Of a stretch of DNA of 64,000 nucleotides, positions 1 to 64,000 are shown one piece after another (the stretch's first letter is position 1; each line of letters opens with the position of its first letter). A model generated the notes under the pieces. The model searched no databases. It had not been told where the DNA came from and worked only from the letters and a program-made list of their open reading frames with translations. Origin of the DNA: Actinomycetota bacterium (GTDB lineage Bacteria > Actinomycetota > Humimicrobiia > Humimicrobiales > Humimicrobiaceae); assembly GCA_028698215.1 (NCBI GenBank), contig JAQVDY010000008.1, positions 1 to 64,000 on the forward strand, given 5' to 3'. The position numbers were made by a program, and so were the translations under genes.

Positions 1-102
1 ATCCTCAGTGGAAATCATTATTGCGGTTCCATCATTACGTACAGTGGTCAGCCAAGCTGGAATAGTAATCAAAATGTAGAAGCTGGTTTAAAAGCATGTT
101 AA
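1..102 (+). CDS. 3' end of an unidentified CDS (partial)
   Basis: Frame 1 is open from the window edge to a TAA at 100-102, giving 33 residues that end in EAGLKAC. The tail is rich in Ser, Asn, Gly and Tyr, which would fit the end of a secreted or cell-wall protein, but no family is recognised. The reading may be chance, because only 99 coding bases are visible. No terminator hairpin is obvious between it and the next gene. Confidence 0.3.
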   Translation: MLSGNHYCGSIITYSGQPSWNSNQNVEAGLKAC

Positions 103-273
103 CTAAAAGCTGTTATTTGCCTCTTGGTCCCTGTATTCGAAATGAACATCAGCCCTATTTATATTATTTTTTTAAAATTTTCCAATTCTATCAATATAAG
201 TTCTTAATTTTTTAGGCCCAAAGACATTATTTTATCTTTGCCCTAAGAAACTACAAAGCCAGGATAGCCATAT

Positions 274-654
274 CTAATTTTTAAAAAGAGACCAGTTAAG
301 ATCAGTTCCGGTAATCTCTTTACCATCTGGAGCCCATCTAATTTCTTTTTCAGAAATCAGTTTATATTCAAAATCCCCAACTATCCCTTCCTCTACAGTA
401 AATGTAATTATATCTTCATCAATAACCCACTTTCCATTTGTTATTCTGGGCTCAACATCTTTTTCAAGAAAAGTTTCCTCCATGTAAAAAGTACCATCAG
501 AATTAAGGGTTATGATAGTTTGAAGGCCCGGAGCATCAGCAGCAGGCAAGGTTCCTTCGTAGGTTCCACTTAGGTCGGGTTTGCTGCATCCAAAATTTAC
601 TAAACCTGCAAGAGAAACTACAGCTATCAGTAAAATTAACAGTAACTTTTTCAA
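274..654 (-). CDS. Lipoprotein with NlpE-like N-terminal domain
   Basis: A 126-residue exported lipoprotein. Residues 1-22 form a Lys-Lys start, a hydrophobic stretch and a lipobox ending in Cys23 (VNFGC), so it should be lipid-anchored outside the membrane. Residues 28-75 (GTYEGTLPAAD, then TIITLNSDGTFYMEE) resemble the small beta-barrel of the NlpE copper/envelope-stress family, but the CxxC of E. coli NlpE is absent. The start is a TTG preceded by AAAGGA. The gene stands alone and its role is unknown. The NlpE-like label rests on pattern similarity only. Confidence 0.7.
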   Translation of the reverse strand: MKKLLLILLIAVVSLAGLVNFGCSKPDLSGTYEGTLPAADAPGLQTIITLNSDGTFYMEETFLEKDVEPRITNGKWVIDEDIITFTVEEGIVGDFEYKLISEKEIRWAPDGKEITGTDLNWSLFKN

Positions 655-659
655 CTATT

Positions 660-1013
660 TTCCTTTCTATAATTGATTAATTTAAAATATTTCTTATATA
701 TTATACACTTATTTCATGGTTTTTGTATTTAATAAGTTTGCCTAAATATTGATTCAAGATTTCATTGCTGGGGACTGTCATGAAAATATCAGCCTCCAAA
801 CTAATTGCCATATTAAATAAATCCAATTATTTACCCTAACTGGTTTGAACTATTTATTTAATTTTTAGTTAATATTAGGTTTTACAGGCCATCCCCAATT
901 TTTGGGAGTTGTACAAAGGGATTGCAAAAATTGTATTATGTTTACAGTATCATAGCCGCTGCTAACTTAGCGTGGATAATGGTCTAAATATATTATTTGC
1001 TTGAAAGATAATT
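660..1013. other. Intergenic region, 354 bp
   Basis: AT-rich spacer between the divergent genes for the NlpE-like lipoprotein and the next small lipoprotein. It presumably carries both promoters, but I see no convincing -35/-10 pair, repeat or RNA hairpin. Confidence 0.4.
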
Positions 1014-1493
1014 ATGAAATACTTAAGACTAATATCTTTGATTTTGATGCTAACCATTATGGTAATTGCAGCTAATTCCTGCAGCAGCTACTGCCGGGTG
1101 GAACCAGCCGGAACTGCAGCTGATGAATGGGCCGACCCCATGGAAGGAAAAGACTGTGTCCCCAAAATCAGCTTAAAGGTGGCAGTTTATGATGATACCC
1201 AGAAAAATACAGCAGACCTGGAAATATGGATAGAGGGTACCGGGTCCTGGTATCCCAATTTGGGGTTCGGGGCAGATTATTTGATTCCGACTGAGCCCTT
1301 CTCTGAAGATATCAATAAAATCTATATCTATCCTGACGGCCGGGATGGAAACCAGGTAGTGCTGGATATAATTATTACTGATAAAATGACCCCCGTGTCC
1401 GATATGGATACCATCCATATAGAGATACATGACCAAATGGTAAAGGCCTGGGGTACCCCGGTTAAAGATTCGCTCCAGGAATTCCCCCGGTAG
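1014..1493 (+). CDS. Small lipoprotein of unknown function
   Basis: A 159-residue protein with a lipoprotein signal: a basic start, a hydrophobic segment to about residue 20 and a lipobox ending in Cys23 (AANSC), followed by a second Cys at 27. The mature part is acidic and looks beta-rich (KVAVYDDTQ, ADLEIWIEG, IYIYPDGRDG, VVLDIIITDKM). The ATG is preceded by GAAAG. No domain family is recognised. An open frame on the opposite strand (1173-1436) is judged a shadow because this frame carries a coherent signal peptide and domain. Confidence 0.75.
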   Translation: MKYLRLISLILMLTIMVIAANSCSSYCRVEPAGTAADEWADPMEGKDCVPKISLKVAVYDDTQKNTADLEIWIEGTGSWYPNLGFGADYLIPTEPFSEDINKIYIYPDGRDGNQVVLDIIITDKMTPVSDMDTIHIEIHDQMVKAWGTPVKDSLQEFPR

Positions 1494-1500
1494 AAACTGG

Positions 1501-1746
1501 ATGAAAAGAATGCTGGGTTATTTTAATGTAGGGCGTTCCAAAAGCTACTACTGTATTGCTGCTACCGTACTAAAGACAAATGAGCTGTAATTTGCCATAT
1601 CAGAGGCAACACGCAGTTCCCGGAATTTAGACCTGAAAAATAAAGCAAAGCTGCTTCACTACATCTTAGAACAAATTGCTGCTGAGAAAAATTATTATTT
1701 AAAATTAAGGAATTATTTTTACCTGAAATTCAATTTGGCAACATAG
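1501..1746 (+). pseudogene. Possible decayed small gene with one in-frame TAA
   Basis: From ATG at 1501 the frame runs 29 codons to a TAA at 1588, then continues open for 51 more codons to a TAG at 1744. Both halves read like ordinary protein: MKRMLGYFNVGRSKSYYC before the stop, LKNKAKLLHYILEQIAAE after it. The simplest reading is a small helical protein broken by a nonsense mutation. It could also be chance coding, since the region is short and no family is recognised. A sequencing error at the TAA is another option. Confidence 0.3.
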
Positions 1747-1917
1747 GTACCAAACATAGTATTATTTTCCTTAAAACATTTAGCAAACCCTTGCCATAGC
1801 AATATTGGTTTTAATCAAAATATAAGGGGCCTAATTTTATATAGGTCTTTTCCTTTAAAATATAATTTGTTAGTATAAAATTTCTAGCAAACCATATTAA
1901 TAGGATGCATTAAACAT
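1747..1917. other. AT-rich spacer upstream of the TRIC-type channel gene
   Basis: Very AT-rich run with no open frame or strong hairpin. It probably holds the promoter of the following gene. An AGGATG about 12 bases before the ATG at 1918 is the only candidate ribosome site. Confidence 0.35.
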
Positions 1918-2544
1918 ATGTATTACCTTGATCTTATAGGCATTTTTGCTTTTGCGGTAACAGGTGCCTTAAAAGCAAAAGGCCGGGATCTTCATCTTTT
2001 GGGAGCGGTTTTTTTAGGGATAATAACTTCCATTGGGGGAGGCACAGTTAGGGACTTAATAATTGGCCGAACCCCACTGTTTTACCTTAAGGATCCCAAT
2101 TATTTACTGATAGCAATTTTTGCCAGTATTATTACTTATTTTACTCCCACTTTTTTTAAAAAGTGGTATTCAGTATTTCGATTTATTGATTCCATAGGGC
2201 TGTCCGCATTTACCATAATCGGGGTTTCCATCACCTATGCCCATCTATTTAACAGCCAGGGCTTTTCTATTATTTCCTTTCTGTCCTGCACCCTTCTGGG
2301 GATGTTAACTGGTTTTGGGGGAGGCGTGGTCAGGGATTCAATTATGGGGGACATGCCTTTATCTTTACAGAAAGGCTCCAATTATGTTTTGTCCGCATTC
2401 TGCGGAGCGGTTTCCTTTTATTTATTATCCTTTATAAATATCACACTGGCTATAACCATGTCTATCCTGATTACTATGGTTTTCCGCGAAATAATTTCTC
2501 CCTTTGGATTGTATCAAAAGGCAATCAGGAAAAATAATGGTTAA
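1918..2544 (+). CDS. TRIC-type / UPF0126 membrane channel protein
   Basis: A 208-residue polytopic membrane protein of the bacterial trimeric intracellular cation channel family (two UPF0126 repeats; E. coli YicG is a relative). The two-fold internal repeat is visible: each half has a Gly-rich turn followed by VRD (GGGTVRD near residue 40, GGGVVRD near 139) in a hydrophobic context, with about seven membrane segments. Family members are thought to pass cations or glycine-like solutes, but the substrate is not established here. The stop overlaps the stop of the convergent HAD gene by four bases. Confidence 0.85.
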   Translation: MYYLDLIGIFAFAVTGALKAKGRDLHLLGAVFLGIITSIGGGTVRDLIIGRTPLFYLKDPNYLLIAIFASIITYFTPTFFKKWYSVFRFIDSIGLSAFTIIGVSITYAHLFNSQGFSIISFLSCTLLGMLTGFGGGVVRDSIMGDMPLSLQKGSNYVLSAFCGAVSFYLLSFINITLAITMSILITMVFREIISPFGLYQKAIRKNNG

Positions 2545-3188
2545 GCGCACTGTTGATTATAGCTAATGACATAATCATAGATATCTTCAATACGGCGGCA
2601 TATACCATCTGGTTTACCGGTCTTAAGCGCGTCCAGGGAGTCCAGCCCCCAGGTTACTGCCAGAACTTTAACCGGTATTTTTTTACAGGCAATGATATCA
2701 TTAAGCTCATCACCAACATAAACTACATCTTCCCTGTTTAGCTTTTTCTGTTTTAGTATTTTGATTATGGCTTTGTTTTTTTCAAAGATGTTTTTTGCTG
2801 AATAAATACCTGAAAATAAGTTAATGCATTTATGGTTTAAAAAACTACTTATATTTTGGACAGAATTAGAAGAAAGGATGGACAGCTCAAACCCCTGCCG
2901 GTCCAATTTTTCCAGAATCTGCAAGATTCCATCCACCAGCTTTACCTTATACATATAATCTGCATATAATTTCTTGGCTTCCACCAGGATGGAAGGCACC
3001 CTGTATAAAGGTATCCCTGTTTTTTTTAATTTCTGCAGCAGGGACATCTGCCTTAAAGCATGCAGCTGTGTTTTTCCTATCTCTTTTTTTACATACTTCT
3101 GCTTAAAATGATTAAATAACTGCTCTACAGCATAGCTGGAATCAACCAGCGTGCCATCAAAATCAAAAATAATATTTTTAATCGCCAT
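2541..3188 (-). CDS. HAD-superfamily phosphatase
   Basis: A 215-residue soluble hydrolase of the haloacid dehalogenase superfamily, phosphoglycolate-phosphatase-like. Motif I is DFDGT (FDFDGTLVDSS) with the nucleophile Asp and acid/base Asp, motif II is LSSNS, motif III has Lys in KNKAIIK, and motif IV is YVGDELND. A helical cap lies between motifs I and II, as in subfamily IA. The substrate cannot be read from sequence; phosphoglycolate, pyrophosphate or a sugar phosphate are all possible. It lies upstream of nothing on its own strand and is tail-to-tail with the channel gene. Confidence 0.85.
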   Translation of the reverse strand: MAIKNIIFDFDGTLVDSSYAVEQLFNHFKQKYVKKEIGKTQLHALRQMSLLQKLKKTGIPLYRVPSILVEAKKLYADYMYKVKLVDGILQILEKLDRQGFELSILSSNSVQNISSFLNHKCINLFSGIYSAKNIFEKNKAIIKILKQKKLNREDVVYVGDELNDIIACKKIPVKVLAVTWGLDSLDALKTGKPDGICRRIEDIYDYVISYNQQCA

Positions 3189-3271
3189 AAACTGCCTTAA
3201 GGCTTAAATAATGGGCTTAACCGCACTGCCGTCCACTGCCTGTATTTTACCTTTAACCGCAAACAACCACA

Positions 3272-4057
3272 TCACAGAAATATTATAAGTAATATTCCTG
3301 CCAAAGCCAGCAATATGCCAAACACCAGGGCCACGTTTGCCCCGGACTTATTGCTTTGCACAATGTCCCGTTTATCTTTTACAGAAACAATAAAGGGCAG
3401 TTTCTTATCCCAGGGCTTGCCTATTTTAATCCTATCACTTTCCAGCCAAGCCTCTCCTAATACATAAAGGTCCTGGGCCAGCGGTATGGTTTTTTCCACC
3501 ATCCTAAACCCCAGGGTCCTAGCACCCATGGGATTATAGCGGAAATTGCGGAAAAACCCGTCGCGGGATGAATTATTTAAAGGCTCAAATTGGTCATAAG
3601 TCTTTAAAGCATCCAGCTGCAGCCCTGGCTGGTTTAGGCCTATATGAATTTCCTGGGATGAAGATGAATCTGTTAGGGCAATTGCCTTGCTGCTTTTATC
3701 ATTGGTAATAAGGGATTCACTTTTCTTGACAGAAGGTGAGGTGCCGGATTTATTATTGCTCCCTTTTACCTCCTCATAGACCTGGTACAAATCAGCACTG
3801 TAATAAGCTACATCAGTTTCTGAAAATGGGGTTTTAACCGGCTCGACTGGTTTTGCCCTGCCCTTAAGCTCTACATAATGCCTGTAGCCTTCCAGTCCAG
3901 CTTCCTTATTTGCTTCCAGTAACTCTTTTAGATCCTGTATGGAGGTAGTCTGCATGAACTTTATTTCAATATTCTTGTTCTTTGTTTTTATGGGTACCAA
4001 TATGGCCAGCAGTGCTCCCAGCACTATCAATATGCCACCTATAATATAAGGTGCCAT
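3272..4057 (-). CDS. GIDE-domain membrane protein
   Basis: A 261-residue protein with a membrane segment at each end (about residues 3-21 and 240-260). The middle resembles the GIDE domain found in a mitochondrial E3 ligase and in many bacterial proteins of unknown role: YVELKGRAKP, then SETDVAYYSADLYQVYEE, then PLAQDLYVLGEAW and a KLPFIVSVKDKRD strand. There is no RING finger, so ligase activity is not implied. It begins 11 bases after the PspA-like gene behind a strong AGGAGG site, so the two are almost certainly one operon and probably act together at the membrane. The insert at residues 95-140 is Ser/Lys-rich and low complexity. Confidence 0.75.
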   Translation of the reverse strand: MAPYIIGGILIVLGALLAILVPIKTKNKNIEIKFMQTTSIQDLKELLEANKEAGLEGYRHYVELKGRAKPVEPVKTPFSETDVAYYSADLYQVYEEVKGSNNKSGTSPSVKKSESLITNDKSSKAIALTDSSSSQEIHIGLNQPGLQLDALKTYDQFEPLNNSSRDGFFRNFRYNPMGARTLGFRMVEKTIPLAQDLYVLGEAWLESDRIKIGKPWDKKLPFIVSVKDKRDIVQSNKSGANVALVFGILLALAGILLIIFL

Positions 4058-4068
4058 CTATTTCCCTC

Positions 4069-4737
4069 CTATTCCTTTGATAATTCCTGTTTTAAGCGTG
4101 CCAGCTCATCCTCAGCAGCTTTCTTGTTTTCCATCTCCGTAAACACATCTTTTTGGGCGGCACCCATACCAGATATTTCAAAAGCGGCATCAGCCTGTGC
4201 TTCCTTTTCAGCTATCTTTCTCTCCATCTTATCCATTTTTGCAAAAGCTCCCGAGCTGTCTAGGTCTCCTACTGCTTTTGAAACCTCTTGGCGGGCATCA
4301 GCCACTTTGTCCCTGGCAACTAAAAGCGACTGCCTGGTACGTGCCTCATTTAGCTTTGCTTTTAACAGGTCTACCTGTTGTCTTAATATGTCTACCTGGG
4401 ATGAAAGTTCGTTGTTCATCTTTTCATAGGTTTCTACACTGGAGTCAGCTTTAAGCTTATGGTCTACAGCCTGCCTGGCCAGCTCTTCATTGCCTTCTTT
4501 TAGTGCGCTTTTGGCCCTGTCTTCCCAAAGTTTGGATTCTGATTGTGCCTCTGCCAGCTTCTTGGCCATCTGCCTTTGGCTGGCCATTACTGTCCCCAAG
4601 CCCTGTACAGCTTTTTGAAGCTGTTCTTCCATATCAATTATGATCTGTTTAACCATTTTTTCAGGATCTTCCGCCCTGTCGATAAGATCATTGATATTTG
4701 CCTTGAGCAGATCGGTAAGTCTTGCAAAAATTGCCAT
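4069..4737 (-). CDS. pspA: PspA/IM30 family protein
   Basis: A 222-residue, highly charged, almost entirely alpha-helical coiled-coil protein. It opens with the family signature MAIFARLTDLLKANINDLID and DRAEDPEKMVKQII, followed by long Ala/Glu/Lys heptads, and matches the usual PspA/Vipp1 length of about 220. Such proteins assemble on membranes and protect them under envelope stress. The start follows AGGGGG. It is the first gene of a two-gene operon with the GIDE protein. No PspF, PspB or PspC homologue is nearby, so control must differ from E. coli. Confidence 0.9.
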   Translation of the reverse strand: MAIFARLTDLLKANINDLIDRAEDPEKMVKQIIIDMEEQLQKAVQGLGTVMASQRQMAKKLAEAQSESKLWEDRAKSALKEGNEELARQAVDHKLKADSSVETYEKMNNELSSQVDILRQQVDLLKAKLNEARTRQSLLVARDKVADARQEVSKAVGDLDSSGAFAKMDKMERKIAEKEAQADAAFEISGMGAAQKDVFTEMENKKAAEDELARLKQELSKE

Positions 4738-4892
4738 TTGGTACCCCCTGTCTTAGGTGGTCATAGGTTGATAAAACTGTTAATAGTTTTTATATGCCCT
4801 AAATTTTACCAGCAAATAAAAATCTTTGGTATTAAATTACAAATAATTTATTCACTAAATATTATTTTGATACTGGGACCAGCGAACAGGGA

Positions 4893-5510
4893 TTACAGGT
4901 TGACAATATAATTAATTAATTTCTTTAAATCAGCGATAGCTGCAAATTTGGCCAATGCATTCTCCCATAACCGGTAAGCCTGCTTATCGTGTACAGACAA
5001 CCAGGCAAATGATTTCTTGGGTCCCAGATACCAGGTACCATGTAATTTAAAATATATCTCCAGGCAGTCAGTTAACAGCCAGTGGTACCGGTAATTTCCT
5101 TCCATATCTTCCCTGGCTGCCCTCTCATACATCTTGACCAGCCACCTTTTAAGGAAACTGGCTTCATCCTTTGACAATACTTCCGGGCCCTTAAGGTAGA
5201 TTTGATTAATATTTTCTAAAAATTTTTGACCCTGGCCCCTGCAGTCCAAAATAGGGGTTCCATCCTTAAGATGTATAAAATCTTCAGGCCTATCCAGCAT
5301 GCCGGAGTCATAAATCCAGGCATCCAGGGTCCTGCCTTGAAAAATTTTGGTATCGTGGGCCTTACTTTTATTATCAGTAAAACAGGCTAAATCTACATCA
5401 CTTTTTTCCGAATGATCTGCCTCCGTCCATGAGCCGTAAAGTATTATGCAATGGCATCCATATTCTGTTACCAGGTAATCTGTTAATTTGTCTAAAAATT
5501 TATTATCCAT
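4893..5510 (-). CDS. Nucleotidyltransferase with C-terminal helical (HEPN-like) domain
   Basis: A 205-residue protein. Residues 20-42 carry the polymerase-beta fold signature LYGSW followed after eight residues by SDVD, the metal-binding Asp pair. The half after residue 110 is helical and resembles the substrate-binding helices of kanamycin-type nucleotidyltransferases or HEPN domains. The protein could modify a small molecule, RNA or protein. Family members range from antibiotic transferases to MNT/HEPN toxin-antitoxin pairs, and here both parts would be fused. It is a lone gene with a weak AGGAA close to the ATG. Confidence 0.75.
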   Translation of the reverse strand: MDNKFLDKLTDYLVTEYGCHCIILYGSWTEADHSEKSDVDLACFTDNKSKAHDTKIFQGRTLDAWIYDSGMLDRPEDFIHLKDGTPILDCRGQGQKFLENINQIYLKGPEVLSKDEASFLKRWLVKMYERAAREDMEGNYRYHWLLTDCLEIYFKLHGTWYLGPKKSFAWLSVHDKQAYRLWENALAKFAAIADLKKLINYIVNL

Positions 5511-5628
5511 TTCCTATAACCTCAATCCCCGGGCTCCATTTTACTTGTTTTGGGCATAACCCCATCCACAGCCGGCAACAAATAATAGTTTTAGGGAAAG
5601 ATTAGAGACAGGATAAGAAAGACCCTGG

Positions 5629-6843
5629 TTAATCTTCAGCGCCCTCCAGGCTCATCAGCACCAGCTCTGAAATATCTTTTACCTTTATTTTGGATTTCTC
5701 AGCTTTCAAGGCATTTATTATGGTCCTTACACACTGCTGGCAGGCAGTAACTACTATATCAGCCCCTGTATCCATTATCTCTGCTGCCTTTATTTTAGCA
5801 ATGCTTTGGACCAGCTCCGGGTCAGCTGCCTCCACATTGCCCCCTCCTCCGCAGCAAAGGGCACGTTCCCTGTTATTCTCCAGCTCTACAAATTCTACTC
5901 CGGGTATGCTGCCAATAATTTCCCGGGGCTCATCATATACCCCAGAATTTCTCCCCAAGTCACAGGGGTCATGATAGGTGACCTTAATATTTAAAGGATT
6001 TAATTTAAGCCTGCCTTCCTTAATGAGCCGGTTTAAATACTGCACCAGGTGCATCACTTCAAAATCCATCTTTATTTCAGGCTTTATCAGTTTATAGGTA
6101 TGCTTCCACATGTGGTAGCAGGAAGGGCAGGAAGTTACCAGCACTTTGGCTCCGGTGTTGGCCACTGTCTCCACATTATGGCGGGCAAATTCTACAAAAT
6201 CTTCACTAAATCCAGAAGTAAGCAGGGGAAACCCGCAGCACCACTCCTTCTCCCCCAAGACTCCAAAATCTATTCCAGCATGCTGAAAGATTTGAACCAC
6301 TGACCGGGGAAGTTTAAATACCCGGGGAGAAAAGGAGGAAACGCAGCCCACAAAATAGGCAACATCCATCTTTGGTTTAACATACCTGTCCTCTGGCAGG
6401 CCAGTCACCTTATCTATCCAATCGGCCCTGCCCTCATTGGTATCAAAAGAAACATTCCTGGATTTCATCAGCCGGTCCCTCAACATCTGCAGGGCCTCCG
6501 GATGCTGGCCTTCCTCCACCATTGCTTCCCTGAGTTTTACCCATAAGTCCTGCAGTTTTATTCCTATATGGCAATCCAGCTCACACCGGGAACACATGGT
6601 GCAGGCATAAGCTGCCTTGGCCAGATCCTGCATATCTTCTTCCGATATTTTCTTATTTAAAATTTTAGACCAGAACCCAAACTGGGTGCCTGCCATTTTT
6701 TTTAGCAGCTTAACCTTTTTAGAAGGCGCTATGGACTCATCATCACTGCCTAATACTGCGGTGCAAAGATCCATACAATTCCCGCATTTGGTACAAGCAT
6801 CTATTTCTGCCAGCTGCAATACATTAAACTTGTCAAGTTTCAT
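5629..6843 (-). CDS. (Fe-S)-binding CCG-domain protein, DsrK/HdrD-like
   Basis: A 404-residue electron-transfer protein. The N-terminal part has two cysteine clusters for 4Fe-4S centres: CTKCGNCMDLC near residue 17 and CTMCSRCELDC near residue 82. Two CCG domains follow, each with paired cysteines: CGFPLL preceded by WCC near 203, and the second ending in CCGGGG near 330, with further CPSC and CQQC motifs. The layout matches HdrD, DsrK, GlpC and LldE-like proteins. It follows the haem-b-like membrane gene by 45 bases behind GGAG, so the pair likely forms a membrane complex moving electrons between a quinone-like carrier and a thiol or disulfide partner. The exact substrate is unknown. Confidence 0.85.
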   Translation of the reverse strand: MKLDKFNVLQLAEIDACTKCGNCMDLCTAVLGSDDESIAPSKKVKLLKKMAGTQFGFWSKILNKKISEEDMQDLAKAAYACTMCSRCELDCHIGIKLQDLWVKLREAMVEEGQHPEALQMLRDRLMKSRNVSFDTNEGRADWIDKVTGLPEDRYVKPKMDVAYFVGCVSSFSPRVFKLPRSVVQIFQHAGIDFGVLGEKEWCCGFPLLTSGFSEDFVEFARHNVETVANTGAKVLVTSCPSCYHMWKHTYKLIKPEIKMDFEVMHLVQYLNRLIKEGRLKLNPLNIKVTYHDPCDLGRNSGVYDEPREIIGSIPGVEFVELENNRERALCCGGGGNVEAADPELVQSIAKIKAAEIMDTGADIVVTACQQCVRTIINALKAEKSKIKVKDISELVLMSLEGAED

Positions 6844-6888
6844 AGGTAAGCTCCACTGTCCATGATTTACAAAATTAAACTAGAGCCG

Positions 6889-7740
6889 CTAAGTATGGCT
6901 CTCTAATTTCCTAAGCTTTCTGGCCACCACTACCAAGGGCCCGAACACCATGTGGGAAAACTTGCCATAAGGAATGTAGGCTACAAACCCCAGCAGCATC
7001 ACCAGATGTATAAACAGAAAAGCCATGGATACCGCCTGCCAATCCACATTCCTAAATAAAAATGCCAAAACCAGCGATATTATAAATCCTGCAGGGGCAA
7101 AGGCAGCCCTGCCGGCAGGAATAGAACGGGCCAATATAAAGCTGGCTTCATATAGAAAACCGAAAATAACGGTTATGGCCAGCAATATGCCTGCAGTTTT
7201 ATCCTTAAACTCTACAGATTTTTTCTTGCTCCTGAAAGCCATAAACCTCATAACAGCAATGACTACTCCCATTATTATTGCCAGTTTGCTCAGGTCCAAG
7301 GCAGCTGCAGTAAACCGGTTTTCCAAGGTAGAGAATACCTTGATAAAACCAGAAGAGGCTGGGGTAGCCACCCCTGCAGGGGCAGCAAAAAAAGCAATAG
7401 CATGAAATACTGTAATTACAAACAGGGAAACCAGGCCCCAGAACATGAATATGTGTATGAACCATTTAAGTTTACTGTCCCTGTAAAGGTTGACATGAAT
7501 TAGGCCATCAGCAAAAAAAGCTTTAACTGTCTGGCCAAAATCAGGCCCAAAAAACCTTTTAAAAAAATTTACCGCATGATTTTTAAACTTGGCTGACCGG
7601 GAAAGTTTGGCAGTTTTTAGGCCGTAGGAAGTATCCTCTTCTCCCCATAGCCAGATGGATAACCGGTAGGCAATACCCCATAAGAAAAAAACCAGGAACA
7701 AAGCAAATAAAATCCAGAAGAAAACATCTCCCCTATCCAT
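6889..7740 (-). CDS. NarI/DsrM/HmeC-like membrane cytochrome b subunit
   Basis: A 283-residue membrane protein with about six hydrophobic segments, of the nitrate-reductase-gamma-like fold used by DsrM, HmeC and HdrE. Histidines that could bind haem b lie in or beside segments: WFIHIFMFWG, TVFHAIAFF, LFIHLVMLLG and KFSHMVFG. The ATG at 7740 is preferred over an upstream in-frame ATG at 7770 because GGAG lies seven bases before it and the extra ten residues are polar. It is the first gene of an operon with the CCG Fe-S protein. It would anchor that protein and pass electrons through the membrane. Confidence 0.8.
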   Translation of the reverse strand: MDRGDVFFWILFALFLVFFLWGIAYRLSIWLWGEEDTSYGLKTAKLSRSAKFKNHAVNFFKRFFGPDFGQTVKAFFADGLIHVNLYRDSKLKWFIHIFMFWGLVSLFVITVFHAIAFFAAPAGVATPASSGFIKVFSTLENRFTAAALDLSKLAIIMGVVIAVMRFMAFRSKKKSVEFKDKTAGILLAITVIFGFLYEASFILARSIPAGRAAFAPAGFIISLVLAFLFRNVDWQAVSMAFLFIHLVMLLGFVAYIPYGKFSHMVFGPLVVVARKLRKLESHT

Positions 7741-7880
7741 AAGCAAACTCCTGTGTTCTTGAGTTGCCAAAAATTAAATTGTAATGATAATAGCATATTT
7801 ATTAAGATATTAGAAAGATATAAGTAAAGGGTCAGAGCTTTTTTTCTAAGGTTCATCCTGGATAGGGCAGGCTGGGAAGG

Positions 7881-8930
7881 TCATACATTGAATCTAAAAT
7901 CTATAATATCTCCATCTTTTACTATATACTGCTTGCCTTCAGAACGGATAAGCCCCATTTCCCTGGCCTGGGCAAAAGAGCCTGCTTTTATAAAATCCTG
8001 ATAGGAAATGGCCTCTGCCCTGATAAATCCCCGCTCTATATCCGAATGTATAACCGAAGCAGCGGCAGGAGCCGGGCTGCCTTCCTTTATGGTCCAGGCC
8101 CTTACCTCATCAGTCCCAGCAGTTAGAAAACTTATAAGGCCCAGTATGCGGTAGGAAGACCTGATCAGCTTATCTAAGGCTGATTCCTGGATACCCAAAT
8201 CTTTCCTGAACTCCTCCCTGTCCTCACCGGAAAGGAGGGCCAGCTCTTCTTCGATCTGGGCACATATTATTACTAATTCTGAATTTGTTTGCTCCGCATA
8301 TTCCTTTAAATGATTCACATCCGGGCTGCCTTCCAGGTCGCTTTCTGCTATATTGGCTACATAAATTACCGGTTTTAGGGTAAGCAGGCCCATAGATTTT
8401 ATAATTTTGGCCTCTTCCGGATTTAATCCCAGCGTTCTGGCCGGCTGGTCATCCTCTAAATTTGCTTTTATCCTTTCCAGTATCTCCGCTTCCTGCTTTA
8501 AGTCAACACTGGTATTTCTGCTTTGCCTTTGTATGGATTGAAGCCTTTTTTCCACACTTTCCAAATCGGATACTATGAGCTCCAAATTTATGGTTTCGAT
8601 ATCATTTAGGGGTGAATCAGCCCAACGGTCAAAACACCTTATAACGCATACCAGGGCGTCTACTTGCCTGATATGGGTTAAAAATTGACGGCCTGCACCC
8701 TTTCCCCCGGGGTCCAGCCCGGCAATATCCATAAACTCAATAGTAGCTGCAGTCTTCTTTTTAGGTTTAAATATCTGGGCCAGCTTTTCCAGCCTAAGGT
8801 CAGGTACCGCTACCACTTTTATATTAGGCTTAGTGCTTGATTTCTTTTCCTGATGGTCCATGGCAGCAGAAAGGGAATTAAATAAAGTAGTTTTCCCTGA
8901 TCCGGTTAGCCCAATTAAGCCCAGTTTCAT
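7881..8930 (-). CDS. ychF: YchF/Obg-type ribosome-associated ATPase
   Basis: A 349-residue P-loop protein of the YchF group. The P-loop is GLTGSGKTT near residue 6 rather than the usual LPNVGKST, G3 is DIAGLDPGG, and the specificity motif is NIAE (PVIYVANIAE). NxxE is the hallmark that makes YchF prefer ATP over GTP. A coiled-coil helix pair lies between (SDLESVEKRLQSIQRQ) and the C-terminal TGS-like DUF933 domain begins near residue 265 (LISFLTAGTDEVRAWTI). Family members bind the ribosome and modulate translation under stress. The variant P-loop suggests a divergent paralogue. The ATG follows AGGAAAG. Confidence 0.88.
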   Translation of the reverse strand: MKLGLIGLTGSGKTTLFNSLSAAMDHQEKKSSTKPNIKVVAVPDLRLEKLAQIFKPKKKTAATIEFMDIAGLDPGGKGAGRQFLTHIRQVDALVCVIRCFDRWADSPLNDIETINLELIVSDLESVEKRLQSIQRQSRNTSVDLKQEAEILERIKANLEDDQPARTLGLNPEEAKIIKSMGLLTLKPVIYVANIAESDLEGSPDVNHLKEYAEQTNSELVIICAQIEEELALLSGEDREEFRKDLGIQESALDKLIRSSYRILGLISFLTAGTDEVRAWTIKEGSPAPAAASVIHSDIERGFIRAEAISYQDFIKAGSFAQAREMGLIRSEGKQYIVKDGDIIDFRFNV

Positions 8931-9033
8931 CTAAATCTTTCCTATATTGTTTAATAAAGTAGCAAATTATAGCTTATTGGCAAAAATAAGCCAATAATTT
9001 AATTATAGCCTGAAATTCAGCTGAACGTATTTG

Positions 9034-9130
9034 TGATATAATAATTACAGTTCGGTTAATTAGCCCTATGCCTACCGGAAACGGTAAACCCAGCCCGGCT
9101 AGCAAGCCGGCACAAGTGGGGTTTTTATGC
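9034..9130 (+). promoter_or_regulatory. Extended -10 promoter and structured leader of the ABC exporter gene
   Basis: TATAAT at 9037-9042 is preceded by TG one base upstream (extended -10), placing transcription start near 9050. The RNA can form a three-part fold: UUCGGU (from 9051) pairs with GCUGAA (9130-9135), enclosing ACCG-GAAA-CGGU, a GNRA-capped hairpin at 9073-9084, and a longer arm in which AAACCC pairs with GGGGUUU and CCGGCU pairs with AGCCGG. The long arm is followed by a U run (9122-9126), so it could act as an attenuator. I could not match it to a known riboswitch class from memory. Folding is by eye. Confidence 0.5.
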
Positions 9131-9149
9131 TGAAAGGTTCAAACTAGAT

Positions 9150-10988
9150 ATGCCGCAAAGTTTTAAATCCGGTACAGGGGGGTACGGGGGCGGCCGTTTC
9201 CATTACAGTGAAGATGGCCAGAAACCAAATATCTCCCGTGTATTGCTAAAAAAAATTGCCAGGTATTTTTTACCTTATTGGAAGCTGCTTATACTGCTGT
9301 CCATTTCCATCATAATTACTTCCGTTCTGGGACTACTGCCTCCCATATTTATTAGGAACATAATCGATGTAGCCCTGCCCCAAAAAGATATAAACCTGCT
9401 GATAATATTTATCCTATCTTCTTTTGGGGCAGTACTGCTTAGCGGTTTATTTGCTGTGGGGCAGAGTTACCTGAACAGCTGGATTGCCAAATATATAATT
9501 TATGATATCCGAAACTCTATGTATAACCACTTACAATATATGAGCATGCGTTTCTTTTCGGAGGTCAAAACTGGCGATATTACCTCTCTTGTCAATAATG
9601 ATATAGGCGGCATTGAAAGTATTTTTTCAAATACACTGGTACATATAGTACAGAATATTTTCATATTCCTAATAACTGCAGGCACTATGTTCTATACCAA
9701 TTGGAAGCTGGCCCTGGTGGCTATGATGATACTCCCCCTATTTGTGCTGCCTACCAGAAAAGTAGGCAAAATAAGATGGAAAATAGCTTCCCAGGTTCAG
9801 GAAAGACTGGCTGATTTAAATCATATCATACATGAGACATTAAATATTAACGGTACCATGCTGGTAAAACTGTTTACCCGGGAAAAGCAGCAGGAACAAA
9901 AATTTGAGCAGGTAAACCAGGAAGTAACCAGGCTCACCATAAAGGAATCCCTAGCCGGCCGCTGGTTTTTTATGGCCATATCTTCGGTAGTGGCCATAGG
10001 GCCCATGATCATCTATCTGGTAGGCGGATTAATGCTGATAAGGTATGACAGCATAACCATTGGAAGCATCGTTATGTTTGTGGCTCTTTTGGGAAGGCTG
10101 TACAGCCCGGTTACCTCCTTTGCCAATATAAGCGTGGATATAACCCGGTCTGCAGCCCTGTTTGAAAGGATATTCAATTATCTAAATATAGAGCATGAAA
10201 TAAAGGACCGTCCGCATGCACGGGCCTTAAAATCAGTAAAGGGTGAAGTAAGGTTCAATCAGGTAAGCTTCTCCTATAACCAGAAAACCGTGCATCTGGA
10301 AAATATCAATATAGCCATAGAGCCGGGACAATTGGTAGCTTTCGTAGGCCCCAGCGGGGCCGGCAAAACTACCTTAACCTACCTGCTTCCCCGGTTTTAT
10401 GATGTTGGTTCCGGATCCATAACCATCGACGGTTATGATATCAGGGATGTTACCCTGGAATCCTTAAGGCAGAACATAGGCATGGTAACCCAGGACACAT
10501 ACCTGTTTAATGATTCCATAGGCCAGAACCTGCTGTTTGCCAATCCCGATGCCGGCACTGCACAGCTACACCAGGCATGCAAAATAGCCAATATCCATCA
10601 GACCATCATGGCTCTTCCCCAGGGATATGATACCATAGTGGGAGAGAGGGGTATCAAATTATCCGGGGGTGAAAAACAGAGGCTGTCCATAGCCAGGGTG
10701 CTGTTAAAAGATCCGCAGATAGTCATATTGGACGAGGCCACCTCTTCCTTAGACTCCATATCTGAAGCCCTTATACAGGAAGCCATTGAGCCTCTGCTTA
10801 AAGGACGCACCAGCCTGGTTATTGCCCACCGCCTGTCCACTATTTTAGCGGCAGATTGTATATATGTGATTAGCAAGGGAAAGATTGTAGATGCCGGTAC
10901 TCACCAGCATCTGCTGTCTGTAGATGGTATATACCAGGATCTCTATAACCGCCAGTTTAAAAATTCTGCTAAACCTGGTCCTTCCTGA
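9150..10988 (+). CDS. ABC exporter, fused permease and ATPase (MDR type)
   Basis: A 612-residue half-transporter. The N-terminal 30 residues are Gly-rich and polar, then six membrane segments span about residues 45-330. The ATPase follows: Walker A GPSGAGKTT near 401, Q-loop MVTQDTYLFND, signature LSGGEKQR near 507, Walker B IVILDEATSSLD and the switch His in IAHRLS. This is the heterodimer or homodimer exporter type that moves lipids, peptides or drugs outwards. The gene stands alone, so a homodimer is likely. The structured leader upstream suggests expression is controlled by an RNA signal, perhaps the exported compound. Confidence 0.92.
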   Translation: MPQSFKSGTGGYGGGRFHYSEDGQKPNISRVLLKKIARYFLPYWKLLILLSISIIITSVLGLLPPIFIRNIIDVALPQKDINLLIIFILSSFGAVLLSGLFAVGQSYLNSWIAKYIIYDIRNSMYNHLQYMSMRFFSEVKTGDITSLVNNDIGGIESIFSNTLVHIVQNIFIFLITAGTMFYTNWKLALVAMMILPLFVLPTRKVGKIRWKIASQVQERLADLNHIIHETLNINGTMLVKLFTREKQQEQKFEQVNQEVTRLTIKESLAGRWFFMAISSVVAIGPMIIYLVGGLMLIRYDSITIGSIVMFVALLGRLYSPVTSFANISVDITRSAALFERIFNYLNIEHEIKDRPHARALKSVKGEVRFNQVSFSYNQKTVHLENINIAIEPGQLVAFVGPSGAGKTTLTYLLPRFYDVGSGSITIDGYDIRDVTLESLRQNIGMVTQDTYLFNDSIGQNLLFANPDAGTAQLHQACKIANIHQTIMALPQGYDTIVGERGIKLSGGEKQRLSIARVLLKDPQIVILDEATSSLDSISEALIQEAIEPLLKGRTSLVIAHRLSTILAADCIYVISKGKIVDAGTHQHLLSVDGIYQDLYNRQFKNSAKPGPS

Positions 10989-11052
10989 GGGCTAATTTTT
11001 AGCCAGGTGATAAAAATTACCCTTTCCCCTTATAATTAGCTTGAGAAACAAT

Positions 11053-12345
11053 ATGCAAAATAAATTAAAATTAATCTCTATATTTCTAATATGCATGGCC
11101 TGGTTTTTGCCGGCATGCAGCCCTGCCCCTGCCGGGACTGCAGCAGAAGCTATAATAGAGCACCAACCAGAACCTGAAATGCCAGCCCCTGGGCAGCCGG
11201 ACAGCAAAGAAGCTGACGTCATTGCTGAAACCCAAAAGGAAGGGCCAACAGACTTAAAGGAACTGAGTTCCCTGGAATATGGTTTTGACCTAATAGATGC
11301 TTTCCCCTCCCTTTCCTTTAATTTGCCTGTAGACATTCAACAGCCCGGTGACGGATCCGGCCGCTTGTTTGTAGTAGAAAAAGAGGGAAGGATTATAATA
11401 ATAGATAAACAAGGACAGTCCACACAAATATTCCTTAATATAACCGACAGGGTAAACAGTTCCGGATCAGAACAGGGGCTGCTGGGCTTGGCCTTTCACC
11501 CTGATTTTGAACAAAATGGCTATTTTTGGGTTAATTATACTGATAACAACGGAACAGTGGTTTCAAGGTTTATTGCTGAACCCGGCACAGGTTTAGCAGA
11601 TCCGGAATCAGAGCAGGTAACCATTGCCTTTCCCCAGCCTTATTCCAACCACAATGGCGGACAGATTGCCTTCGGGCCTGATGACGGTTATCTCTATATT
11701 GCTGCCGGGGATGGGGGAAGCGGAGGAGACCCCCATAATAATGGGCAGAGCCTAAACACCTTGCTGGGTAAAATCCTGCGTATTGATATCGATCATCCTT
11801 CCGGTGGTAAAAATTATAGTATTCCTCCACAAAACCCCTTTGCCTCCAACCAGGAAAATATACTGCCGGAAATATATGCCTATGGATTAAGGAACCCCTG
11901 GAGGTTCAGTTTTGACCCCGAGACCAATAAATTATGGGCAGCCGATGTAGGCCAGAACAAGGTAGAGGAAATAAATATAATAGAAAGCGGAAAAAATTAT
12001 GGCTGGAATATCATGGAGGGAAGCCAGTGTTTTAACCCCCCTCAAGACTGTTTCAGGGAGGATTTGGTTTTACCTGTCTATGAATATGAGCATCCATTAG
12101 GAAAATCGGTTACCGGAGGCTATGTATACAAAGGCCAGGAAATAAGTTCCCTTTATGGGCTGTATATATATGCTGATTTTGTAACCGGTTATGTGTGGGC
12201 CTTATCCCAGGGCCAAGACGGAAAAGTAGAAAATTTCACCTTGGCTGAAACCGGCTTAAATATAAGCTCTTTAGGAAAAGACCAGGACCAGGAGCTGTAT
12301 TTTGCTGCTTTTGACGGAAACATCTACAAACTGGCCCTGCCCTGA
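11053..12345 (+). CDS. Sugar-dehydrogenase-like beta-propeller lipoprotein
   Basis: A lipoprotein of about 430 residues related to PQQ-dependent glucose/sorbosone dehydrogenases (YliI/Asd family). The signal ends in the lipobox LPAC, followed by a Pro/Glu-rich linker. The propeller shows the family repeats: GLLGLAFHPDFEQNGYFWV, the NHNGGQIAFGPDGYLYIA-type strand near residues 200-225, GDGGSGGDP, YGLRNPWRFSFDP, and WAADVGQNKVEEIN. The ATG at 11053 is preferred to a TTG at 11041. TATAAT at 11031-11036 would give a short leader. Family members oxidise aldoses with PQQ, but no PQQ genes are seen here, so the true cofactor or activity is open. Confidence 0.85.
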   Translation: MQNKLKLISIFLICMAWFLPACSPAPAGTAAEAIIEHQPEPEMPAPGQPDSKEADVIAETQKEGPTDLKELSSLEYGFDLIDAFPSLSFNLPVDIQQPGDGSGRLFVVEKEGRIIIIDKQGQSTQIFLNITDRVNSSGSEQGLLGLAFHPDFEQNGYFWVNYTDNNGTVVSRFIAEPGTGLADPESEQVTIAFPQPYSNHNGGQIAFGPDDGYLYIAAGDGGSGGDPHNNGQSLNTLLGKILRIDIDHPSGGKNYSIPPQNPFASNQENILPEIYAYGLRNPWRFSFDPETNKLWAADVGQNKVEEINIIESGKNYGWNIMEGSQCFNPPQDCFREDLVLPVYEYEHPLGKSVTGGYVYKGQEISSLYGLYIYADFVTGYVWALSQGQDGKVENFTLAETGLNISSLGKDQDQELYFAAFDGNIYKLALP

Positions 12346-12367
12346 TGGAGCCTATGCTGCCTTGTAC

Positions 12368-13768
12368 CTATTGAAAATAATGGCCTATATTATTTACAAA
12401 ATCATCCACAGCCTGGGTCCTGGTATAATCTTCTTGCTGAAGCAGGTTTAGGTAATCAGCTAGTATAATAGCAAAATCAGTACCGGCATATTCCTGCAGA
12501 TCGCTTTCAAATTGTTGCAGTTTGTCCGGTATTATTTTCCGGCTGAAATCAAATACCGGGCTGTTATCTATGCCTCTCAAATATATGGACATCCTGGCTA
12601 TGGCATACTGCTTTACCTCTTCTTTCCGGGGAGAATCGCTGTATTTCTCTAAATATTCCATAGATTTTAGGATTCTCTGGACATATTCTGCATTATCCAC
12701 TGCTATGCCCGCATCCAACAATGCCGGGCTGTTGGATTCCATGGCTTTTAGATTGATATAATCATTCATCTCTCCGGTTAAGAAAGGACTATAGGTTAGA
12801 TAGGCCTGGTAATCTATTATTGGCTCAAAAGAACCTTCCACTGCAATTAGCTTGTATTTTTTTTCCATAGCTTCAGAAGCAGCCTGGCTTAAAGAGTCCA
12901 GATAAGAACCAGCCAGTATCTCTAAATCTATGTCTTCCAGGGAGGGAGAAAGCTCATAAATGGTTTCTTGAACCTGGGGCTCATAAAATTTGGTTGCCAT
13001 TTCCGGCAGATACTGCTGGCACAAGTCTATAACCGCAGCTAACATTTCAGTCACTAGCTGGGGGCTGGCATCTGCTTTATGGTTATCTACAAACTCAAAC
13101 AGGCGGCTTATGTTTTCTACGGATTTTTCCATCTGGTCAAACTCTGCTTTAATAGCCTCTGAATTATTTTGGCCCTGGTAGGTACCTTTTGCCGCATCGG
13201 TAATCAGCCACTGCTCTTTTGACCTGGCTAAAGTAAGGTCAACCTCATAAGAACCGCTATAGGTCCCCTGATCTGCTTCCACGCTGGTAACTTCCAGGAC
13301 CCGCCCGGTCACCCGGTAGGTGTCTTCATTTATCTTCTCTACTTTATCAATCTCTATTTTATCCGGCCAGGGGCTGGAGGTTAACCTGCCCAGAGCCTGC
13401 AAAGGGTTTTCAATCCATTCATTTATCAGATCTTCTGAAACCAGGCCTGAGTAGCTTTCCCTCATCTGGGTTTCCAGTATATCTGGAGGAGCAGTAAGGG
13501 AAACCTCAGCCAGTTTTAACCCAAATTGCTCTACTGCCTGGCTTACTGCCTGTTGGTCCTGCTGTTCGGTATCAGGCCCGGTAGGCGGGCTTACTTCTGC
13601 CGGCTGTTGGTTTTCACCGGTCTCCGGTTCAGCTGCCTGGCTGCCGCTACCTAATAAAGAGCAGCCTGAAAACCACAGTAAAACTGCGCCTATGATAATG
13701 ATGGAATATATATATTTAGAATAAGCTTGAAAATTCTTTGATGTTTTTGGCTGGTTTCTTAAATTCAT
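12368..13768 (-). CDS. Large lipoprotein of unknown function
   Basis: A 466-residue lipoprotein. The ATG at 13768 is chosen over an in-frame one at 13831 because AGAGAGG lies directly upstream and the hydrophobic signal with lipobox (FSGC) then sits about residue 35. After a Gln/Pro/Glu-rich linker the mature protein is mostly acidic helices, with a beta segment near residues 150-185 (YRVTGRVLEVTSVEAD, YSGSYEVDLTLARSK) resembling the small NTF2-like or DUF4829-type modules of secreted proteins. No catalytic motif is visible. Tail-to-tail with the beta-propeller lipoprotein, 22 bases apart. Confidence 0.75.
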   Translation of the reverse strand: MNLRNQPKTSKNFQAYSKYIYSIIIIGAVLLWFSGCSLLGSGSQAAEPETGENQQPAEVSPPTGPDTEQQDQQAVSQAVEQFGLKLAEVSLTAPPDILETQMRESYSGLVSEDLINEWIENPLQALGRLTSSPWPDKIEIDKVEKINEDTYRVTGRVLEVTSVEADQGTYSGSYEVDLTLARSKEQWLITDAAKGTYQGQNNSEAIKAEFDQMEKSVENISRLFEFVDNHKADASPQLVTEMLAAVIDLCQQYLPEMATKFYEPQVQETIYELSPSLEDIDLEILAGSYLDSLSQAASEAMEKKYKLIAVEGSFEPIIDYQAYLTYSPFLTGEMNDYINLKAMESNSPALLDAGIAVDNAEYVQRILKSMEYLEKYSDSPRKEEVKQYAIARMSIYLRGIDNSPVFDFSRKIIPDKLQQFESDLQEYAGTDFAIILADYLNLLQQEDYTRTQAVDDFVNNIGHYFQ

Positions 13769-13928
13769 GTTTACCTCTCTTATTCGTTTTCCGGTGTAGG
13801 CGCTTTTTGCCCTCTCTAATTTTCTAGCCAATAGACCTTTAGTATAAATATCTGGTAACTATAGGTTTGCCCCATTATTATAATATGGACTATCTTACCA
13901 TTCAAGGCGGGAATATTAATGGCTGTAT

Positions 13929-14162
13929 TTAAGCCGGGGGCTGGTAGCCAGGCTTCTTATAAAGCGTATCTTTTTTGCCTTCGATTTCAGGGTAGTATAC
14001 TTTTTCAAACCATTCACTTTGAGGTACCTCTTCTATGGCTATGGACACTGCTTCGCTGGAACAGTCCAATGTCTCTTTTACTGCATTAAGCAGGGCATTG
14101 GCCATATTGTTTTTTTCCTGTTCAGTTCTTCCCGGCCAGAGTTTTATAGTTATATGAGGCAT
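13929..14162 (-). CDS. 4-oxalocrotonate tautomerase family protein, PptA-like
   Basis: A 77-residue enzyme of the tautomerase superfamily. It begins MPHITIKLWPG, so the mature N-terminus is the catalytic Pro. The end (EIEGKKDTLYKKPGYQ) closely resembles E. coli PptA (YdcE), which also ends in KKPGY. Such enzymes tautomerise enol/keto acids as small oligomers; the physiological substrate is unknown. It follows the HD-GYP gene by 12 bases on the same strand, suggesting cotranscription, although no functional tie is obvious. Confidence 0.85.
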   Translation of the reverse strand: MPHITIKLWPGRTEQEKNNMANALLNAVKETLDCSSEAVSIAIEEVPQSEWFEKVYYPEIEGKKDTLYKKPGYQPPA

Positions 14163-14174
14163 AATTTCCTTCCC

Positions 14175-16541
14175 TTATAATATAATTTCCTTGTCTTTTA
14201 TTATCTGGTTGGTAATTTCTACTACCACGGGGTCATAAAGCTTGCCTTTGTTTTTATTGATTTCCTTCAATGCCTGCTCTATGCCAGGAGCAGGCCGGTA
14301 AGGCCTGTGGGCTGCCATTGCTTCTACTACATCAGCCACTGCTAAAATCTTGCTTTCCAGCATGATTTCATCCCCTTTAAGTTGCCGCGGGTAACCCGAT
14401 CCATCAATTCTTTCATGATGCTGCAACACCAGTTCTGCTATGGGCCAAGGGAAATCAATACTATTTAGAATCTCATAACTGTTCTGGGGATGCAGTTTTA
14501 TCAGTGAAAACTCTATATCACTTAACCTGCCCGGCTTGCTTAGAATAGACTGGGGGATATAAATCTTGCCAATATCATGAACCATGGAGGCCAGCTTAAT
14601 CATCTCCCTCTGGTCCGGGGAAAGTTTCATCTTTTCAGCTATTTTATTGGCTAAATTCCCAACCCTCCTCTGATGTCCCGAAGTATAAGGGTCTTTAGTC
14701 TCTACAATAACAGACATGGCTTCAATGGTCTGGTAAAAAAGCTTACGCAGGTTTTGTTCGCTTAATGCTACCCTGGCCAAAGTTTTCTTCTTATCAGTGA
14801 TATCAGAGATTATGCCTAAAATTCCGGTAATATTGCCGCTATGATCCCTGATAGGTACGGTAGCCAATGATATATCAATAATGCTGCCATCTTTCTTTTG
14901 CCTTTTCAGCTCTACTCCTGAAAAACTTTTACCGCTTAACACTGTCTTTACCAGGCTCTTGTATTCTGCTATTTTATGTTCAGATACTATAGGCAGCATT
15001 TGATTTATAACTTCTGCCTTGGTAAAACCAAACATATCTTCGGCTGCCCTGTTCCAGATATTGTTTACCCTGCCCTCTCGGTCCAGTTTTACTATAGCCA
15101 GGTGAGAAGCATCTATGATAGCTTTCATTTCATTATTGGTGCCAATAAGTTTTCTTTGCAGGTTTTCTCTTAAATTATCCTGCCGGTAAGACTTAAGGGC
15201 AAAAGATATGTCTACTGCCACTTCGTCAAACAGGCTAATTTGGTCTGGCCTAAAAAAATCAATTTCCCGGGCAAACACTGCCAAAAAACCATTTTCTCTT
15301 TCAGGCATTACAATGGGAAAAAAGGCAGCGGAACCCAGTCCCTCATCCAAGGCTCTCTTTTTACAGGGAATCGAATCCGGAGCCTCTTTTATATTTTGGG
15401 CAATGTAGGGTTTCCCCTCCATAATAGCACTGCCTACTGGACAGTTTTTTTCATGATATGTACAGCTGTAAGCTGTAGTTGTTTCACCTTCTTCAGAAAA
15501 TAGTAGGAAAGCCTGTTTTTTACTATCATATGTTCCAATCCAGCATAAAGGGAATTTCCCATCTTTTTTGATTATAGCCGGAATCATGGTTAGCAGCTTG
15601 GTTTCATCCCTTTGGCGTACTATGGCCTGGTTAATATTACTAAGCACGGTATAGAGCCGGTTTAGGTTCCTTATTTTTTGGGCAGCCTTATTTATTTCGG
15701 TAGTATCGGCCACTGAAGTGACTACCATATTCTGGCTGGGTAAAGGCACACTGCGGATGGTAATAAAAGTTTTTTGCCCGTCGGGCCGATTTAGGGGAGT
15801 ATTTTCTTCTACCACTACCCCTTCCGCCTCATTGGATAAACCATTTATCAGGTGTTTAAAAACCTTTTGGTATTCCTGCCTGCTAATTAAGCGTTCTATA
15901 TAACTTTCCCAGCTTCCCTGGCTGGTATCATATCCCAGTATTTCTTTCAAGCTGTTATTGGAATAAAATAATTTACCAGTTTTAATATCATTGACAGCTA
16001 TGCCTATAGGCAAATTGGCAATAATAGAGTTTATGAATTCATTCTTTCTGGCCAGCTGTTCTTCTGTCTGTTTCAAATCAGTTATGTCTATAATGAATCC
16101 TTCTAGAATATTATGGCCGTCATGCACTCCTAAATGGTGGCCAATCTCTGAAACCCATTTTATCTGCCCTTCTTTGGTAGCAATCCGGTAACTTACTTCG
16201 TATTCTCCATTAGGTTTGAGGCTGCTTGAAATTACTTCTCTTACCTTGGCTCTATCTTGGCAAAGTATTATCTGCTCATAGGTATATTTGCGGTTCATCA
16301 CCACATCCAGGTAATTAAAACCGGTAAGCCGCTCAAAATTCTTATTAAGATAAATCATGCTCCAGTTTTCATCATCCACACAGCAGAAAACCACTCCGGG
16401 AAGCTTGTCTAACAACTGAGAGCTATAAGGGTGATTTTCCTCCAGGACCTTCTTTATTTTTTTCCGGCTCAGAGGGGTTTCCTGTCTTAGTTGATTATAG
16501 ATTTGAACTAGCTTATTTTCTGAGTGTTTGGTGTTAAACAT
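14175..16541 (-). CDS. PAS-PAS-GAF-PAS-HD-GYP cyclic-di-GMP phosphodiesterase
   Basis: A 788-residue cytoplasmic signalling enzyme with no membrane segment. Domains by eye: PAS at about 45-160, a second PAS at 168-285, GAF at about 296-445 with a cysteine-bearing loop (CTYHEKNCPVG), a third PAS at 470-595, then HD-GYP from 605. The metal site HDIGK lies near residue 653, further histidines in LQHHERIDGSGYP near 710, and GYP is intact, so hydrolysis of cyclic-di-GMP to GMP is expected. The sensory part would respond to a soluble ligand or redox state. The ATG at 16541 has no clear ribosome site. No diguanylate cyclase is encoded in the window. Confidence 0.92.
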   Translation of the reverse strand: MFNTKHSENKLVQIYNQLRQETPLSRKKIKKVLEENHPYSSQLLDKLPGVVFCCVDDENWSMIYLNKNFERLTGFNYLDVVMNRKYTYEQIILCQDRAKVREVISSSLKPNGEYEVSYRIATKEGQIKWVSEIGHHLGVHDGHNILEGFIIDITDLKQTEEQLARKNEFINSIIANLPIGIAVNDIKTGKLFYSNNSLKEILGYDTSQGSWESYIERLISRQEYQKVFKHLINGLSNEAEGVVVEENTPLNRPDGQKTFITIRSVPLPSQNMVVTSVADTTEINKAAQKIRNLNRLYTVLSNINQAIVRQRDETKLLTMIPAIIKKDGKFPLCWIGTYDSKKQAFLLFSEEGETTTAYSCTYHEKNCPVGSAIMEGKPYIAQNIKEAPDSIPCKKRALDEGLGSAAFFPIVMPERENGFLAVFAREIDFFRPDQISLFDEVAVDISFALKSYRQDNLRENLQRKLIGTNNEMKAIIDASHLAIVKLDREGRVNNIWNRAAEDMFGFTKAEVINQMLPIVSEHKIAEYKSLVKTVLSGKSFSGVELKRQKKDGSIIDISLATVPIRDHSGNITGILGIISDITDKKKTLARVALSEQNLRKLFYQTIEAMSVIVETKDPYTSGHQRRVGNLANKIAEKMKLSPDQREMIKLASMVHDIGKIYIPQSILSKPGRLSDIEFSLIKLHPQNSYEILNSIDFPWPIAELVLQHHERIDGSGYPRQLKGDEIMLESKILAVADVVEAMAAHRPYRPAPGIEQALKEINKNKGKLYDPVVVEITNQIIKDKEIIL

Positions 16542-16592
16542 AAATTAATAAGTAATATTTAATAAATAAAAAATCTTCTAATACCTGTAAAC

Positions 16593-17000
16593 CTAATTAT
16601 GGTAAGCCCCTTCTCCAACCATATTGCCTTCCTCAAACACTATGTCGTCTCCGGTTCCAGGGATTTTATCCTTGCCGCTGCTTTTAAGCTGATAGGACTC
16701 TGCAGTAAGTTCATAAACATAAGGCGAACCCCAGGAATCCCTGGAGGGCAACTGTTGGTAATAATGGGCAATATCAGCGGGAAAACTATCTTCCGGCGGG
16801 TACTGGCCATTATCATTTTTATAAAGCTCTATAGCATGGACCATGTTTTTCATTTCGGCCTCGGTAGAAGATTCAAGTGCCCTTTCTTTTAATACAAAGT
16901 ACACCGGTATGGCAATTCCCAAAAGTACGGCCAGTATGATTACCACCACCATTAGCTCCACCAGGGTAAAGCCGCTCCTGTATCTAAAAATATGCCTCAT
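16593..17000 (-). CDS. Type II secretion / type IV pilus pseudopilin (GspG-like)
   Basis: A 135-residue prepilin. The type III signal is present: a short basic leader, then G-FTLVELMVVVIILAVL with cleavage after Gly and Glu at mature position 5. The C-terminal part (SWGSPYVYEL, then GKDKIPGTGDDI) matches the calcium-binding end of major pseudopilin GspG. It should be processed by a prepilin peptidase and join a pseudopilus. It is an orphan: no GspE, GspF, PilD or other secretion gene is in the window. An overlapping frame on the other strand is a shadow. Confidence 0.88.
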   Translation of the reverse strand: MRHIFRYRSGFTLVELMVVVIILAVLLGIAIPVYFVLKERALESSTEAEMKNMVHAIELYKNDNGQYPPEDSFPADIAHYYQQLPSRDSWGSPYVYELTAESYQLKSSGKDKIPGTGDDIVFEEGNMVGEGAYHN

Positions 17001-17092
17001 ATTGATTATAGCTTTTTTAAGTAAAAGATAAATTATTATAATTTTATTATTAAATATAGCAGAATATTATTATTAATAATATAAATTTCTGC

Positions 17093-18283
17093 TCACTTGC
17101 GGTACATAAAAATAAAAGAGGCCCGGCTTTGGGAAAAAATAATCAGCAGTATTACTGTAAGGGCCATAAATACCGCTGCCATGATTACAGAAAAGAACAG
17201 GCTTAACCTGGAACTTAAATCTATAATATAGGGGGTAATCGCTTTTCCCAGGCTGGAAGCAGCAAAAATTATAGTAATGATTATACCCCTGCTTTGTTTA
17301 AAAATCTGGGTGCCGGAGGATACCATTAATGGAAATAAGCCCGAATAACCCAGTCCGGCCAGGGCTGTAAAGGTGTAAACCAGGTAAGCTGGGGTAGATA
17401 AAGCCATAAATACCACTGATATTGCACCCAATATTGATATGGACAACATAATCTTGAAAGTTTTTATCCTGGAAGTTATCAAACCCACTATCATTCTTCC
17501 CCCAATAACCGACCACCAAAAAATGGTAACCACCGCTCCTGCAGACTGAAGGCTGAAACCTCTTTCAGCTCTAAGGAAAGTAGGCATCCAGGTAAATACT
17601 ATAGCCTCCGAAATACAGTAGGTTAATACCATTAGCACTACAAGGGTATAAGCCAGGTTGTGTTTTCTGTCCCCGAACAGCTCCTTTAAAGGCATCTGGT
17701 CTTTTGGTTCCAGCTGAGGCCTTGCTGAAGCTGGACTTAAGCACATAAACAAAATAATGGTAGATACTATCAGGGGTATCGTCAATATATAGATCAGCTG
17801 CCAGTTAAAGCCATGGCGAACCAGCAAGGAAGCGGCCAGGGGGGCCAGGGATGCTCCCAAGGGATAGAAACTTAATCCAATATTGGCCAGCCTGCCCTTG
17901 TTTTTTATATCGCTTTCCATCAGGTTCTTATTGGCCTGTATATATACTATGCCCAGCAGGTAACCACTACAGGTAAATATAAGGTACAGCATAATTAAAG
18001 AGGAGCACCACCACATAGAAAGGGCCAAACCTGCAAGCAAAACCAGGCATCCCACCATTATCTGGCGGCTGTTGAATCTAATATTGTACATAAATGCAGT
18101 GAGCCTTCCACCAATGCTGCCCACTGTAAAGAAAGCAAAAACATAATTTATATGCTGGGGAAAGGCTCCTACTGACTGGCCGATTTCCAGCAGTATGGAG
18201 GTATGGGCCAACATAAATACGGCAAATATGAAAATGGCCAAAAAATTAGGAGATTGTCTTAGGTATTTTTTGAAATTAATCAA
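17093..18283 (-). CDS. Major facilitator superfamily transporter
   Basis: A 396-residue membrane protein with about twelve hydrophobic segments and a charged central loop near residue 200 (PQLEPKDQMPLKELFGDRKH), the usual MFS layout. The loop after segment 2 reads GGRLTAFMYNIRF and a second copy after segment 8 reads GGRMIVGLITSRI, the GxxxDRxGRR-type motif in weak form. The start is a TTG with AAGGA about ten bases upstream. The substrate is not recognisable; family members carry sugars, organic acids or drugs. Confidence 0.82.
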   Translation of the reverse strand: MINFKKYLRQSPNFLAIFIFAVFMLAHTSILLEIGQSVGAFPQHINYVFAFFTVGSIGGRLTAFMYNIRFNSRQIMVGCLVLLAGLALSMWWCSSLIMLYLIFTCSGYLLGIVYIQANKNLMESDIKNKGRLANIGLSFYPLGASLAPLAASLLVRHGFNWQLIYILTIPLIVSTIILFMCLSPASARPQLEPKDQMPLKELFGDRKHNLAYTLVVLMVLTYCISEAIVFTWMPTFLRAERGFSLQSAGAVVTIFWWSVIGGRMIVGLITSRIKTFKIMLSISILGAISVVFMALSTPAYLVYTFTALAGLGYSGLFPLMVSSGTQIFKQSRGIIITIIFAASSLGKAITPYIIDLSSRLSLFFSVIMAAVFMALTVILLIIFSQSRASFIFMYRK

Positions 18284-18366
18284 AATTCATTTTCCTTGCC
18301 CTTTAGTATCTTCTTAATATTAAAGGGTAAACAGGCTAATTGCTAAAGTAAATTTTAGTTACCTCT

Positions 18367-18402
18367 AAAAAAATTAAAGGCACCATATCGTAGGTGCCTT
18401 TA
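18367..18402 (-). terminator. Rho-independent terminator of the HU gene
   Basis: Ten-base perfect arms TAAAGGCACC and GGTGCCTTTA (18375-18384 and 18393-18402) with an eight-base loop, followed on the minus strand by a T run. It sits 28 bases after the HU stop codon. Confidence 0.85.
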
Positions 18403-18429
18403 ATATTATTATCCTTGGATACGATAAAT

Positions 18430-18702
18430 TTAATTTACCTTTTCTTTAAGGCCCTTGCCTGGGGTAAATTTTGGTACTTTTCTTGCGGGTATTTCAATTT
18501 TTTCGCCAGTTTGGGGATTCTTGCCGGTTCGAGCATTTCTATGTGAAACCTGGAAAGTTCCAAATCCTACCAAGGAAACCTTTTCACCTTTAACCAATGC
18601 TTGGGTAATACTTCCAATAGTAGAATCCACTACAGCACCGATATCTTTCTTGGTTAATCCGGTTTCTGCCTGAACCTTTTCTATGAGTTCTGTCTTAGTC
18701 AT
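18430..18702 (-). CDS. hup: HU family histone-like DNA-binding protein
   Basis: A 90-residue nucleoid protein. It starts MTKTELIEKVQAETGLTKKD, carries GFGTFQVSHRNARTGKNPQTG and the arm sequence IEIPARKVPKFTPGKGLKE, all typical of HU/IHF subunits at full length. It binds and bends DNA without strong sequence preference, as a homodimer. The ATG follows GGGAGG. It forms a single-gene unit closed by a strong terminator. Confidence 0.96.
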   Translation of the reverse strand: MTKTELIEKVQAETGLTKKDIGAVVDSTIGSITQALVKGEKVSLVGFGTFQVSHRNARTGKNPQTGEKIEIPARKVPKFTPGKGLKEKVN

Positions 18703-18782
18703 CTAGTAGCCTCCCTTTCAATTGTTGTTTTTAGATTCTTGAACTAATTTATTTATACCTGTATCCTGTATACAGTAATAGC

Positions 18783-18836
18783 TTGACCTATTAACATTAT
18801 ACATATTTATATTTATTTTGTAATTCTTTTTTAGGA
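18783..18836 (+). promoter_or_regulatory. Probable ppa promoter and ribosome site
   Basis: TTGACC at 18783-18788 and a -10-like TTATAT at 18807-18812 are 18 bases apart. AGGAG at 18832-18836 precedes the ATG at 18846. Confidence 0.45.
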
Positions 18837-18845
18837 GAAAATTAT

Positions 18846-19331
18846 ATGGACAATCATTTTCCTCATATATTAAAGGTAGTGGTGGAAGTCCCCAAGGGCT
18901 CCAGGAATAAATATGAGTATGACCGGAAAACCGGGCGCATAAAGCTGGACCGGGTTTTATTCAGTGCAGTGCACTACCCCGCTGATTATGGATTTATAAT
19001 GGATACCTTGGCTGAAGACGGAGATGAGGTAGATATCCTGGTACTGATAGATGAACCAACTTTTCCCGGATGCCTTATTGAGGCCAAACCTATAGGGCTG
19101 CTCAAAATGAGGGATGAAAAGGGAAATGACAATAAAATTTTGGCCGTTCCCCTAAAGGATCCCCGATGGCACCATATAGGCGACATACATGAGGTTCCCC
19201 CTCACCTGCTAACCGAGATTGAAAATTTCTTTCTAACCTATAAGAAGTTGGAGGCCAAGGTAGTAGCCAGTGAAGGGTGGGAAGATGTCCAGTCTGCCAA
19301 AATATACCTGGAGAAGACAATAACAGTTTAG
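18846..19331 (+). CDS. ppa: Inorganic pyrophosphatase, family I
   Basis: A 161-residue soluble enzyme that hydrolyses pyrophosphate to phosphate and so drives biosynthetic reactions. Family I residues are visible: VPKGSRNKYEYD near the start, HYPADYGFI, the metal-binding DEDGDEVDILV-type loop (EDGDEVDILVL, residues 57-67), EAKPIGLLKMRDEKGND and KILAVPLKDPRW. Length is slightly short but within the range of bacterial family I enzymes. AGGAG precedes the ATG. The Ldh2-type dehydrogenase gene follows 12 bases later and may be cotranscribed. Confidence 0.96.
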   Translation: MDNHFPHILKVVVEVPKGSRNKYEYDRKTGRIKLDRVLFSAVHYPADYGFIMDTLAEDGDEVDILVLIDEPTFPGCLIEAKPIGLLKMRDEKGNDNKILAVPLKDPRWHHIGDIHEVPPHLLTEIENFFLTYKKLEAKVVASEGWEDVQSAKIYLEKTITV

Positions 19332-19343
19332 AAAGGAATGTAT

Positions 19344-20432
19344 ATGGAAGAAGTCATTCGTTACAGGAAACAAGACCTGCTGGACTATGCAATTAAATTT
19401 ATGGGAAAGCTGGGAGTGCCCAAACAAGATGCAAAAATAGTAGGCGACGTATTAATTGCAGCTGATTTGCGGGGAGTAAACTCCCACGGCCTGATCAGGC
19501 TGAGCTCCTATTACGGCAACCGGCTGCTTAAAAAATATATGGATCCCAAAACCCCCTGGAAAGTGGTAAAGGAAACAGATACCACCATGCTTATAGACGG
19601 GGGAAACGGGGTGGGACAAGTAGTGTCTTACCATGCCATGAACAAATGCTTAGAAAAAGCTAAAAAAGCCAATGTGGCGGTGGTTACAGTAAAGCACAGC
19701 AATCATTATGGTATTGCCGGCTACTATGCCATGATGGCCCTGGATTACGGTATGATTGGCATCAGCCTCACCAATTCACAGCCATTGACCGCTCCCACTT
19801 ACGGCAGTACCGCCGTTTTTGGTACCAACCCCATTGCGGTAGCTGCCCCTTCTGATAACCAAAGGCCTTTTGTACTGGATATGGCTACCAGTACTGTACC
19901 TATAGGAAGGGTTAAGGTTTATGAAAAAAAAGGAGAAAAGATACCCCTGGGATGGGGCATTGATGATAATGGGAACTTGACTGATGATCCCAGGAAAGTT
20001 CAAAGCGGAGGCCCTGGCGCGGTTACTCCCCTGGGTGGAAGTGATATTATGAGAAGTTACAAGGGATATGGCCTGGCTATCATGGTAGATATTTTATGCG
20101 GGGCGCTATCCGGGGCAGCTAACCTAACCCATGTAGGTTTCCCCCATGAACCCCGGGAATCCGATGTCAGCCATTTCTTTATGGCCATTAATATTGAAAG
20201 TTTCAGGCCCTTGATAGATTTCAAAAAACAAATGGACACCTTGATAGAAGAACTTAAACAATCACCTAAGGCCCAGGGACAGGACAGGATATTCGTAGCA
20301 GGGGAAAAAGAATTTGAAAATGAAGAGTACAACCAAAAGCATGGAATACCGCTGCTGGTAAATGTGGTCAGGGATTTAGAAAAAAATGGCCAAAAAATAG
20401 GAGTACCTTTTAACTTGAAACCTGTTTCTTGA
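19344..20432 (+). CDS. Ldh2-family malate/L-lactate/ureidoglycolate-type dehydrogenase
   Basis: A 362-residue NAD(P)-dependent oxidoreductase of the Ldh2/MDH2 family, not related to classical lactate dehydrogenase. Typical stretches are ADLRGVNSHGLIRL, VKHSNHYGIAGYYAMMAL, ISLTNSQPLTAP, FGTNPIAVAAP, VLDMATSTVPIGRVK and KGYGLAIMVDILCGALSGA. Members reduce 2-keto acids or oxidise their hydroxy forms; the exact substrate is not readable. The ATG at 19344 is preferred over 19338, because AAAGG lies seven bases before it. The last 23 bases overlap the end of the convergent nucleosidase-like gene. Confidence 0.88.
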   Translation: MEEVIRYRKQDLLDYAIKFMGKLGVPKQDAKIVGDVLIAADLRGVNSHGLIRLSSYYGNRLLKKYMDPKTPWKVVKETDTTMLIDGGNGVGQVVSYHAMNKCLEKAKKANVAVVTVKHSNHYGIAGYYAMMALDYGMIGISLTNSQPLTAPTYGSTAVFGTNPIAVAAPSDNQRPFVLDMATSTVPIGRVKVYEKKGEKIPLGWGIDDNGNLTDDPRKVQSGGPGAVTPLGGSDIMRSYKGYGLAIMVDILCGALSGAANLTHVGFPHEPRESDVSHFFMAINIESFRPLIDFKKQMDTLIEELKQSPKAQGQDRIFVAGEKEFENEEYNQKHGIPLLVNVVRDLEKNGQKIGVPFNLKPVS

Positions 20433-21141
20433 CTTCCAGGGTAAGATTTGATACTGCAGCCTTGCTATTGCTATAAATATGTTTAAGCCGCCTCAGGCCG
20501 GACGGCCTTACCAGTTCCATAGCCGCTTGTTTTAGGCCGGTGCCCATCTTTTGCTGGGAAAAAGCTGATAAAAAGGCGGGAAGGGACTGGCCTGCAGTAT
20601 CACTAATAGCCCTCAATATTACAAATTTGGTGCCATCAGGCCAATCCTGCTTTAGAAAAAAATAGCTTTCCATATCTACCGCTTCCACTCCAAACTGCCG
20701 GTATGCAGTCTGCTTGTCTTCTGCCCCAGCTGCCAAGAAAGTAGCAGTAGCTCCCCTTACCGGCAGCAAGCCTGGTTTAGGTAAGTTTTCTAGGGTAAAG
20801 CCAGGCTGGCATTCCATTCTACCCTGTTTTCTAGCCAATAGATCCAAGGTCTTATAATAAACTACCTGCCCTGCCCTTAATTGGGGGCAGCCGGCACCGG
20901 AAATTCCAGCCACTATAACCTTAACCCCTTTTTGATTTCTTATCAGCGGTATAACCTGGGCTGCCCCCCGGCTGGCATTATCCCTGCCCATACCGGTTAC
21001 AGCTAATATTATTTTTTTGCCTGCATAGCTGCAGTTATAGATTCGCGTGTTTTGAAAACGGTATCTAGCCTGGATATCAAACAGCTTAAGCAGGCCTTTT
21101 AACTCCAGGGTAAAAGCCCCCAAAATAATAAAGTCTGTCAA
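20410..21141 (-). CDS. Nucleoside phosphorylase/nucleosidase-like protein
   Basis: A 243-residue protein resembling the PNP_UDP_1 superfamily, closest by pattern to MTA/SAH nucleosidase or futalosine hydrolase. Visible features are VTGMGRDNASRGA (nucleoside/phosphate loop), VIVAGISGAGCPQLRAGQVV, GVEAVDMESYF with the Glu that binds ribose hydroxyls, and LRAISDTAG with the catalytic Asp. The usual opening GAMEPE motif is altered to ILGAFTLEL, so substrate choice may differ. The start is TTG, behind AAGGGG, three bases after the aldolase stop, so they form an operon. Confidence 0.7.
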   Translation of the reverse strand: MTDFIILGAFTLELKGLLKLFDIQARYRFQNTRIYNCSYAGKKIILAVTGMGRDNASRGAAQVIPLIRNQKGVKVIVAGISGAGCPQLRAGQVVYYKTLDLLARKQGRMECQPGFTLENLPKPGLLPVRGATATFLAAGAEDKQTAYRQFGVEAVDMESYFFLKQDWPDGTKFVILRAISDTAGQSLPAFLSAFSQQKMGTGLKQAAMELVRPSGLRRLKHIYSNSKAAVSNLTLEVKKQVSS

Positions 21142-21144
21142 TAA

Positions 21145-22059
21145 TTACCCCTTATAGATCTTGATGACTTGGCCTAAAAACTGCAGGGCTTCCCTTTCCG
21201 GTCTCTGGAAGGAGTTCCGGCCAATAATAGACCCAAAAGCCCCTCCCTGCTCAATCTGCTTTATTTCCTCCAGTACTTCTTCTTTTCCTTTAGCCGGGCC
21301 TCCTGAAAAAACTACAATCCTTTTGCCGTTAAATGCTCCCTGTATTACATTTTTTACCCTGTCTGCCAATGTGGATATTCCTATGTGGTACTGCTGGTAA
21401 ATCTTTTTAGCCTGGTCTTCCTCTATATATCCGGTGGGGGGTTTTACCTTAATGATATGGGCACCCAGCTGGGCTGCTATCTGAGCGGCATAAGCTATCA
21501 CATCCACGGCAGTTTCCCCTTCCTTGGAAAGATTGGATCCCCGGGGATAAGACCATATTACCACCGCCAGGCCTGCATATTTGGCCTCCAGGGCCATTTT
21601 ACTTACTTCCTCATACATTTGCTTGAAATTAGCACTTCCGGGATAGATAGTAAATCCTATGGCACTGCACCCTAACCTTAATGCATCTTCTACTGAAGCG
21701 GTAACAGCCGGTATGGGGTCGCTTGATTTTCCCAAAAGATCATGATTGTTGGCTTTAAGGATTAAGGGAATTTGGCCCGCATATTTACGGGCTATGGCCT
21801 GTATGGAGCCCAGAGGTGCAGCATGGGCGCTAAGTCCCGCCTTAATTGCCAGCCGGACATGGTACTCGGGGTCATAACCTTCGGGGTTGGGGGCAAAACT
21901 GGCCACAGGACCATGTTCAAAGCCCTGGTCTACCGGAAGTATGACCATCTTTCCGGTCCCTCCCAGTTTTCCCTGCATCAGCATCCTGTACAGATTTCTT
22001 ATGGTTCCCGGGTTTTCACTTTCATACCAGCTTAATATTTCCTGAATCCTATCCATCAT
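21145..22059 (-). CDS. fbaB: Class I fructose-bisphosphate aldolase, DhnA/FbaB type
   Basis: A 304-residue enzyme of the DhnA family, the archaeal-type class I aldolase. It shows MVILPVDQGFEHGP, LILKANNHDLLG, AIGFTIYPGS, VIWSYPRG, the Schiff-base Lys in HIIKVKPPTG and the phosphate-binding VVFSGGPAKG. The reaction splits fructose 1,6-bisphosphate to triose phosphates, or the reverse; tagatose or other ketose substrates are possible, of interest given the nearby PTS and sugar kinase genes. AGGAGG precedes the ATG pair at 22059. First gene of an operon with the nucleosidase-like gene. Confidence 0.9.
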   Translation of the reverse strand: MMDRIQEILSWYESENPGTIRNLYRMLMQGKLGGTGKMVILPVDQGFEHGPVASFAPNPEGYDPEYHVRLAIKAGLSAHAAPLGSIQAIARKYAGQIPLILKANNHDLLGKSSDPIPAVTASVEDALRLGCSAIGFTIYPGSANFKQMYEEVSKMALEAKYAGLAVVIWSYPRGSNLSKEGETAVDVIAYAAQIAAQLGAHIIKVKPPTGYIEEDQAKKIYQQYHIGISTLADRVKNVIQGAFNGKRIVVFSGGPAKGKEEVLEEIKQIEQGGAFGSIIGRNSFQRPEREALQFLGQVIKIYKG

Positions 22060-22140
22060 TTCCCTCCTGGATTATTTGGCAGTTAATAAATAAATTATAG
22101 GATTTAGGGCCTGATTAGTAAAATAAGAATAATTATACAT

Positions 22141-22168
22141 TTGCATAAATATATATTTATGTTATTAT
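22141..22168 (+). promoter_or_regulatory. Probable promoter of the M23 peptidase gene, leaderless
   Basis: TTGCAT (22141-22146) and TATTAT (22163-22168) are 16 bases apart. Transcription would begin at about 22175, right at the GTG start codon, and no ribosome site precedes it. This points to a leaderless mRNA. Confidence 0.45.
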
Positions 22169-22175
22169 ATTTCCT

Positions 22176-22724
22176 GTGAAAAATATGCACCTAAAATATT
22201 TATTAGCCCTGGCTGCATTTATATGGTCTCTGTTCTTTTTTCCAAGGCTGCTTGCTGGTGATACTTTGCCGCCTTTTACCTGGCCGGTAAAAGGAGAGGT
22301 GGTAACTGAATTCAGGCAGTCTTACTGGGACAGCCAAAGGGAAAAATACAGGAAGCATACCGGTATAGACATAAAATCAACCCATAGCCTGGTAAGGGCC
22401 AGCGCCAGCGGGTATGTCAGTTACAAGGGATTTTCACCTACCGGAGGCCTTACTCTGGTTATAAAGCATAACCAGAAAATTAGGACCACCTACCTTAACC
22501 TGGCCCATATCCTGGTATCGCCAGGCAGCTATGTTTACCAGGGCCAGCCCATAGCCAGGATAGGAGCAGAAGATGATCCTTCGCACCAAGGCGCCCATCT
22601 GCATTTTGGGGTAATCTACAGCCAGGCCTATCTAGATCCGCAGGATCTACTGGGCATTGACTACAGCAGCTTATCCCGGTTTATATATCTTCAATATTTA
22701 GAGCGGGATTATCTATTAAAATAG
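22176..22724 (+). CDS. M23 (LytM-type) cell-wall peptidase
   Basis: A 182-residue secreted or membrane-anchored metallopeptidase. A hydrophobic signal covers residues 5-28. The zinc site is complete: KHTGIDI (H and D, near residue 66) and AHLHFG (near 146). The core strands VRASASGYVSY, LTLVIKHN and VYQGQPIARIG match LytM/NlpD domains. Such enzymes cut peptide cross-links in peptidoglycan. The start is GTG at 22176 (another ATG at 22185) with no ribosome site. There is no LysM or other wall-binding domain. The gene stands alone. Confidence 0.88.
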   Translation: MKNMHLKYLLALAAFIWSLFFFPRLLAGDTLPPFTWPVKGEVVTEFRQSYWDSQREKYRKHTGIDIKSTHSLVRASASGYVSYKGFSPTGGLTLVIKHNQKIRTTYLNLAHILVSPGSYVYQGQPIARIGAEDDPSHQGAHLHFGVIYSQAYLDPQDLLGIDYSSLSRFIYLQYLERDYLLK

Positions 22725-22740
22725 AGGTCTTCCTGTTTCA

Positions 22741-22890
22741 TTATACCGCCTGCCTATAGCCATTGATGGTAATACAGTTACAGGAAATATGACAGCTGTC
22801 TCCTTTGATGCCGCCGTCTTTAAATATATTTTTGCCTGCATCCTCTATATCAGCATAATGGTGTATCTGTGATAGCTAAATCTGGGGCAT
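22741..22890 (-). pseudogene. Possible broken small gene with in-frame TAG
   Basis: On the minus strand an ATG at 22890 overlaps the stop of the HAD gene in the ATGA manner. Its frame meets a TAG after four codons (22876-22878), then runs 44 codons to a TAA at 22741. The open part reads like protein, with charged and Cys-bearing stretches (YADIEDAGKNIFKDGG, GDSCHISCNC). It may be the relic of a translationally coupled small gene, or chance. No family is recognised. Confidence 0.25.
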
Positions 22891-23690
22891 CAGGAAAGTA
22901 GGTGGCCATAGATTGCCTGGGCCAGGCCATAGCGGTAATTCTCTGCAGTTATTATATCTGCCTGGTCCAATACCGACTGGTAGGCATTCCCTACGGCGAT
23001 TTTTAGTCCTGCCACCTCAAACAGGCTAAGATCATTGGGGCTGTCCCCAAAAGCAGCTATGCTTTTGGGGTCTATATTCAATACTTCCAGCAGCTTTAAG
23101 AGGGCATTGCCCTTGGTGGCTTTAAGGTTAAGGATATCAAAAAAATATTGCCCTGACCTTACTACCTGAAGCACAGAACTGTATTTATCCCTCAGCAGGC
23201 GATCCAGGGGATGGGTTTCGGCAATAGCAGTACTTAATATGGTAGCATGATGGGAAAAATAAGGGGTCTGCAGGCTATCTACCGGTATGAGCTTTTCTCC
23301 TACTTTTTTTATATGATCCATGTCCGGATGATATTTTTCATAAAATATCTTGCCGGAGCTAAGGCAGGCCAGGGGATAACCTCCCTCCCGTTTTATGGTT
23401 TTAACCACATCCAAATAGTGATCAGGCCCAATTACGGTGGAACTTATAATGCGTAAATCACGGTTAACGGTAACTGCCCCGCTCTGGGTAATCTGGGGAA
23501 GCTTTAAATTTAGGCTCCTTACCAGGGGATAGATAGCATCAATAGTTTTTCCAGTAGCCAGGATAACCCCTATGCCCGCATCCATGCACTCCAGCAGAGC
23601 CTTGCGGTTAGGGGCAGGAAGGTTTGAATTTGCATCCAGCAGGGTACCGTCTACATCAGTAACTATTAACTTGTATCTTTTTGCAGGCAC
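22890..23690 (-). CDS. Cof-type HAD phosphatase (copy 2 of a tandem pair)
   Basis: A 266-residue Cof/HAD-IIB hydrolase. Motif I is TDVDGTLLDANS near residue 10, motif II ILATGKT, motif III Lys in NLKATKGNALLKL and motif IV AAFGDSPNDLSLFEVAG. The cap sits between motifs II and III as in subfamily IIB. Members dephosphorylate sugar phosphates, nucleotides or pyridoxal phosphate. It starts five bases after the neighbouring Cof gene and shares the same motif layout and lengths (LPQIT, RSGQYFFD), so the two come from a tandem duplication. Likely the last gene of the lpdA transcript. Confidence 0.9.
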   Translation of the reverse strand: MPAKRYKLIVTDVDGTLLDANSNLPAPNRKALLECMDAGIGVILATGKTIDAIYPLVRSLNLKLPQITQSGAVTVNRDLRIISSTVIGPDHYLDVVKTIKREGGYPLACLSSGKIFYEKYHPDMDHIKKVGEKLIPVDSLQTPYFSHHATILSTAIAETHPLDRLLRDKYSSVLQVVRSGQYFFDILNLKATKGNALLKLLEVLNIDPKSIAAFGDSPNDLSLFEVAGLKIAVGNAYQSVLDQADIITAENYRYGLAQAIYGHLLS

Positions 23691-23695
23691 TTTAT

Positions 23696-24511
23696 TTACC
23701 TATTTGATACTGGTTGGACATCTTTTCCCAGCACATATTTAAAAATTGCTTTCCCCAGGCCGGAATGGTTATTATCACCTGCCACTATGTCTGCTTGAGC
23801 CATTACCTCAGGAAAAGAATTACTCATGGCTATGGACAGCCCCCCTACTTCAAACAGGCTCAGATCATTGAAACTGTCTCCCAATACCACTACTTCCTGC
23901 CGCTTAATGCCCTGTTGGGCTAATATTTTTTTTAGGGCGTTGCCCTTATTGATCCCAATCTTTAAAAAATCAAAAAAATATTCCCCGGACCTTACTATAA
24001 AAAACCGGCTCCCAAACTGTTCCCTTAGATAACCGTCTGCGGGGTGATCCTCCCTGATAGGAGTATGCACGCTGATAGCGTTTTTAGCAATGGAGGGCTG
24101 CTCCATATCCTCCACCTGGATTAAATCCACCTGGGCGTTCTGTATATGGACCATATGGGGATCATAGGTCTCATATATCACCCTGCCGTCAGCCAGGGCA
24201 GAGGTGGGAGAAAGCCCATAGCCTTTAATAGCCCTTACCAGGTCCAGGTAATCTTTTTCCTCCAGGGTATGGGCTTCTATGACCCCTTTTTGCGGCTGAA
24301 AAATCACTCCGCCGTTTAGGGTTATCTGGGGCAGGGTTAAGCCCAGCATATCAATATATTCGGTTATGGTATGTATGGATTTACCTGTTGCCAGCAAAAC
24401 CTGCAGGCCATTTTCAAGGCAGCACTGGAGTGCTTTGAGGTTCAGCCGGGATATCCTGGACTGATCATCCAGCAGGGTTCCATCTATATCAGTAACTATT
24501 AACTTATACAT
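23696..24511 (-). CDS. Cof-type HAD phosphatase (copy 1 of a tandem pair)
   Basis: About 271 residues from ATG at 24511; a TTG at 24520, directly against the lpdA stop, is an alternative. Motif I is TDIDGTLLDDQS, motif II LLATGKS, motif III INKGNALKKI and motif IV VVLGDSFNDLSLFEVGG. It parallels the following gene throughout. Placed between lpdA and its twin with almost no spacing, it probably belongs to the same transcript. The link to 2-oxoacid oxidation is unclear; phosphosugar housekeeping is possible. Confidence 0.88.
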   Translation of the reverse strand: MYKLIVTDIDGTLLDDQSRISRLNLKALQCCLENGLQVLLATGKSIHTITEYIDMLGLTLPQITLNGGVIFQPQKGVIEAHTLEEKDYLDLVRAIKGYGLSPTSALADGRVIYETYDPHMVHIQNAQVDLIQVEDMEQPSIAKNAISVHTPIREDHPADGYLREQFGSRFFIVRSGEYFFDFLKIGINKGNALKKILAQQGIKRQEVVVLGDSFNDLSLFEVGGLSIAMSNSFPEVMAQADIVAGDNNHSGLGKAIFKYVLGKDVQPVSNR

Positions 24512-24520
24512 AAATATCAA

Positions 24521-25888
24521 TCAGATATGAGTTGCTAATCCAAAAACATCCTCCCCCGCCTCCAGCAAAGATTCGGAAAGGGTAGGATGAGCATATATAT
24601 TAGCAATAATGTCTTCTGCTAGCAACTCCGAAGATTTGGCTAAAGCCATTACATGTATAAGTTCTCCGGCATCAGGCCCAATAATATGGGCCCCCAGTAT
24701 TTCTCCGGTGGAGGCATCAGTAATAACCTTGGTAAAACCGGCAGTATGGCCGTCTATTAAAGCCCTGCCGTTGTGGGTGAAAGGAAACCTACCCACCTTA
24801 ATTTCTCCAGCTTTCTGTTGAGCCTGTTTTTCAGTAAGCCCCATGGCACCTATCTGGGGAGAAGTAAAAATAGCATAGGGAACCGCCTGGTAGTTTAAAA
24901 TTTTTTCTACTCCCAGAATATGGTCTACTGCTATCTTCCCTTCTGCTGCTGCTACATGGGCCAGGGGATATTTGCCGTTTATATCACCAATGGCATATAT
25001 ACCGGGAGCAGTAGTAGCTCCAAAGCGGTCGACTTCTATATACCCCTTGCTATCCTGTCTTACTTTTGCCCCATCCAGGTTCAATCCTTCCGTATTGGGC
25101 TTTCTGCCTACTGATACCAATGCTTTTTCCGCTTCTATCGTATGGCCCTTATCGGTAGTTAATATTAGGCCTGATTTTTTTATATCCACCCCCTTTATAT
25201 TAGTGGAAGTCAAGATTTTTATCCCTTTCTCTTCATAAAGGGCAGTTATAAGCTCAGAAACCTCCCTATCCTCGCTTCCCAGTATGCTGGGCAAAACCTC
25301 CACAATGGTTACCTGGGACCCCAGGGCTGAAAAAATATAGGCAAACTCCATTCCCACAATACCCCCTCCAATTATGGCCAGGGAGGAAGGTATCTCCTTT
25401 AACTGCAACAGGTCCCTGTTGCTTAATATATATTTTTGGTCCAGTTCAAAAGGAGCAACTGAAGCGGGGGAGGAACCAGCAGCTATAATTATATTTTTAG
25501 CTTTTATCTTCTGGCCTCCTGCTGTCAATCTAGCTTGGGAATCAAAACTGGCTTCTGCTTTTATCAGCTTAATGTTGTGGGTTTTAAAATGATGTTGTAT
25601 GGATCTGGAAAGCTTACCCACCATATTCTGCATCTTTTTGACCGCAGCAGCATAATCCAGGGTAAAGCTATCCACGGTTATCCCCATATCAGACACTTTC
25701 TTAAGGCTGTCTACTTCCTGGGCCAAGTGATACAGCCATTTGGTAGGCATGCATCCCCAGTTCAGGCATACCCCTCCCAGTTTATCCTTTTCTATTACAG
25801 TGGTATCCAGGCCCATCTTGGCAGCCCTTATAGCCGTGATATACCCCCCGGGGCCAGAGCCGATGATAGCTAAGTCAGTTTGTATCAT
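24521..25888 (-). CDS. lpdA: Dihydrolipoyl dehydrogenase (E3)
   Basis: A 455-residue flavoprotein that re-oxidises dihydrolipoyl groups with NAD. The FAD site GSGPGGYITAIRAA is at residue 10, the redox disulfide is C41-LNWG-C46, the NAD-binding GGGIVGMEFA lies near 180, GRKPNTEGL and the second FAD stretch AIGDI near 305, and the active-site His-Glu pair is in AHPTLSESLLEA near the end. The ATG at 25888 is chosen because AGGAG lies eight bases before it. It would serve the E1/E2 complex encoded at 27-30.4 kb. LipB is divergent, 44 bases away. Confidence 0.95.
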   Translation of the reverse strand: MIQTDLAIIGSGPGGYITAIRAAKMGLDTTVIEKDKLGGVCLNWGCMPTKWLYHLAQEVDSLKKVSDMGITVDSFTLDYAAAVKKMQNMVGKLSRSIQHHFKTHNIKLIKAEASFDSQARLTAGGQKIKAKNIIIAAGSSPASVAPFELDQKYILSNRDLLQLKEIPSSLAIIGGGIVGMEFAYIFSALGSQVTIVEVLPSILGSEDREVSELITALYEEKGIKILTSTNIKGVDIKKSGLILTTDKGHTIEAEKALVSVGRKPNTEGLNLDGAKVRQDSKGYIEVDRFGATTAPGIYAIGDINGKYPLAHVAAAEGKIAVDHILGVEKILNYQAVPYAIFTSPQIGAMGLTEKQAQQKAGEIKVGRFPFTHNGRALIDGHTAGFTKVITDASTGEILGAHIIGPDAGELIHVMALAKSSELLAEDIIANIYAHPTLSESLLEAGEDVFGLATHI

Positions 25889-25932
25889 ATTGGAACTCCT
25901 TTTCACTCGGATTAAAAGTTTATATAATTCTA

Positions 25933-26634
25933 ATGGTTATGGACTATAATAATATTTTAAATCAGGCAAGGCGGCTGGCAGGCAAGAATAATTTGGTTGT
26001 ATTTGACCTTAAAACTATAGAATACAAACAGGCCTGGCAGCTGCAGTCAGATCTGGCCCAGCTGGCAAAAAACATTTGCTGCCAGGGATTTTTGCTTCTG
26101 TTGGAGCATTATCCAGTAATTACTATAGGCAGTAACCGGAGCCGGGATAACCTTATTTCCAGCCCTGAAACCCTGAAATTAAAAAAAATTGGCCTGGTCC
26201 AGTCCAACCGGGGCGGAGATATAACTTTTCATGGACCCGGGCAGCTGGTGGGCTACCCCATAATCAACCTTAATTTATTTTCCAAAGATATTTCCCTGTA
26301 TGTCTGGCGGCTGGAACAGATTCTTATAGATACCCTGAAATATTACTGCCTGCCTGCTTACAGAATACCCGGCCAGCGGGGGGTATATGTGGATAGGCAA
26401 AAAATAGCCTCCCTGGGTATAAAGGTAAAAAGATGGGTAACCATGCACGGCTTCGCTTTAAATGTTAATACCGATCTTGATTATTTTAACCATATAGTAG
26501 CTTGCGGCCTCAGCCAGAATCCTCCAGTATCCATGCAGAAACTACTTGACCAAACTATCTTACTTGCCCCTGTCAAAGAACAGATAACAGCACAGTTTGA
26601 GCATCAGTTCAAAACTGAAGCAGTATGGGCCTAG
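25933..26634 (+). CDS. lipB: Octanoyl-ACP:protein octanoyltransferase
   Basis: A 233-residue enzyme that moves octanoyl from acyl carrier protein to the lipoyl domain Lys, the first step of lipoate assembly. The signature RGGDITFHGPGQLVGYPI is present near residue 94, the catalytic Lys in KIASLGIKVKRW and the catalytic Cys in VACGLSQ near 192. TATAAT at 25923-25928 lies only a few bases before the ATG pair (25933, 25939), and no ribosome site is visible, so the mRNA is probably leaderless. It lies opposite in strand but inside the 2-oxoacid dehydrogenase cluster. LipA is not in the window. The 3' end overlaps the next gene by four bases. Confidence 0.95.
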   Translation: MVMDYNNILNQARRLAGKNNLVVFDLKTIEYKQAWQLQSDLAQLAKNICCQGFLLLLEHYPVITIGSNRSRDNLISSPETLKLKKIGLVQSNRGGDITFHGPGQLVGYPIINLNLFSKDISLYVWRLEQILIDTLKYYCLPAYRIPGQRGVYVDRQKIASLGIKVKRWVTMHGFALNVNTDLDYFNHIVACGLSQNPPVSMQKLLDQTILLAPVKEQITAQFEHQFKTEAVWA

Positions 26635-26960
26635 CTGCCGTTTTCCTTTTTTAAAATCTCATATATTTCTTTTAAAACCTTCAAGGGTTCCCTTATCAGC
26701 CTCTTGGGGAAAAAAGGCATCAGGGTAGCCACTGCCTTCTTCATGTCTTCGGTCATGCGGTGAGGCTTGGTCAAGATCCGGTTAATGAAGTCTTCTGCAA
26801 AAACAGTTCTCAGGTGGCGCCGGTCAATTTCAACTTTTTTGCCGCAGTGGTTACACTCCACGCTTTTTAAATAATCGCCTATATAGTGCACCGTGTGAGG
26901 TACTTCCCGGTTACAGTTTATGCAGAAAAGGGTTATAGTGGTTTCTTCATCTTTTTTCAT
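26631..26960 (-). CDS. Small zinc-ribbon-like protein of unknown function
   Basis: A 109-residue protein. The N-terminal part has CINC and CNHC pairs 23 residues apart (FCINCNREVPHTV, then VECNHCGKKVEIDRR), a likely zinc ribbon. The C-terminal half is helical and basic (FFPKRLIREPLKVLKEIYE). It lies 51 bases after the E2 gene on the same strand, so it may be the last gene of that transcript. I do not recognise a named family. A role in protein or nucleic acid contact is possible. Confidence 0.7.
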   Translation of the reverse strand: MKKDEETTITLFCINCNREVPHTVHYIGDYLKSVECNHCGKKVEIDRRHLRTVFAEDFINRILTKPHRMTEDMKKAVATLMPFFPKRLIREPLKVLKEIYEILKKENGS

Positions 26961-27011
26961 AACTTTCTGCTTTCGCTAATTTATTACCCTTATTATAAAG
27001 GCTTTTAAAGT

Positions 27012-28298
27012 TTATATCACTAATAGCTCAGGATTTTGTATATGCTCCACTATCCTGTCTAAAAATTGGGCGGCTATAGCCCCATCCAGTATACGGTGGT
27101 CCACCGCCAGGGTAATATTTACAAAAGATTTTGGCACCACCTTGTCCTGGTCCAGGCCAGGCTCTTTGTATATAGCTCCTACCGACATTATTGCTGCCTG
27201 GGGAGGATTTATTATAGCTGTAAATTCCCTTACTGAAGAATACATCCCCAAGTTGGAAACGGTAAAGGTACCGTTAGCCAAATCCTGGCCGGAAAGGCTG
27301 CCCTGCCTGGCCCTGTTTACCAGGTCAGCTCTTTTTTTGGCTATCTCTACCAGGGTAAGCTGGTCTGCATGGCTGATAACCGGCACCACCAAACCACCCT
27401 CTATGGATACCGCCAAGCCAATATTTATATCCTGATGGATAATTAAACGGTCATTTTCCAGGGAACTGTTAAAGGCAGGAAACTCTTTTATTACACTGGC
27501 GGCAATCTTTAGCATAAAATCAGAATAAGTTATGCCGGCGCCATATAATGCCTGCGCTTTGCTTTTTAGTTTTTCCCTTAAGGCTATAAGTTTATCCGCT
27601 TCAGCCTTGGCCTTAAAATATACATGGGGAATACTCTGGTATGACTGGACCATCCTTTGGGCGATGGTTCTCCTCATGGCAGTAAGATTGGAGGCCAAAG
27701 AAGTTTCTTTTCCAGCCTCAGGAACTGCTGATTCTATATCCCGGGCTACGATCCGTCCTCCGGGGCCGCTGCCTTTAATACAGCTGTAGTCTATTTGCTT
27801 TTCGCGGGATAGCTTTTTGGCATAGGGGGATATCTTGATCCTTTCGGTTGATTTAGCCTGGTAGGCTTCTATGTCCTGTTTTACTATTCTTCCCTTAGGG
27901 CCGGTCCCCTTGATTAAAGATAAGTCTATATTTTTTTGTTGGGCCAGCTTTCTAGCCAGGGGGCTGGCTTCTGCCGGTTTTAAGCTTTGTTCGCTTATGG
28001 CTTGGCTGGTGATCTCTATTTTAGGCTGTTCTTTGCCCTTTTTTTTGATTATTAGGGGTTCGCCCTTTTCTCCTATGTAAGCCACTACTTCGGTAACCGG
28101 CACTTCTTCCCCTTCTTTTTTTAAAATCTTTCTTAAATAACCTGAATAATAAGATTCAACTTCCAAAGACACCTTATCGGTCATAACTTCAAACAGGACC
28201 TCCCCTTCCTGTACCAGGTCGCCCTCTTGCTTATGCCATTTTTCTATAACCCCTGATTCCATGGTAAGCCCCAGTTTGGGCATTATAACTTCATGCAT
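27012..28298 (-). CDS. 2-oxoacid dehydrogenase E2 (dihydrolipoamide acyltransferase)
   Basis: A 428-residue core subunit. One lipoyl domain at residues 1-78 carries the lipoylated Lys42 in TDKV. Two peripheral-subunit-binding domains follow, residues 111-144 (ASPLARKLAQQKNID) and 157-189 (ISPYAKKLSREKQID), where most E2 proteins have one. The catalytic domain ends with DHRILDGA near residue 400, holding the His and Asp of the active site. It transfers the acyl group to CoA. Start behind GGAGGAAG. Pyruvate or acetoin is the probable substrate of the complex. Confidence 0.93.
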   Translation of the reverse strand: MHEVIMPKLGLTMESGVIEKWHKQEGDLVQEGEVLFEVMTDKVSLEVESYYSGYLRKILKKEGEEVPVTEVVAYIGEKGEPLIIKKKGKEQPKIEITSQAISEQSLKPAEASPLARKLAQQKNIDLSLIKGTGPKGRIVKQDIEAYQAKSTERIKISPYAKKLSREKQIDYSCIKGSGPGGRIVARDIESAVPEAGKETSLASNLTAMRRTIAQRMVQSYQSIPHVYFKAKAEADKLIALREKLKSKAQALYGAGITYSDFMLKIAASVIKEFPAFNSSLENDRLIIHQDINIGLAVSIEGGLVVPVISHADQLTLVEIAKKRADLVNRARQGSLSGQDLANGTFTVSNLGMYSSVREFTAIINPPQAAIMSVGAIYKEPGLDQDKVVPKSFVNITLAVDHRILDGAIAAQFLDRIVEHIQNPELLVI

Positions 28299-28369
28299 GC
28301 TCTTCCTCCCCAGCTCAAAGTTTAGATTTCCTTACGGTTATCATTAATAATTGCAATACTGCAATATTA

Positions 28370-29362
28370 TCAAATTTTATTTATTATATCCACTATGCCT
28401 TTCTTTATCCTATCGGTATCCGGTATCATCTCCTGCTCCAGCACCAGGGAATAGGGCACCGGGCAATTCTTTCCGGCAATTCTTACCGGAGGAGCATCCA
28501 GCCAGTCAAAACCCTCCTGGGCCAGCTGGGCTGCCACCTCCCCCATGAACCCTCCAAAAATAGGCGCTTCTTCTACGCATAACAGCCTCTTTGTCTTTTG
28601 AAGTGACTGCAGTACAAGGCCTGTATCTAAGGGCCTTAAGGTTCTTAAGTCTATTACCTCTGCTTCAATACCCTGCTCTTGTGACAAAATTTCTGCTGCC
28701 TGCAGGGATTTAGTGACCATATGGGAAGTGGCCACCACCGTCACCTCTGTGCCTTCCCTTTTTATATCGGCTTTGCCCAGGGGAATCTTATACATAGGTT
28801 CCGGTACTTCCTGCATGCACTGCCGGTTCTTGTAAAGCAATTTATGCTCTATGAAAATAATAGGGTTTCCATCATAAACAGAAGATATCAGAAGGCCTTT
28901 GGCATCATAGGGACAGGAAGGCATTACCACTTTTAGCCCCGGTATATGGGCAAACAGCGACTCCAGGCTCTGGGAATGCTGTTCTGCTGCCCCCGTTCCT
29001 CCCCCTCCTGCAGTCCTTATGACCAGGGGCACCCTGGCTTTGCCCCCGAACTGGTATCTTATCTTGGCTGCTTGATTTACAATCTGGTCCATGGCTATGG
29101 TCAAAAAGTCAGAAAACATAATCTCTGCAATGGGCCTCATGCCGGTTACCGCGCTGCCTATGCCCGTTCCTACTATGGCCGCTTCTGAAATGGGGGTATT
29201 CCTTATCCTTTCCGGGCCAAATTCTTCCAGCATTCCTACCGTTACCCCAAAAGCGCCTCCGTATTCGGCAATATCTTCTCCCAGCAGAAAAACATCCTTA
29301 TCTTTTCTCATCATCTGCTGCATGGCTTCCCTTATCGCTTCCAGGTAGGTTATCTTTCTCAT
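28370..29362 (-). CDS. 2-oxoacid (pyruvate/acetoin) dehydrogenase E1 beta
   Basis: A 330-residue thiamine-diphosphate enzyme subunit. It begins MRKITYLEAIREAMQQMM and shows LLGEDIAEYGGAFGVT with the cofactor-activating Glu, NTPISEAAIVGTGIGSA, PLVIRTAGGGGTG, and the C-terminal EVIDLRTLRPLD and ETKRLLCVEEAP-type strands. The ATG at 29362 is preferred over an upstream one at 29395: a GGAAGAGG site precedes it, and it avoids overlap with E1 alpha, which stops at 29367. It works with E1 alpha to decarboxylate the 2-oxoacid and acylate the E2 lipoyl arm. Confidence 0.94.
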   Translation of the reverse strand: MRKITYLEAIREAMQQMMRKDKDVFLLGEDIAEYGGAFGVTVGMLEEFGPERIRNTPISEAAIVGTGIGSAVTGMRPIAEIMFSDFLTIAMDQIVNQAAKIRYQFGGKARVPLVIRTAGGGGTGAAEQHSQSLESLFAHIPGLKVVMPSCPYDAKGLLISSVYDGNPIIFIEHKLLYKNRQCMQEVPEPMYKIPLGKADIKREGTEVTVVATSHMVTKSLQAAEILSQEQGIEAEVIDLRTLRPLDTGLVLQSLQKTKRLLCVEEAPIFGGFMGEVAAQLAQEGFDWLDAPPVRIAGKNCPVPYSLVLEQEMIPDTDRIKKGIVDIINKI

Positions 29363-29366
29363 AGGC

Positions 29367-30392
29367 TTAAACCTCTTCCTGCTGGTAATAAACATCCTCT
29401 TCTACCTGTTCCGGGTCAGGGAAGGGGCTTTCTAAGGCAAATTCTACCGCCTGGGCCAGCTCCCTTGCCACCTGTTTTTCCAACCGCCCTGCCTGCTGCT
29501 GGCTTAGGATATTTTCCTGTTTTAAATATTTAAGGTAGCGGGCAATAGGGTCTTTGGCCATCCAGGACCGTACTTCCTGTTTGCTTCGATACACCTGGGC
29601 ATCGCTTTTGGAATGTCCTTTCCAGCGGTAAGTAACCGCTTCTACCAGTACCGGCCCTTTGCCTAACCGGCACCGCTGGGCAAAATGGTAAATGGTATTA
29701 TAAACCTGGCCCAAATCATTTCCATCAATGGTGAGCCCATCTATTCCATAAGCCAGCTTGCGGTCTGAAATCTTATTGATATTAAAGGCATAACTGGTGG
29801 GAGTAGACATGCCGTAAACATTATTTTCACAAATATATATAACCGGTAAATCCCAGATGGAAGCCAGGTTTAAGGATTCATGGAAAATTCCCTGGTTAGC
29901 CGCTCCATCGCCAAAAAAGCAAAGCACCACCTTCCGGTTTCCAAACTTTAGCTTACAGGTAAGGGCTGCCCCGGCAGCAATTCCCAGCCCTCCCCCCACT
30001 ATTCCGTTAGCTCCCAGATTACCAGAATCAAGGTCTGCAATATGCATAGAGCCTCCCCTGCCCCGGCAATAGCCGGTGCTTTTGCCCAGAAGCTCTGCCA
30101 TCATTAGCTTAAGGTCTGCCCCCTTGCCTATGCAGTGGCCATGGCCCCGGTGGGTAGAGGTGATATAGTCCTCCCTGCCAGCGGCAGAAATAGCACCTAT
30201 AGCTGTTGCTTCCTGGCCAATGCAAAGATGGCAGGTACCATGAATCATGCCCCGTATTATAAACTGCTCTGTCTGCTGCTCAAAATGCCTGACCTGGTAC
30301 ATTTTTTTTAACATATCTATTTTTACAGAATTATCCAGCTGGCCAAACCTGTCTTCCAGCCTATATCCGCCCACCATCATATTTGCTGCCAT
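29367..30392 (-). CDS. 2-oxoacid (pyruvate/acetoin) dehydrogenase E1 alpha
   Basis: A 341-residue subunit with the thiamine diphosphate motif FFGDGAANQG through CENN (residues 170-195), preceded by GGSMHIADLDSGNLGANGIVGG-type loop residues near 120. The phrase ENNVYGMSTPTS is closer in style to AcoA of acetoin dehydrogenases than to YAISTP of pyruvate enzymes, but that is weak evidence. The first residues MAANMMVGGYRLEDRF are variable. It starts one base after the regulator gene stop, so the regulator and enzyme are one operon. Confidence 0.94.
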   Translation of the reverse strand: MAANMMVGGYRLEDRFGQLDNSVKIDMLKKMYQVRHFEQQTEQFIIRGMIHGTCHLCIGQEATAIGAISAAGREDYITSTHRGHGHCIGKGADLKLMMAELLGKSTGYCRGRGGSMHIADLDSGNLGANGIVGGGLGIAAGAALTCKLKFGNRKVVLCFFGDGAANQGIFHESLNLASIWDLPVIYICENNVYGMSTPTSYAFNINKISDRKLAYGIDGLTIDGNDLGQVYNTIYHFAQRCRLGKGPVLVEAVTYRWKGHSKSDAQVYRSKQEVRSWMAKDPIARYLKYLKQENILSQQQAGRLEKQVARELAQAVEFALESPFPDPEQVEEDVYYQQEEV

Positions 30393-30393
30393 A

Positions 30394-31332
30394 TTAATCT
30401 TTACCTACCTTCCTGGCAGTATAATCATCAGTGATAAGCCTATCCATAATGCCTCCCTGTAATGCCGCCTTTATTACCGGGGCTTTTCTCAAGCCAAAGC
30501 CAACCACTACTACATCCTGTATCTGTTTTAGCCTGTCCCAGCTGGCCCTGATTAACCTGTGGTTTAAACGGTTTTTTACCGGTTTTCCCTGTCTGTCTAT
30601 AAATATAAGGTTAATATCCCCTATCACCTGCAGGCTTTTTAAATAATCAAATTCTTCCGGCTTGAAATTTCCGCTTTGCAGTAAAGTGGATTTTTGGCCT
30701 ATATCGCTGATTCCCAATATAGCCATCTCTACCTTGTCGTAATTGCTGATGATTTGTTCAGTATTGCTGTCTTTTTCAATAAACTCTTTTACCTGCCTGT
30801 TGTCCACCACCGCGGGAGCATTGATAATGTAGCTTATCCCCCCTAGCCGCTGGGCCAGGGTAGCGGCAATAGAATTGGTATGGATCCCAGTCCCAATTTT
30901 ACCCAGTCCCCCTATAAGGGGAATGACCTTTACCGGGTAGCTGCCCTTAACCTCCATGTAATCAGTAAGGCTTTTTAAAGTGGTGCCCCACCCTATTCCC
31001 AAGTATTTTACAGCAGCAGCCCGCCTGTCCAGCATACTGGAAAGCCTGGCTGCCATGGCTTTTAATATTTGGGCCTTGTCCTCATAGCTGGGAACGATAA
31101 TGCACTCTTTAAGGTTAAACTTCTTTTCTATCTCCAATTCCAGTGTCTCGTACTGGCCGGAAGGAGAATGGATTTTGATATCTACTATCTTTTCTGACCT
31201 GGCCAGGTTAAGGTACCGGGATACCCGGGTGCGGGATATGCCCAGTTTATCTGCAATTTCCTGCTGGGTCTGATCCCCCAGGTAATAGAGCCTGGCTATT
31301 TTAGTCACCAGTTTTTGTTTCTGAATATCCAT
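30394..31332 (-). CDS. SorC-family sugar-binding transcriptional regulator
   Basis: About 312 residues from ATG at 31332; starts at 31353 and 31365 are also open. The helix-turn-helix is QTQQEIADKLGISRTRVSRYLNLA near residues 20-45, followed by the SorC effector domain (YLGIGWGTTLKSL, VIPLIGGLGKIGTGIHTNSIAATLAQRLGG, VVGFGLRKAPVIKAAL). Family members sense phosphorylated sugars or polyols. It is the first gene of the run with E1 alpha, E1 beta and E2, so it probably controls them and itself. Confidence 0.9.
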   Translation of the reverse strand: MDIQKQKLVTKIARLYYLGDQTQQEIADKLGISRTRVSRYLNLARSEKIVDIKIHSPSGQYETLELEIEKKFNLKECIIVPSYEDKAQILKAMAARLSSMLDRRAAAVKYLGIGWGTTLKSLTDYMEVKGSYPVKVIPLIGGLGKIGTGIHTNSIAATLAQRLGGISYIINAPAVVDNRQVKEFIEKDSNTEQIISNYDKVEMAILGISDIGQKSTLLQSGNFKPEEFDYLKSLQVIGDINLIFIDRQGKPVKNRLNHRLIRASWDRLKQIQDVVVVGFGLRKAPVIKAALQGGIMDRLITDDYTARKVGKD

Positions 31333-31342
31333 TCCCCATATC

Positions 31343-31409
31343 GCACATCTGTGCATTAAAAGCACATAATTTCACTTATCACTATAGCATAACCCTAAAA
31401 CTTTTCCAA
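31343..31409 (-). promoter_or_regulatory. Promoter and candidate operator of the SorC-E1-E2 operon
   Basis: On the minus strand TTGGAA (31409-31404), a 17-base spacer and TATAGT (31386-31381) with TG one base upstream form a good promoter. Just downstream, GCACA-TC-TGTGC (31343-31354) is a perfect 5-base inverted repeat and a further GCACAT lies at 31362-31367. A regulator bound there would block transcription. Assigning it to the SorC protein is inference from position. Confidence 0.5.
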
Positions 31410-31419
31410 TGCTTGCACC

Positions 31420-32439
31420 TTATTTCAAGCAGAATATAGGTTTATATACCTGCCTGGACAACATCAGGTCCAGGCCCTGTTTAAATTGGGACAGAGGCAT
31501 GGTTTCCGAAAGCAGCCCCGATACATCAATTCTTCCTTGGCTAATCAGCTGGTAGGCGGATTCTAAAGTCTGGGGGGTAGAAGAATAGGTGCTCTTGAGA
31601 GTAATTTCCCTTTTGTAGATTTCTTCCAGATTCATATCTACTGTAACATTTTTTTGGGAAGCGCCAAATATATTGATTACGGCCCCGTCCCTGATATAAT
31701 CCATGGCCTGCTTAACCGTACTGCTATTGGTTACAGTTAACAGCACCACATCGGCACCTATCTTAGTCAGGTGTTTAATCTTTTTGCCCATATCTTCCCC
31801 ATTGGGATTTATTAGCGCATCCGCTCCTGCCTCTTGTGCCAGTTTCAGCCTACTATCATCTATATCTACAGCAATAGCTTTTGCTTTTGCCAGCTTTACC
31901 AGCTGTATAAACAGTATGCCTATAGCCCCGGCTCCCACCACGCTAACCCAGTCCCCCGGCTGTATGTCTACCCTGTCCATAGCCCTCATACAGCAGGCCA
32001 GGGGCTCTATAAATACCGCATTCTCTACCGGCAGGCCTGGAGGTAGTTTGAAAGTAGTATAGTTTATATGGTGCCCTGAAAGCTTTATATATTGGGAAAA
32101 ACCCCCCGGTTCAATATTGGTCTGCCTAAATTGAGAACACATGGAATAGTTTCCATGCCTGCAGTAATGGCATTTAAAACAGGGGATATGGTGGGCCGCC
32201 ACTACCACATCACCAATACTAAACCTGGAAACCTGCTTGCCTTTTTTAACTACCTTACCCACCACTTCATGTCCATATATTGCAGGTTTGGGAGAATCCG
32301 GATCAAATATCTTGATTATGTCTGAACCGCAAAGGCCGCACAGCAGCATCTCTATCAGCATCTCACTGGGGCCTATGGCCGGTACCTCTACCTCCTGTAG
32401 GCAAAATTTATCATGGCTGTAGCAAAAAAGAGCTTTCAT
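31420..32439 (-). CDS. Zinc-dependent medium-chain alcohol/polyol dehydrogenase (copy A)
   Basis: A 339-residue MDR dehydrogenase. Catalytic zinc ligands are in LCGLCGSD and IYGHEVVG; the structural zinc has CFKCHYCRHGNYSMC near residues 92-106. The cofactor fold shows VVGAGAIGILFIQL and an Asp (AVDIDDSR) that favours NAD over NADP. Relatives include threonine, sorbitol, galactitol-phosphate and 2,3-butanediol dehydrogenases. It starts three bases after its neighbour's stop. With acetoin-type E1/E2 genes downstream, butanediol is one candidate; with PTS genes upstream, a polyol phosphate is another. Confidence 0.88.
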   Translation of the reverse strand: MKALFCYSHDKFCLQEVEVPAIGPSEMLIEMLLCGLCGSDIIKIFDPDSPKPAIYGHEVVGKVVKKGKQVSRFSIGDVVVAAHHIPCFKCHYCRHGNYSMCSQFRQTNIEPGGFSQYIKLSGHHINYTTFKLPPGLPVENAVFIEPLACCMRAMDRVDIQPGDWVSVVGAGAIGILFIQLVKLAKAKAIAVDIDDSRLKLAQEAGADALINPNGEDMGKKIKHLTKIGADVVLLTVTNSSTVKQAMDYIRDGAVINIFGASQKNVTVDMNLEEIYKREITLKSTYSSTPQTLESAYQLISQGRIDVSGLLSETMPLSQFKQGLDLMLSRQVYKPIFCLK

Positions 32440-32442
32440 GGC

Positions 32443-33477
32443 TTAACTTACTATATTGTATTTAATTCCCTGTTTATTATCCATCAAATTTAAGGCTTGC
32501 AGCAGCTGGCTTAAAGGCATATCCGCAGTAATAAATTTTTGGGCATCTATCAGCCCTGAAACAATCATGCCAAAAGCCTTTTGGGCATAATAAGGGGTGA
32601 GATGGTATATACCCTTTATGGTTAGCTCTGAATAATGAAGCAAAGAAGTATCCACTTCAATGGTGCTTCCGTGTTTACACCCCCCAAAAAGCAGTGCCAA
32701 CCCGCCTTTTCTAACCATAAGGATAGCTTTTTCCCAAACCTTGGCACTTCCTGTAGCATCAATAGCTACATCTGCCCCGTAGCCTCGTTCCGTAAAAGAC
32801 TTAACTTCTTCCACCGGATCGGTTTGGGAGGCATCAACCGTAAAATGGGCGCCAAACTGCCGGGCATAAGCCAGCCTTTCAGAAGATAAGTCGCTCACAA
32901 TTATTCTGGCCCCTTTCAGTTTGGCCAAAGCCACAAATAAAAGACCTATAGGTCCCGCCCCGTTTATGGCTACGGTATCCCCAATGCCGATATGGCTCTC
33001 TTCTACCCCGTGAAGCACACAGGACAGGGGCTCCAGCAGGGCCGCTTCCTTATAGCTTACATGATCCGGTATTTTAAAGGTATTTATTTTAACAATAGAA
33101 GATGGGATTTTAATATACTGGGCATAAGCGCCATTGTTGTACACTATATTTTCACACATGGAATAGCGCTCCCGGCGGCAGTAGTAACATTGAAAACAGG
33201 GACTGGAATTTAACCCTACTACCCGGTCTCCCACCTTAAATCCTTCTGTCCCCGGCCCTATTTCCACTATGTCTCCTGCGTACTCGTGGCCAAATACCGA
33301 GCCATCTTTAATCATGGTTGGATGGCCCTGCTTATAGGTTTTTAAATCAGAACCGCAGGTAAGGGCAGCCCTTATCCTTACCAATAATTCGCCCTGCCCC
33401 ACCTGGGGAATATCAGTCTCAGCATATCTTACCTGGCCAGGCCCAAAGAAAAGCTGGGCTTTCATCTTGCCTTTCAT
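32443..33477 (-). CDS. Zinc-dependent medium-chain alcohol/polyol dehydrogenase (copy B)
   Basis: A 344-residue paralogue of the next gene, with TCGSDLK, FGHEYAG, structural zinc cysteines CFQCYYCRRERYSMC, and the Rossmann stretch INGAGPIGLLFVAL. The acid residue after the second strand (IVSDLSSERL) again suggests NAD. The ATG at 33477 is preceded by AGGAAGG. The pair resembles tandem polyol dehydrogenases that act on two positions or two isomers of the same compound. Substrate unknown. Confidence 0.88.
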   Translation of the reverse strand: MKGKMKAQLFFGPGQVRYAETDIPQVGQGELLVRIRAALTCGSDLKTYKQGHPTMIKDGSVFGHEYAGDIVEIGPGTEGFKVGDRVVGLNSSPCFQCYYCRRERYSMCENIVYNNGAYAQYIKIPSSIVKINTFKIPDHVSYKEAALLEPLSCVLHGVEESHIGIGDTVAINGAGPIGLLFVALAKLKGARIIVSDLSSERLAYARQFGAHFTVDASQTDPVEEVKSFTERGYGADVAIDATGSAKVWEKAILMVRKGGLALLFGGCKHGSTIEVDTSLLHYSELTIKGIYHLTPYYAQKAFGMIVSGLIDAQKFITADMPLSQLLQALNLMDNKQGIKYNIVS

Positions 33478-33596
33478 ACTAAGCCTTCCTGTCTTTTGTT
33501 ATGGTTCCCTATTATATATTATTCTATATGATTTCCCAAAATTATCCCGGCAAAACTTGAAATACATCAACAGGCCGGTAACCGCAATAAATATAG

Positions 33597-34562
33597 TTAA
33601 CTATCAATTTTAAGAAAATGGTTTACTGCTTTCCGGTAAGGCAAAGCGTCAATTACCCCTTTCCGGGTGGAAGTGATGGCAGCAGCAGCACTGCTGAATG
33701 TTAATACTTTTTCCAGCAAGGCCTGGTCTAAGGCCAGGCTGCCTAAACCATAGTCCAGGATACCGCATAAAAGCCCGGCCACAAAACTGTCACCGCAGCC
33801 GGTAGCATCCACGGTGTCCAGCTGGAACGTTTCCACTTTTCCGTATCCGGAATCAGAGAGGTAATAAGAGCCGTACTGGCCCAGGGTAAGTATCACCAGC
33901 CGGGGACCATATTCCCTTATTTGCTCCATGGCCAGCTTATGGTCTTTTTCCCCGGTCAAAAAAGCCAGTTCTTCATCATTCACCTTAACTACATCAGCCA
34001 AGCCCAAAGGCTTAATAATTTGCTGGCGGGCTGATTTTAAATCAGGCCAAAGAGCAGGCCGCAGGTTAGGGTCATAAGAAATTACCAAACCGCCTTGTTT
34101 GGCTGTCCCGGCTGCTTTCAGCGTGGCTGAACGGCTGGGCTGGCTTACCAGGGTGATAGAGCCAAAATGAAACACCTTCCCCGACCGCAGGAATTGCAGG
34201 TCAAACTGTTTTGAATCCAGCATCATGTCTGCGCTAGGATTACGGTAAAATAAAAATTCGCGGGTATTGGGGGTGGGCAGAGAAACAAAGGCCAGCCCGG
34301 TGCGGGCCTGGCTGTCAAATTGAATCTGGCTTACATCTACCTGGTTTTCAATAAAAATTTGCTCCAAATAACGGCCAAAGTCATCATCTCCCACCCTGCC
34401 TATAAAGGCAGCTGACCTGTCCAGCCTGGCTACCCCCACTGCCACATTGGCAGGGGCTCCCCCTGCCACCTTTTTAAAAGCATCTACTTCTATCAATTTT
34501 TTACCTGATTCTAAAGGCATAAAATCAATCAAGGCTTCTCCCAGGCATAAAATATCAGGCAT
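33597..34562 (-). CDS. PfkB-family sugar kinase, fructokinase-like
   Basis: A 321-residue ribokinase-fold enzyme. It starts MPDILCLGEALIDFMPLESG, has GGAPANVAVGVARL, GRVGDDDFG, and the ATP-site/catalytic motif VDATGCGDSFVAGLL with the catalytic Asp. The opening is typical of fructokinases and KDG kinases. The ATG at 34562 follows AGGAGGATAAC; upstream starts to 34622 are less likely. Divergent from the PTS genes, 165 bases away, and upstream of the two dehydrogenases, it probably phosphorylates the ketose they produce. Confidence 0.9.
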   Translation of the reverse strand: MPDILCLGEALIDFMPLESGKKLIEVDAFKKVAGGAPANVAVGVARLDRSAAFIGRVGDDDFGRYLEQIFIENQVDVSQIQFDSQARTGLAFVSLPTPNTREFLFYRNPSADMMLDSKQFDLQFLRSGKVFHFGSITLVSQPSRSATLKAAGTAKQGGLVISYDPNLRPALWPDLKSARQQIIKPLGLADVVKVNDEELAFLTGEKDHKLAMEQIREYGPRLVILTLGQYGSYYLSDSGYGKVETFQLDTVDATGCGDSFVAGLLCGILDYGLGSLALDQALLEKVLTFSSAAAAITSTRKGVIDALPYRKAVNHFLKIDS

Positions 34563-34727
34563 AATGTTATCCTCCTGTGTACCTCTTGTTTGGTTAAAGC
34601 CAGCCACCCGGCTACCCGGCAATGATCATCTACAGCAAACCAAAGATTCTATTTTGCCATTTATAAGGCTTTTTTTTACTGCTTATATTATAATGTTTTT
34701 TATCCATTTTAAAAAAATATTGTTGTT

Positions 34728-35174
34728 ATGATTAAACAAGAACTGGTTATTGCTAAAATTAATTTTAAAAACTCCACCGAATTATTCTCTTTTGCGGCCA
34801 GCCTGCTGCAGCAAAAGGGCATAGTAAAACCAGGATTTTTGGAAGCATTAATACAACGGGAAAATCTTTATCCCACCGGGCTGGTGATAAACGGCACCGG
34901 CATTGCCCTTCCCCATACTGACCGGGAATTAGTGGTTCAAAAAGCCTTAGCAGTAGCCATATGTCCCCAGCCTGTAATTTTTAAAAAGATGGATGATCCC
35001 GGCCAAGATATTTTGGTAAAAATAGTTTTTTTCCCCCTGGCCAGCTTTGGCCAGGCTAAATTTCTGGCTTCACTATTAAATAAAATAAGGAATTCTGATA
35101 TATTAAATAAACTTTGTAACGCCAAAGACAAGAAAGAAATATGGCAGCTGCTCAAAAAGTCTTTGAATACATAA
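34728..35174 (+). CDS. PTS EIIA component, galactitol/fructose type
   Basis: A 148-residue phosphocarrier. The phosphorylated His lies in GIALPHTDRE near residue 66, in the usual EIIA type-2 context (GLVINGTGIALPH). It passes phosphate from HPr to an EIIB domain. The end overlaps the start of the EIIC gene by 34 bases, indicating translational coupling. No ribosome site is evident before the ATG; TATAAT lies about 40 bases upstream. No EIIB gene is found beside it. Confidence 0.9.
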   Translation: MIKQELVIAKINFKNSTELFSFAASLLQQKGIVKPGFLEALIQRENLYPTGLVINGTGIALPHTDRELVVQKALAVAICPQPVIFKKMDDPGQDILVKIVFFPLASFGQAKFLASLLNKIRNSDILNKLCNAKDKKEIWQLLKKSLNT

Positions 35175-36442
35175 TAGAGCTGGGACCGGTATTAATTATT
35201 CCAGCTATTTTACTGCTGCTGGGACTAATAACCGGCAGAAAACCCCATAAAACCCTGCTGCACGTATTGTATGTATTTTTAGGGCTGGTGCTTACTGCCA
35301 TAATGCTAACTATCTTTATCAATTTTTTCCAGCCTTTGGTTAATACCCTGGTAATAAATTCTACCAAGAATTTCCAGATTATAGACATAGGGATGGCTCT
35401 TTCTAAAAATCTGGCTTTAAGTTCGCCCTTTATCATGGAAACCATCATAGCAGTAATACTGCTAAACCTGATCATGCTGGCTTTCAGGTTAACCAGGACC
35501 ATAAACATAGATATATGGAATTTTTGGTCCATACTGGTGGTAAGCACTGCTATATATTCCATTACTGGAATCCGCTGGATGGGCCTGCTTATCTCCCTGG
35601 TCGTGACCTCAATTACCCTGGTGCTGTCTGATATTTATGCTCCCAGCCTGCAAAAATACTATGGTTTGGAAAATATATCTGTAGCCCAGACCCAATCTGT
35701 CTGCTGGGCGCCTCTGGCCCAATTTATTAATTTCGTTATGAATAAGGTACCATTTGTAAAGAAAGCTCACCTGTTTTTTGAACAGATTCAATATAAACTG
35801 GGTTTCTTTTCCGAACCCATGGTGCTGGGGTTTATACTGGGTATGGTGGTAGGGCTTGTTACCCGCTACCACACCATTGCCGTTACCCCCAGGGCAGATA
35901 TACTATATGCTGCAGGGGCAGGCTTAAGGATGGCCGTTATTATGGTTATCATACCCAGGGCATTTCACCTGACAGCCAAAGGCCTGGTACCCCTGATTAC
36001 TGATATTAAGGGTTTTGTAGAACGTAGAATAACCAAAAGGCCGCTCTATATCGGCCTGGATCCCCTTATACTGGCCGGACATCCCGCAGTAATAGGGCTG
36101 TCTGCAGTCATGGTCCCACTTACCGTATATATTGCCACTATACTGCCTGGCAACCGGCTGCTTCCCGGCCCCGACCTTATATTTATACCCTTTATCGTCA
36201 TATGGGCGGTAGCTGCCTCCAGGGGGGATACCTTCAGAAGCGTAATATCGGCAGCAGTTATGATACCCTTGATTTTATGGATTACTACCAATGCAGCTGA
36301 CCTGTATACCAGCATGGCTGTGGCTAACAACCTGGAAATTCCGGAAGGCTATACCCAGGTATCCAGCATAAGCAGCGGCGCCAATTTGATATTCTGGGTT
36401 TTGATTCAGATCATCAGGCCTATACTTAATTTTTTTATCTAA
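35141..36442 (+). CDS. PTS EIIC component, galactitol (GatC) type
   Basis: A 433-residue membrane protein with about eleven hydrophobic segments. The stretches INSTKNFQIIDIGMALSKN, YAPSLQKYYGLENIS and GLDPLILAGHPAVIGLSAVMVPL match the GatC permease family that moves galactitol and related polyols during phosphorylation. GAAAG precedes the ATG, which lies inside the EIIA gene. Transport needs an EIIB, which is missing on both sides and not fused; it may be encoded elsewhere. The substrate could be a polyol other than galactitol. Confidence 0.88.
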   Translation: MAAAQKVFEYIIELGPVLIIPAILLLLGLITGRKPHKTLLHVLYVFLGLVLTAIMLTIFINFFQPLVNTLVINSTKNFQIIDIGMALSKNLALSSPFIMETIIAVILLNLIMLAFRLTRTINIDIWNFWSILVVSTAIYSITGIRWMGLLISLVVTSITLVLSDIYAPSLQKYYGLENISVAQTQSVCWAPLAQFINFVMNKVPFVKKAHLFFEQIQYKLGFFSEPMVLGFILGMVVGLVTRYHTIAVTPRADILYAAGAGLRMAVIMVIIPRAFHLTAKGLVPLITDIKGFVERRITKRPLYIGLDPLILAGHPAVIGLSAVMVPLTVYIATILPGNRLLPGPDLIFIPFIVIWAVAASRGDTFRSVISAAVMIPLILWITTNAADLYTSMAVANNLEIPEGYTQVSSISSGANLIFWVLIQIIRPILNFFI

Positions 36443-36454
36443 GCAGCTAAACTT

Positions 36455-36940
36455 CTACTCTAAGGGCCTTCTTCTGGTTATCCTCTGTATATAGTCCAGA
36501 TAAATGTTCTTTTTTACTTCCTGCTCACTATCCACAAAAGCAACTCCTGCCCTTATCAGCAAAAACTTTATCTTATGGCTGTTCTGGGTAATAATTTTTC
36601 TAACCGTGCTGGGGAGAGTCCTGGTAACCCACAAGTCAGCCTCCTGGCTGATATAGGGAAAGAATGAATACCTGTATACTAGATCTACCCAGGGTATGTC
36701 TATTTTTTCTACCAATGAGGTGTAGCTGATTCCAGGCATCTCCACTATTATTTTTTTGGATTGGTCTATTATTTCCCGGTTTATTTGTTTTTCAATCCTT
36801 TTAAAATTATAGGTTGATATGGCCATAAATATCCCATACAGGGCTATTATCGGTATTATAAACCAGTAATAATCCTGGATAAATCTTAATATATAATTGC
36901 CTATTTTACCTAAAAAGGCATCCAGCCATACTTGAGACAT
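36455..36940 (-). CDS. Single-span membrane protein of unknown function
   Basis: About 161 residues from ATG at 36940; a TTG at 37012 and an ATG at 36982 extend it. One membrane segment (WFIIPIIALYGIFMA) sits near the N-terminus, then a basic, mixed helical part (FKRIEKQINREIIDQSKK) and a C-terminus ending in RITRRRPLE. The cytoplasmic part contains IEMPGISYTSLVEKIDIPWVDLV-like text but no known motif. Tail-to-tail with EIIC, 12 bases apart. Start choice is uncertain because no ribosome site is visible. Confidence 0.6.
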   Translation of the reverse strand: MSQVWLDAFLGKIGNYILRFIQDYYWFIIPIIALYGIFMAISTYNFKRIEKQINREIIDQSKKIIVEMPGISYTSLVEKIDIPWVDLVYRYSFFPYISQEADLWVTRTLPSTVRKIITQNSHKIKFLLIRAGVAFVDSEQEVKKNIYLDYIQRITRRRPLE

Positions 36941-37087
36941 ATTAGACCATTGGTAAGTTTTGCATCGAAGTAATCCTAACATAACTAATGGATTTATTGA
37001 AGCAAAACCCAAATTTCAGGACAGCTGGCGCTAACAAAAATGTATCTTTATTTAATCTTTACCTGGTGGATTTTGCTTAATCACTTT

Positions 37088-37095
37088 GTTATAAT
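37088..37095 (+). promoter_or_regulatory. Extended -10 promoter of the permease-EIIA fusion gene
   Basis: TATAAT at 37090-37095 with TG one base upstream. No good -35 is seen. The transcript would have a leader of roughly 20 bases. Confidence 0.4.
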
Positions 37096-37122
37096 AGCCC
37101 TGTTTTAAAATAAATCCAGCTC

Positions 37123-38961
37123 ATGAAGCTAAAAAAAGATTTAAAGCTTATAGACGTTTTCTGCATTGCTACCGGTGCTATGATTAGCTCCGGTCTTTTT
37201 GTTTTACCTGGACTGGCTCATGCCAAAGCGGGCCCTGCAGTAGTTATTTCCTACCTGGTGGCCGGCCTTTTAGCTTTAATAGGAGTATTGAACATAGCTG
37301 AACTGGCTACCGCCATGCCCAAGGCAGGGGGAGACTATTTCTTCATTACCAGGGGCCTGGGGCCGGCCATTGGTACGGTGGCAGGGATGCTAAGCTGGTT
37401 TTCCCTTTCTCTAAAAAGCGCTTTTGCCCTGGTAGGAATTGCCGCTTTTATCCGGATAATATTTGAATTCAACATGCAAGTGCTGGCTATAGCCTTATGC
37501 CTTGTATTTGTAGCACTGAACTTTTTTGGAGTAAAGCAAGCCAGCAAAACCCAAATAATAATGGTGGCTTGCCTGCTGGCTATACTAGCAGTTTATATCG
37601 GGTTCAGCCTGCCTAAAATAAGCATTCAAAGATTTGGCACCTTTGCTCCCCAGGGTATCCTTTCTGTATTTTCTACCACCGGCTTTGTGTTTGTATCTTA
37701 TGGAGGACTGCTGAAAATTTCCAGCATAGCTGAAGAGGTAAAAGATCCCAAGAGAAACCTGCCCCTGGGACTTATCCTATCATTGGTAGTTACCACCATT
37801 ATCTACGGGGTAGTGGTATTTATAACCGTAGGGCTTTTAGAGCCTGCCCAACTGGATAATTCCCTTACCCCCATATCGGACGGGGCTTCCCTGTCCATGG
37901 GACTTGCCGGAGTAATAGTGCTGAGCATAGCGGCTATACTGGCCTTTATTTCTACTGTAAATGCAGGAATAATGTCTGCTTCCCGCTACCCTTTTGCCTT
38001 AAGCAGGGACCGCCTGTTTCCTCCCTGGTTTGAAAAGCTTCATAAAAGGTTTAATACCCCCTATGTAGCTGTGCTGGTTACCGGGCTTTTAATCATTATC
38101 TTCCTGTTTTTAGAGCTGGACCTGCTGGTAAAAGTAGCTTCTACCATAGTTATACTGGCCTACATCCTGTCCATACTGTCGGTAGTGGTACTGAGGGTCA
38201 GCAAACTTCAGAATTACCGGCCGGGGTTCAGGGCGCCTTTTTTCCCCTGGCTGCAGATAGCAGGAGTTATTGGTTTTGTATTCATACTTATAGAGATGGG
38301 AAAAGATGTCCTGATTCTTAGCGCGATACTTATAGCAGTGGGGGTCATAATCTATTTTGCCTATGGCAGAAAAAGGGTTAAGGGCAAAGAACATGCCCTG
38401 CTTTATCTTTTGGATGGAATTACTCCCCAAAACAGGTCCTATACTGCAGGGGCGCTGGAGCATGAATTAAAAAATATACTTTATGAACGGGACCAGATAA
38501 AGAGGGATGATTTTCACCAGATCATAGAATCAGCTGATGTACTGGATATAAAACAGTGCCTTACCCTGGGCCAGCTGTATATGATGGTTTCCAAGATAAT
38601 AGCAGAAAAACTGGACCGTGACCCTACTTATTTCTTTGATAAATTTGAAAAAAGGGAAGCTGAAAGCAGCACCAGGATAAACAATGAAATAATCATGCCC
38701 AGCGTTATAATTGAAGGGGAAGGCTACTTTGACATATTGATAGCCAGATGCTGCCAGGGTTTGATTATAGATGGCTCAGAAAACAATATAATGGCCGCCT
38801 TCTTTTTAATATCTTCCCGGGACCAGAGGAATTTGATGCTCCGGACCCATACCTTCCTTTCCCAGATTATTGCGGAAGAGGATTTTGAGCAGCGGTGGGT
38901 ACAGGCCAGGGACCAACACGCCTTAAAAGATATTATATTGCTGGGAAAAAGAAAGAGATAA
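37123..38961 (+). CDS. APC amino acid permease fused to a degenerate PTS EIIA domain
   Basis: A 612-residue protein. Residues 1-410 form an APC-superfamily permease with about twelve segments; the opening IDVFCIATGAMISSGLFVLPG is the substrate-site motif of segment 1, and SISAEEVKDPKRNLP-type text near 205 is typical. A linker leads to a cytoplasmic domain at about 430-605 with EIIA type-2 character (DILIARCCQGLIIDG, AAFFLISSRDQRNLMLRTH, LSQIIAEEDFEQRW). Where active EIIA has PH, this has MPS: Ser527 replaces the phospho-His. The domain is therefore probably a sensor or regulator, not a phosphocarrier. Amino acid uptake is the likely role; substrate unknown. Confidence 0.85.
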   Translation: MKLKKDLKLIDVFCIATGAMISSGLFVLPGLAHAKAGPAVVISYLVAGLLALIGVLNIAELATAMPKAGGDYFFITRGLGPAIGTVAGMLSWFSLSLKSAFALVGIAAFIRIIFEFNMQVLAIALCLVFVALNFFGVKQASKTQIIMVACLLAILAVYIGFSLPKISIQRFGTFAPQGILSVFSTTGFVFVSYGGLLKISSIAEEVKDPKRNLPLGLILSLVVTTIIYGVVVFITVGLLEPAQLDNSLTPISDGASLSMGLAGVIVLSIAAILAFISTVNAGIMSASRYPFALSRDRLFPPWFEKLHKRFNTPYVAVLVTGLLIIIFLFLELDLLVKVASTIVILAYILSILSVVVLRVSKLQNYRPGFRAPFFPWLQIAGVIGFVFILIEMGKDVLILSAILIAVGVIIYFAYGRKRVKGKEHALLYLLDGITPQNRSYTAGALEHELKNILYERDQIKRDDFHQIIESADVLDIKQCLTLGQLYMMVSKIIAEKLDRDPTYFFDKFEKREAESSTRINNEIIMPSVIIEGEGYFDILIARCCQGLIIDGSENNIMAAFFLISSRDQRNLMLRTHTFLSQIIAEEDFEQRWVQARDQHALKDIILLGKRKR

Positions 38962-39024
38962 TATATTATTTATAATCATCAGCGGCTTGGCTGCCGGAAA
39001 ATGAAAGCAAAATAAAGTAGTCCC

Positions 39025-39951
39025 ATGATATACACGCTAACCTTGAATTTAAACCTGGATTTAATCTATCAGGCAGGGCAGTTGGACCACAACCTTATAA
39101 ATCGGGCCAGGATGGTATCCCTTTCTGTAGGTGGAAAAGGGATAAACATATGCAGGGCCTTAGGCTGCCTGGGCCTAAAAAGCCAGGCCCTGGGTTTTTA
39201 CGGAGGGGATTTAAAATCATTTATTGCCGGTCAGCTGCTCACAGAAAAAATTGATTCTGACCTGCTCCCTATTGAGCAGCCCAACCGCATCAATACCAAG
39301 ATAATTGAAACTAGAACCAGGCGGGTGGTGGAAATTAATGCATTAGGCCCCCATATTTCGCCCACAGAAACTGGGGCCCTGATAAATCTTGTAAAAAAGA
39401 AGGTAAGATCCGGGGATTTTATGGTTCTGGCCGGAAGCCTGCCTTTAAATATGAAGGTTGATATATATGGAAAGATTATACAGATATGCCGCCAAAAGAA
39501 AGTAAAAGTACTGCTGGATGTTTCCGGTAAACCTCTGGAGCCGGCAATAGCGGCAGTTCCAAATTATCTAAGTATAAACCGTCAAGAGCTAAACAATTTA
39601 AACCCGCAGCAAAAAGATACCCCCCTCCATATACGGCAGCTGCTGGACTCAGGCATAGAAGCAATACTTATTACTGATGGTTCCCGTAAGGCAATCTACG
39701 GCCGGCTAGGATCCCTATGGCAGACCATACCCCCTAGGGTAGAAGGCCTCTCTACCGTAGGCTCAGGGGATTCCGTGGATGCAGGATTCCTATATGGTAT
39801 CATAAAAGGGCTGCCTCCCTCCCAGGTACTGGCCACGGCTGTAGCCTGCGGCACGGCTAACCTGCTTACTGATGTACCAGGGCAAATTGATCCAAAAGAG
39901 TTGGACTGCCTTAAAAAAAAGGTTGAGGCAAAACCGTTAGAAATCAAATAG
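39025..39951 (+). CDS. 1-phosphofructokinase / tagatose-6-phosphate kinase-like enzyme
   Basis: A 308-residue PfkB kinase of the FruK/LacC/PfkB subgroup. The start IYTLTLNLNLDLIYQ matches the family opening, with GGKGINICRALGCLG near residue 33, LAGSLPLNM near 137, and STVGSGDSVDAGFLYG near 245 holding the catalytic Asp. It phosphorylates a ketose phosphate to the bisphosphate. With the aldolase, PTS and dehydrogenases in the window this would finish a polyol pathway. It lies 63 bases after the permease fusion on the same strand. Confidence 0.87.
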   Translation: MIYTLTLNLNLDLIYQAGQLDHNLINRARMVSLSVGGKGINICRALGCLGLKSQALGFYGGDLKSFIAGQLLTEKIDSDLLPIEQPNRINTKIIETRTRRVVEINALGPHISPTETGALINLVKKKVRSGDFMVLAGSLPLNMKVDIYGKIIQICRQKKVKVLLDVSGKPLEPAIAAVPNYLSINRQELNNLNPQQKDTPLHIRQLLDSGIEAILITDGSRKAIYGRLGSLWQTIPPRVEGLSTVGSGDSVDAGFLYGIIKGLPPSQVLATAVACGTANLLTDVPGQIDPKELDCLKKKVEAKPLEIK

Positions 39952-39992
39952 TAATTAAATGGGGATACCAATTTAGACTTTGCGTTTAAATA

Positions 39993-40068
39993 TGGTGGAG
40001 ATGAGCGGGATCGAACCGCTGACCTCCTGCTTGCAAGGCAGGCGCTCTCCCAACTGAGCTACACCCCC
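39993..40068 (-). tRNA. tRNA-Ala (anticodon TGC)
   Basis: A 76-base tRNA with genomic CCA. Acceptor GGGGGTG pairs with CATCTCC, the anticodon arm is CCTGC-CTTGCAA-GCAGG giving TGC, and the T arm is AGCGG-TTCGATC-CCGCT. Third in a tRNA series transcribed in the direction of gyrA. Confidence 0.97.
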
Positions 40069-40131
40069 ACATAAGATGCAATTACAGAATATATCAAATA
40101 ACAGTAAGCTTGTCTACAGTTATATAAGATT

Positions 40132-40206
40132 TGGTGGAGATGAGCGGAGTTGAACCGCCGACCTCTTGTCTGCCAGACAAGCGTTCTCCCACTGAACTAC
40201 ATCCCC
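40132..40206 (-). tRNA. tRNA-Ala (anticodon GGC)
   Basis: A 75-base tRNA with genomic CCA. Acceptor GGGGATG pairs with CATCTCC, the anticodon arm CTTGT-CTGGCAG-ACAAG gives GGC, and the T loop is TTCAACT. It has the Ala pattern of G3-T70 wobble in the acceptor stem. Confidence 0.95.
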
Positions 40207-40325
40207 ACTACCCTAGATTAAAACTATGGTATAAATCAGCCAAACCATAAATGACTGTTTCCAATCTTTATTTATACCCTGCATTCACTGGTCTGGCCTA
40301 ACCTAACCATAAACATGCAGTTTTA

Positions 40326-40402
40326 TGGTGGGCCTATCTGGACTCGAACCAGAGGCCTCATCCTTATCAGGGATGCGCTCTAACCATCTGAGCTATAGGC
40401 CC
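40326..40402 (-). tRNA. tRNA-Ile (anticodon GAT)
   Basis: A 77-base tRNA with genomic CCA. Acceptor GGGCCTA pairs perfectly with TAGGCCC, and the anticodon arm CATCC-CTGATAA-GGATG gives GAT. First tRNA after the gyrase and membrane protein genes. Confidence 0.97.
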
Positions 40403-40485
40403 CCATCCAAAATAACAGAGCAAAAAATACCAATTTAAGTCAATTTTGTCAAGGCAATATATGCCTATCAGTTACTTTGCCCCTA

Positions 40486-40842
40486 TTATTTGGTACCTAA
40501 AAACCTTAATTCAATTCCCCCGCTAATCTTAAGAACAATATTTACTATCCACATGGCCAATGTACCTATAGCCGCAATTACCACTGACCCGATTAGCCCT
40601 CCAATGATCATCAGGGCTATGCCAGCTGCGTTTCCTCCGGGAAGCCAGGACATATCCAGGCCTAAACTAGGCAGCAACTCATTCAGGCTTACGCCTGCAG
40701 CAGAGAAACCCAGCCAGGTAACTAGAAATATTATTCCAGATACAATTAGGGCAATGACAAAGAATATAAGGTAAAAAACAAGTAAATACTTGAATATGGA
40801 GAACTCGCTAACGCTTTTTAATGTTTTTCTTTCTACTGCCAT
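40486..40842 (-). CDS. Small membrane protein resembling DUF3566
   Basis: A 118-residue protein with ATG at 40842 behind GGAGAGA (a GTG lies one codon upstream). A short basic start and SVSEFSIFKYLLVFYLIFF open the first membrane segment; a second spans the C-terminal part (ALMIIGGLIGSVVIAAIGTLAMWIVN), ending with IVLKISGGIELRFLG. The text and its place between gyrA and tRNA-Ile match DUF3566 proteins of actinobacteria, where the gene follows gyrA. The function is not established. Identification rests on context plus pattern. Confidence 0.7.
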   Translation of the reverse strand: MAVERKTLKSVSEFSIFKYLLVFYLIFFVIALIVSGIIFLVTWLGFSAAGVSLNELLPSLGLDMSWLPGGNAAGIALMIIGGLIGSVVIAAIGTLAMWIVNIVLKISGGIELRFLGTK

Positions 40843-40873
40843 CACTCTCTCCAGATTGTTGATTTAAGCAAAC

Positions 40874-41263
40874 CTACATCTTAGTATACTTTTCTGCCAT
40901 ATTGCCCAGCCATGGGAACTTGTAAAGTTCGCCTTGATTAGCTTTCATCACTATGATGATCCTTATAATCAAAGCTGCTACCCATACTATAGGAAAGCAA
41001 GCTACTCCTATAATTACCATAGTTAGGATGGCCCCAATTATATATCCAATGACCTCGGCAATACCTATTATCAGTGATTGCATGGCATGAAATTTTACAA
41101 AATAATTTTCTTTTTCCAGGATATAAATAATTAATCCTGAAAGCCAGCCAGCACCAACAATAAAGCCGATATGGGAAATGAGGACTGCCATTTTGGGGTC
41201 CATATTGGTTGAGCTTTTTTTGTTGAAATCCGGATGTACTTCTGCTTTGTTTTCTTCTGCCAT
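40874..41263 (-). CDS. DUF4870-type membrane protein
   Basis: A 129-residue protein from ATG at 41263, which follows AGGAAG; an upstream start at 41290 lacks one. A polar N-terminus precedes about three membrane segments. KMAVLISHIGFIVGAGWLSGLIIYILEKEN and VKFHAMQSLIIGI are typical DUF4870/YwzB-like text (ENYFVKFHAMQSL matches the family's KFHAxQA signature). Function unknown. It sits between gyrA and the DUF3566-like gene, all on one strand and probably cotranscribed. Confidence 0.8.
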   Translation of the reverse strand: MAEENKAEVHPDFNKKSSTNMDPKMAVLISHIGFIVGAGWLSGLIIYILEKENYFVKFHAMQSLIIGIAEVIGYIIGAILTMVIIGVACFPIVWVAALIIRIIIVMKANQGELYKFPWLGNMAEKYTKM

Positions 41264-41351
41264 CTTACTTCCTTTCCTATGAGTTTTCATTAAATAAATG
41301 ATAACAATTTTATTGTATAAGATTTTCTATAAATTAAATAGGAGAAAAAAA

Positions 41352-43784
41352 TTAATTTTCAGGAGCAATAATGCCGAAAGAGGCAATCCTGCTATCTTTA
41401 TCCAGATTCATAACCTTAACTCCGGTAGTAGCCCTGCCGGTCCTGGATATGGATTTTGCCGGTGTCCTTATCAGTACGCCGTTAGTAGATATAACCATAA
41501 TGTCCTGGCCTTCTTTTACTATGCCGGCCCCTGCCAGTTTACCTCTTTTTTCGGTAAGTTTAACTGTGGATACGCCCTGGCCCCCCCGGTTCTGCCGCTT
41601 GTATTTGGGAAGGGGGGTTCTTTTACCAAAGCCATTTTCGGTTAATACAAACAGGTCCGCATTTACTTCCTTAACCACCATCATAGTCAATACCTGGTCC
41701 CCTTTAGCCAAGGTCATGCCTTTAACCCCGGTAGCAGTCCTTCCCATGGAGCGGCAATCCTGTTCTGAAAACCTAATAGCCTTACCATTTAAGGAAACCA
41801 TGATTACATCGTTATTTCCATTGGATTTTTCCACCTTGATAAGTTCATCGCCTTCCCGGATAGTTATAGCTATAATTCCATCTTTTCTGGAAGTGTCGTA
41901 AGCGGTTATAGGCGTTTTCTTAACCAGCCCCTTCTTGGTAGCCATTACCAGATACTCGTCTTCATTATATTCTTTTACCGCAATTATGGCGGTAACCCTT
42001 TCCCCGGTAGTAAAAGGCAGCAGGTTTACTATGGCCTTGCCCTTCGATGAACGGCTGCCGGTAGGCAGCTCGTGCACCTTCAGCCTGTATACCTTGCCTT
42101 TATTGGAAAAGAACATAATATAGTGATGGGTAGAAGAGATAAACAGGTGCTCTACAAAGTCATCTACCTTAAGATTCATGCCGCTTACTCCCCTGCCTCC
42201 CCTTCTTTGCTTGCGGTAAGTAGTAACCGGAACCCTTTTAATATATCCGGAATGGGTTACTGCTATCACATTTTCTTCTTCGGGAATAAGGTCTTCAATT
42301 TCTATATCTGCTGAGGAAGCATTAATTTCAGTTCTTCTTTCGTCAGCATATTTTTTCTTCATGTCCAAAAGCTCTTCTTTGATAATCTTGTATATGAGAC
42401 TATCATTGGCCAGTATTTGCTTTAGCTCTTCTATCTTTTTCTTTAATTCCTTATATTCATTTTTTACTTTTTCCCTTTCCAGGCCGGTTAATCTCTGCAG
42501 CTTCATATCCAAAATGGCCTGAGCCTGAGCTTCGGAAAGGTTAAACTCTTTTATGAGCCTATTCTTGGCGGTGGCAACATCTTTGGAGGATCTAATGGTT
42601 TTAATAACCTGGTCCAGATTATCTAAAGCTATAAGCAGGCCCTCCAGTATATGGGCCCTTTCTTCTGCTTTTTTCAGCTCATACTTAGTTTTTCTTACTA
42701 CTACCTGGTAACGGTGCTTTTTATACTCTTCTATCAGACCAGTAAGGTTTAAAGTTTTGGGTACCCCACCCACCAGGGCGATAAGGATAATGCCAAAAGT
42801 TTCCTCCAGCTGGGTATGCTTGTAAAGGTGGTTTATGATTACATTGGGCTCAACATCTCTTTTTACCTCTATTACCGCTCTCATACCTGACTTATCTGAC
42901 TCATCCCTTAAGTCGCTGATGCCTTCCACCCTTTTGGTTTTTACCAGTTCTGCAATCTTTTCAATAAGTTTAGACTTGTTGACCTGGTAGGGCAGTTCGC
43001 TGATTATGATTTGGGTCTTTCCCTTTTTCTGCTGCTCTATATGTACTCTGCCCCGCATGATTACTCTGCCCCTGCCGGTCTGATAGGCTTGTACTATGCC
43101 GTCCATACCCATCACTATGCCCCCGGTAGGAAAGTCGGGACCTTTTAAAAATTTCATCAGTTCCTTAACTGTAGCCTGGGGGTGGTCAATATAATAGGTT
43201 ATGGCATCTACCACTTCACCTAAATTATGGGGTGGGATATTGGTAGCCATGCCTACCGCAATACCGGAAGACCCATTAACTAAAAGATTAGGAAACTTGG
43301 CCGGCAGAACCGATGGTTCTTTTAAGGAATTATCAAAATTGCTTACAAAATCTATGGTTTCTTTTTCCAGGTCCACCAGCAGCTCTCCTGCAATACGGGA
43401 AAGCCTGGCTTCGGTATACCTCATGGCAGCAGCACTGTCTCCGTCTATGGAGCCGAAATTTCCATGGCCGTCCGCCAGGGGGTACCTATGGGAAAAATCC
43501 TGCGCCATTCTCACCAGGGAATCATAAACCGCAGTATCGCCATGAGGATGGTACTTGCCTAATACCTCCCCCACGATCCTAGCGCATTTCTTATAAGGGG
43601 AGTTATGGGTCATACCCATATCCTGCATAGCATAAAGTATTCTTCTATGAACCGGCTTTAATCCGTCCCTTACGTCCGGCAGAGCCCTGCCTATGATTAC
43701 GCTCATGGCATAACTTAAGTAAGACTCCTGCATTTCCGATTCTATCTCAATGTTTTTTACTTTTCCTCTTAATTCAAATACCAT
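41352..43784 (-). CDS. gyrA: DNA gyrase subunit A
   Basis: An 810-residue topoisomerase subunit that breaks and rejoins DNA. The catalytic Tyr is in [11 protein letters not shown] near 122. The breakage region shows [17 protein letters not shown] and [21 protein letters not shown]. The C-terminal wrapping domain carries the GyrA box QRRGGRG, which marks gyrase rather than topoisomerase IV. The position often Ser83 in E. coli is Thr here; that is a natural variant in several lineages and not proof of quinolone resistance. It starts 11 bases after gyrB. Confidence 0.97.
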
Positions 43785-43795
43785 AACCTGCCTGC

Positions 43796-45781
<1,986 letters not shown>

Positions 45782-45839
45782 TCATTACCCGCGGATAAAC
45801 ATATTATTTTAGGGTAAAAATTAATTTTTATAGTTAGAT

Positions 45840-45850
45840 ATTATAACATA
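45840..45850 (-). promoter_or_regulatory. Probable gyrB promoter, extended -10
   Basis: On the minus strand TATAAT (45845-45840) with TG one base upstream lies about 140 bases before the gyrB TTG. The intervening leader holds no obvious ORF. Confidence 0.4.
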
Positions 45851-45880
45851 TTTTTATTAAAATTTTAGTACCTGATTTAA

Positions 45881-46195
45881 CTAATAATCCTCATTTTTTA
45901 GATCATTTTTAAACCTGATTTTTTCTACTACTTCTGCTCCGGCATATTTATTTATTTTATCTATGAGCGTCCTGGACATCAGGTTTAGTTCATTAGCCCA
46001 GGTGGAGCTGGTCACTGATATTTGCAATGTATTTCCCCTGAGGCTTTGAGGCTTGGATTTTTTACCAATCTGTTCCCCAACAATTTCTGTCCAATGGTTA
46101 AAGATGCTGGATACTTTAAGCCGGTTGCCTATATTAAGCTGCCCCACTACTTCATCCAATATGTTTCCAATAGGTTGTAGGCCTGTTTCATCCAT
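45881..46195 (-). CDS. DUF721 / DciA-like protein
   Basis: A 104-residue protein. It shows the DUF721 pattern: IGNILDEVVGQLNIGNRLKVSSIFNHWTEIVGEQI-like N-terminus, then SLRGNTLQISVTSSTWANEL. DciA proteins help load the replicative helicase, and DUF721 genes often sit between recF and gyrB, as here. It ends 35 bases before the gyrB promoter. No ribosome site is visible at the ATG. Confidence 0.85.
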   Translation of the reverse strand: MDETGLQPIGNILDEVVGQLNIGNRLKVSSIFNHWTEIVGEQIGKKSKPQSLRGNTLQISVTSSTWANELNLMSRTLIDKINKYAGAEVVEKIRFKNDLKNEDY

Positions 46196-46274
46196 AATAT
46201 TTTAAACCAATATTTTCCATATTTTCCACTAATGATACCATTGCCTGTTACTTTTTAAAAATTAGCTAATATCA

Positions 46275-47408
46275 CTAAATTTTTTGCTGGATTATGCGGC
46301 CGTCCTTTACTTGGTAGTAAGCGGCAATATTTAAAGGCAGCTCTTCTAAATAATTAATATGGGCAGCGGTAATAAAGGTTTGAAAGCCGTCTTTTAGTTT
46401 CTCAATGAGCAGCCTTTTTCTGCTAACATCTAATTCCGACATCACATCATCTAATAGCAGGACCGGGCTCTGGCCCATCTCCTTTTTTAAATAGAACAGC
46501 TCGCAGAGCCTTAGCGCTACTGCGGCTATCCTTTGTTGTCCCTGGGAGCCAAAACTCCTTAAATCTGAACCCTGCAAAGTGATAACCAAATCATCACGGT
46601 GCGGACCCGTGCTGGTAGTTTTAAGGGCTAGATCCTTATCCCAGGATTGCCCCATGGCCCGAGCGTACTGCTGGCTAATATCCTGGCCAGGGGTTAAGGG
46701 CAGGCCGCTGGACCGGTTCCAGCTGGGCACATAAGATATTTGTGCGTTGCTGTCAGGAAAAAAATAGGATACCAGGTTCTTAAATTCTTCTTCCATCCCC
46801 GCTATCAGCCCCAGCCTGTATTCCATTACCTGCAGGCCATAACCGATAAGGTTCTGGTTCCATACTTCAACGGTGGCATTGGGTTTTAGGCCTGGCTTAA
46901 AATTCATGCTTTTTATCAGGGAGTTACGCTGGTTTAAGGTTTTTTGATATTGCAGCCGCAGCCTGCTAAAGCCCTTTTGGGTGATATCCAGCATATTATC
47001 CAGGTAATTTCTCCTAAAAATGGGGCTTCCCTTAACCAGGTTAAGGTCGTCAGGAGAAAATATCACCGCCGAGACTATAGAGGTAAACTCTGATTTCTTA
47101 CGGGAGTAAACCTTGTCTATCCTCAGCCTATAGCTGTTATCGCGCCTGAGTTCAATCTCTATTAAGCGGGATTTGGGCCCGTTTGCCACAGAGGCCCTTA
47201 TAAGCCCGTAGTCCTGGCCATCGGTAATTATTTCCTTCTGGCTTGCCGTACGGTGGGATTTTCCGGAGGAAAGATAATAAATTGATTCCAGGAAATTGGT
47301 TTTACCCTGGCCGTTGTCTCCCGTAATTACAGTGGTACCCCGGCTTAAATCCAGGCTTAAGTGCCGGTAGTTCCTAAAGTTTTTAAGTTCAATGTGGTTT
47401 AAATACAC
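46275..47408 (-). CDS. recF: DNA replication/repair protein RecF
   Basis: A 377-residue SMC-like ATPase that helps load RecA at gaps. Walker A is GDNGQGKTN near residue 32, the signature is FGSQGQQR near 286 and Walker B is VLLLDDVMSELD near 316. The opening MYLNHIELKNFRNYRHLSLD is typical. It begins ten bases after the small zinc-ribbon gene. DnaN and DnaA, the usual upstream neighbours, are absent in this window. Confidence 0.96.
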   Translation of the reverse strand: MYLNHIELKNFRNYRHLSLDLSRGTTVITGDNGQGKTNFLESIYYLSSGKSHRTASQKEIITDGQDYGLIRASVANGPKSRLIEIELRRDNSYRLRIDKVYSRKKSEFTSIVSAVIFSPDDLNLVKGSPIFRRNYLDNMLDITQKGFSRLRLQYQKTLNQRNSLIKSMNFKPGLKPNATVEVWNQNLIGYGLQVMEYRLGLIAGMEEEFKNLVSYFFPDSNAQISYVPSWNRSSGLPLTPGQDISQQYARAMGQSWDKDLALKTTSTGPHRDDLVITLQGSDLRSFGSQGQQRIAAVALRLCELFYLKKEMGQSPVLLLDDVMSELDVSRKRLLIEKLKDGFQTFITAAHINYLEELPLNIAAYYQVKDGRIIQQKI

Positions 47409-47418
47409 CTTTTATTCT

Positions 47419-47625
47419 CTAACTGCACCCGCTGCAGTTAGCACAGGAGCCGGAGCAGCCCTTGCCTGCAGTTGGTTTAAGTTCTGTATTGGCCAGTATG
47501 GGACCTGAAAAAATGCGCAGCATATCCCGGCTGCCGCATTCAGGGCATCTTATATCCGTATCGGCACCAATTACCAGTTCCCGGACCCGGCTGCATTGAT
47601 TGCACCTATAGTCTACAAATCTCAA
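47419..47625 (-). CDS. FmdB-like zinc-ribbon protein
   Basis: A 68-residue protein with TTG start behind GGGGA. YRCNQCSRVRELV and CPECGSRDMLRIFSG match the FmdB/CxxC_CxxC regulatory ribbon. The C-terminus CSGSCANCSGCS is unusually cysteine-rich, a possible extra metal site. Role unknown. It lies directly upstream of recF on the same strand. Confidence 0.8.
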   Translation of the reverse strand: MRFVDYRCNQCSRVRELVIGADTDIRCPECGSRDMLRIFSGPILANTELKPTAGKGCSGSCANCSGCS

Positions 47626-47770
47626 ATCCCCGTCTCCTGATAAGTAAAATTTTACATGCTTATATTACTAAAATATGGCTAAAATATGAAGAAGGGGGCC
47701 GGCATATTATATGGTTTAACTTTTTAATTTATTTTTTTATAATTATAGCAATTATATGTAAATTGATAAT

Positions 47771-48364
47771 ATGGGTAAAAATACAGATAGAACAGAAACC
47801 AAGGAAAGAATTATAAAAGCTTTTCTGGATATTATAGGCCAAAAGGGAGACTTAAGGGTTACCGTAAGGGATATTTCCAAGAAAGCCAATGTAAACCTGG
47901 CGGCAGTAAACTATTATTTTAGGACCAAACAAAACCTGCTGGATGAAATAGAAAAATACTTTTTTAAAAAGGTTTTTGATAATAACCAGATACTGGATGA
48001 TTTAAGCCTCTCTCCCAAACAAAGAATACTAAACTGGGCCCAGGGGATTATAGTGCTTTTAGACCAAAATCCCGGCATAATATGGGTAATAGCCAATAAA
48101 GTAATCAAGAAAGAAAAAGATAGCATATTCCTAAATGAATTTATCCATCAAAAAGACCAGAGGATTTCCAGGCTGATAAAAACAATAACTGGCATTAATG
48201 ACCCTAAGCTCCTCTCCATAAAAACCTCACAAATCATCTCCGGCATAACCAGCCCCCTTATTTTTTTCTACGGGTTAGGCAAGGAATTTGACTTTAACCT
48301 GGATAATACCGAGAATTTAATCCTTTATACTGAAACCCTTATAAACAGTATCTTAAACGCCTAA
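47771..48364 (+). CDS. TetR-family transcriptional repressor
   Basis: A 197-residue regulator. The N-terminal helix-turn-helix is LRVTVRDISKKANVNLAAVNYYFRTKQNLLDEI (described by residues 25-57), with a longer variable ligand domain after residue 65. TATAAT at 47738-47743 would give a short leader. The MMPL exporter gene starts 88 bases after its stop, with a palindrome between, so it likely represses that exporter. Confidence 0.92.
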   Translation: MGKNTDRTETKERIIKAFLDIIGQKGDLRVTVRDISKKANVNLAAVNYYFRTKQNLLDEIEKYFFKKVFDNNQILDDLSLSPKQRILNWAQGIIVLLDQNPGIIWVIANKVIKKEKDSIFLNEFIHQKDQRISRLIKTITGINDPKLLSIKTSQIISGITSPLIFFYGLGKEFDFNLDNTENLILYTETLINSILNA

Positions 48365-48378
48365 TTTAAATTGCTGTA

Positions 48379-48424
48379 TTGACTAAAATTATTGCTTCTG
48401 CTTAAATTAAAACAAATGTTTTAA
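48379..48424 (+). promoter_or_regulatory. Exporter promoter with TetR-type palindromic operator
   Basis: TTGACT (48379-48384), a 17-base spacer and TTAAAT (48402-48407) form a promoter. Immediately downstream, TTAAAACA-AA-TGTTTTAA (48407-48424) is a perfect 8-base inverted repeat overlapping the -10 end. Two CAATAGTTTTA direct repeats follow (48426-48436 and 48439-48449). A TetR dimer bound to the palindrome would block transcription. Confidence 0.6.
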
Positions 48425-48451
48425 GCAATAGTTTTAATCAATAGTTTTATT

Positions 48452-50509
48452 ATGGATAGATTCAGTCGTTTTATAGTTAAAAGACCCATGGCGGTCATCA
48501 TAATTTTTGCCCTGTTAATAGTTCCTTCCATTCTGGGAATGCTTCATACAGATACCAATTATGACCTGCTTAGCTACCTTCCCCGCAGCCTAAACTCTGT
48601 GCAGGGCCAAGACATTCTGGATGAGGTATTCGGCATAGGAGATACCATCTACCTTATAACTGACAGCCAGAAACTGTGGGAAGCAGAAAAACTTAAAACG
48701 GGACTGATGGCCATACCCGGCATAGAAGATGTATTGTGGCTGGATACCTATTCTGATACCGCAGTGCCCTTGGAATTTATGCCCGAACAGATAAAAGAAA
48801 ACTTTATTTCCGGCAGCAATACCTTAATGCAGATACAAATCAACCCCGATTACGAGGCCCAGAATGGGCCTATAGTACAAAACATAAGACAGGTGGCCCA
48901 AGACAGCAGGATAGCCGGATATAAGGCAGTAATCGAAGACTTTCAAGCCATAATAGATTCAGAAATGGGCGTATATCTGCTTATTGGTTTTATAGCTATC
49001 TTCATCATACTGGCCCTGGCCACTACCTCTATTTTGGAACCGGTGCTGCTCCTGCTGTCAGTTGGTATTGCCATACTTATTAATATGGGCAGCAACTTTT
49101 TTATAGGAGAAATTTCCTATATAACCGGCTCTGTGGCTGCAGTAATGCAGCTGGCGGTGTGCATGGATTATTCCATATTTTTAATCCACCGCTACCATCA
49201 AGAAAAAAAATTATGCCCTGCCTGTAAAGAGGAGGCCATGGCCCGTGCCCTGTCATCTATGGGGCCCACGGTAAGCAGCAGCGCCCTGACCACGGTAGCC
49301 GGTTTTGGAGCTTTGATGATAATGCAGCTGGGTATGGGAAAAGACCTGGGTTTTGTTTTAGCTAAAGGGGTAGTGATAAGCCTGATTACCACTCTTACCT
49401 TCCTGCCGGCTTTGGTGCTGGCCACCGACCGGTGGCTGGACAAGGCTACCCATAGAATATTTTTACCCCGCTTTAATCTCATATCCAAATGGATATTGAA
49501 GTTCAGATGGGTTTTTTTAGTTATACTGCTGCTGGCAGTGATCCCTGCCTATATAGCCCACAACAACTTGGACTATTATTTCTCTACCGGCAAAATGCTG
49601 TCTGAAGATGCCCAATCCATTAAAGATACTGAATATTTAAAACAGGAGTTTGGCCAGGGAGACATAATTTACGTTATAACTGAAGACGGGCACCGGTTAG
49701 AACAGGAAGCAATGGCTGATGAGATAGAGGATCTGGAGCATGTTTCCCAGGTAAGCGGACTGTCCCAGGTAGCTGATCCCTACCTGCCCCAGCAGATGCT
49801 GCCCTCCCAGGCTATAGAACAATTCAGCAAAGGCGGCTATACCCATATCTATGTGCAGCTAACCAGTGAGCGGGACAGCCCCCAGGCTACTGATACCATA
49901 CAACAGATTAGGAACATAGCCGGCCGCTATTTTAACCATTATTATGTGGCAGGAGAAGCAGTGCTTACCAGCGATATGGCCGCCATAGCCCCACGAGACC
50001 TAAAATTGGTAAATATCCTGTCTATAAGCCTGGTGGCCATAATTTTGGCTATAACCTTTAAGTCTATATCCATACCAGCCATACTTATCCTCTTAATTGA
50101 GGCTGCCATATGGATTAACTTAAGCATCCCCTACTGGGGCACGGGCGAGGTGTCTTTTATGACCCCTATCTTTATCGGGGCTATCCAGCTGGGAGCCACT
50201 ATTGATTATGCCATACTGTTTACTTCCAGCTACCAGGAATCGCTAAAACAAGACCTGGATTGCAGCCAGGCAGCACAGGAAGCCATAACCAATACCGGAC
50301 AGTCAATCCTGACCAGCGCCCTTATACTGCTGGTAGCTACCCTGGCTATTGCTTTGTTTACCAGTGTCAAGGCTACTGCTGAATTTACCTTTTCCATTGG
50401 CCGGGGAGCGGTAATAAGTATGGCTTCCATCTTTTTAGGGCTGCCCAGCCTGCTGGTAGCCCTGGATAAAATTATAGGCTGGACTACCTGGAAATGGAGA
50501 AAAAATTAA
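48452..50509 (+). CDS. MMPL/RND-superfamily exporter
   Basis: A 685-residue membrane protein. It has two repeats, each with a first segment, a large outer domain and a bundle of five segments, total about twelve. Conserved RND features include MDYSIFLIHRYHQE near residue 238 and ATIDYAILFTSSYQES near 579, the two proton-path Asp regions. Such proteins export lipids, peptides or drugs using the proton gradient. It pairs with the following secreted protein, 15 bases away, and is likely repressed by the TetR protein. Confidence 0.9.
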   Translation: MDRFSRFIVKRPMAVIIIFALLIVPSILGMLHTDTNYDLLSYLPRSLNSVQGQDILDEVFGIGDTIYLITDSQKLWEAEKLKTGLMAIPGIEDVLWLDTYSDTAVPLEFMPEQIKENFISGSNTLMQIQINPDYEAQNGPIVQNIRQVAQDSRIAGYKAVIEDFQAIIDSEMGVYLLIGFIAIFIILALATTSILEPVLLLLSVGIAILINMGSNFFIGEISYITGSVAAVMQLAVCMDYSIFLIHRYHQEKKLCPACKEEAMARALSSMGPTVSSSALTTVAGFGALMIMQLGMGKDLGFVLAKGVVISLITTLTFLPALVLATDRWLDKATHRIFLPRFNLISKWILKFRWVFLVILLLAVIPAYIAHNNLDYYFSTGKMLSEDAQSIKDTEYLKQEFGQGDIIYVITEDGHRLEQEAMADEIEDLEHVSQVSGLSQVADPYLPQQMLPSQAIEQFSKGGYTHIYVQLTSERDSPQATDTIQQIRNIAGRYFNHYYVAGEAVLTSDMAAIAPRDLKLVNILSISLVAIILAITFKSISIPAILILLIEAAIWINLSIPYWGTGEVSFMTPIFIGAIQLGATIDYAILFTSSYQESLKQDLDCSQAAQEAITNTGQSILTSALILLVATLAIALFTSVKATAEFTFSIGRGAVISMASIFLGLPSLLVALDKIIGWTTWKWRKN

Positions 50510-50524
50510 AAGAAGGGATAAGCT

Positions 50525-52414
50525 ATGAAATTTAAATACACTCATAAAATAATGACTGCAATAATATTTCTTCTGGCTGGACTACTGACTTTTTCCAGCT
50601 TGGGTTTCACTGCTGCTGTAAACAAAAACGAGACTGTATTTGTGTCTTTGGATTACCAAGGCCAGGCCACTAATATAGAAATAGTAAACTGGGCCCAGGC
50701 CAGCGGTAAATTAGGCCCCCAGGGCTGGACTGATTGGGGAAACTACAGTCAGATAGAAAATTTGACCGGGCCCCAGCAGCCGGAAAGGGAAGGAGATAAA
50801 TTAATCTGGCCGGAGGAAGCATTTCAAAACGGCAATCTTTTTTACCGGGGGACCATTGACCAGGAGCTTCCTTTAGGCATAGAAATTGATTACTGGCTAA
50901 ACGGCCAAGAAATTGAGCCGGAACGCTTGCCGGGAGCTGCCGGAGAACTAAAGATTAGTATAAATATAACCAACCTGTTAGAAAAAGAGCAGGAGATAAC
51001 CTATGCTGGCTACCAGCAGAAAAACTTGAGCCGGACCGAACAATATTATATACCCCTGATGGTACAGGTATCACTGGAAGTTGACCTGGAAAATTTCCGC
51101 GATATAAGGTGCCCTGATGCCATTAAAACAGTAGTGGGCAGGACCATGAACATAAGTTTTGCTACCATCCCCTATCCTGAACAGGAATTTACGGTTACCA
51201 TGGTATCTGACCATATTGAGCTGAATCCTATTAATATAGTTGCTTTCCCTTCCGAAATACCCCAGGCTGAATATCAGGACCTTAGCCAGGATTTAAATGA
51301 CCTTGCTGACGGCCTGGGCCAGATAAGCGAAGCTTTATCCGAGGCCAGCCAGGGAACTGAAAAATTTAAAGATGGTGTAGCCGAACTTAAACAGGGAACA
51401 GTAGAATTGGTAGACGCTATTTCTTCTATAAACCATGGAGCCTATACCTTGTCGGAAAATGCGGACAAGATAACCGGGGGCTTATCCGGACTGGCCAAAG
51501 GTTCAGAAACATTCTATGAGCAAAGCCAGCAGCTGCTTCCGGGGGCCGAGCATCTGGCCCAATCAGTAACCCCTATGGGAGATGCCTTAAAACAGCTGGA
51601 TTCCGGAGCAATGGACCTGGCTAGGGGAACCGGCCAGTTTCAGGAAGGTTTAAATCTTTTAGCCTCTACTAATGACTCTCTGGCCATGGCCGCCCAGGCC
51701 GCTTTATCTGATCCTGAATTAAATGTTTTGCTGGCTTCTGACCCTGAACTGCTGGGACAGGTGCAGGCAGTTCTAAACGGAGTGCTGGCAGAAAGGATTA
51801 TACTGCAGGGAGATGGCAGCCCGGCTAACCCGGGTCTTAAATCTGCCGCCGCCGGCATTAATCAGGGAGCGGCTGAAATAAGCAAGGGCATCAGCGGTTT
51901 TTACCAGGGATTTAATAATTTCAGCCAGGGAATGGCACAGTTTTTAGAGCAGATTAAAAACCTGCCCCCGGCTATAGGCCAGCTAAATGAAGGAATAGAA
52001 AAACTTTATGCTGGCTGGAATAGTTATAGCCAGGGAATTGGAGACCTTTACTCCGGCACCCAAAAGCTTTGGGACAATATTCAGGGGATGCCCCAGGATA
52101 TAGGACAAATGCAGCAACATATAAACGATTTGGCCCAGGGAATCTCTGAAATTAATGAGCAAGGAGTAGAAGAGATAAATTCAGAACTGGGCCAAGGTAT
52201 AGACCAGATTAACTTGGGCCTAAAATTGCAGGAAACCATAAATTTAAGCGCGGAAAATTACAGTTCTTTTGCCCATCAGGATAATACCCGCAGCCAGGTA
52301 CAATTTGTTATGCGCACTCCTGCCATAGAGGCCCCGCAGGAACTGGTTCCGGATACTGAACCAGATCCGCCCAAGACCTTCTGGGAAAAGCTGCTGGAAC
52401 TGTTTAAGCCCTGA
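50525..52414 (+). CDS. Secreted LxxG heptad-repeat partner of the MMPL exporter
   Basis: A 629-residue exported protein with a signal peptide at residues 8-32. The N-terminal 230 residues look beta-rich; after residue 255 come long helical heptads of the XXXLXXG kind (DLADGLGQISEALSEASQG, FKDGVAELKQG, GGLSGLAKGSETFYEQS) also found in YhgE/Pip-type proteins. The C-terminus is Pro/Glu-rich and has no membrane anchor. It likely extends from the exporter through the envelope or wall. Behind GAAGGGA it is cotranscribed with the exporter. Confidence 0.8.
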   Translation: MKFKYTHKIMTAIIFLLAGLLTFSSLGFTAAVNKNETVFVSLDYQGQATNIEIVNWAQASGKLGPQGWTDWGNYSQIENLTGPQQPEREGDKLIWPEEAFQNGNLFYRGTIDQELPLGIEIDYWLNGQEIEPERLPGAAGELKISINITNLLEKEQEITYAGYQQKNLSRTEQYYIPLMVQVSLEVDLENFRDIRCPDAIKTVVGRTMNISFATIPYPEQEFTVTMVSDHIELNPINIVAFPSEIPQAEYQDLSQDLNDLADGLGQISEALSEASQGTEKFKDGVAELKQGTVELVDAISSINHGAYTLSENADKITGGLSGLAKGSETFYEQSQQLLPGAEHLAQSVTPMGDALKQLDSGAMDLARGTGQFQEGLNLLASTNDSLAMAAQAALSDPELNVLLASDPELLGQVQAVLNGVLAERIILQGDGSPANPGLKSAAAGINQGAAEISKGISGFYQGFNNFSQGMAQFLEQIKNLPPAIGQLNEGIEKLYAGWNSYSQGIGDLYSGTQKLWDNIQGMPQDIGQMQQHINDLAQGISEINEQGVEEINSELGQGIDQINLGLKLQETINLSAENYSSFAHQDNTRSQVQFVMRTPAIEAPQELVPDTEPDPPKTFWEKLLELFKP

Positions 52415-52422
52415 GGATGGAT

Positions 52423-52480
52423 GAGCCCCGATATTGGTACTGGAAATAATATAGCCTGGATAGCAGGCCCGTTTCTAAGC
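52423..52480 (+). repeat. 58-bp direct repeat, copy 1
   Basis: Matches 54671-54728 at 51 of 58 positions without gaps. It lies right after the LxxG gene. In one frame both copies encode related text (PDIGTGNNIAWIAG here), and the second copy has a stop at the Gly codon, so the repeat may be a relic of duplicated coding sequence. Confidence 0.6.
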
Positions 52481-52516
52481 TAAAAAGTAAAATAATTAGT
52501 CTTGGAAAGAGCCTAA

Positions 52517-52690
52517 ATGATTAATATGATGTCTAGCAGTATTTGTATAGACACTACAGTTATAGAGGACTTTGGAGACCCGGGGAAAGCATTTAAACAA
52601 GAGATAAGCAGAAAAGACCGCAGGAACAACAGCCCTATAACCATTACATATTTTACCCTGGATCATTTATCCCCCATGTCCAATACCTAA
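52517..52690 (+). CDS. Small hypothetical ORF
   Basis: A 57-codon frame from ATG at 52517 to TAA at 52688. The text (CIDTTVIEDFGDPGKAF, KQEISRKDRRNNSP) reads like protein rather than noise, but there is no ribosome site and no family match. It could be a fragment of a larger lost gene, as the surrounding region also holds a duplicated relic. Confidence 0.25.
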   Translation: MINMMSSSICIDTTVIEDFGDPGKAFKQEISRKDRRNNSPITITYFTLDHLSPMSNT

Positions 52691-52714
52691 AATTACATGC
52701 AGCTTTAAATCACT

Positions 52715-54433
52715 TTAGGATTTAACCAGAACCTTTTTAGAATATTTCCTGCTGCCCTTATTCTTATTGGATGAATGTTTATTGCCCTTAGAAAACCTGG
52801 GCCCTTTAGCTTTCTTACCGCCGCCAGAGCCATCAACCCTTATCTTCCTGCCCTTATAATCTTCATCTTCCAGCAGATCAATAACTTCATCCATAAAAGG
52901 CTCTTTTATATCCACAAAAGAATATGCCCCTTTAACATTTATCCTTTCAAACTTATCTGCAGCCAATCCGGTCATACTTTTAAGGTAACCATGCATCTTG
53001 GCCTTATTAAAACCATCCATGGTGCCTAGATTTATAAACATGCTCTTACCCTTTTTATTAGAATTCCTGGCCCTTTTATGATCCTTGCTTGCGAAATCTA
53101 TATTCAGATCATTTTCTTTTCGGTAGTATTCTATAAACCGGTTAAACTCCATGGAAACCATCCGCTTTATTAGCTCTTCCTTATCCAGATGCTCAAGTTC
53201 GGCATATATAACAGGAAGGTATTTAGAAATCTCTTCCTGGTCTACCTCTACTCCCTGTATCTTTTTTATCAAACCCAGAAGCTGGACCTCACATACCTCT
53301 ACCCCGCTGGGGACTTTATTATATACAATCTTTTTATTTATCTGTCTTTCAATTTGCCTGATCTTATGCATATCCTTGGTATTAGCAATAGAAATAGTTA
53401 TACCTGATTTTCCCGCCCTGGCGGTTCTGCCGCTACGGTGAGTATATACTTCAATTTCATCCGGCAACCTGTAATTTATTACATGGCTGATATTGCTAAT
53501 ATCTATACCCCTGGCCGCTACATCGGTAGCCACCAGCAGCTGCAGGGATCTTTCCCGGTAAAGTTTCATTACCTTGTCACGGAAAGCCTGGCTCAAATCC
53601 CCATGCAGGGAATCCGCATTATAGCCATCTTTTACCAGCCTTTCGGCAATCTCCCTGGTCTCTATTTTGGTCCTGCAAAATACTATGGCAAAAATACCGG
53701 GATTAGCGTCTACAATCCTTTTAAGTGCCTTATAACGGTCCACTTCATGCACCACATAATAAATATGTTCGCTATTTTCTGCCGCAGAATTCTTGGCTCC
53801 AATGGTAACCTCGCAAGGATCAGCCAGATACCTTTTAGTTATCGAATGCATTCCGGCAGGCATGGTAGCTGCAAACAGCCAGGTCTTCTTCTCAGCAGGG
53901 GTAAATCCAAGTATGGCATCAATATCTTCACGGAAACCCATATTGAGCATCTCGTCTGCTTCATCAAGAACTGCATACCTAATTGTAGAAAGATCAATCT
54001 TCTTTCTCCTTATAAGGTCCGAAAGCCGGCCGGGAGTAGCTACCACAATGTGAGCGCCTTTTTTTATACTGCTTATTTGTTTCCCTATGCTGGATCCCCC
54101 ATACACTGCAACTACCCTTACATCCTTAAGGTATTTACAGTAATCTTCCAGATCCCTGGTAATCTGGACACATAATTCCCTGGTAGGGGCCAGTATAAGG
54201 CCCTGCAGTACTTTTGAGCCAGTATCTACCAGGCTGATAAGAGGCAGGCCGAAAGCTGCCGTTTTCCCGGTTCCGGTCTGGGCCAAACCTATAAAATTAC
54301 GGCTGCCATCCTTTAAGGCTGGTATTGACTGCTCCTGTATGGGAGTGAGTTTCTCAAACCCCATTTCCGAGATGGCCTTAATTAATTCTGTTTTTATTCC
54401 CAATTCTTCAAATTGATTCATTTTTATATCCAA
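52715..54433 (-). CDS. DEAD-box RNA helicase with DbpA-type RNA-binding domain
   Basis: A 572-residue helicase. The Q motif FEELGIKTELI and GFEKLTPIQ open it; motif I is AQTGTGKT, II is DEAD, III is AAT, and VI is HRSGRTARAG. A DbpA/RBD-like domain at about 455-545 (MFINLGTMDGFNKAKMHG, FSFVDIKEP-type strand) and a Lys/Gly-rich tail (ending KYSKKVLVKS) follow. This is the CsdA/DeaD/CshA type, which remodels RNA in ribosome assembly and at low temperature. Tail-to-tail with the LxxG region. Confidence 0.95.
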   Translation of the reverse strand: MDIKMNQFEELGIKTELIKAISEMGFEKLTPIQEQSIPALKDGSRNFIGLAQTGTGKTAAFGLPLISLVDTGSKVLQGLILAPTRELCVQITRDLEDYCKYLKDVRVVAVYGGSSIGKQISSIKKGAHIVVATPGRLSDLIRRKKIDLSTIRYAVLDEADEMLNMGFREDIDAILGFTPAEKKTWLFAATMPAGMHSITKRYLADPCEVTIGAKNSAAENSEHIYYVVHEVDRYKALKRIVDANPGIFAIVFCRTKIETREIAERLVKDGYNADSLHGDLSQAFRDKVMKLYRERSLQLLVATDVAARGIDISNISHVINYRLPDEIEVYTHRSGRTARAGKSGITISIANTKDMHKIRQIERQINKKIVYNKVPSGVEVCEVQLLGLIKKIQGVEVDQEEISKYLPVIYAELEHLDKEELIKRMVSMEFNRFIEYYRKENDLNIDFASKDHKRARNSNKKGKSMFINLGTMDGFNKAKMHGYLKSMTGLAADKFERINVKGAYSFVDIKEPFMDEVIDLLEDEDYKGRKIRVDGSGGGKKAKGPRFSKGNKHSSNKNKGSRKYSKKVLVKS

Positions 54434-55200
54434 TACAAATAATATTTACTAATATGATGGTTTAAGGTGATGATAAAAGAAGATACTAATTTCCCGTCCA
54501 AGACCTGTAAAACTACCAGGGGGCCTAAATACATTTAAAATAGGACACTTATCCCTGCATCAGCCGCTAATTATAGCAGGTTGGCGCCATAATAGATAGA
54601 TACAATATTAATACCTTATAATATAAATAACCCTATCTTTAAAATATTATAAAAAAGGGCAATCACCGGTGGGCCCCAATATTGGTACTTGAAATAATAC
54701 AGCCTGGATAGCAGGTTCATTTCTAAGCCAAACATGGCAGTAAGGGAAGAGGCAGAAGATGAGGCTATTGGTTATGCGGAAGATAGCCTCTCCCCTATAG
54801 GGACCATAGACAAGCTTAGCCGCAAAGCCCAAAGCGGATACCGATAGTGGGCTTAGGGACAATAGAGAAGAATGCGTACACAGGCTGGCCGGCCAAAGAG
54901 GCCAAAGCATTATGGTCCTTAAAATGCTTGCATTAAATAATGAATCTGGCCGCTATATTAACAGGAGGCATAAGGAATACCGGAGGGATAGCTTGATCTA
55001 GAGTTTATTCAATAAAGTACTATGCAACCCGGATATATTGTAAGGCAGTTATCCAATTTGCATTAAAAATAAATTATTAAAGCTTAGAAGCGGATCCAGT
55101 CCAGCCACAATATTTGAAACACAAAACCTGAACCTTGTCCAACTATACAAGCATAAAAAAATAGCCTATCATATTATATTTATAATATTGGTAAGGGAGT
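54434..55200. other. 767-bp region with decayed coding sequence and repeat copy 2
   Basis: No intact gene is convincing. Apart from the repeat copy at 54671-54728, short plus-strand frames read like protein: MAVREEAEDEAIGYAED from 54734 to a TAG at about 54846, and REECVHRLAGQRGQSIMVL and RYINRRHKEYRRD between about 54860 and 54996, in shifting frames. This looks like the remains of one gene or of two adjacent ones. An 87-codon frame on the minus strand (54647-54910) is Leu/Pro-rich and judged chance. The end of the region presumably holds the promoter of the FAH gene. Confidence 0.4.
54671..54728 (+). repeat. 58-bp direct repeat, copy 2
   Basis: Partner of 52423-52480 (51 of 58 positions equal). 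The two copies lie in the same orientation about 2.25 kb apart, on either side of the helicase gene. Confidence 0.6.
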
Positions 55201-55206
55201 GTGGGC

Positions 55207-55881
55207 ATGGATATAGATATTGACACTTATATTCCGGGAAAAATAATATGTGTAGGAATGAATTACAAATCTCATATAGATGAACAGGACGGCAGGTTTC
55301 CAGCTAGACCGGTTCTTTTTTCCAAAGCAGTCAGCAGCATAATCAAAGACGGCCAATCCATACTTTATCCGCCCCAGGTCAAGGAACTGGACTATGAGGT
55401 AGAGCTGGCAGTAATCATAGGCAAAAAAGCCACAAAAGTAAATAAACAGGAAGTATTTGACTATGTCTACGGCTATACTATTATCAATGATGTAACCGCC
55501 AGGGATATCCAGAGGGACCAGGGCCAATGGTACCAGGGCAAGAGCTATGATACCTTTGCCCCTATTGGGCCCGCCATTATAGCTAAAGATGAAATTGAAG
55601 ATCCCCAGAACCTTAATTTAAGATCATATGTAAATAAAGAACTGCGCCAGAATTCCAATACTTCTGAAATGATATTTGATATAGCTACCCTGATATCCTA
55701 TATTACCCAGGCTATTACCCTGATGCCGGGTGACCTGGTAGCAACCGGGACTCCGGCGGGAGTGGGCGTTTTCATGACAGAAAAGAAATTGCTCCAGCCG
55801 GGGGACGAAGTGATTTGTGAAATCGAAAACATAGGCAGGCTAGCCAACAAGGTTATGAGGGCCGATGATAGCAATTGCTGA
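55207..55881 (+). CDS. Fumarylacetoacetate hydrolase family protein
   Basis: A 224-residue enzyme of the FAH superfamily (hydratase/decarboxylase/acylpyruvate hydrolase). Motifs: KIICVGMNYKSHIDE, LDYEVELAVIIGKKA with the metal-binding Glu pair, NDVTARDIQRDQGQW, and LMPGDLVATGTPAGVG. The ATG at 55207 is chosen because AAGGGAG lies eight bases before it; GTG at 55201 is too close. Members act on 2-oxo acids from aromatic or sugar breakdown; acylpyruvase or oxaloacetate decarboxylase are candidates. The end overlaps the LysE gene start. Confidence 0.9.
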   Translation: MDIDIDTYIPGKIICVGMNYKSHIDEQDGRFPARPVLFSKAVSSIIKDGQSILYPPQVKELDYEVELAVIIGKKATKVNKQEVFDYVYGYTIINDVTARDIQRDQGQWYQGKSYDTFAPIGPAIIAKDEIEDPQNLNLRSYVNKELRQNSNTSEMIFDIATLISYITQAITLMPGDLVATGTPAGVGVFMTEKKLLQPGDEVICEIENIGRLANKVMRADDSNC

Positions 55882-56512
55882 AATTTTTTTAGGAGCTATG
55901 GTAGTAGGATTTTCAGGAGCAATGGTGCCGGGCCCCATGTTTACCCTTACTGTTACCGGGGTAGCCCAGCGGGGATTCTGGGCTTCGTTCTTCATTTCCC
56001 TGGGCCATTCCATACTGGAACTTCTATTGGTGATTAGTTTCTTTTTAGGGATATTGAGATACCTGGACAATCCCCTGCTGATGAAGGTTATAGGTATATT
56101 GGGAGGCTTTTTTTTACTGTACCTGGGCGGCCAGCTTATTTATTCCGTTCTTAAAAAAAAGGTAGCAATAGAGTGGCAAACTGATGAAGCCAAACCTCTT
56201 GCTCCCAGATTTTATGCTGCTAATTTTATGCTTAAAGGGGCAATGGTAAGCCTTATAAACCCGTACTGGTATATCTGGTGGGTCAGCATTGGGGCTGCTT
56301 TCATGATTAAGGCCATGCAGTACAATATTGCCGGGGTAAGCTCTTTTTTCTTTGGCCATATAAGCGCTGATTTTATTTGGTTTATGTTTGTGGGATTTTT
56401 GGTAAGTACCGGAAAAAGATTTCTTAACCTGAAAGTGTATCGCATTATTCTGATATTATGCGCCTTGTTTCTGCTGTATCTGGGAATCAAATTTATAATG
56501 GATTTCCTTTAG
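55865..56512 (+). CDS. LysE/RhtB-family amino acid exporter
   Basis: A 215-residue membrane protein of about six segments. The family opening GAMVPGPMFTLTVTGVAQRGFWASFFISLGHS-like text is clear (PGP at residue 21-23). Such proteins export lysine, arginine, threonine or other small solutes. It overlaps the FAH gene by 17 bases, so the two are translationally coupled; together they may handle a metabolite and its excess. Confidence 0.9.
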   Translation: MIAIAEIFLGAMVVGFSGAMVPGPMFTLTVTGVAQRGFWASFFISLGHSILELLLVISFFLGILRYLDNPLLMKVIGILGGFFLLYLGGQLIYSVLKKKVAIEWQTDEAKPLAPRFYAANFMLKGAMVSLINPYWYIWWVSIGAAFMIKAMQYNIAGVSSFFFGHISADFIWFMFVGFLVSTGKRFLNLKVYRIILILCALFLLYLGIKFIMDFL

Positions 56513-56575
56513 CCCCATAAACCTTTATAGTATGGTTATAAACAGTTTTCCATAACAGGGGTTAAGGAGTCATAT

Positions 56576-56818
56576 ATGAAAAAGGTAATAGTATATTCCA
56601 CTTCTGCCTGCCCTTACTGCAGCCAGGTAAAGGATTACCTTAGGCGGCATAATATTGAATTTAGCGATATTGATATCAGTGTCCATCCGGAAAAGCTATC
56701 GGAGATGGCCGAAAAATCCAAGCAGGTAGGCATACCGGTGATAGATTTTATGGGAAAAATAATTGTGGGGTTTGAAAAAGAGGAAATAGATAGGGCTATC
56801 CAGGAATTAGACCAATAA
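56576..56818 (+). CDS. Glutaredoxin-like protein
   Basis: An 80-residue thioredoxin-fold protein with the active site C12-PY-C15 in STSACPYCSQV and the cis-Pro loop VGIPVIDF. The C-terminus (GKIIVGFEKEEIDRAI) is of the Grx/NrdH-like kind. It would reduce a small disulfide target using glutathione or a thioredoxin reductase. A good AAGGAG precedes the ATG. The cupin gene follows eight bases later. Confidence 0.9.
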   Translation: MKKVIVYSTSACPYCSQVKDYLRRHNIEFSDIDISVHPEKLSEMAEKSKQVGIPVIDFMGKIIVGFEKEEIDRAIQELDQ

Positions 56819-56826
56819 ATATAATA

Positions 56827-57174
56827 ATGAAACCAGTATTTGACAGTAAAGACATAACTACCACTGAATTTGAAGACCGATGGGTAAAGTTTGCCTTTGG
56901 CAGCCAGGGCATGATAAAAACAGGCGCCCTTAATTTGGGAATAGTGGAATTTAAACCCGGAGTCCAGCCCTTAGCCCACCGGCACCAGACAGAAGAAGCA
57001 TTATATGTAATACAAGGTGAGGGGAAAATAATGATAGGCTCTTCATGGTTTGATTTGAAAGCAGGCAGCTTTGTGCATATACCCCAGGGAGAGAACCACC
57101 TGATTAAATCCAGCAAGGACGCCCGGTTAAAAATATTATTTATTTTTGGCGGAAAAACAAATATAGATTATTAA
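56827..57174 (+). CDS. Small cupin-domain protein
   Basis: A 115-residue single beta-barrel. The metal-binding pattern HRHQTEEALYVIQGEG (H, H and E) and the second His in GENHLI are present. Function of such small cupins varies: dioxygenase, isomerase or ligand sensing. It follows the glutaredoxin gene closely and is tail-to-tail with the CDF transporter, three bases apart. Confidence 0.88.
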   Translation: MKPVFDSKDITTTEFEDRWVKFAFGSQGMIKTGALNLGIVEFKPGVQPLAHRHQTEEALYVIQGEGKIMIGSSWFDLKAGSFVHIPQGENHLIKSSKDARLKILFIFGGKTNIDY

Positions 57175-57177
57175 ATT

Positions 57178-58557
57178 CTAACCCGGCTCCGCATGTATAA
57201 GTACTTCCTCTATCTGCTTTATCTGTACCCGCAATGTGTTTTCCGCTTCTGTTATTATCTTATGGGCCTGTTCAATATTAAGGGAACTATCCATCCTGCA
57301 GTGAAAAGCCACATGGTAACTTTCACCTTTTTTAAGCACCGTAAAATCATGGCAGGTGCCGGGATCTATCAAAGGTGATACCTTTTCTTTTATTTCCTCT
57401 ATCAGCTGGCCTGAGTCCAGGGTAATATCATCCCAATATTCCTGGCCGGACAGATCCTCGGCATGTATATATATTTTTCTTAAATTGCTTATTTTAGACC
57501 TTATTTTTTGTTCAGTGTCCCTGGTAAGCCTTTCTACCTGCTCCAGGGTCATGCCGGCAGACAGCTCAACATGAACCGAAATGTCAGTATGGTCACCTAC
57601 TTTATACAAGTAGATATTGTGTACATCCTTGATCCCAGGCTGATTTAGGGTTACCTGCTTTAAATAATCAGAAATGTTTTCGTCGGCCAGCCTGGGTTTT
57701 ATTTCCACAATTATCTGCGAATGAGGAAACTGCTTCCTTATTTTTTCGCGTACCCTGTCCTTTACATTCTCTGCCTGGCTGAGGTACAGGTTATGGGGTG
57801 AACATAAGCTAAGGTTGATAAATTTTATTCCCCCTACTTCATGTATCTTTATATCTTCTATGCTTTCAATATCCTGGTCATTGCCCAAAATCTCCTTTAT
57901 TTTCTGGGTAACCTGTTCCGGTATATAATCCAGTAGGTTCCTAATAATGCTAACTGTAAGCCTGATGCTGAGGCCAATTACTACCAGTGATACCACTATG
58001 GAAGCTATGGGATCAGCCAGGTTGTAGCCAAACCTGGCCAGCAGCAAGCCTGCTATAACTACCAATGAGCTCAAGATGTCCCCGCTGTAGTTTAAATATT
58101 CAGCCCTGAAGGCAAAAGAGTTAAACTTCTTAGCCCCCCTGTACAGCACTATCACCCTGGCTATGTTCAAAATAATAGATATGCCCAACACTAAAAACAC
58201 CGGCCACCCTATGCTTAGTTCAAAATCACGGTGTATAAGCCTTTGAATGGATTTATATATTATGAATACACCCAAGCCGCTGATAACGGTAGTCTCCATA
58301 AAGGCGGCAAAATTTTCATATTTGCCATGTCCATAGGTGTGGTCTGCATCTGGAGGCCTGCTGGCTATTCTTACCGCTACAAAGGCAATGAATACTGTAA
58401 CCAAGTCCAGGCCATTGTTAAGTGCCTCTGAAAATATTCCCAAGCTATTGGAGAAATAGGCAGCCATTATTTTTATTATGACTAAAAAAATGGAAACCAG
58501 CAGGGAAAAGGTGGCGATTCTCTTTTTAGTTAATACTGTTTGATAGTTGTTTTCCAT
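57178..58557 (-). CDS. Cation diffusion facilitator metal transporter with three C-terminal repeats
   Basis: A 459-residue metal/proton antiporter. Six membrane segments lie within residues 12-208. Metal-site positions are N47xxxD51 in segment 2 and N156xxxD160 in segment 5, where zinc exporters have H/DxxxD. After residue 210 come three similar ferredoxin-like dimerisation domains: about 212-290, 293-369 (ending IYIHAEDL) and 383-457 (ending VLIHAEPG). A usual CDF protein has one and about 300 residues. Manganese, iron or another metal may be carried. It is divergent from the ArsR gene across a palindrome. Confidence 0.88.
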   Translation of the reverse strand: MENNYQTVLTKKRIATFSLLVSIFLVIIKIMAAYFSNSLGIFSEALNNGLDLVTVFIAFVAVRIASRPPDADHTYGHGKYENFAAFMETTVISGLGVFIIYKSIQRLIHRDFELSIGWPVFLVLGISIILNIARVIVLYRGAKKFNSFAFRAEYLNYSGDILSSLVVIAGLLLARFGYNLADPIASIVVSLVVIGLSIRLTVSIIRNLLDYIPEQVTQKIKEILGNDQDIESIEDIKIHEVGGIKFINLSLCSPHNLYLSQAENVKDRVREKIRKQFPHSQIIVEIKPRLADENISDYLKQVTLNQPGIKDVHNIYLYKVGDHTDISVHVELSAGMTLEQVERLTRDTEQKIRSKISNLRKIYIHAEDLSGQEYWDDITLDSGQLIEEIKEKVSPLIDPGTCHDFTVLKKGESYHVAFHCRMDSSLNIEQAHKIITEAENTLRVQIKQIEEVLIHAEPG

Positions 58558-58613
58558 GTACGTATTGCTCAGATCAATATACTGGTATTTTAATCTTTTG
58601 ATAAAAATCTGTA

Positions 58614-58671
58614 AACATTATTAATATTGCAATATTAATATGTTTTCATGTTATTATATAAATGCTATAAT
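58614..58671 (+). promoter_or_regulatory. Palindromic operator and promoter between CDF and ArsR genes
   Basis: TATTAATATTG at 58619-58629 followed by its exact reverse complement to 58640 makes a 22-base perfect palindrome, extended imperfectly by AACAT on the left and TGTT on the right. The ArsR promoter lies just downstream: TTTTCA (58643-58648), 17 bases, TATAAT (58666-58671) with TG one base upstream. The site is placed to control the divergent CDF gene as well. Confidence 0.6.
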
Positions 58672-58699
58672 AATATTTAACTTATACCAAGAGGTAAAA

Positions 58700-59023
58700 A
58701 TGAAAAAAGAAAAATTCTATAATCTGCATTCAGATATGTGCAAAACCATATCTAACCCCCGCAGGCAAGCCATAATAGACGCCATAAGGGACAAGTCTCT
58801 TACGGTTACTGAAATAGTTCAAAAGACAGGGCTGCCCCAGTCCAATATTTCCCAGCACCTGTCCCTGTTAAGCGCCAAGGGGATTGTAAACCGCAACAGG
58901 AATGGCAGCAATATCTATTATTCCATTGCCAATCCTAAGATTATTAAGGCTTATGACCTTTTAACTGAGGTTCTTAGGGAAGAATCAAATTCCAAGCAAG
59001 ATGTTATAAATGACTTGTTTTAA
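58700..59023 (+). CDS. ArsR-family transcriptional regulator
   Basis: A 107-residue winged helix protein from ATG at 58700, behind AGAGG. The DNA-reading part is LTVTEIVQKTGLPQSNISQHLSLLSAKGIV, read as residues 33-62, followed by the beta wing RNRNGSNIYYSI. The metal-binding ELCVC of SmtB/ArsR is absent; the only Cys is C13, so metal sensing by the classic alpha-3 site is unlikely. It precedes a DsrE-like gene by 15 bases and likely controls it and itself, perhaps also the CDF transporter. Confidence 0.9.
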   Translation: MKKEKFYNLHSDMCKTISNPRRQAIIDAIRDKSLTVTEIVQKTGLPQSNISQHLSLLSAKGIVNRNRNGSNIYYSIANPKIIKAYDLLTEVLREESNSKQDVINDLF

Positions 59024-59038
59024 GGAGTGGTGATAAAT

Positions 59039-59512
59039 ATGGCAAAGAAAAAACTGGCCATGGTGGTATTTAGCGGAGATATGGATAAGCTGATGGCTGC
59101 CTTTATGATAGCTACCGGTGCTGCTGCTTCCGATATGGAAGTAACCATGTTTTTCACCTTCTGGGGATTGAAGGCGTTGAAGAAAAAGCACCGGACCGGT
59201 AAAAGTTTTTTAGGCAGGTTGATGGGTTTCATGGAAAGAGGAGATATTGAAAACACCAGTCCATCCAAATACAGCATGGGCGGCCTGGGTAGATGGCTGT
59301 TTAAAAAAATGATGAGATCCAAAAATATTACTACCCTGCCCCAGTTAAGGGATATGGCTTTACAGATGGGAGTAAATCTGTATGGCTGCCAGATGAGCAT
59401 GAGCGTATTGGAAATCCCCAAGGAAGATATGATAGATGAGGTAAAGGGCTGTGTAGGGGTAGCATTTTTCATAGAAAAAGCCCAGGAAGCCGATGCCAGC
59501 TTATTCATTTAA
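59039..59512 (+). CDS. DsrE/DsrF-like family protein (DsrE2 type)
   Basis: A 157-residue protein. Family text: LAMVVFSGDMDKLMAAFMIATGAAASDMEVTMFFTFWGL, read as residues 6-43, and the conserved Cys in LYGCQMSMSVLEI near 118, probably a persulfide carrier site. DsrE2-type proteins are thought to move sulfur or act with peroxiredoxin-like partners. The ATG at 59039 is preferred with AAGGAG 11 bases upstream over GTG codons at 59027 and 59030. It is cotranscribed with the ArsR gene. Confidence 0.88.
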   Translation: MAKKKLAMVVFSGDMDKLMAAFMIATGAAASDMEVTMFFTFWGLKALKKKHRTGKSFLGRLMGFMERGDIENTSPSKYSMGGLGRWLFKKMMRSKNITTLPQLRDMALQMGVNLYGCQMSMSVLEIPKEDMIDEVKGCVGVAFFIEKAQEADASLFI

Positions 59513-59538
59513 TCTGACGCCGGACCTTGACGTTTTAG

Positions 59539-60300
59539 CTATAATATAAAAGGAATTATAGCTTTCCTGTGTTCAGGATAATCCTCAAAGTTGTTACGGT
59601 ACCAGCGGTGATTAGAAAATGCCCGGGGAAATAAGTTGGCAATAGTAAATACGGCAAAAGCCAGGCCAGGCAGTGACCAGGTAAGTATGGCCCATCCAAT
59701 CCACTCCATTATCTCTCCTAAATAATTGGGGCTGGATACATATTTGAAAAAACCCCTATGGGGAATACTATATCCTTGCTCGTTGTTTTTCCTAAGCTCC
59801 CTCAGAATTGAGTCTGAATGAATATTTATGGCTAAGCCCAGCAAAAAAACCAACAACCCTATCACAAAGCGGGAACTGGTAAGCCAGTCCAATCCATAAT
59901 CGGGGGCAAAATAAAAGAGATAGCGTCCATTTATATAGGTATTTATCAGGTTAAATATTAAAGCAAAAGCTATCACCATCAGGGGAAATCTCTTTTGCCC
60001 TCCCTTCATCAGCACCGGGTATACAAAAGCCCGCTGCAGATAATGGGACATCCAGATTGCCAGAAAAATTATGGCAACCAGATTATCGGACTTATTTCCA
60101 ATAATAAACAGGAAGGCCATAAGGATTACGGTTGGCGATTCCATTACTATCCAGCCTAACCTGGCCCTGGTAAACAGTCCCCAGCCTTTCCGGTAGTGGC
60201 GCCCATAGGGAGCTTTAATGAACCATAAGGCCAGGAAAACAAACAGGGCTGATATGAATACTGCATATAACAGGAAATTATAAATTAGCTTTTCTTGCAT
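59539..60300 (-). CDS. Steroid 5-alpha-reductase-like membrane protein
   Basis: A 253-residue polytopic protein with about six segments. The C-terminal domain matches the steroid 5-alpha reductase family: GFFKYVSSPNYLGEIMEWIGWAILTWS, then NLFPRAFSNHRWYRNNFEDYPEHRKAIIPFI, both read within residues 203-252. In bacteria such proteins are often of unknown function, reducing or methylating lipid-like compounds. No catalytic proof is possible by eye. It is tail-to-tail with the DsrE gene. Confidence 0.85.
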   Translation of the reverse strand: MQEKLIYNFLLYAVFISALFVFLALWFIKAPYGRHYRKGWGLFTRARLGWIVMESPTVILMAFLFIIGNKSDNLVAIIFLAIWMSHYLQRAFVYPVLMKGGQKRFPLMVIAFALIFNLINTYINGRYLFYFAPDYGLDWLTSSRFVIGLLVFLLGLAINIHSDSILRELRKNNEQGYSIPHRGFFKYVSSPNYLGEIMEWIGWAILTWSLPGLAFAVFTIANLFPRAFSNHRWYRNNFEDYPEHRKAIIPFIL

Positions 60301-60424
60301 AGGGTATACTATATTAGTATTAAAACGATTTTACTATTTAAACTTATTAAAGTATAGGTTTTTGAACATTTTTTTATAGCTCATTATAATAAGAGTATTG
60401 TGAATTTAGTATAGGGAGAAGTAA

Positions 60425-61588
60425 TTGGAAAATTTTGAATACCAAAACTCTACCCGCATTGTATTTGGTAAAGACAGCGATGGAAAACTGGGTAGCCTGG
60501 TAAAAGAATATGGCACAAAGGTACTTCTGCATTATGGAGGAGGCAGCATAAAGGAAAACGGTATCTATGACCGGGTCATAAAAACTTTAAGGGCCGGGGA
60601 TATTTCGGTAGTGGAACTTCCCGGGGTAAGGCCAAATCCTATATTAGGCCTGGTGCAGGAAGGTATCGATATTTGCCGCCGGCAAAAAATAGATTTTATA
60701 TTGGCGGTGGGCGGAGGCAGCGTCATTGACTCTGCTAAAGCAATTGCAGCCGGAGTTCATTATGAAGGCAGCCTTTGGGACTTCTTTGAAGGAAAGGCCA
60801 GTCCCCGGAAGGTTCCGCCTGTGGGAGTAGTATTAACCATACCTGCTGCCGGAAGCGAGTCCAGTGATGTAACTGTAATTACCAAAGAAGAGGGGTTAAT
60901 AAAAAGGGGATACCATAATCATCTGCTTAGGCCTAAATTTGCCATACTTAATCCTGAATTTACCTATACTTTGCCTGCATTCCAGACCGCAGCCGGTGCT
61001 GCAGACATAATGGCCCATGTAATGGAAAGGTACTTTACCCATACCAGGAATGTGGATCTTACAGACAGGCTGTGTGAATCCACCTTAAAGACAGTTATAA
61101 AACATACACCCCTGGCCCTTGAAAATCCCCGGGACTATAATGCCAGGGCTGAAATAATGTGGGCCGGCACCATTGCCCATAATGGTATTTTGGGAACAGG
61201 ACGGGAGGAAGACTGGGGGTCCCATAAAATTGGGCATGAGCTCAGTGCTATTTACGGACTGACCCATGGTGCTTCACTAGCCATAGTATTTCCCGCCTGG
61301 TTAAAATATACTTATAAGCAAAACCTGCCGTTGATGGCCCAGTTTGCTTTTAGGGTATTTGAAATAGAAATAGATTATAATAACCTGGAGCAGACAGCAG
61401 TAAAAGGGATAGGGAGCCTTGAAAAATTCTTTAAGGACATTGGGCTTCCCGTCAAGCTGAGCGAAGCCCAGATAGGAAACCAGCGCTGGAAAGAAATGGC
61501 GGCAAAATGCACCGCTACCGGGCCCAAAGGCAACTTTATTAAAATGTATGACCAGGACATTATAAATATTTTAGAAATTGCACGATAG
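60425..61588 (+). CDS. Iron-containing alcohol dehydrogenase
   Basis: A 387-residue group III alcohol dehydrogenase, close to NADPH-butanol dehydrogenase. Iron ligands lie in AADIMAHVMERYF (D and H, near 195), IYGLTHGASLA (H) and the preceding SHKIGHELS (H). The nucleotide site is VGGGSVIDSAKAIAAG. It starts with TTG behind GGGAGAAG. It would reduce aldehydes to alcohols in fermentation. The nitroreductase gene follows 11 bases later. Confidence 0.93.
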   Translation: MENFEYQNSTRIVFGKDSDGKLGSLVKEYGTKVLLHYGGGSIKENGIYDRVIKTLRAGDISVVELPGVRPNPILGLVQEGIDICRRQKIDFILAVGGGSVIDSAKAIAAGVHYEGSLWDFFEGKASPRKVPPVGVVLTIPAAGSESSDVTVITKEEGLIKRGYHNHLLRPKFAILNPEFTYTLPAFQTAAGAADIMAHVMERYFTHTRNVDLTDRLCESTLKTVIKHTPLALENPRDYNARAEIMWAGTIAHNGILGTGREEDWGSHKIGHELSAIYGLTHGASLAIVFPAWLKYTYKQNLPLMAQFAFRVFEIEIDYNNLEQTAVKGIGSLEKFFKDIGLPVKLSEAQIGNQRWKEMAAKCTATGPKGNFIKMYDQDIINILEIAR

Positions 61589-61599
61589 AAAGGAATGGG

Positions 61600-62100
61600 A
61601 TGGAAGAAATATTTCAAAGAAGAAGTATCAGGAAATACACTGACCAGCCGGTATCCCGCTCACAGCTGGAAGATCTGTTAAGGGCAGCCATGGCCGCTCC
61701 CACCGCTAATAACCAACAGGATTGGGAATTTGTAATTATCGATGACCGGAAACTGTTAAATAAAATACCCAGTTTCCACCCTTATTCCAAAATGTTAAAC
61801 CAGGCTCCGGCCGCCATAGCAGTTTGCGCTGATTTGGACCAGGAGGCAAGTGCTGGATATTGGGTCCAGGATTGCGCAGCAGCAACTCAAAACATTCTGC
61901 TGCAAGCCCGGCATATGGGGCTTGGTACCTGCTGGCTGGGGATCTACCCCCGTGAAGAAAGGGTGGAAGGCCTAAAAGAACTGTTGGGTTTGCCTGCCAG
62001 GGTCATGCCCTTAGCTCTTATAGCAGTAGGTTATCCGGCTGAAGAAAAGGGGCCTTCTAACCGGTTCAATCCGGACAAAATACATATAAACAAGTGGTAA
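61600..62100 (+). CDS. Nitroreductase-family FMN enzyme
   Basis: A 166-residue short nitroreductase-family protein. It begins MEEIFQRRSIRKYTDQPV, has AAMAAPTANNQQDWEFV and ATQNILLQARHMGLGTCWLG, the FMN-contacting stretches. Members reduce nitro groups, flavins or quinones with NAD(P)H. AAAGGA precedes the ATG. It is placed between the alcohol dehydrogenase and the SIMPL lipoprotein, all in one run. Confidence 0.9.
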   Translation: MEEIFQRRSIRKYTDQPVSRSQLEDLLRAAMAAPTANNQQDWEFVIIDDRKLLNKIPSFHPYSKMLNQAPAAIAVCADLDQEASAGYWVQDCAAATQNILLQARHMGLGTCWLGIYPREERVEGLKELLGLPARVMPLALIAVGYPAEEKGPSNRFNPDKIHINKW

Positions 62101-62110
62101 AGGAGGAATT

Positions 62111-62887
62111 ATGTCTAAGGTTAAGAAGATAACTTTAATAGTACTAACCATAATAGCCATCTTGGGACTAAGCACAGGCTGCCTCTATGGCAAGGGCGAG
62201 CTTCCCTATTATGGTGGTGCTGATACCGGCCTTAAACCTCAAAGCACCATCGCCGTATCCGGCAATGGAACGGTGAAGGCTACTCCCGATATGGTTTCTG
62301 TATCCATAAACGTGGTCACTGAAGAAGAAACCAGTGAGGAAGCGGTAAACAATAACAGCGAAATATCACAAAAAGTAATAGATGCTATCCAGGACACCCG
62401 GGCTAAGGAGCTCAAGGTTGAAACTACCGGATATAATTTGCAGCCATTATATGATTATAGCCAGGAAAACCAGCCCCCGGATATTTATGGATACCGGGTA
62501 AACAGTTCAGTACAGGTAAGCACTACTGATATGGAAAAGATTGGAGATATAATGGCCGCAGCTATTGATGCTGGCGCTAATGATATAGGTTCTTTAAGTT
62601 TTGACCTTAGCCAGGAATCCAAAAGCCAGGTTAAAATTGATGCTTTGTCAGAAGCTACCCGGGATGCTTCCCAGAAAGCAGAGGCTATCGCTGATTCTTT
62701 GGGCCTGAGGTTGGGAGACATTTATTATGTGAATGAAAGCGGGATTAGCTATCCAGGGCCTTTCTATGCTGACGAAGCCGCAGTAGCAGCTGAGGCTCCC
62801 GAAGGCCGGGGGGTACTTCCTCCCACTATCAGTCCCAGGGAAGTAGAAGTGACTGCTTATGTGGAAATAATCTATAACTTCAGATAG
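62111..62887 (+). CDS. SIMPL-domain (DUF541) lipoprotein
   Basis: A 258-residue lipoprotein with signal peptide and lipobox ending in Cys24 (STGC). The SIMPL domain opens with STIAVSGNGTVKATPDMVSVSINVVTEEE-type text at residues 44-72 and ends with EVEVTAYVEIIYNF at the C-terminus. Such proteins occur in the periplasm or outer surface of many bacteria and are linked to stress; activity unknown. AGGAGG precedes the ATG. A terminator follows. Confidence 0.9.
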   Translation: MSKVKKITLIVLTIIAILGLSTGCLYGKGELPYYGGADTGLKPQSTIAVSGNGTVKATPDMVSVSINVVTEEETSEEAVNNNSEISQKVIDAIQDTRAKELKVETTGYNLQPLYDYSQENQPPDIYGYRVNSSVQVSTTDMEKIGDIMAAAIDAGANDIGSLSFDLSQESKSQVKIDALSEATRDASQKAEAIADSLGLRLGDIYYVNESGISYPGPFYADEAAVAAEAPEGRGVLPPTISPREVEVTAYVEIIYNFR

Positions 62888-62915
62888 ACCAGTATTTCGT
62901 AATTAAACTTAAGCT

Positions 62916-62953
62916 AAAAGGCGGAGGGGTTATTAGGTACCTGTCCGCCTTTT
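62916..62953 (+). terminator. Rho-independent terminator after the SIMPL gene
   Basis: Ten-base arms AAAAGGCGGA and TCCGCCTTTT around an 18-base loop, ending in a T-rich run (TTTTATTTT). It closes the iron alcohol dehydrogenase to SIMPL operon, 28 bases after the last stop. Confidence 0.85.
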
Positions 62954-63030
62954 ATTTTGCCAGCTTTAGCCAATATTTGTTCTTTCCCTGCATCATAATA
63001 TTAAAAAAATATTAAAAATAATAAAAAAGG

Positions 63031-63085
63031 TTGACACCAGATATAGATGCTGTATTATATGAAACGATTCATATGAAACGGTTCA
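63031..63085 (+). promoter_or_regulatory. LacI-gene promoter with two tandem operators
   Basis: TTGACA (63031-63036), a 16-base spacer and TATTAT (63053-63058) form a strong promoter. Directly after the -10, TGAAACGATTCA (63060-63071) and TGAAACGGTTCA (63074-63085) are near-palindromic LacI/GalR-type operators 14 bases apart, covering the transcription start. Self-repression by the LacI protein is the natural reading. Confidence 0.6.
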
Positions 63086-63093
63086 AGAGTAAA

Positions 63094-64000
63094 ATGACAA
63101 CCATAAAAGAAGTGGCCAGGAAGGCAGGGGTATCGGTAGGTACCGTATCCAATGTCATTAATGGCCTGGATACAGTTTCCGAATCCATAAAGCAGAAGGT
63201 AAAAGAGGTAATTAAGGAATTGGATTACCGGCCCAGCCGCCTGGCAGCGGGGTTATCCAGCAAGAAGACTAAAAATATTGGCTTGGTGGTACCTGACATT
63301 TCCTCCCCTTTTTATTCAGATTTGGTGAAGGGCATATCGGATAAGCTGCAAAGTTTGGGCTATGAAATGTATTTATGTAATTCCAATAACAGCCTGGAAA
63401 AAGAATGGGAAATTATGGGAAACCTTAAAAGCATGTGGGTAGACGGTATTATATTGATACCGGTTTATGATCAATCCCGGGACCTGGGCCAGTTAAAAAA
63501 CTGGACTCAGCCCCTGGTCATACTGAACCGGGACCTAGGATTACCGGAGATAGACACCATCCTTTTTGATAATTTTTCTGGAGCCTATAATGCTGTTTCT
63601 TATCTTTTGGATCAGGGCCACCAAGATATTATATGCATTAACGGGCCTAAAAGCTCAAATTCTGCCCGGGAAAGGTACCTGGGCTGGAAAAAGGCCATGT
63701 CCGAAAGAGGTATGCATAAAGAAGATTTTTTATTTTGGGGTAATTTCAGCATAACCTCGGGGAAAAAGTTAATGTCAGAAGCCCTGGCCCGGTTTTCCTG
63801 TATCGACGCTGTTTTTGCCACCAGTGACCTGTTGGCCCTGGGAGCCATCAAGGTTATAAATTCTAAAGGTTTATCCGTACCGGAGGATATATCGCTTATG
63901 GGGTTTGGAGATATTTTTATCTGCCAGTATCTAAATCCTCCGCTTACCACGGTAGCCCGTCCTTTTGAAGCTACCGGAAACAAAGCGGTAGAAGTGCTTG
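63094..64000 (+). CDS. LacI-family transcriptional regulator (partial, cut by window end)
   Basis: At least 302 residues are present; the end lies beyond the window. The helix-turn-helix is MTTIKEVARKAGVSVGTVSNVING with the hinge YRPSRLAAGL near residue 50. The effector domain shows IGLVVPDISSPFYSDLVKGI, ICINGPKSSNSARERYLGW and DISLMGFGDIFICQYLNPPLTTVARP near 265-290, all read as typical PurR/LacI text. The ligand is unknown, though neighbours and the region's carbon genes suggest a sugar. A further start at 63073 is open in the same frame. Confidence 0.9.
   Translation, partial: MTTIKEVARKAGVSVGTVSNVINGLDTVSESIKQKVKEVIKELDYRPSRLAAGLSSKKTKNIGLVVPDISSPFYSDLVKGISDKLQSLGYEMYLCNSNNSLEKEWEIMGNLKSMWVDGIILIPVYDQSRDLGQLKNWTQPLVILNRDLGLPEIDTILFDNFSGAYNAVSYLLDQGHQDIICINGPKSSNSARERYLGWKKAMSERGMHKEDFLFWGNFSITSGKKLMSEALARFSCIDAVFATSDLLALGAIKVINSKGLSVPEDISLMGFGDIFICQYLNPPLTTVARPFEATGNKAVEVL

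Follow-up and report, generated by a model that had tools for sequence, protein, structure and literature searches.

A predicted operator of a sulfur-linked ArsR-family repressor in an Actinomycetota genome

Our comparative analysis of a 64,000-nucleotide stretch of an Actinomycetota genome (hereafter, the window) suggests that positions 58616-58648 are the operator region of the adjacent ArsR-family repressor, which would repress its own arsR-dsrE2 transcription unit and have reactive sulfur as its inducer, a reading to which we give a probability of about 0.7. The site, its family motif, its loss together with arsR and the sulfur-gene neighbourhood were computed; binding, repression and the inducer are what we infer. 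In the mechanism that we propose, an ArsR dimer would most likely bind the 20-bp site 58624-58643, abutting the arsR -35 box, and shut off transcription of arsR and dsrE2 (autorepression). To its left, a second, weaker, overlapping inverted copy would complete the perfect palindrome found in this species. With the inducer present, the repressor would leave and the sulfur-carrier protein DsrE2 would be made. As inducer we envisage a reactive sulfur species, whether persulfide, polysulfide or a related thiol signal, which would be sensed through Cys14, the protein's only cysteine and a conserved one, in helix alpha-1. What emerges is a concrete, testable predicted operator and regulon, across bacteria and archaea, for a sulfur-linked ArsR clade that is uncharacterised, as well as a candidate one-cysteine sensor outside the known two-cysteine persulfide switch. 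A more speculative reading, which we consider less likely than not, is that this widespread, undescribed bacterial and archaeal clade, with its common operator ATATTMGAATATTCKAATAT, senses reactive sulfur through the helix-1 Cys14, to which many relatives add a second cysteine (position 8 or 85), not through the SqrR/BigR pair, and governs DsrE-type sulfur-carrier operons. We regard the sulfur-linked operator region as real; a unit combining metal and sulfur responses is unproven.

Table 1. Features in and around the arsR upstream region (positions in the window)
Feature	Position	Strand	Remarks
CDF cation efflux transporter, 459 aa	57178..58557	-	three ZT_dimer stretches; NxxxD, not HxxxD
CDF promoter TTTACA-17-TAAAAT	58587..58615	-	same layout in G001 and G003; -10 is TACAAT in G002
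Alternative weaker arsR promoter TTGATA-18-TAATAT	58598..58627	+	-35 not conserved in L043
Weaker overlapping inverted operator copy (predicted)	58616..58635	-	3 mismatches; renders the palindrome perfect; not kept in sister species
Predicted ArsR operator ATATTGCAATATTAATATGT	58624..58643	+	centre 58633/58634; p=0.002 with the lineage motif, from which this genus was left out
Invariant block ATATTAATATGTT	58632..58644	+	13 successive columns identical in three congeneric species
Likely arsR promoter TTTTCA-17-TATAAT	58643..58671	+	extended -10 (TGC); same layout in L043
arsR, 107 aa, winged helix-turn-helix	58700..59023	+	single Cys (Cys14); helix alpha-5 without His
dsrE2, 157 aa, DsrE/DsrF/DrsH-like (PF13686)	59039..59512	+	CQMSM cysteine motif

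The palindrome and the predicted operator

The 142-bp gap between the divergent CDF and arsR genes (58558-58699; CDF start at 58557 on the minus strand, ArsR start at 58700 on the plus strand) holds a perfect 22-bp palindrome at 58619-58640, TATTAATATTGCAATATTAATA, with halves TATTAATATTG and CAATATTAATA, as the initial annotation had reported. No other perfect palindrome in the 64 kb is as long, the next having 18 bp; 0.03 such palindromes are expected per 64 kb of first-order Markov sequence, and the chance of one in 142 bp at the local make-up (20% GC) is 0.0014. Its placement upstream of the arsR -35 also holds, the likely promoter having a -35-like TTTTCA at 58643-58648 and TATAAT at 58666-58671. 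The flanking AACAT (58614-58618) and TGTT (58641-58644), described initially as extensions of the palindrome, are both present but one base out of register with it, and no second copy of the palindrome was found elsewhere in the genome with up to three mismatches allowed. We rejected an RNA element, the region having no Rfam match, and a terminator, the palindrome having only two G/C bases and no terminator-like site being called there.

We gathered the regions upstream of related ArsR genes (n=96), drawing on whole genomes and public contigs, and a palindromic motif search started from random seeds returned ATATTAGAATATTCTAATAT, on which each of the six best-scoring starts shown agreed, with C at position 6 and G at position 15 as common alternatives. 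The log-odds total reached 699 versus 18-28 in shuffled sets; p-values of the motif on its own training sequences are descriptive, the independent test being the hold-out. This comparison showed the 20-bp operator to be common to bacteria and archaea. In archaeal relatives a TATA-like box is immediately followed by a nearly perfect 20-bp palindrome, and the operator of many bacterial relatives overlaps the -10 or comes right after it; both are repressor positions. Several relatives (for example L099) have the form ATTCGAATATTCGAAT, containing ATTC-N8-GAAT, the sequence recognised by the sulfide-responsive regulators SqrR/YgaV (PMC9774250), which the window site does not fit. A literature search for the exact motif text found nothing relevant.

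Within the window's upstream region, a lineage motif built without the window's genus matched best at 58624-58643 (p=0.002), and it found the identical 20-mer in the congeneric genome G002 (locus L043, p=0.002). These positions correspond to the right part of the palindrome, which puts the centre of the predicted conserved operator 4 bp to the right of the palindrome's own. The general family motif matches the window site weakly (9.3 bits, p=0.01), its best register lying 8 bp further right. Being AT-rich, the lineage motif is not very specific: in a window-wide scan, an unrelated intergenic site at 22151, between aldolase-like and peptidase-like genes, scored slightly higher and was judged a chance match. 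An 18-bp perfect palindrome in the same gap (22144-22161, CATAAATATATATTTATG) overlaps this top match and is probably also due to chance. Genome-wide pattern searches gave a few AT-rich sites beside unrelated genes, and we claim no additional regulon members.

Conservation, loss and alternative readings of the site

The order CDF-arsR-dsrE2 is kept in G001 and G002, both of the same genus. In the alignment of three species, ATATTAATATGTT is the longest invariant block of the intergenic region and consists of the right arm plus its extension; the left arm differs among them, which leaves this species alone in having the perfect 22-bp symmetry. What the three species share is thus the right arm and extension only, and with the family motif centred 4 bp away the palindrome does not stand as the conserved unit. 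In a fourth species of the genus, G003 (L182, C210), arsR is absent and CDF and dsrE2 are still divergent, with 188 bp between their aligned parts; this gap gives background operator scores (p=0.14-0.34). It is a natural case of regulator and operator vanishing together, a single one and in an incomplete genome (84%). Relative to the likely arsR promoter, the predicted operator lies at about -39 to -60, unlike the -10/start position seen in relatives, whereas the weaker alternative promoter would set it over the -10/start, as in those relatives.

Other readings of the site have to be weighed against this one. Although palindromes are commoner at 80% A+T, the probability of one this long in 142 bp of equal composition is 0.0014, and the right arm is conserved, which makes a chance palindrome very improbable. 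Also improbable, if less so, is that the sequence serves a different regulator or is an AT-rich structural element that has nothing to do with ArsR: it is indeed low-complexity AT and scores weakly against the general motif, but the same-lineage motif, the conservation, the loss together with arsR and the lack of an Rfam match speak against it. A more serious contender, still unlikely, is that the dimer binds the 22-bp palindrome itself, centred between TTG and CAA, and not the family site 4 bp to its right. The symmetry is perfect in the window, G001 has a 28-bp perfect palindrome with another centre, and G002 keeps an imperfect palindrome about the same centre with a 12-bp perfect core; against these stand the unconserved left arm and a half-site spacing that varies among species and departs from the family motif. 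We prefer the family site at 58624-58643 as the putative ArsR operator.

The repressor and its sulfur-gene neighbourhood

The protein belongs to the ArsR/SmtB family (PF01022, HTH_5, 43 bits against a cut-off of 22; NF033788, 74 against 55), and its predicted ArsR fold (pLDDT 89) places Cys14 in helix alpha-1. In all it contains one cysteine (14) and two histidines (10 and 53), none in alpha-3 or alpha-5. With no alpha-5 histidine and its sole cysteine in alpha-1, it lacks the classical metal sites of the family's sensors (alpha-3 cysteines or alpha-5 His/Asp ligands), in line with the earlier remark that the usual metal cysteines are missing. The SqrR/BigR pair (Cys50/Cys116 type) is missing as well, and the protein scores below the cut-off of the BigR model (41 versus 155 bits). 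Given the absence of both and the presence of a single Cys14, a sulfur signal acting via this residue is plausible. To our knowledge, Cys14 alone is not a known sulfane-sulfur switch. It is present in 82 of the 96 relatives, a figure biased by one search pattern that contained Cys14; an extra cysteine occurs at position 8 in several clade members and at 85 in more distant relatives. A related NCBIfam model is named TsoR; literature searches for this name returned unrelated papers only.

Among known systems, the sulfane-sulfur-responsive repressors SqrR, BigR, YgaV, SoxR and sHdrR, which use two conserved cysteines (PMC12423496), share with our case the ArsR fold and a sulfur-gene neighbourhood, and their ATTC-N8-GAAT (PMC9774250) fits one common form of the family motif; they differ from the window protein with its one cysteine, Cys14, and Asp27 at the position of the first BigR cysteine. 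The ArsR/SmtB metalloregulators (ArsR, SmtB, CzrA, CadC, CmtR) are similar in fold, in an operator beside a divergent metal efflux gene and in the NF033788 match, and dissimilar in having alpha-3 Cys or alpha-5 His; in relatives of the window ArsR, moreover, the operator neighbourhood is one of sulfur carriers. The closest solved structures by sequence are PagR, NolR and Rv0081, the last aligning almost end to end, but their gene contexts are other and the window ArsR falls below the PagR equivalog cut-off.

The window ArsR falls within a 25-member clade (support 100/99), 15 members of which adjoin DsrE2; in most of these outside this genus, genes for TusA, a membrane protein resembling NarI/DsrM and an iron-sulfur protein resembling HdrD come next. 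Other members adjoin a CoA-disulfide-reductase-like/rhodanese fusion, the next clade is largely archaeal, and in a wider set DsrE-family genes are the commonest downstream neighbours (18 of 53). With ArsR-DsrE2-TusA-DsrM/HdrD-like operons in many relatives, the link to sulfur is much stronger than the initial annotation could tell. The window DsrE2 has the domain and active-site cysteine of a sulfur carrier (DrsE_2, PF13686, 151 bits; CQMSM conserved), and stays below the stricter NCBIfam equivalog for DsrE2 (80 versus 210). DsrE2-TusA sulfur-transfer modules are known, for example with Hdr-like complexes in Metallosphaera (PMC4175335), and the relatives with DsrE2 and TusA side by side and HdrD-like genes resemble them; by contrast, this genus has dsrE2 on its own behind arsR, and TusA is encoded elsewhere in the window's own genome, beside IscU/IscS-like genes. 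In G050, a DsrE2-TusA-DsrM/HdrD-like operon without adjacent arsR keeps an operator right behind TTGACA/TATATT (p=0.004), so that the site is linked to the sulfur operon as such; none was found at two further ArsR-less dsrE2 genes (L183 and L184). At L184 (G007:C233), dsrE2 lies beside Rrf2/IscR-like, IscS- and IscU-like genes, a gene set that suggests a route from cysteine desulfurase to DsrE2.

The divergent CDF transporter

The transporter belongs to the CDF superfamily (TIGR01297; Cation_efflux domain), with NxxxD instead of the HxxxD of CDF zinc transporters in both expected segments, conserved in four species, so that zinc should not be assumed as its substrate. Orthologs occur in 27 of the 35 family genomes, and the divergent arrangement is confined to this genus. 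The initial annotation had proposed a shared operator, with ArsR at the palindrome repressing both arsR-dsrE2 and the CDF pump in a combined sulfur-and-metal response. The site is indeed situated between the two promoters, at a distance of 8 bp from the CDF -35; G000, G001 and G002 all retain the divergent order, CDF is still divergent from dsrE2 in the arsR-less G003, and some relatives lie near P-type ATPases (L044, L052). Yet neither ArsR nor the operator accompanies any of the five CDF orthologs examined elsewhere in the family, CDF is missing from the vicinity of most ArsR-DsrE2 relatives, G003 retains an intact CDF promoter (TTTACA-17-TAAAAT) despite the absence of the operator, and the 20-bp site is upstream of the CDF core promoter, covering neither its -35 nor its -10. 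We thus consider joint repression doubtful. The proposal survives as a predicted ArsR operator; its other half, joint control of CDF, is weak and gets no backing from conservation, whose pattern speaks for an operator that goes with arsR and the sulfur operon rather than with CDF. Control of CDF through mere proximity is possible, as bound ArsR could interfere with the CDF -35, again without support from conservation.

In G001 (L044, 4621-7915) and G003 (L182, 1-2481), CDF is followed by a P-type metal ATPase gene. The window's own genome encodes a second ArsR of the same clade (L039, contig 26, 6051-6321), cut by the contig end. The same contig carries genes for another ArsR and a permease as well as a low-molecular-weight phosphatase/arsenate-reductase-like gene. 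The same-clade ArsR at the contig end has its own operator-like site, ATATTTTAATATGCATATAT, overlapping a -10, and cross-regulation involving it is possible.
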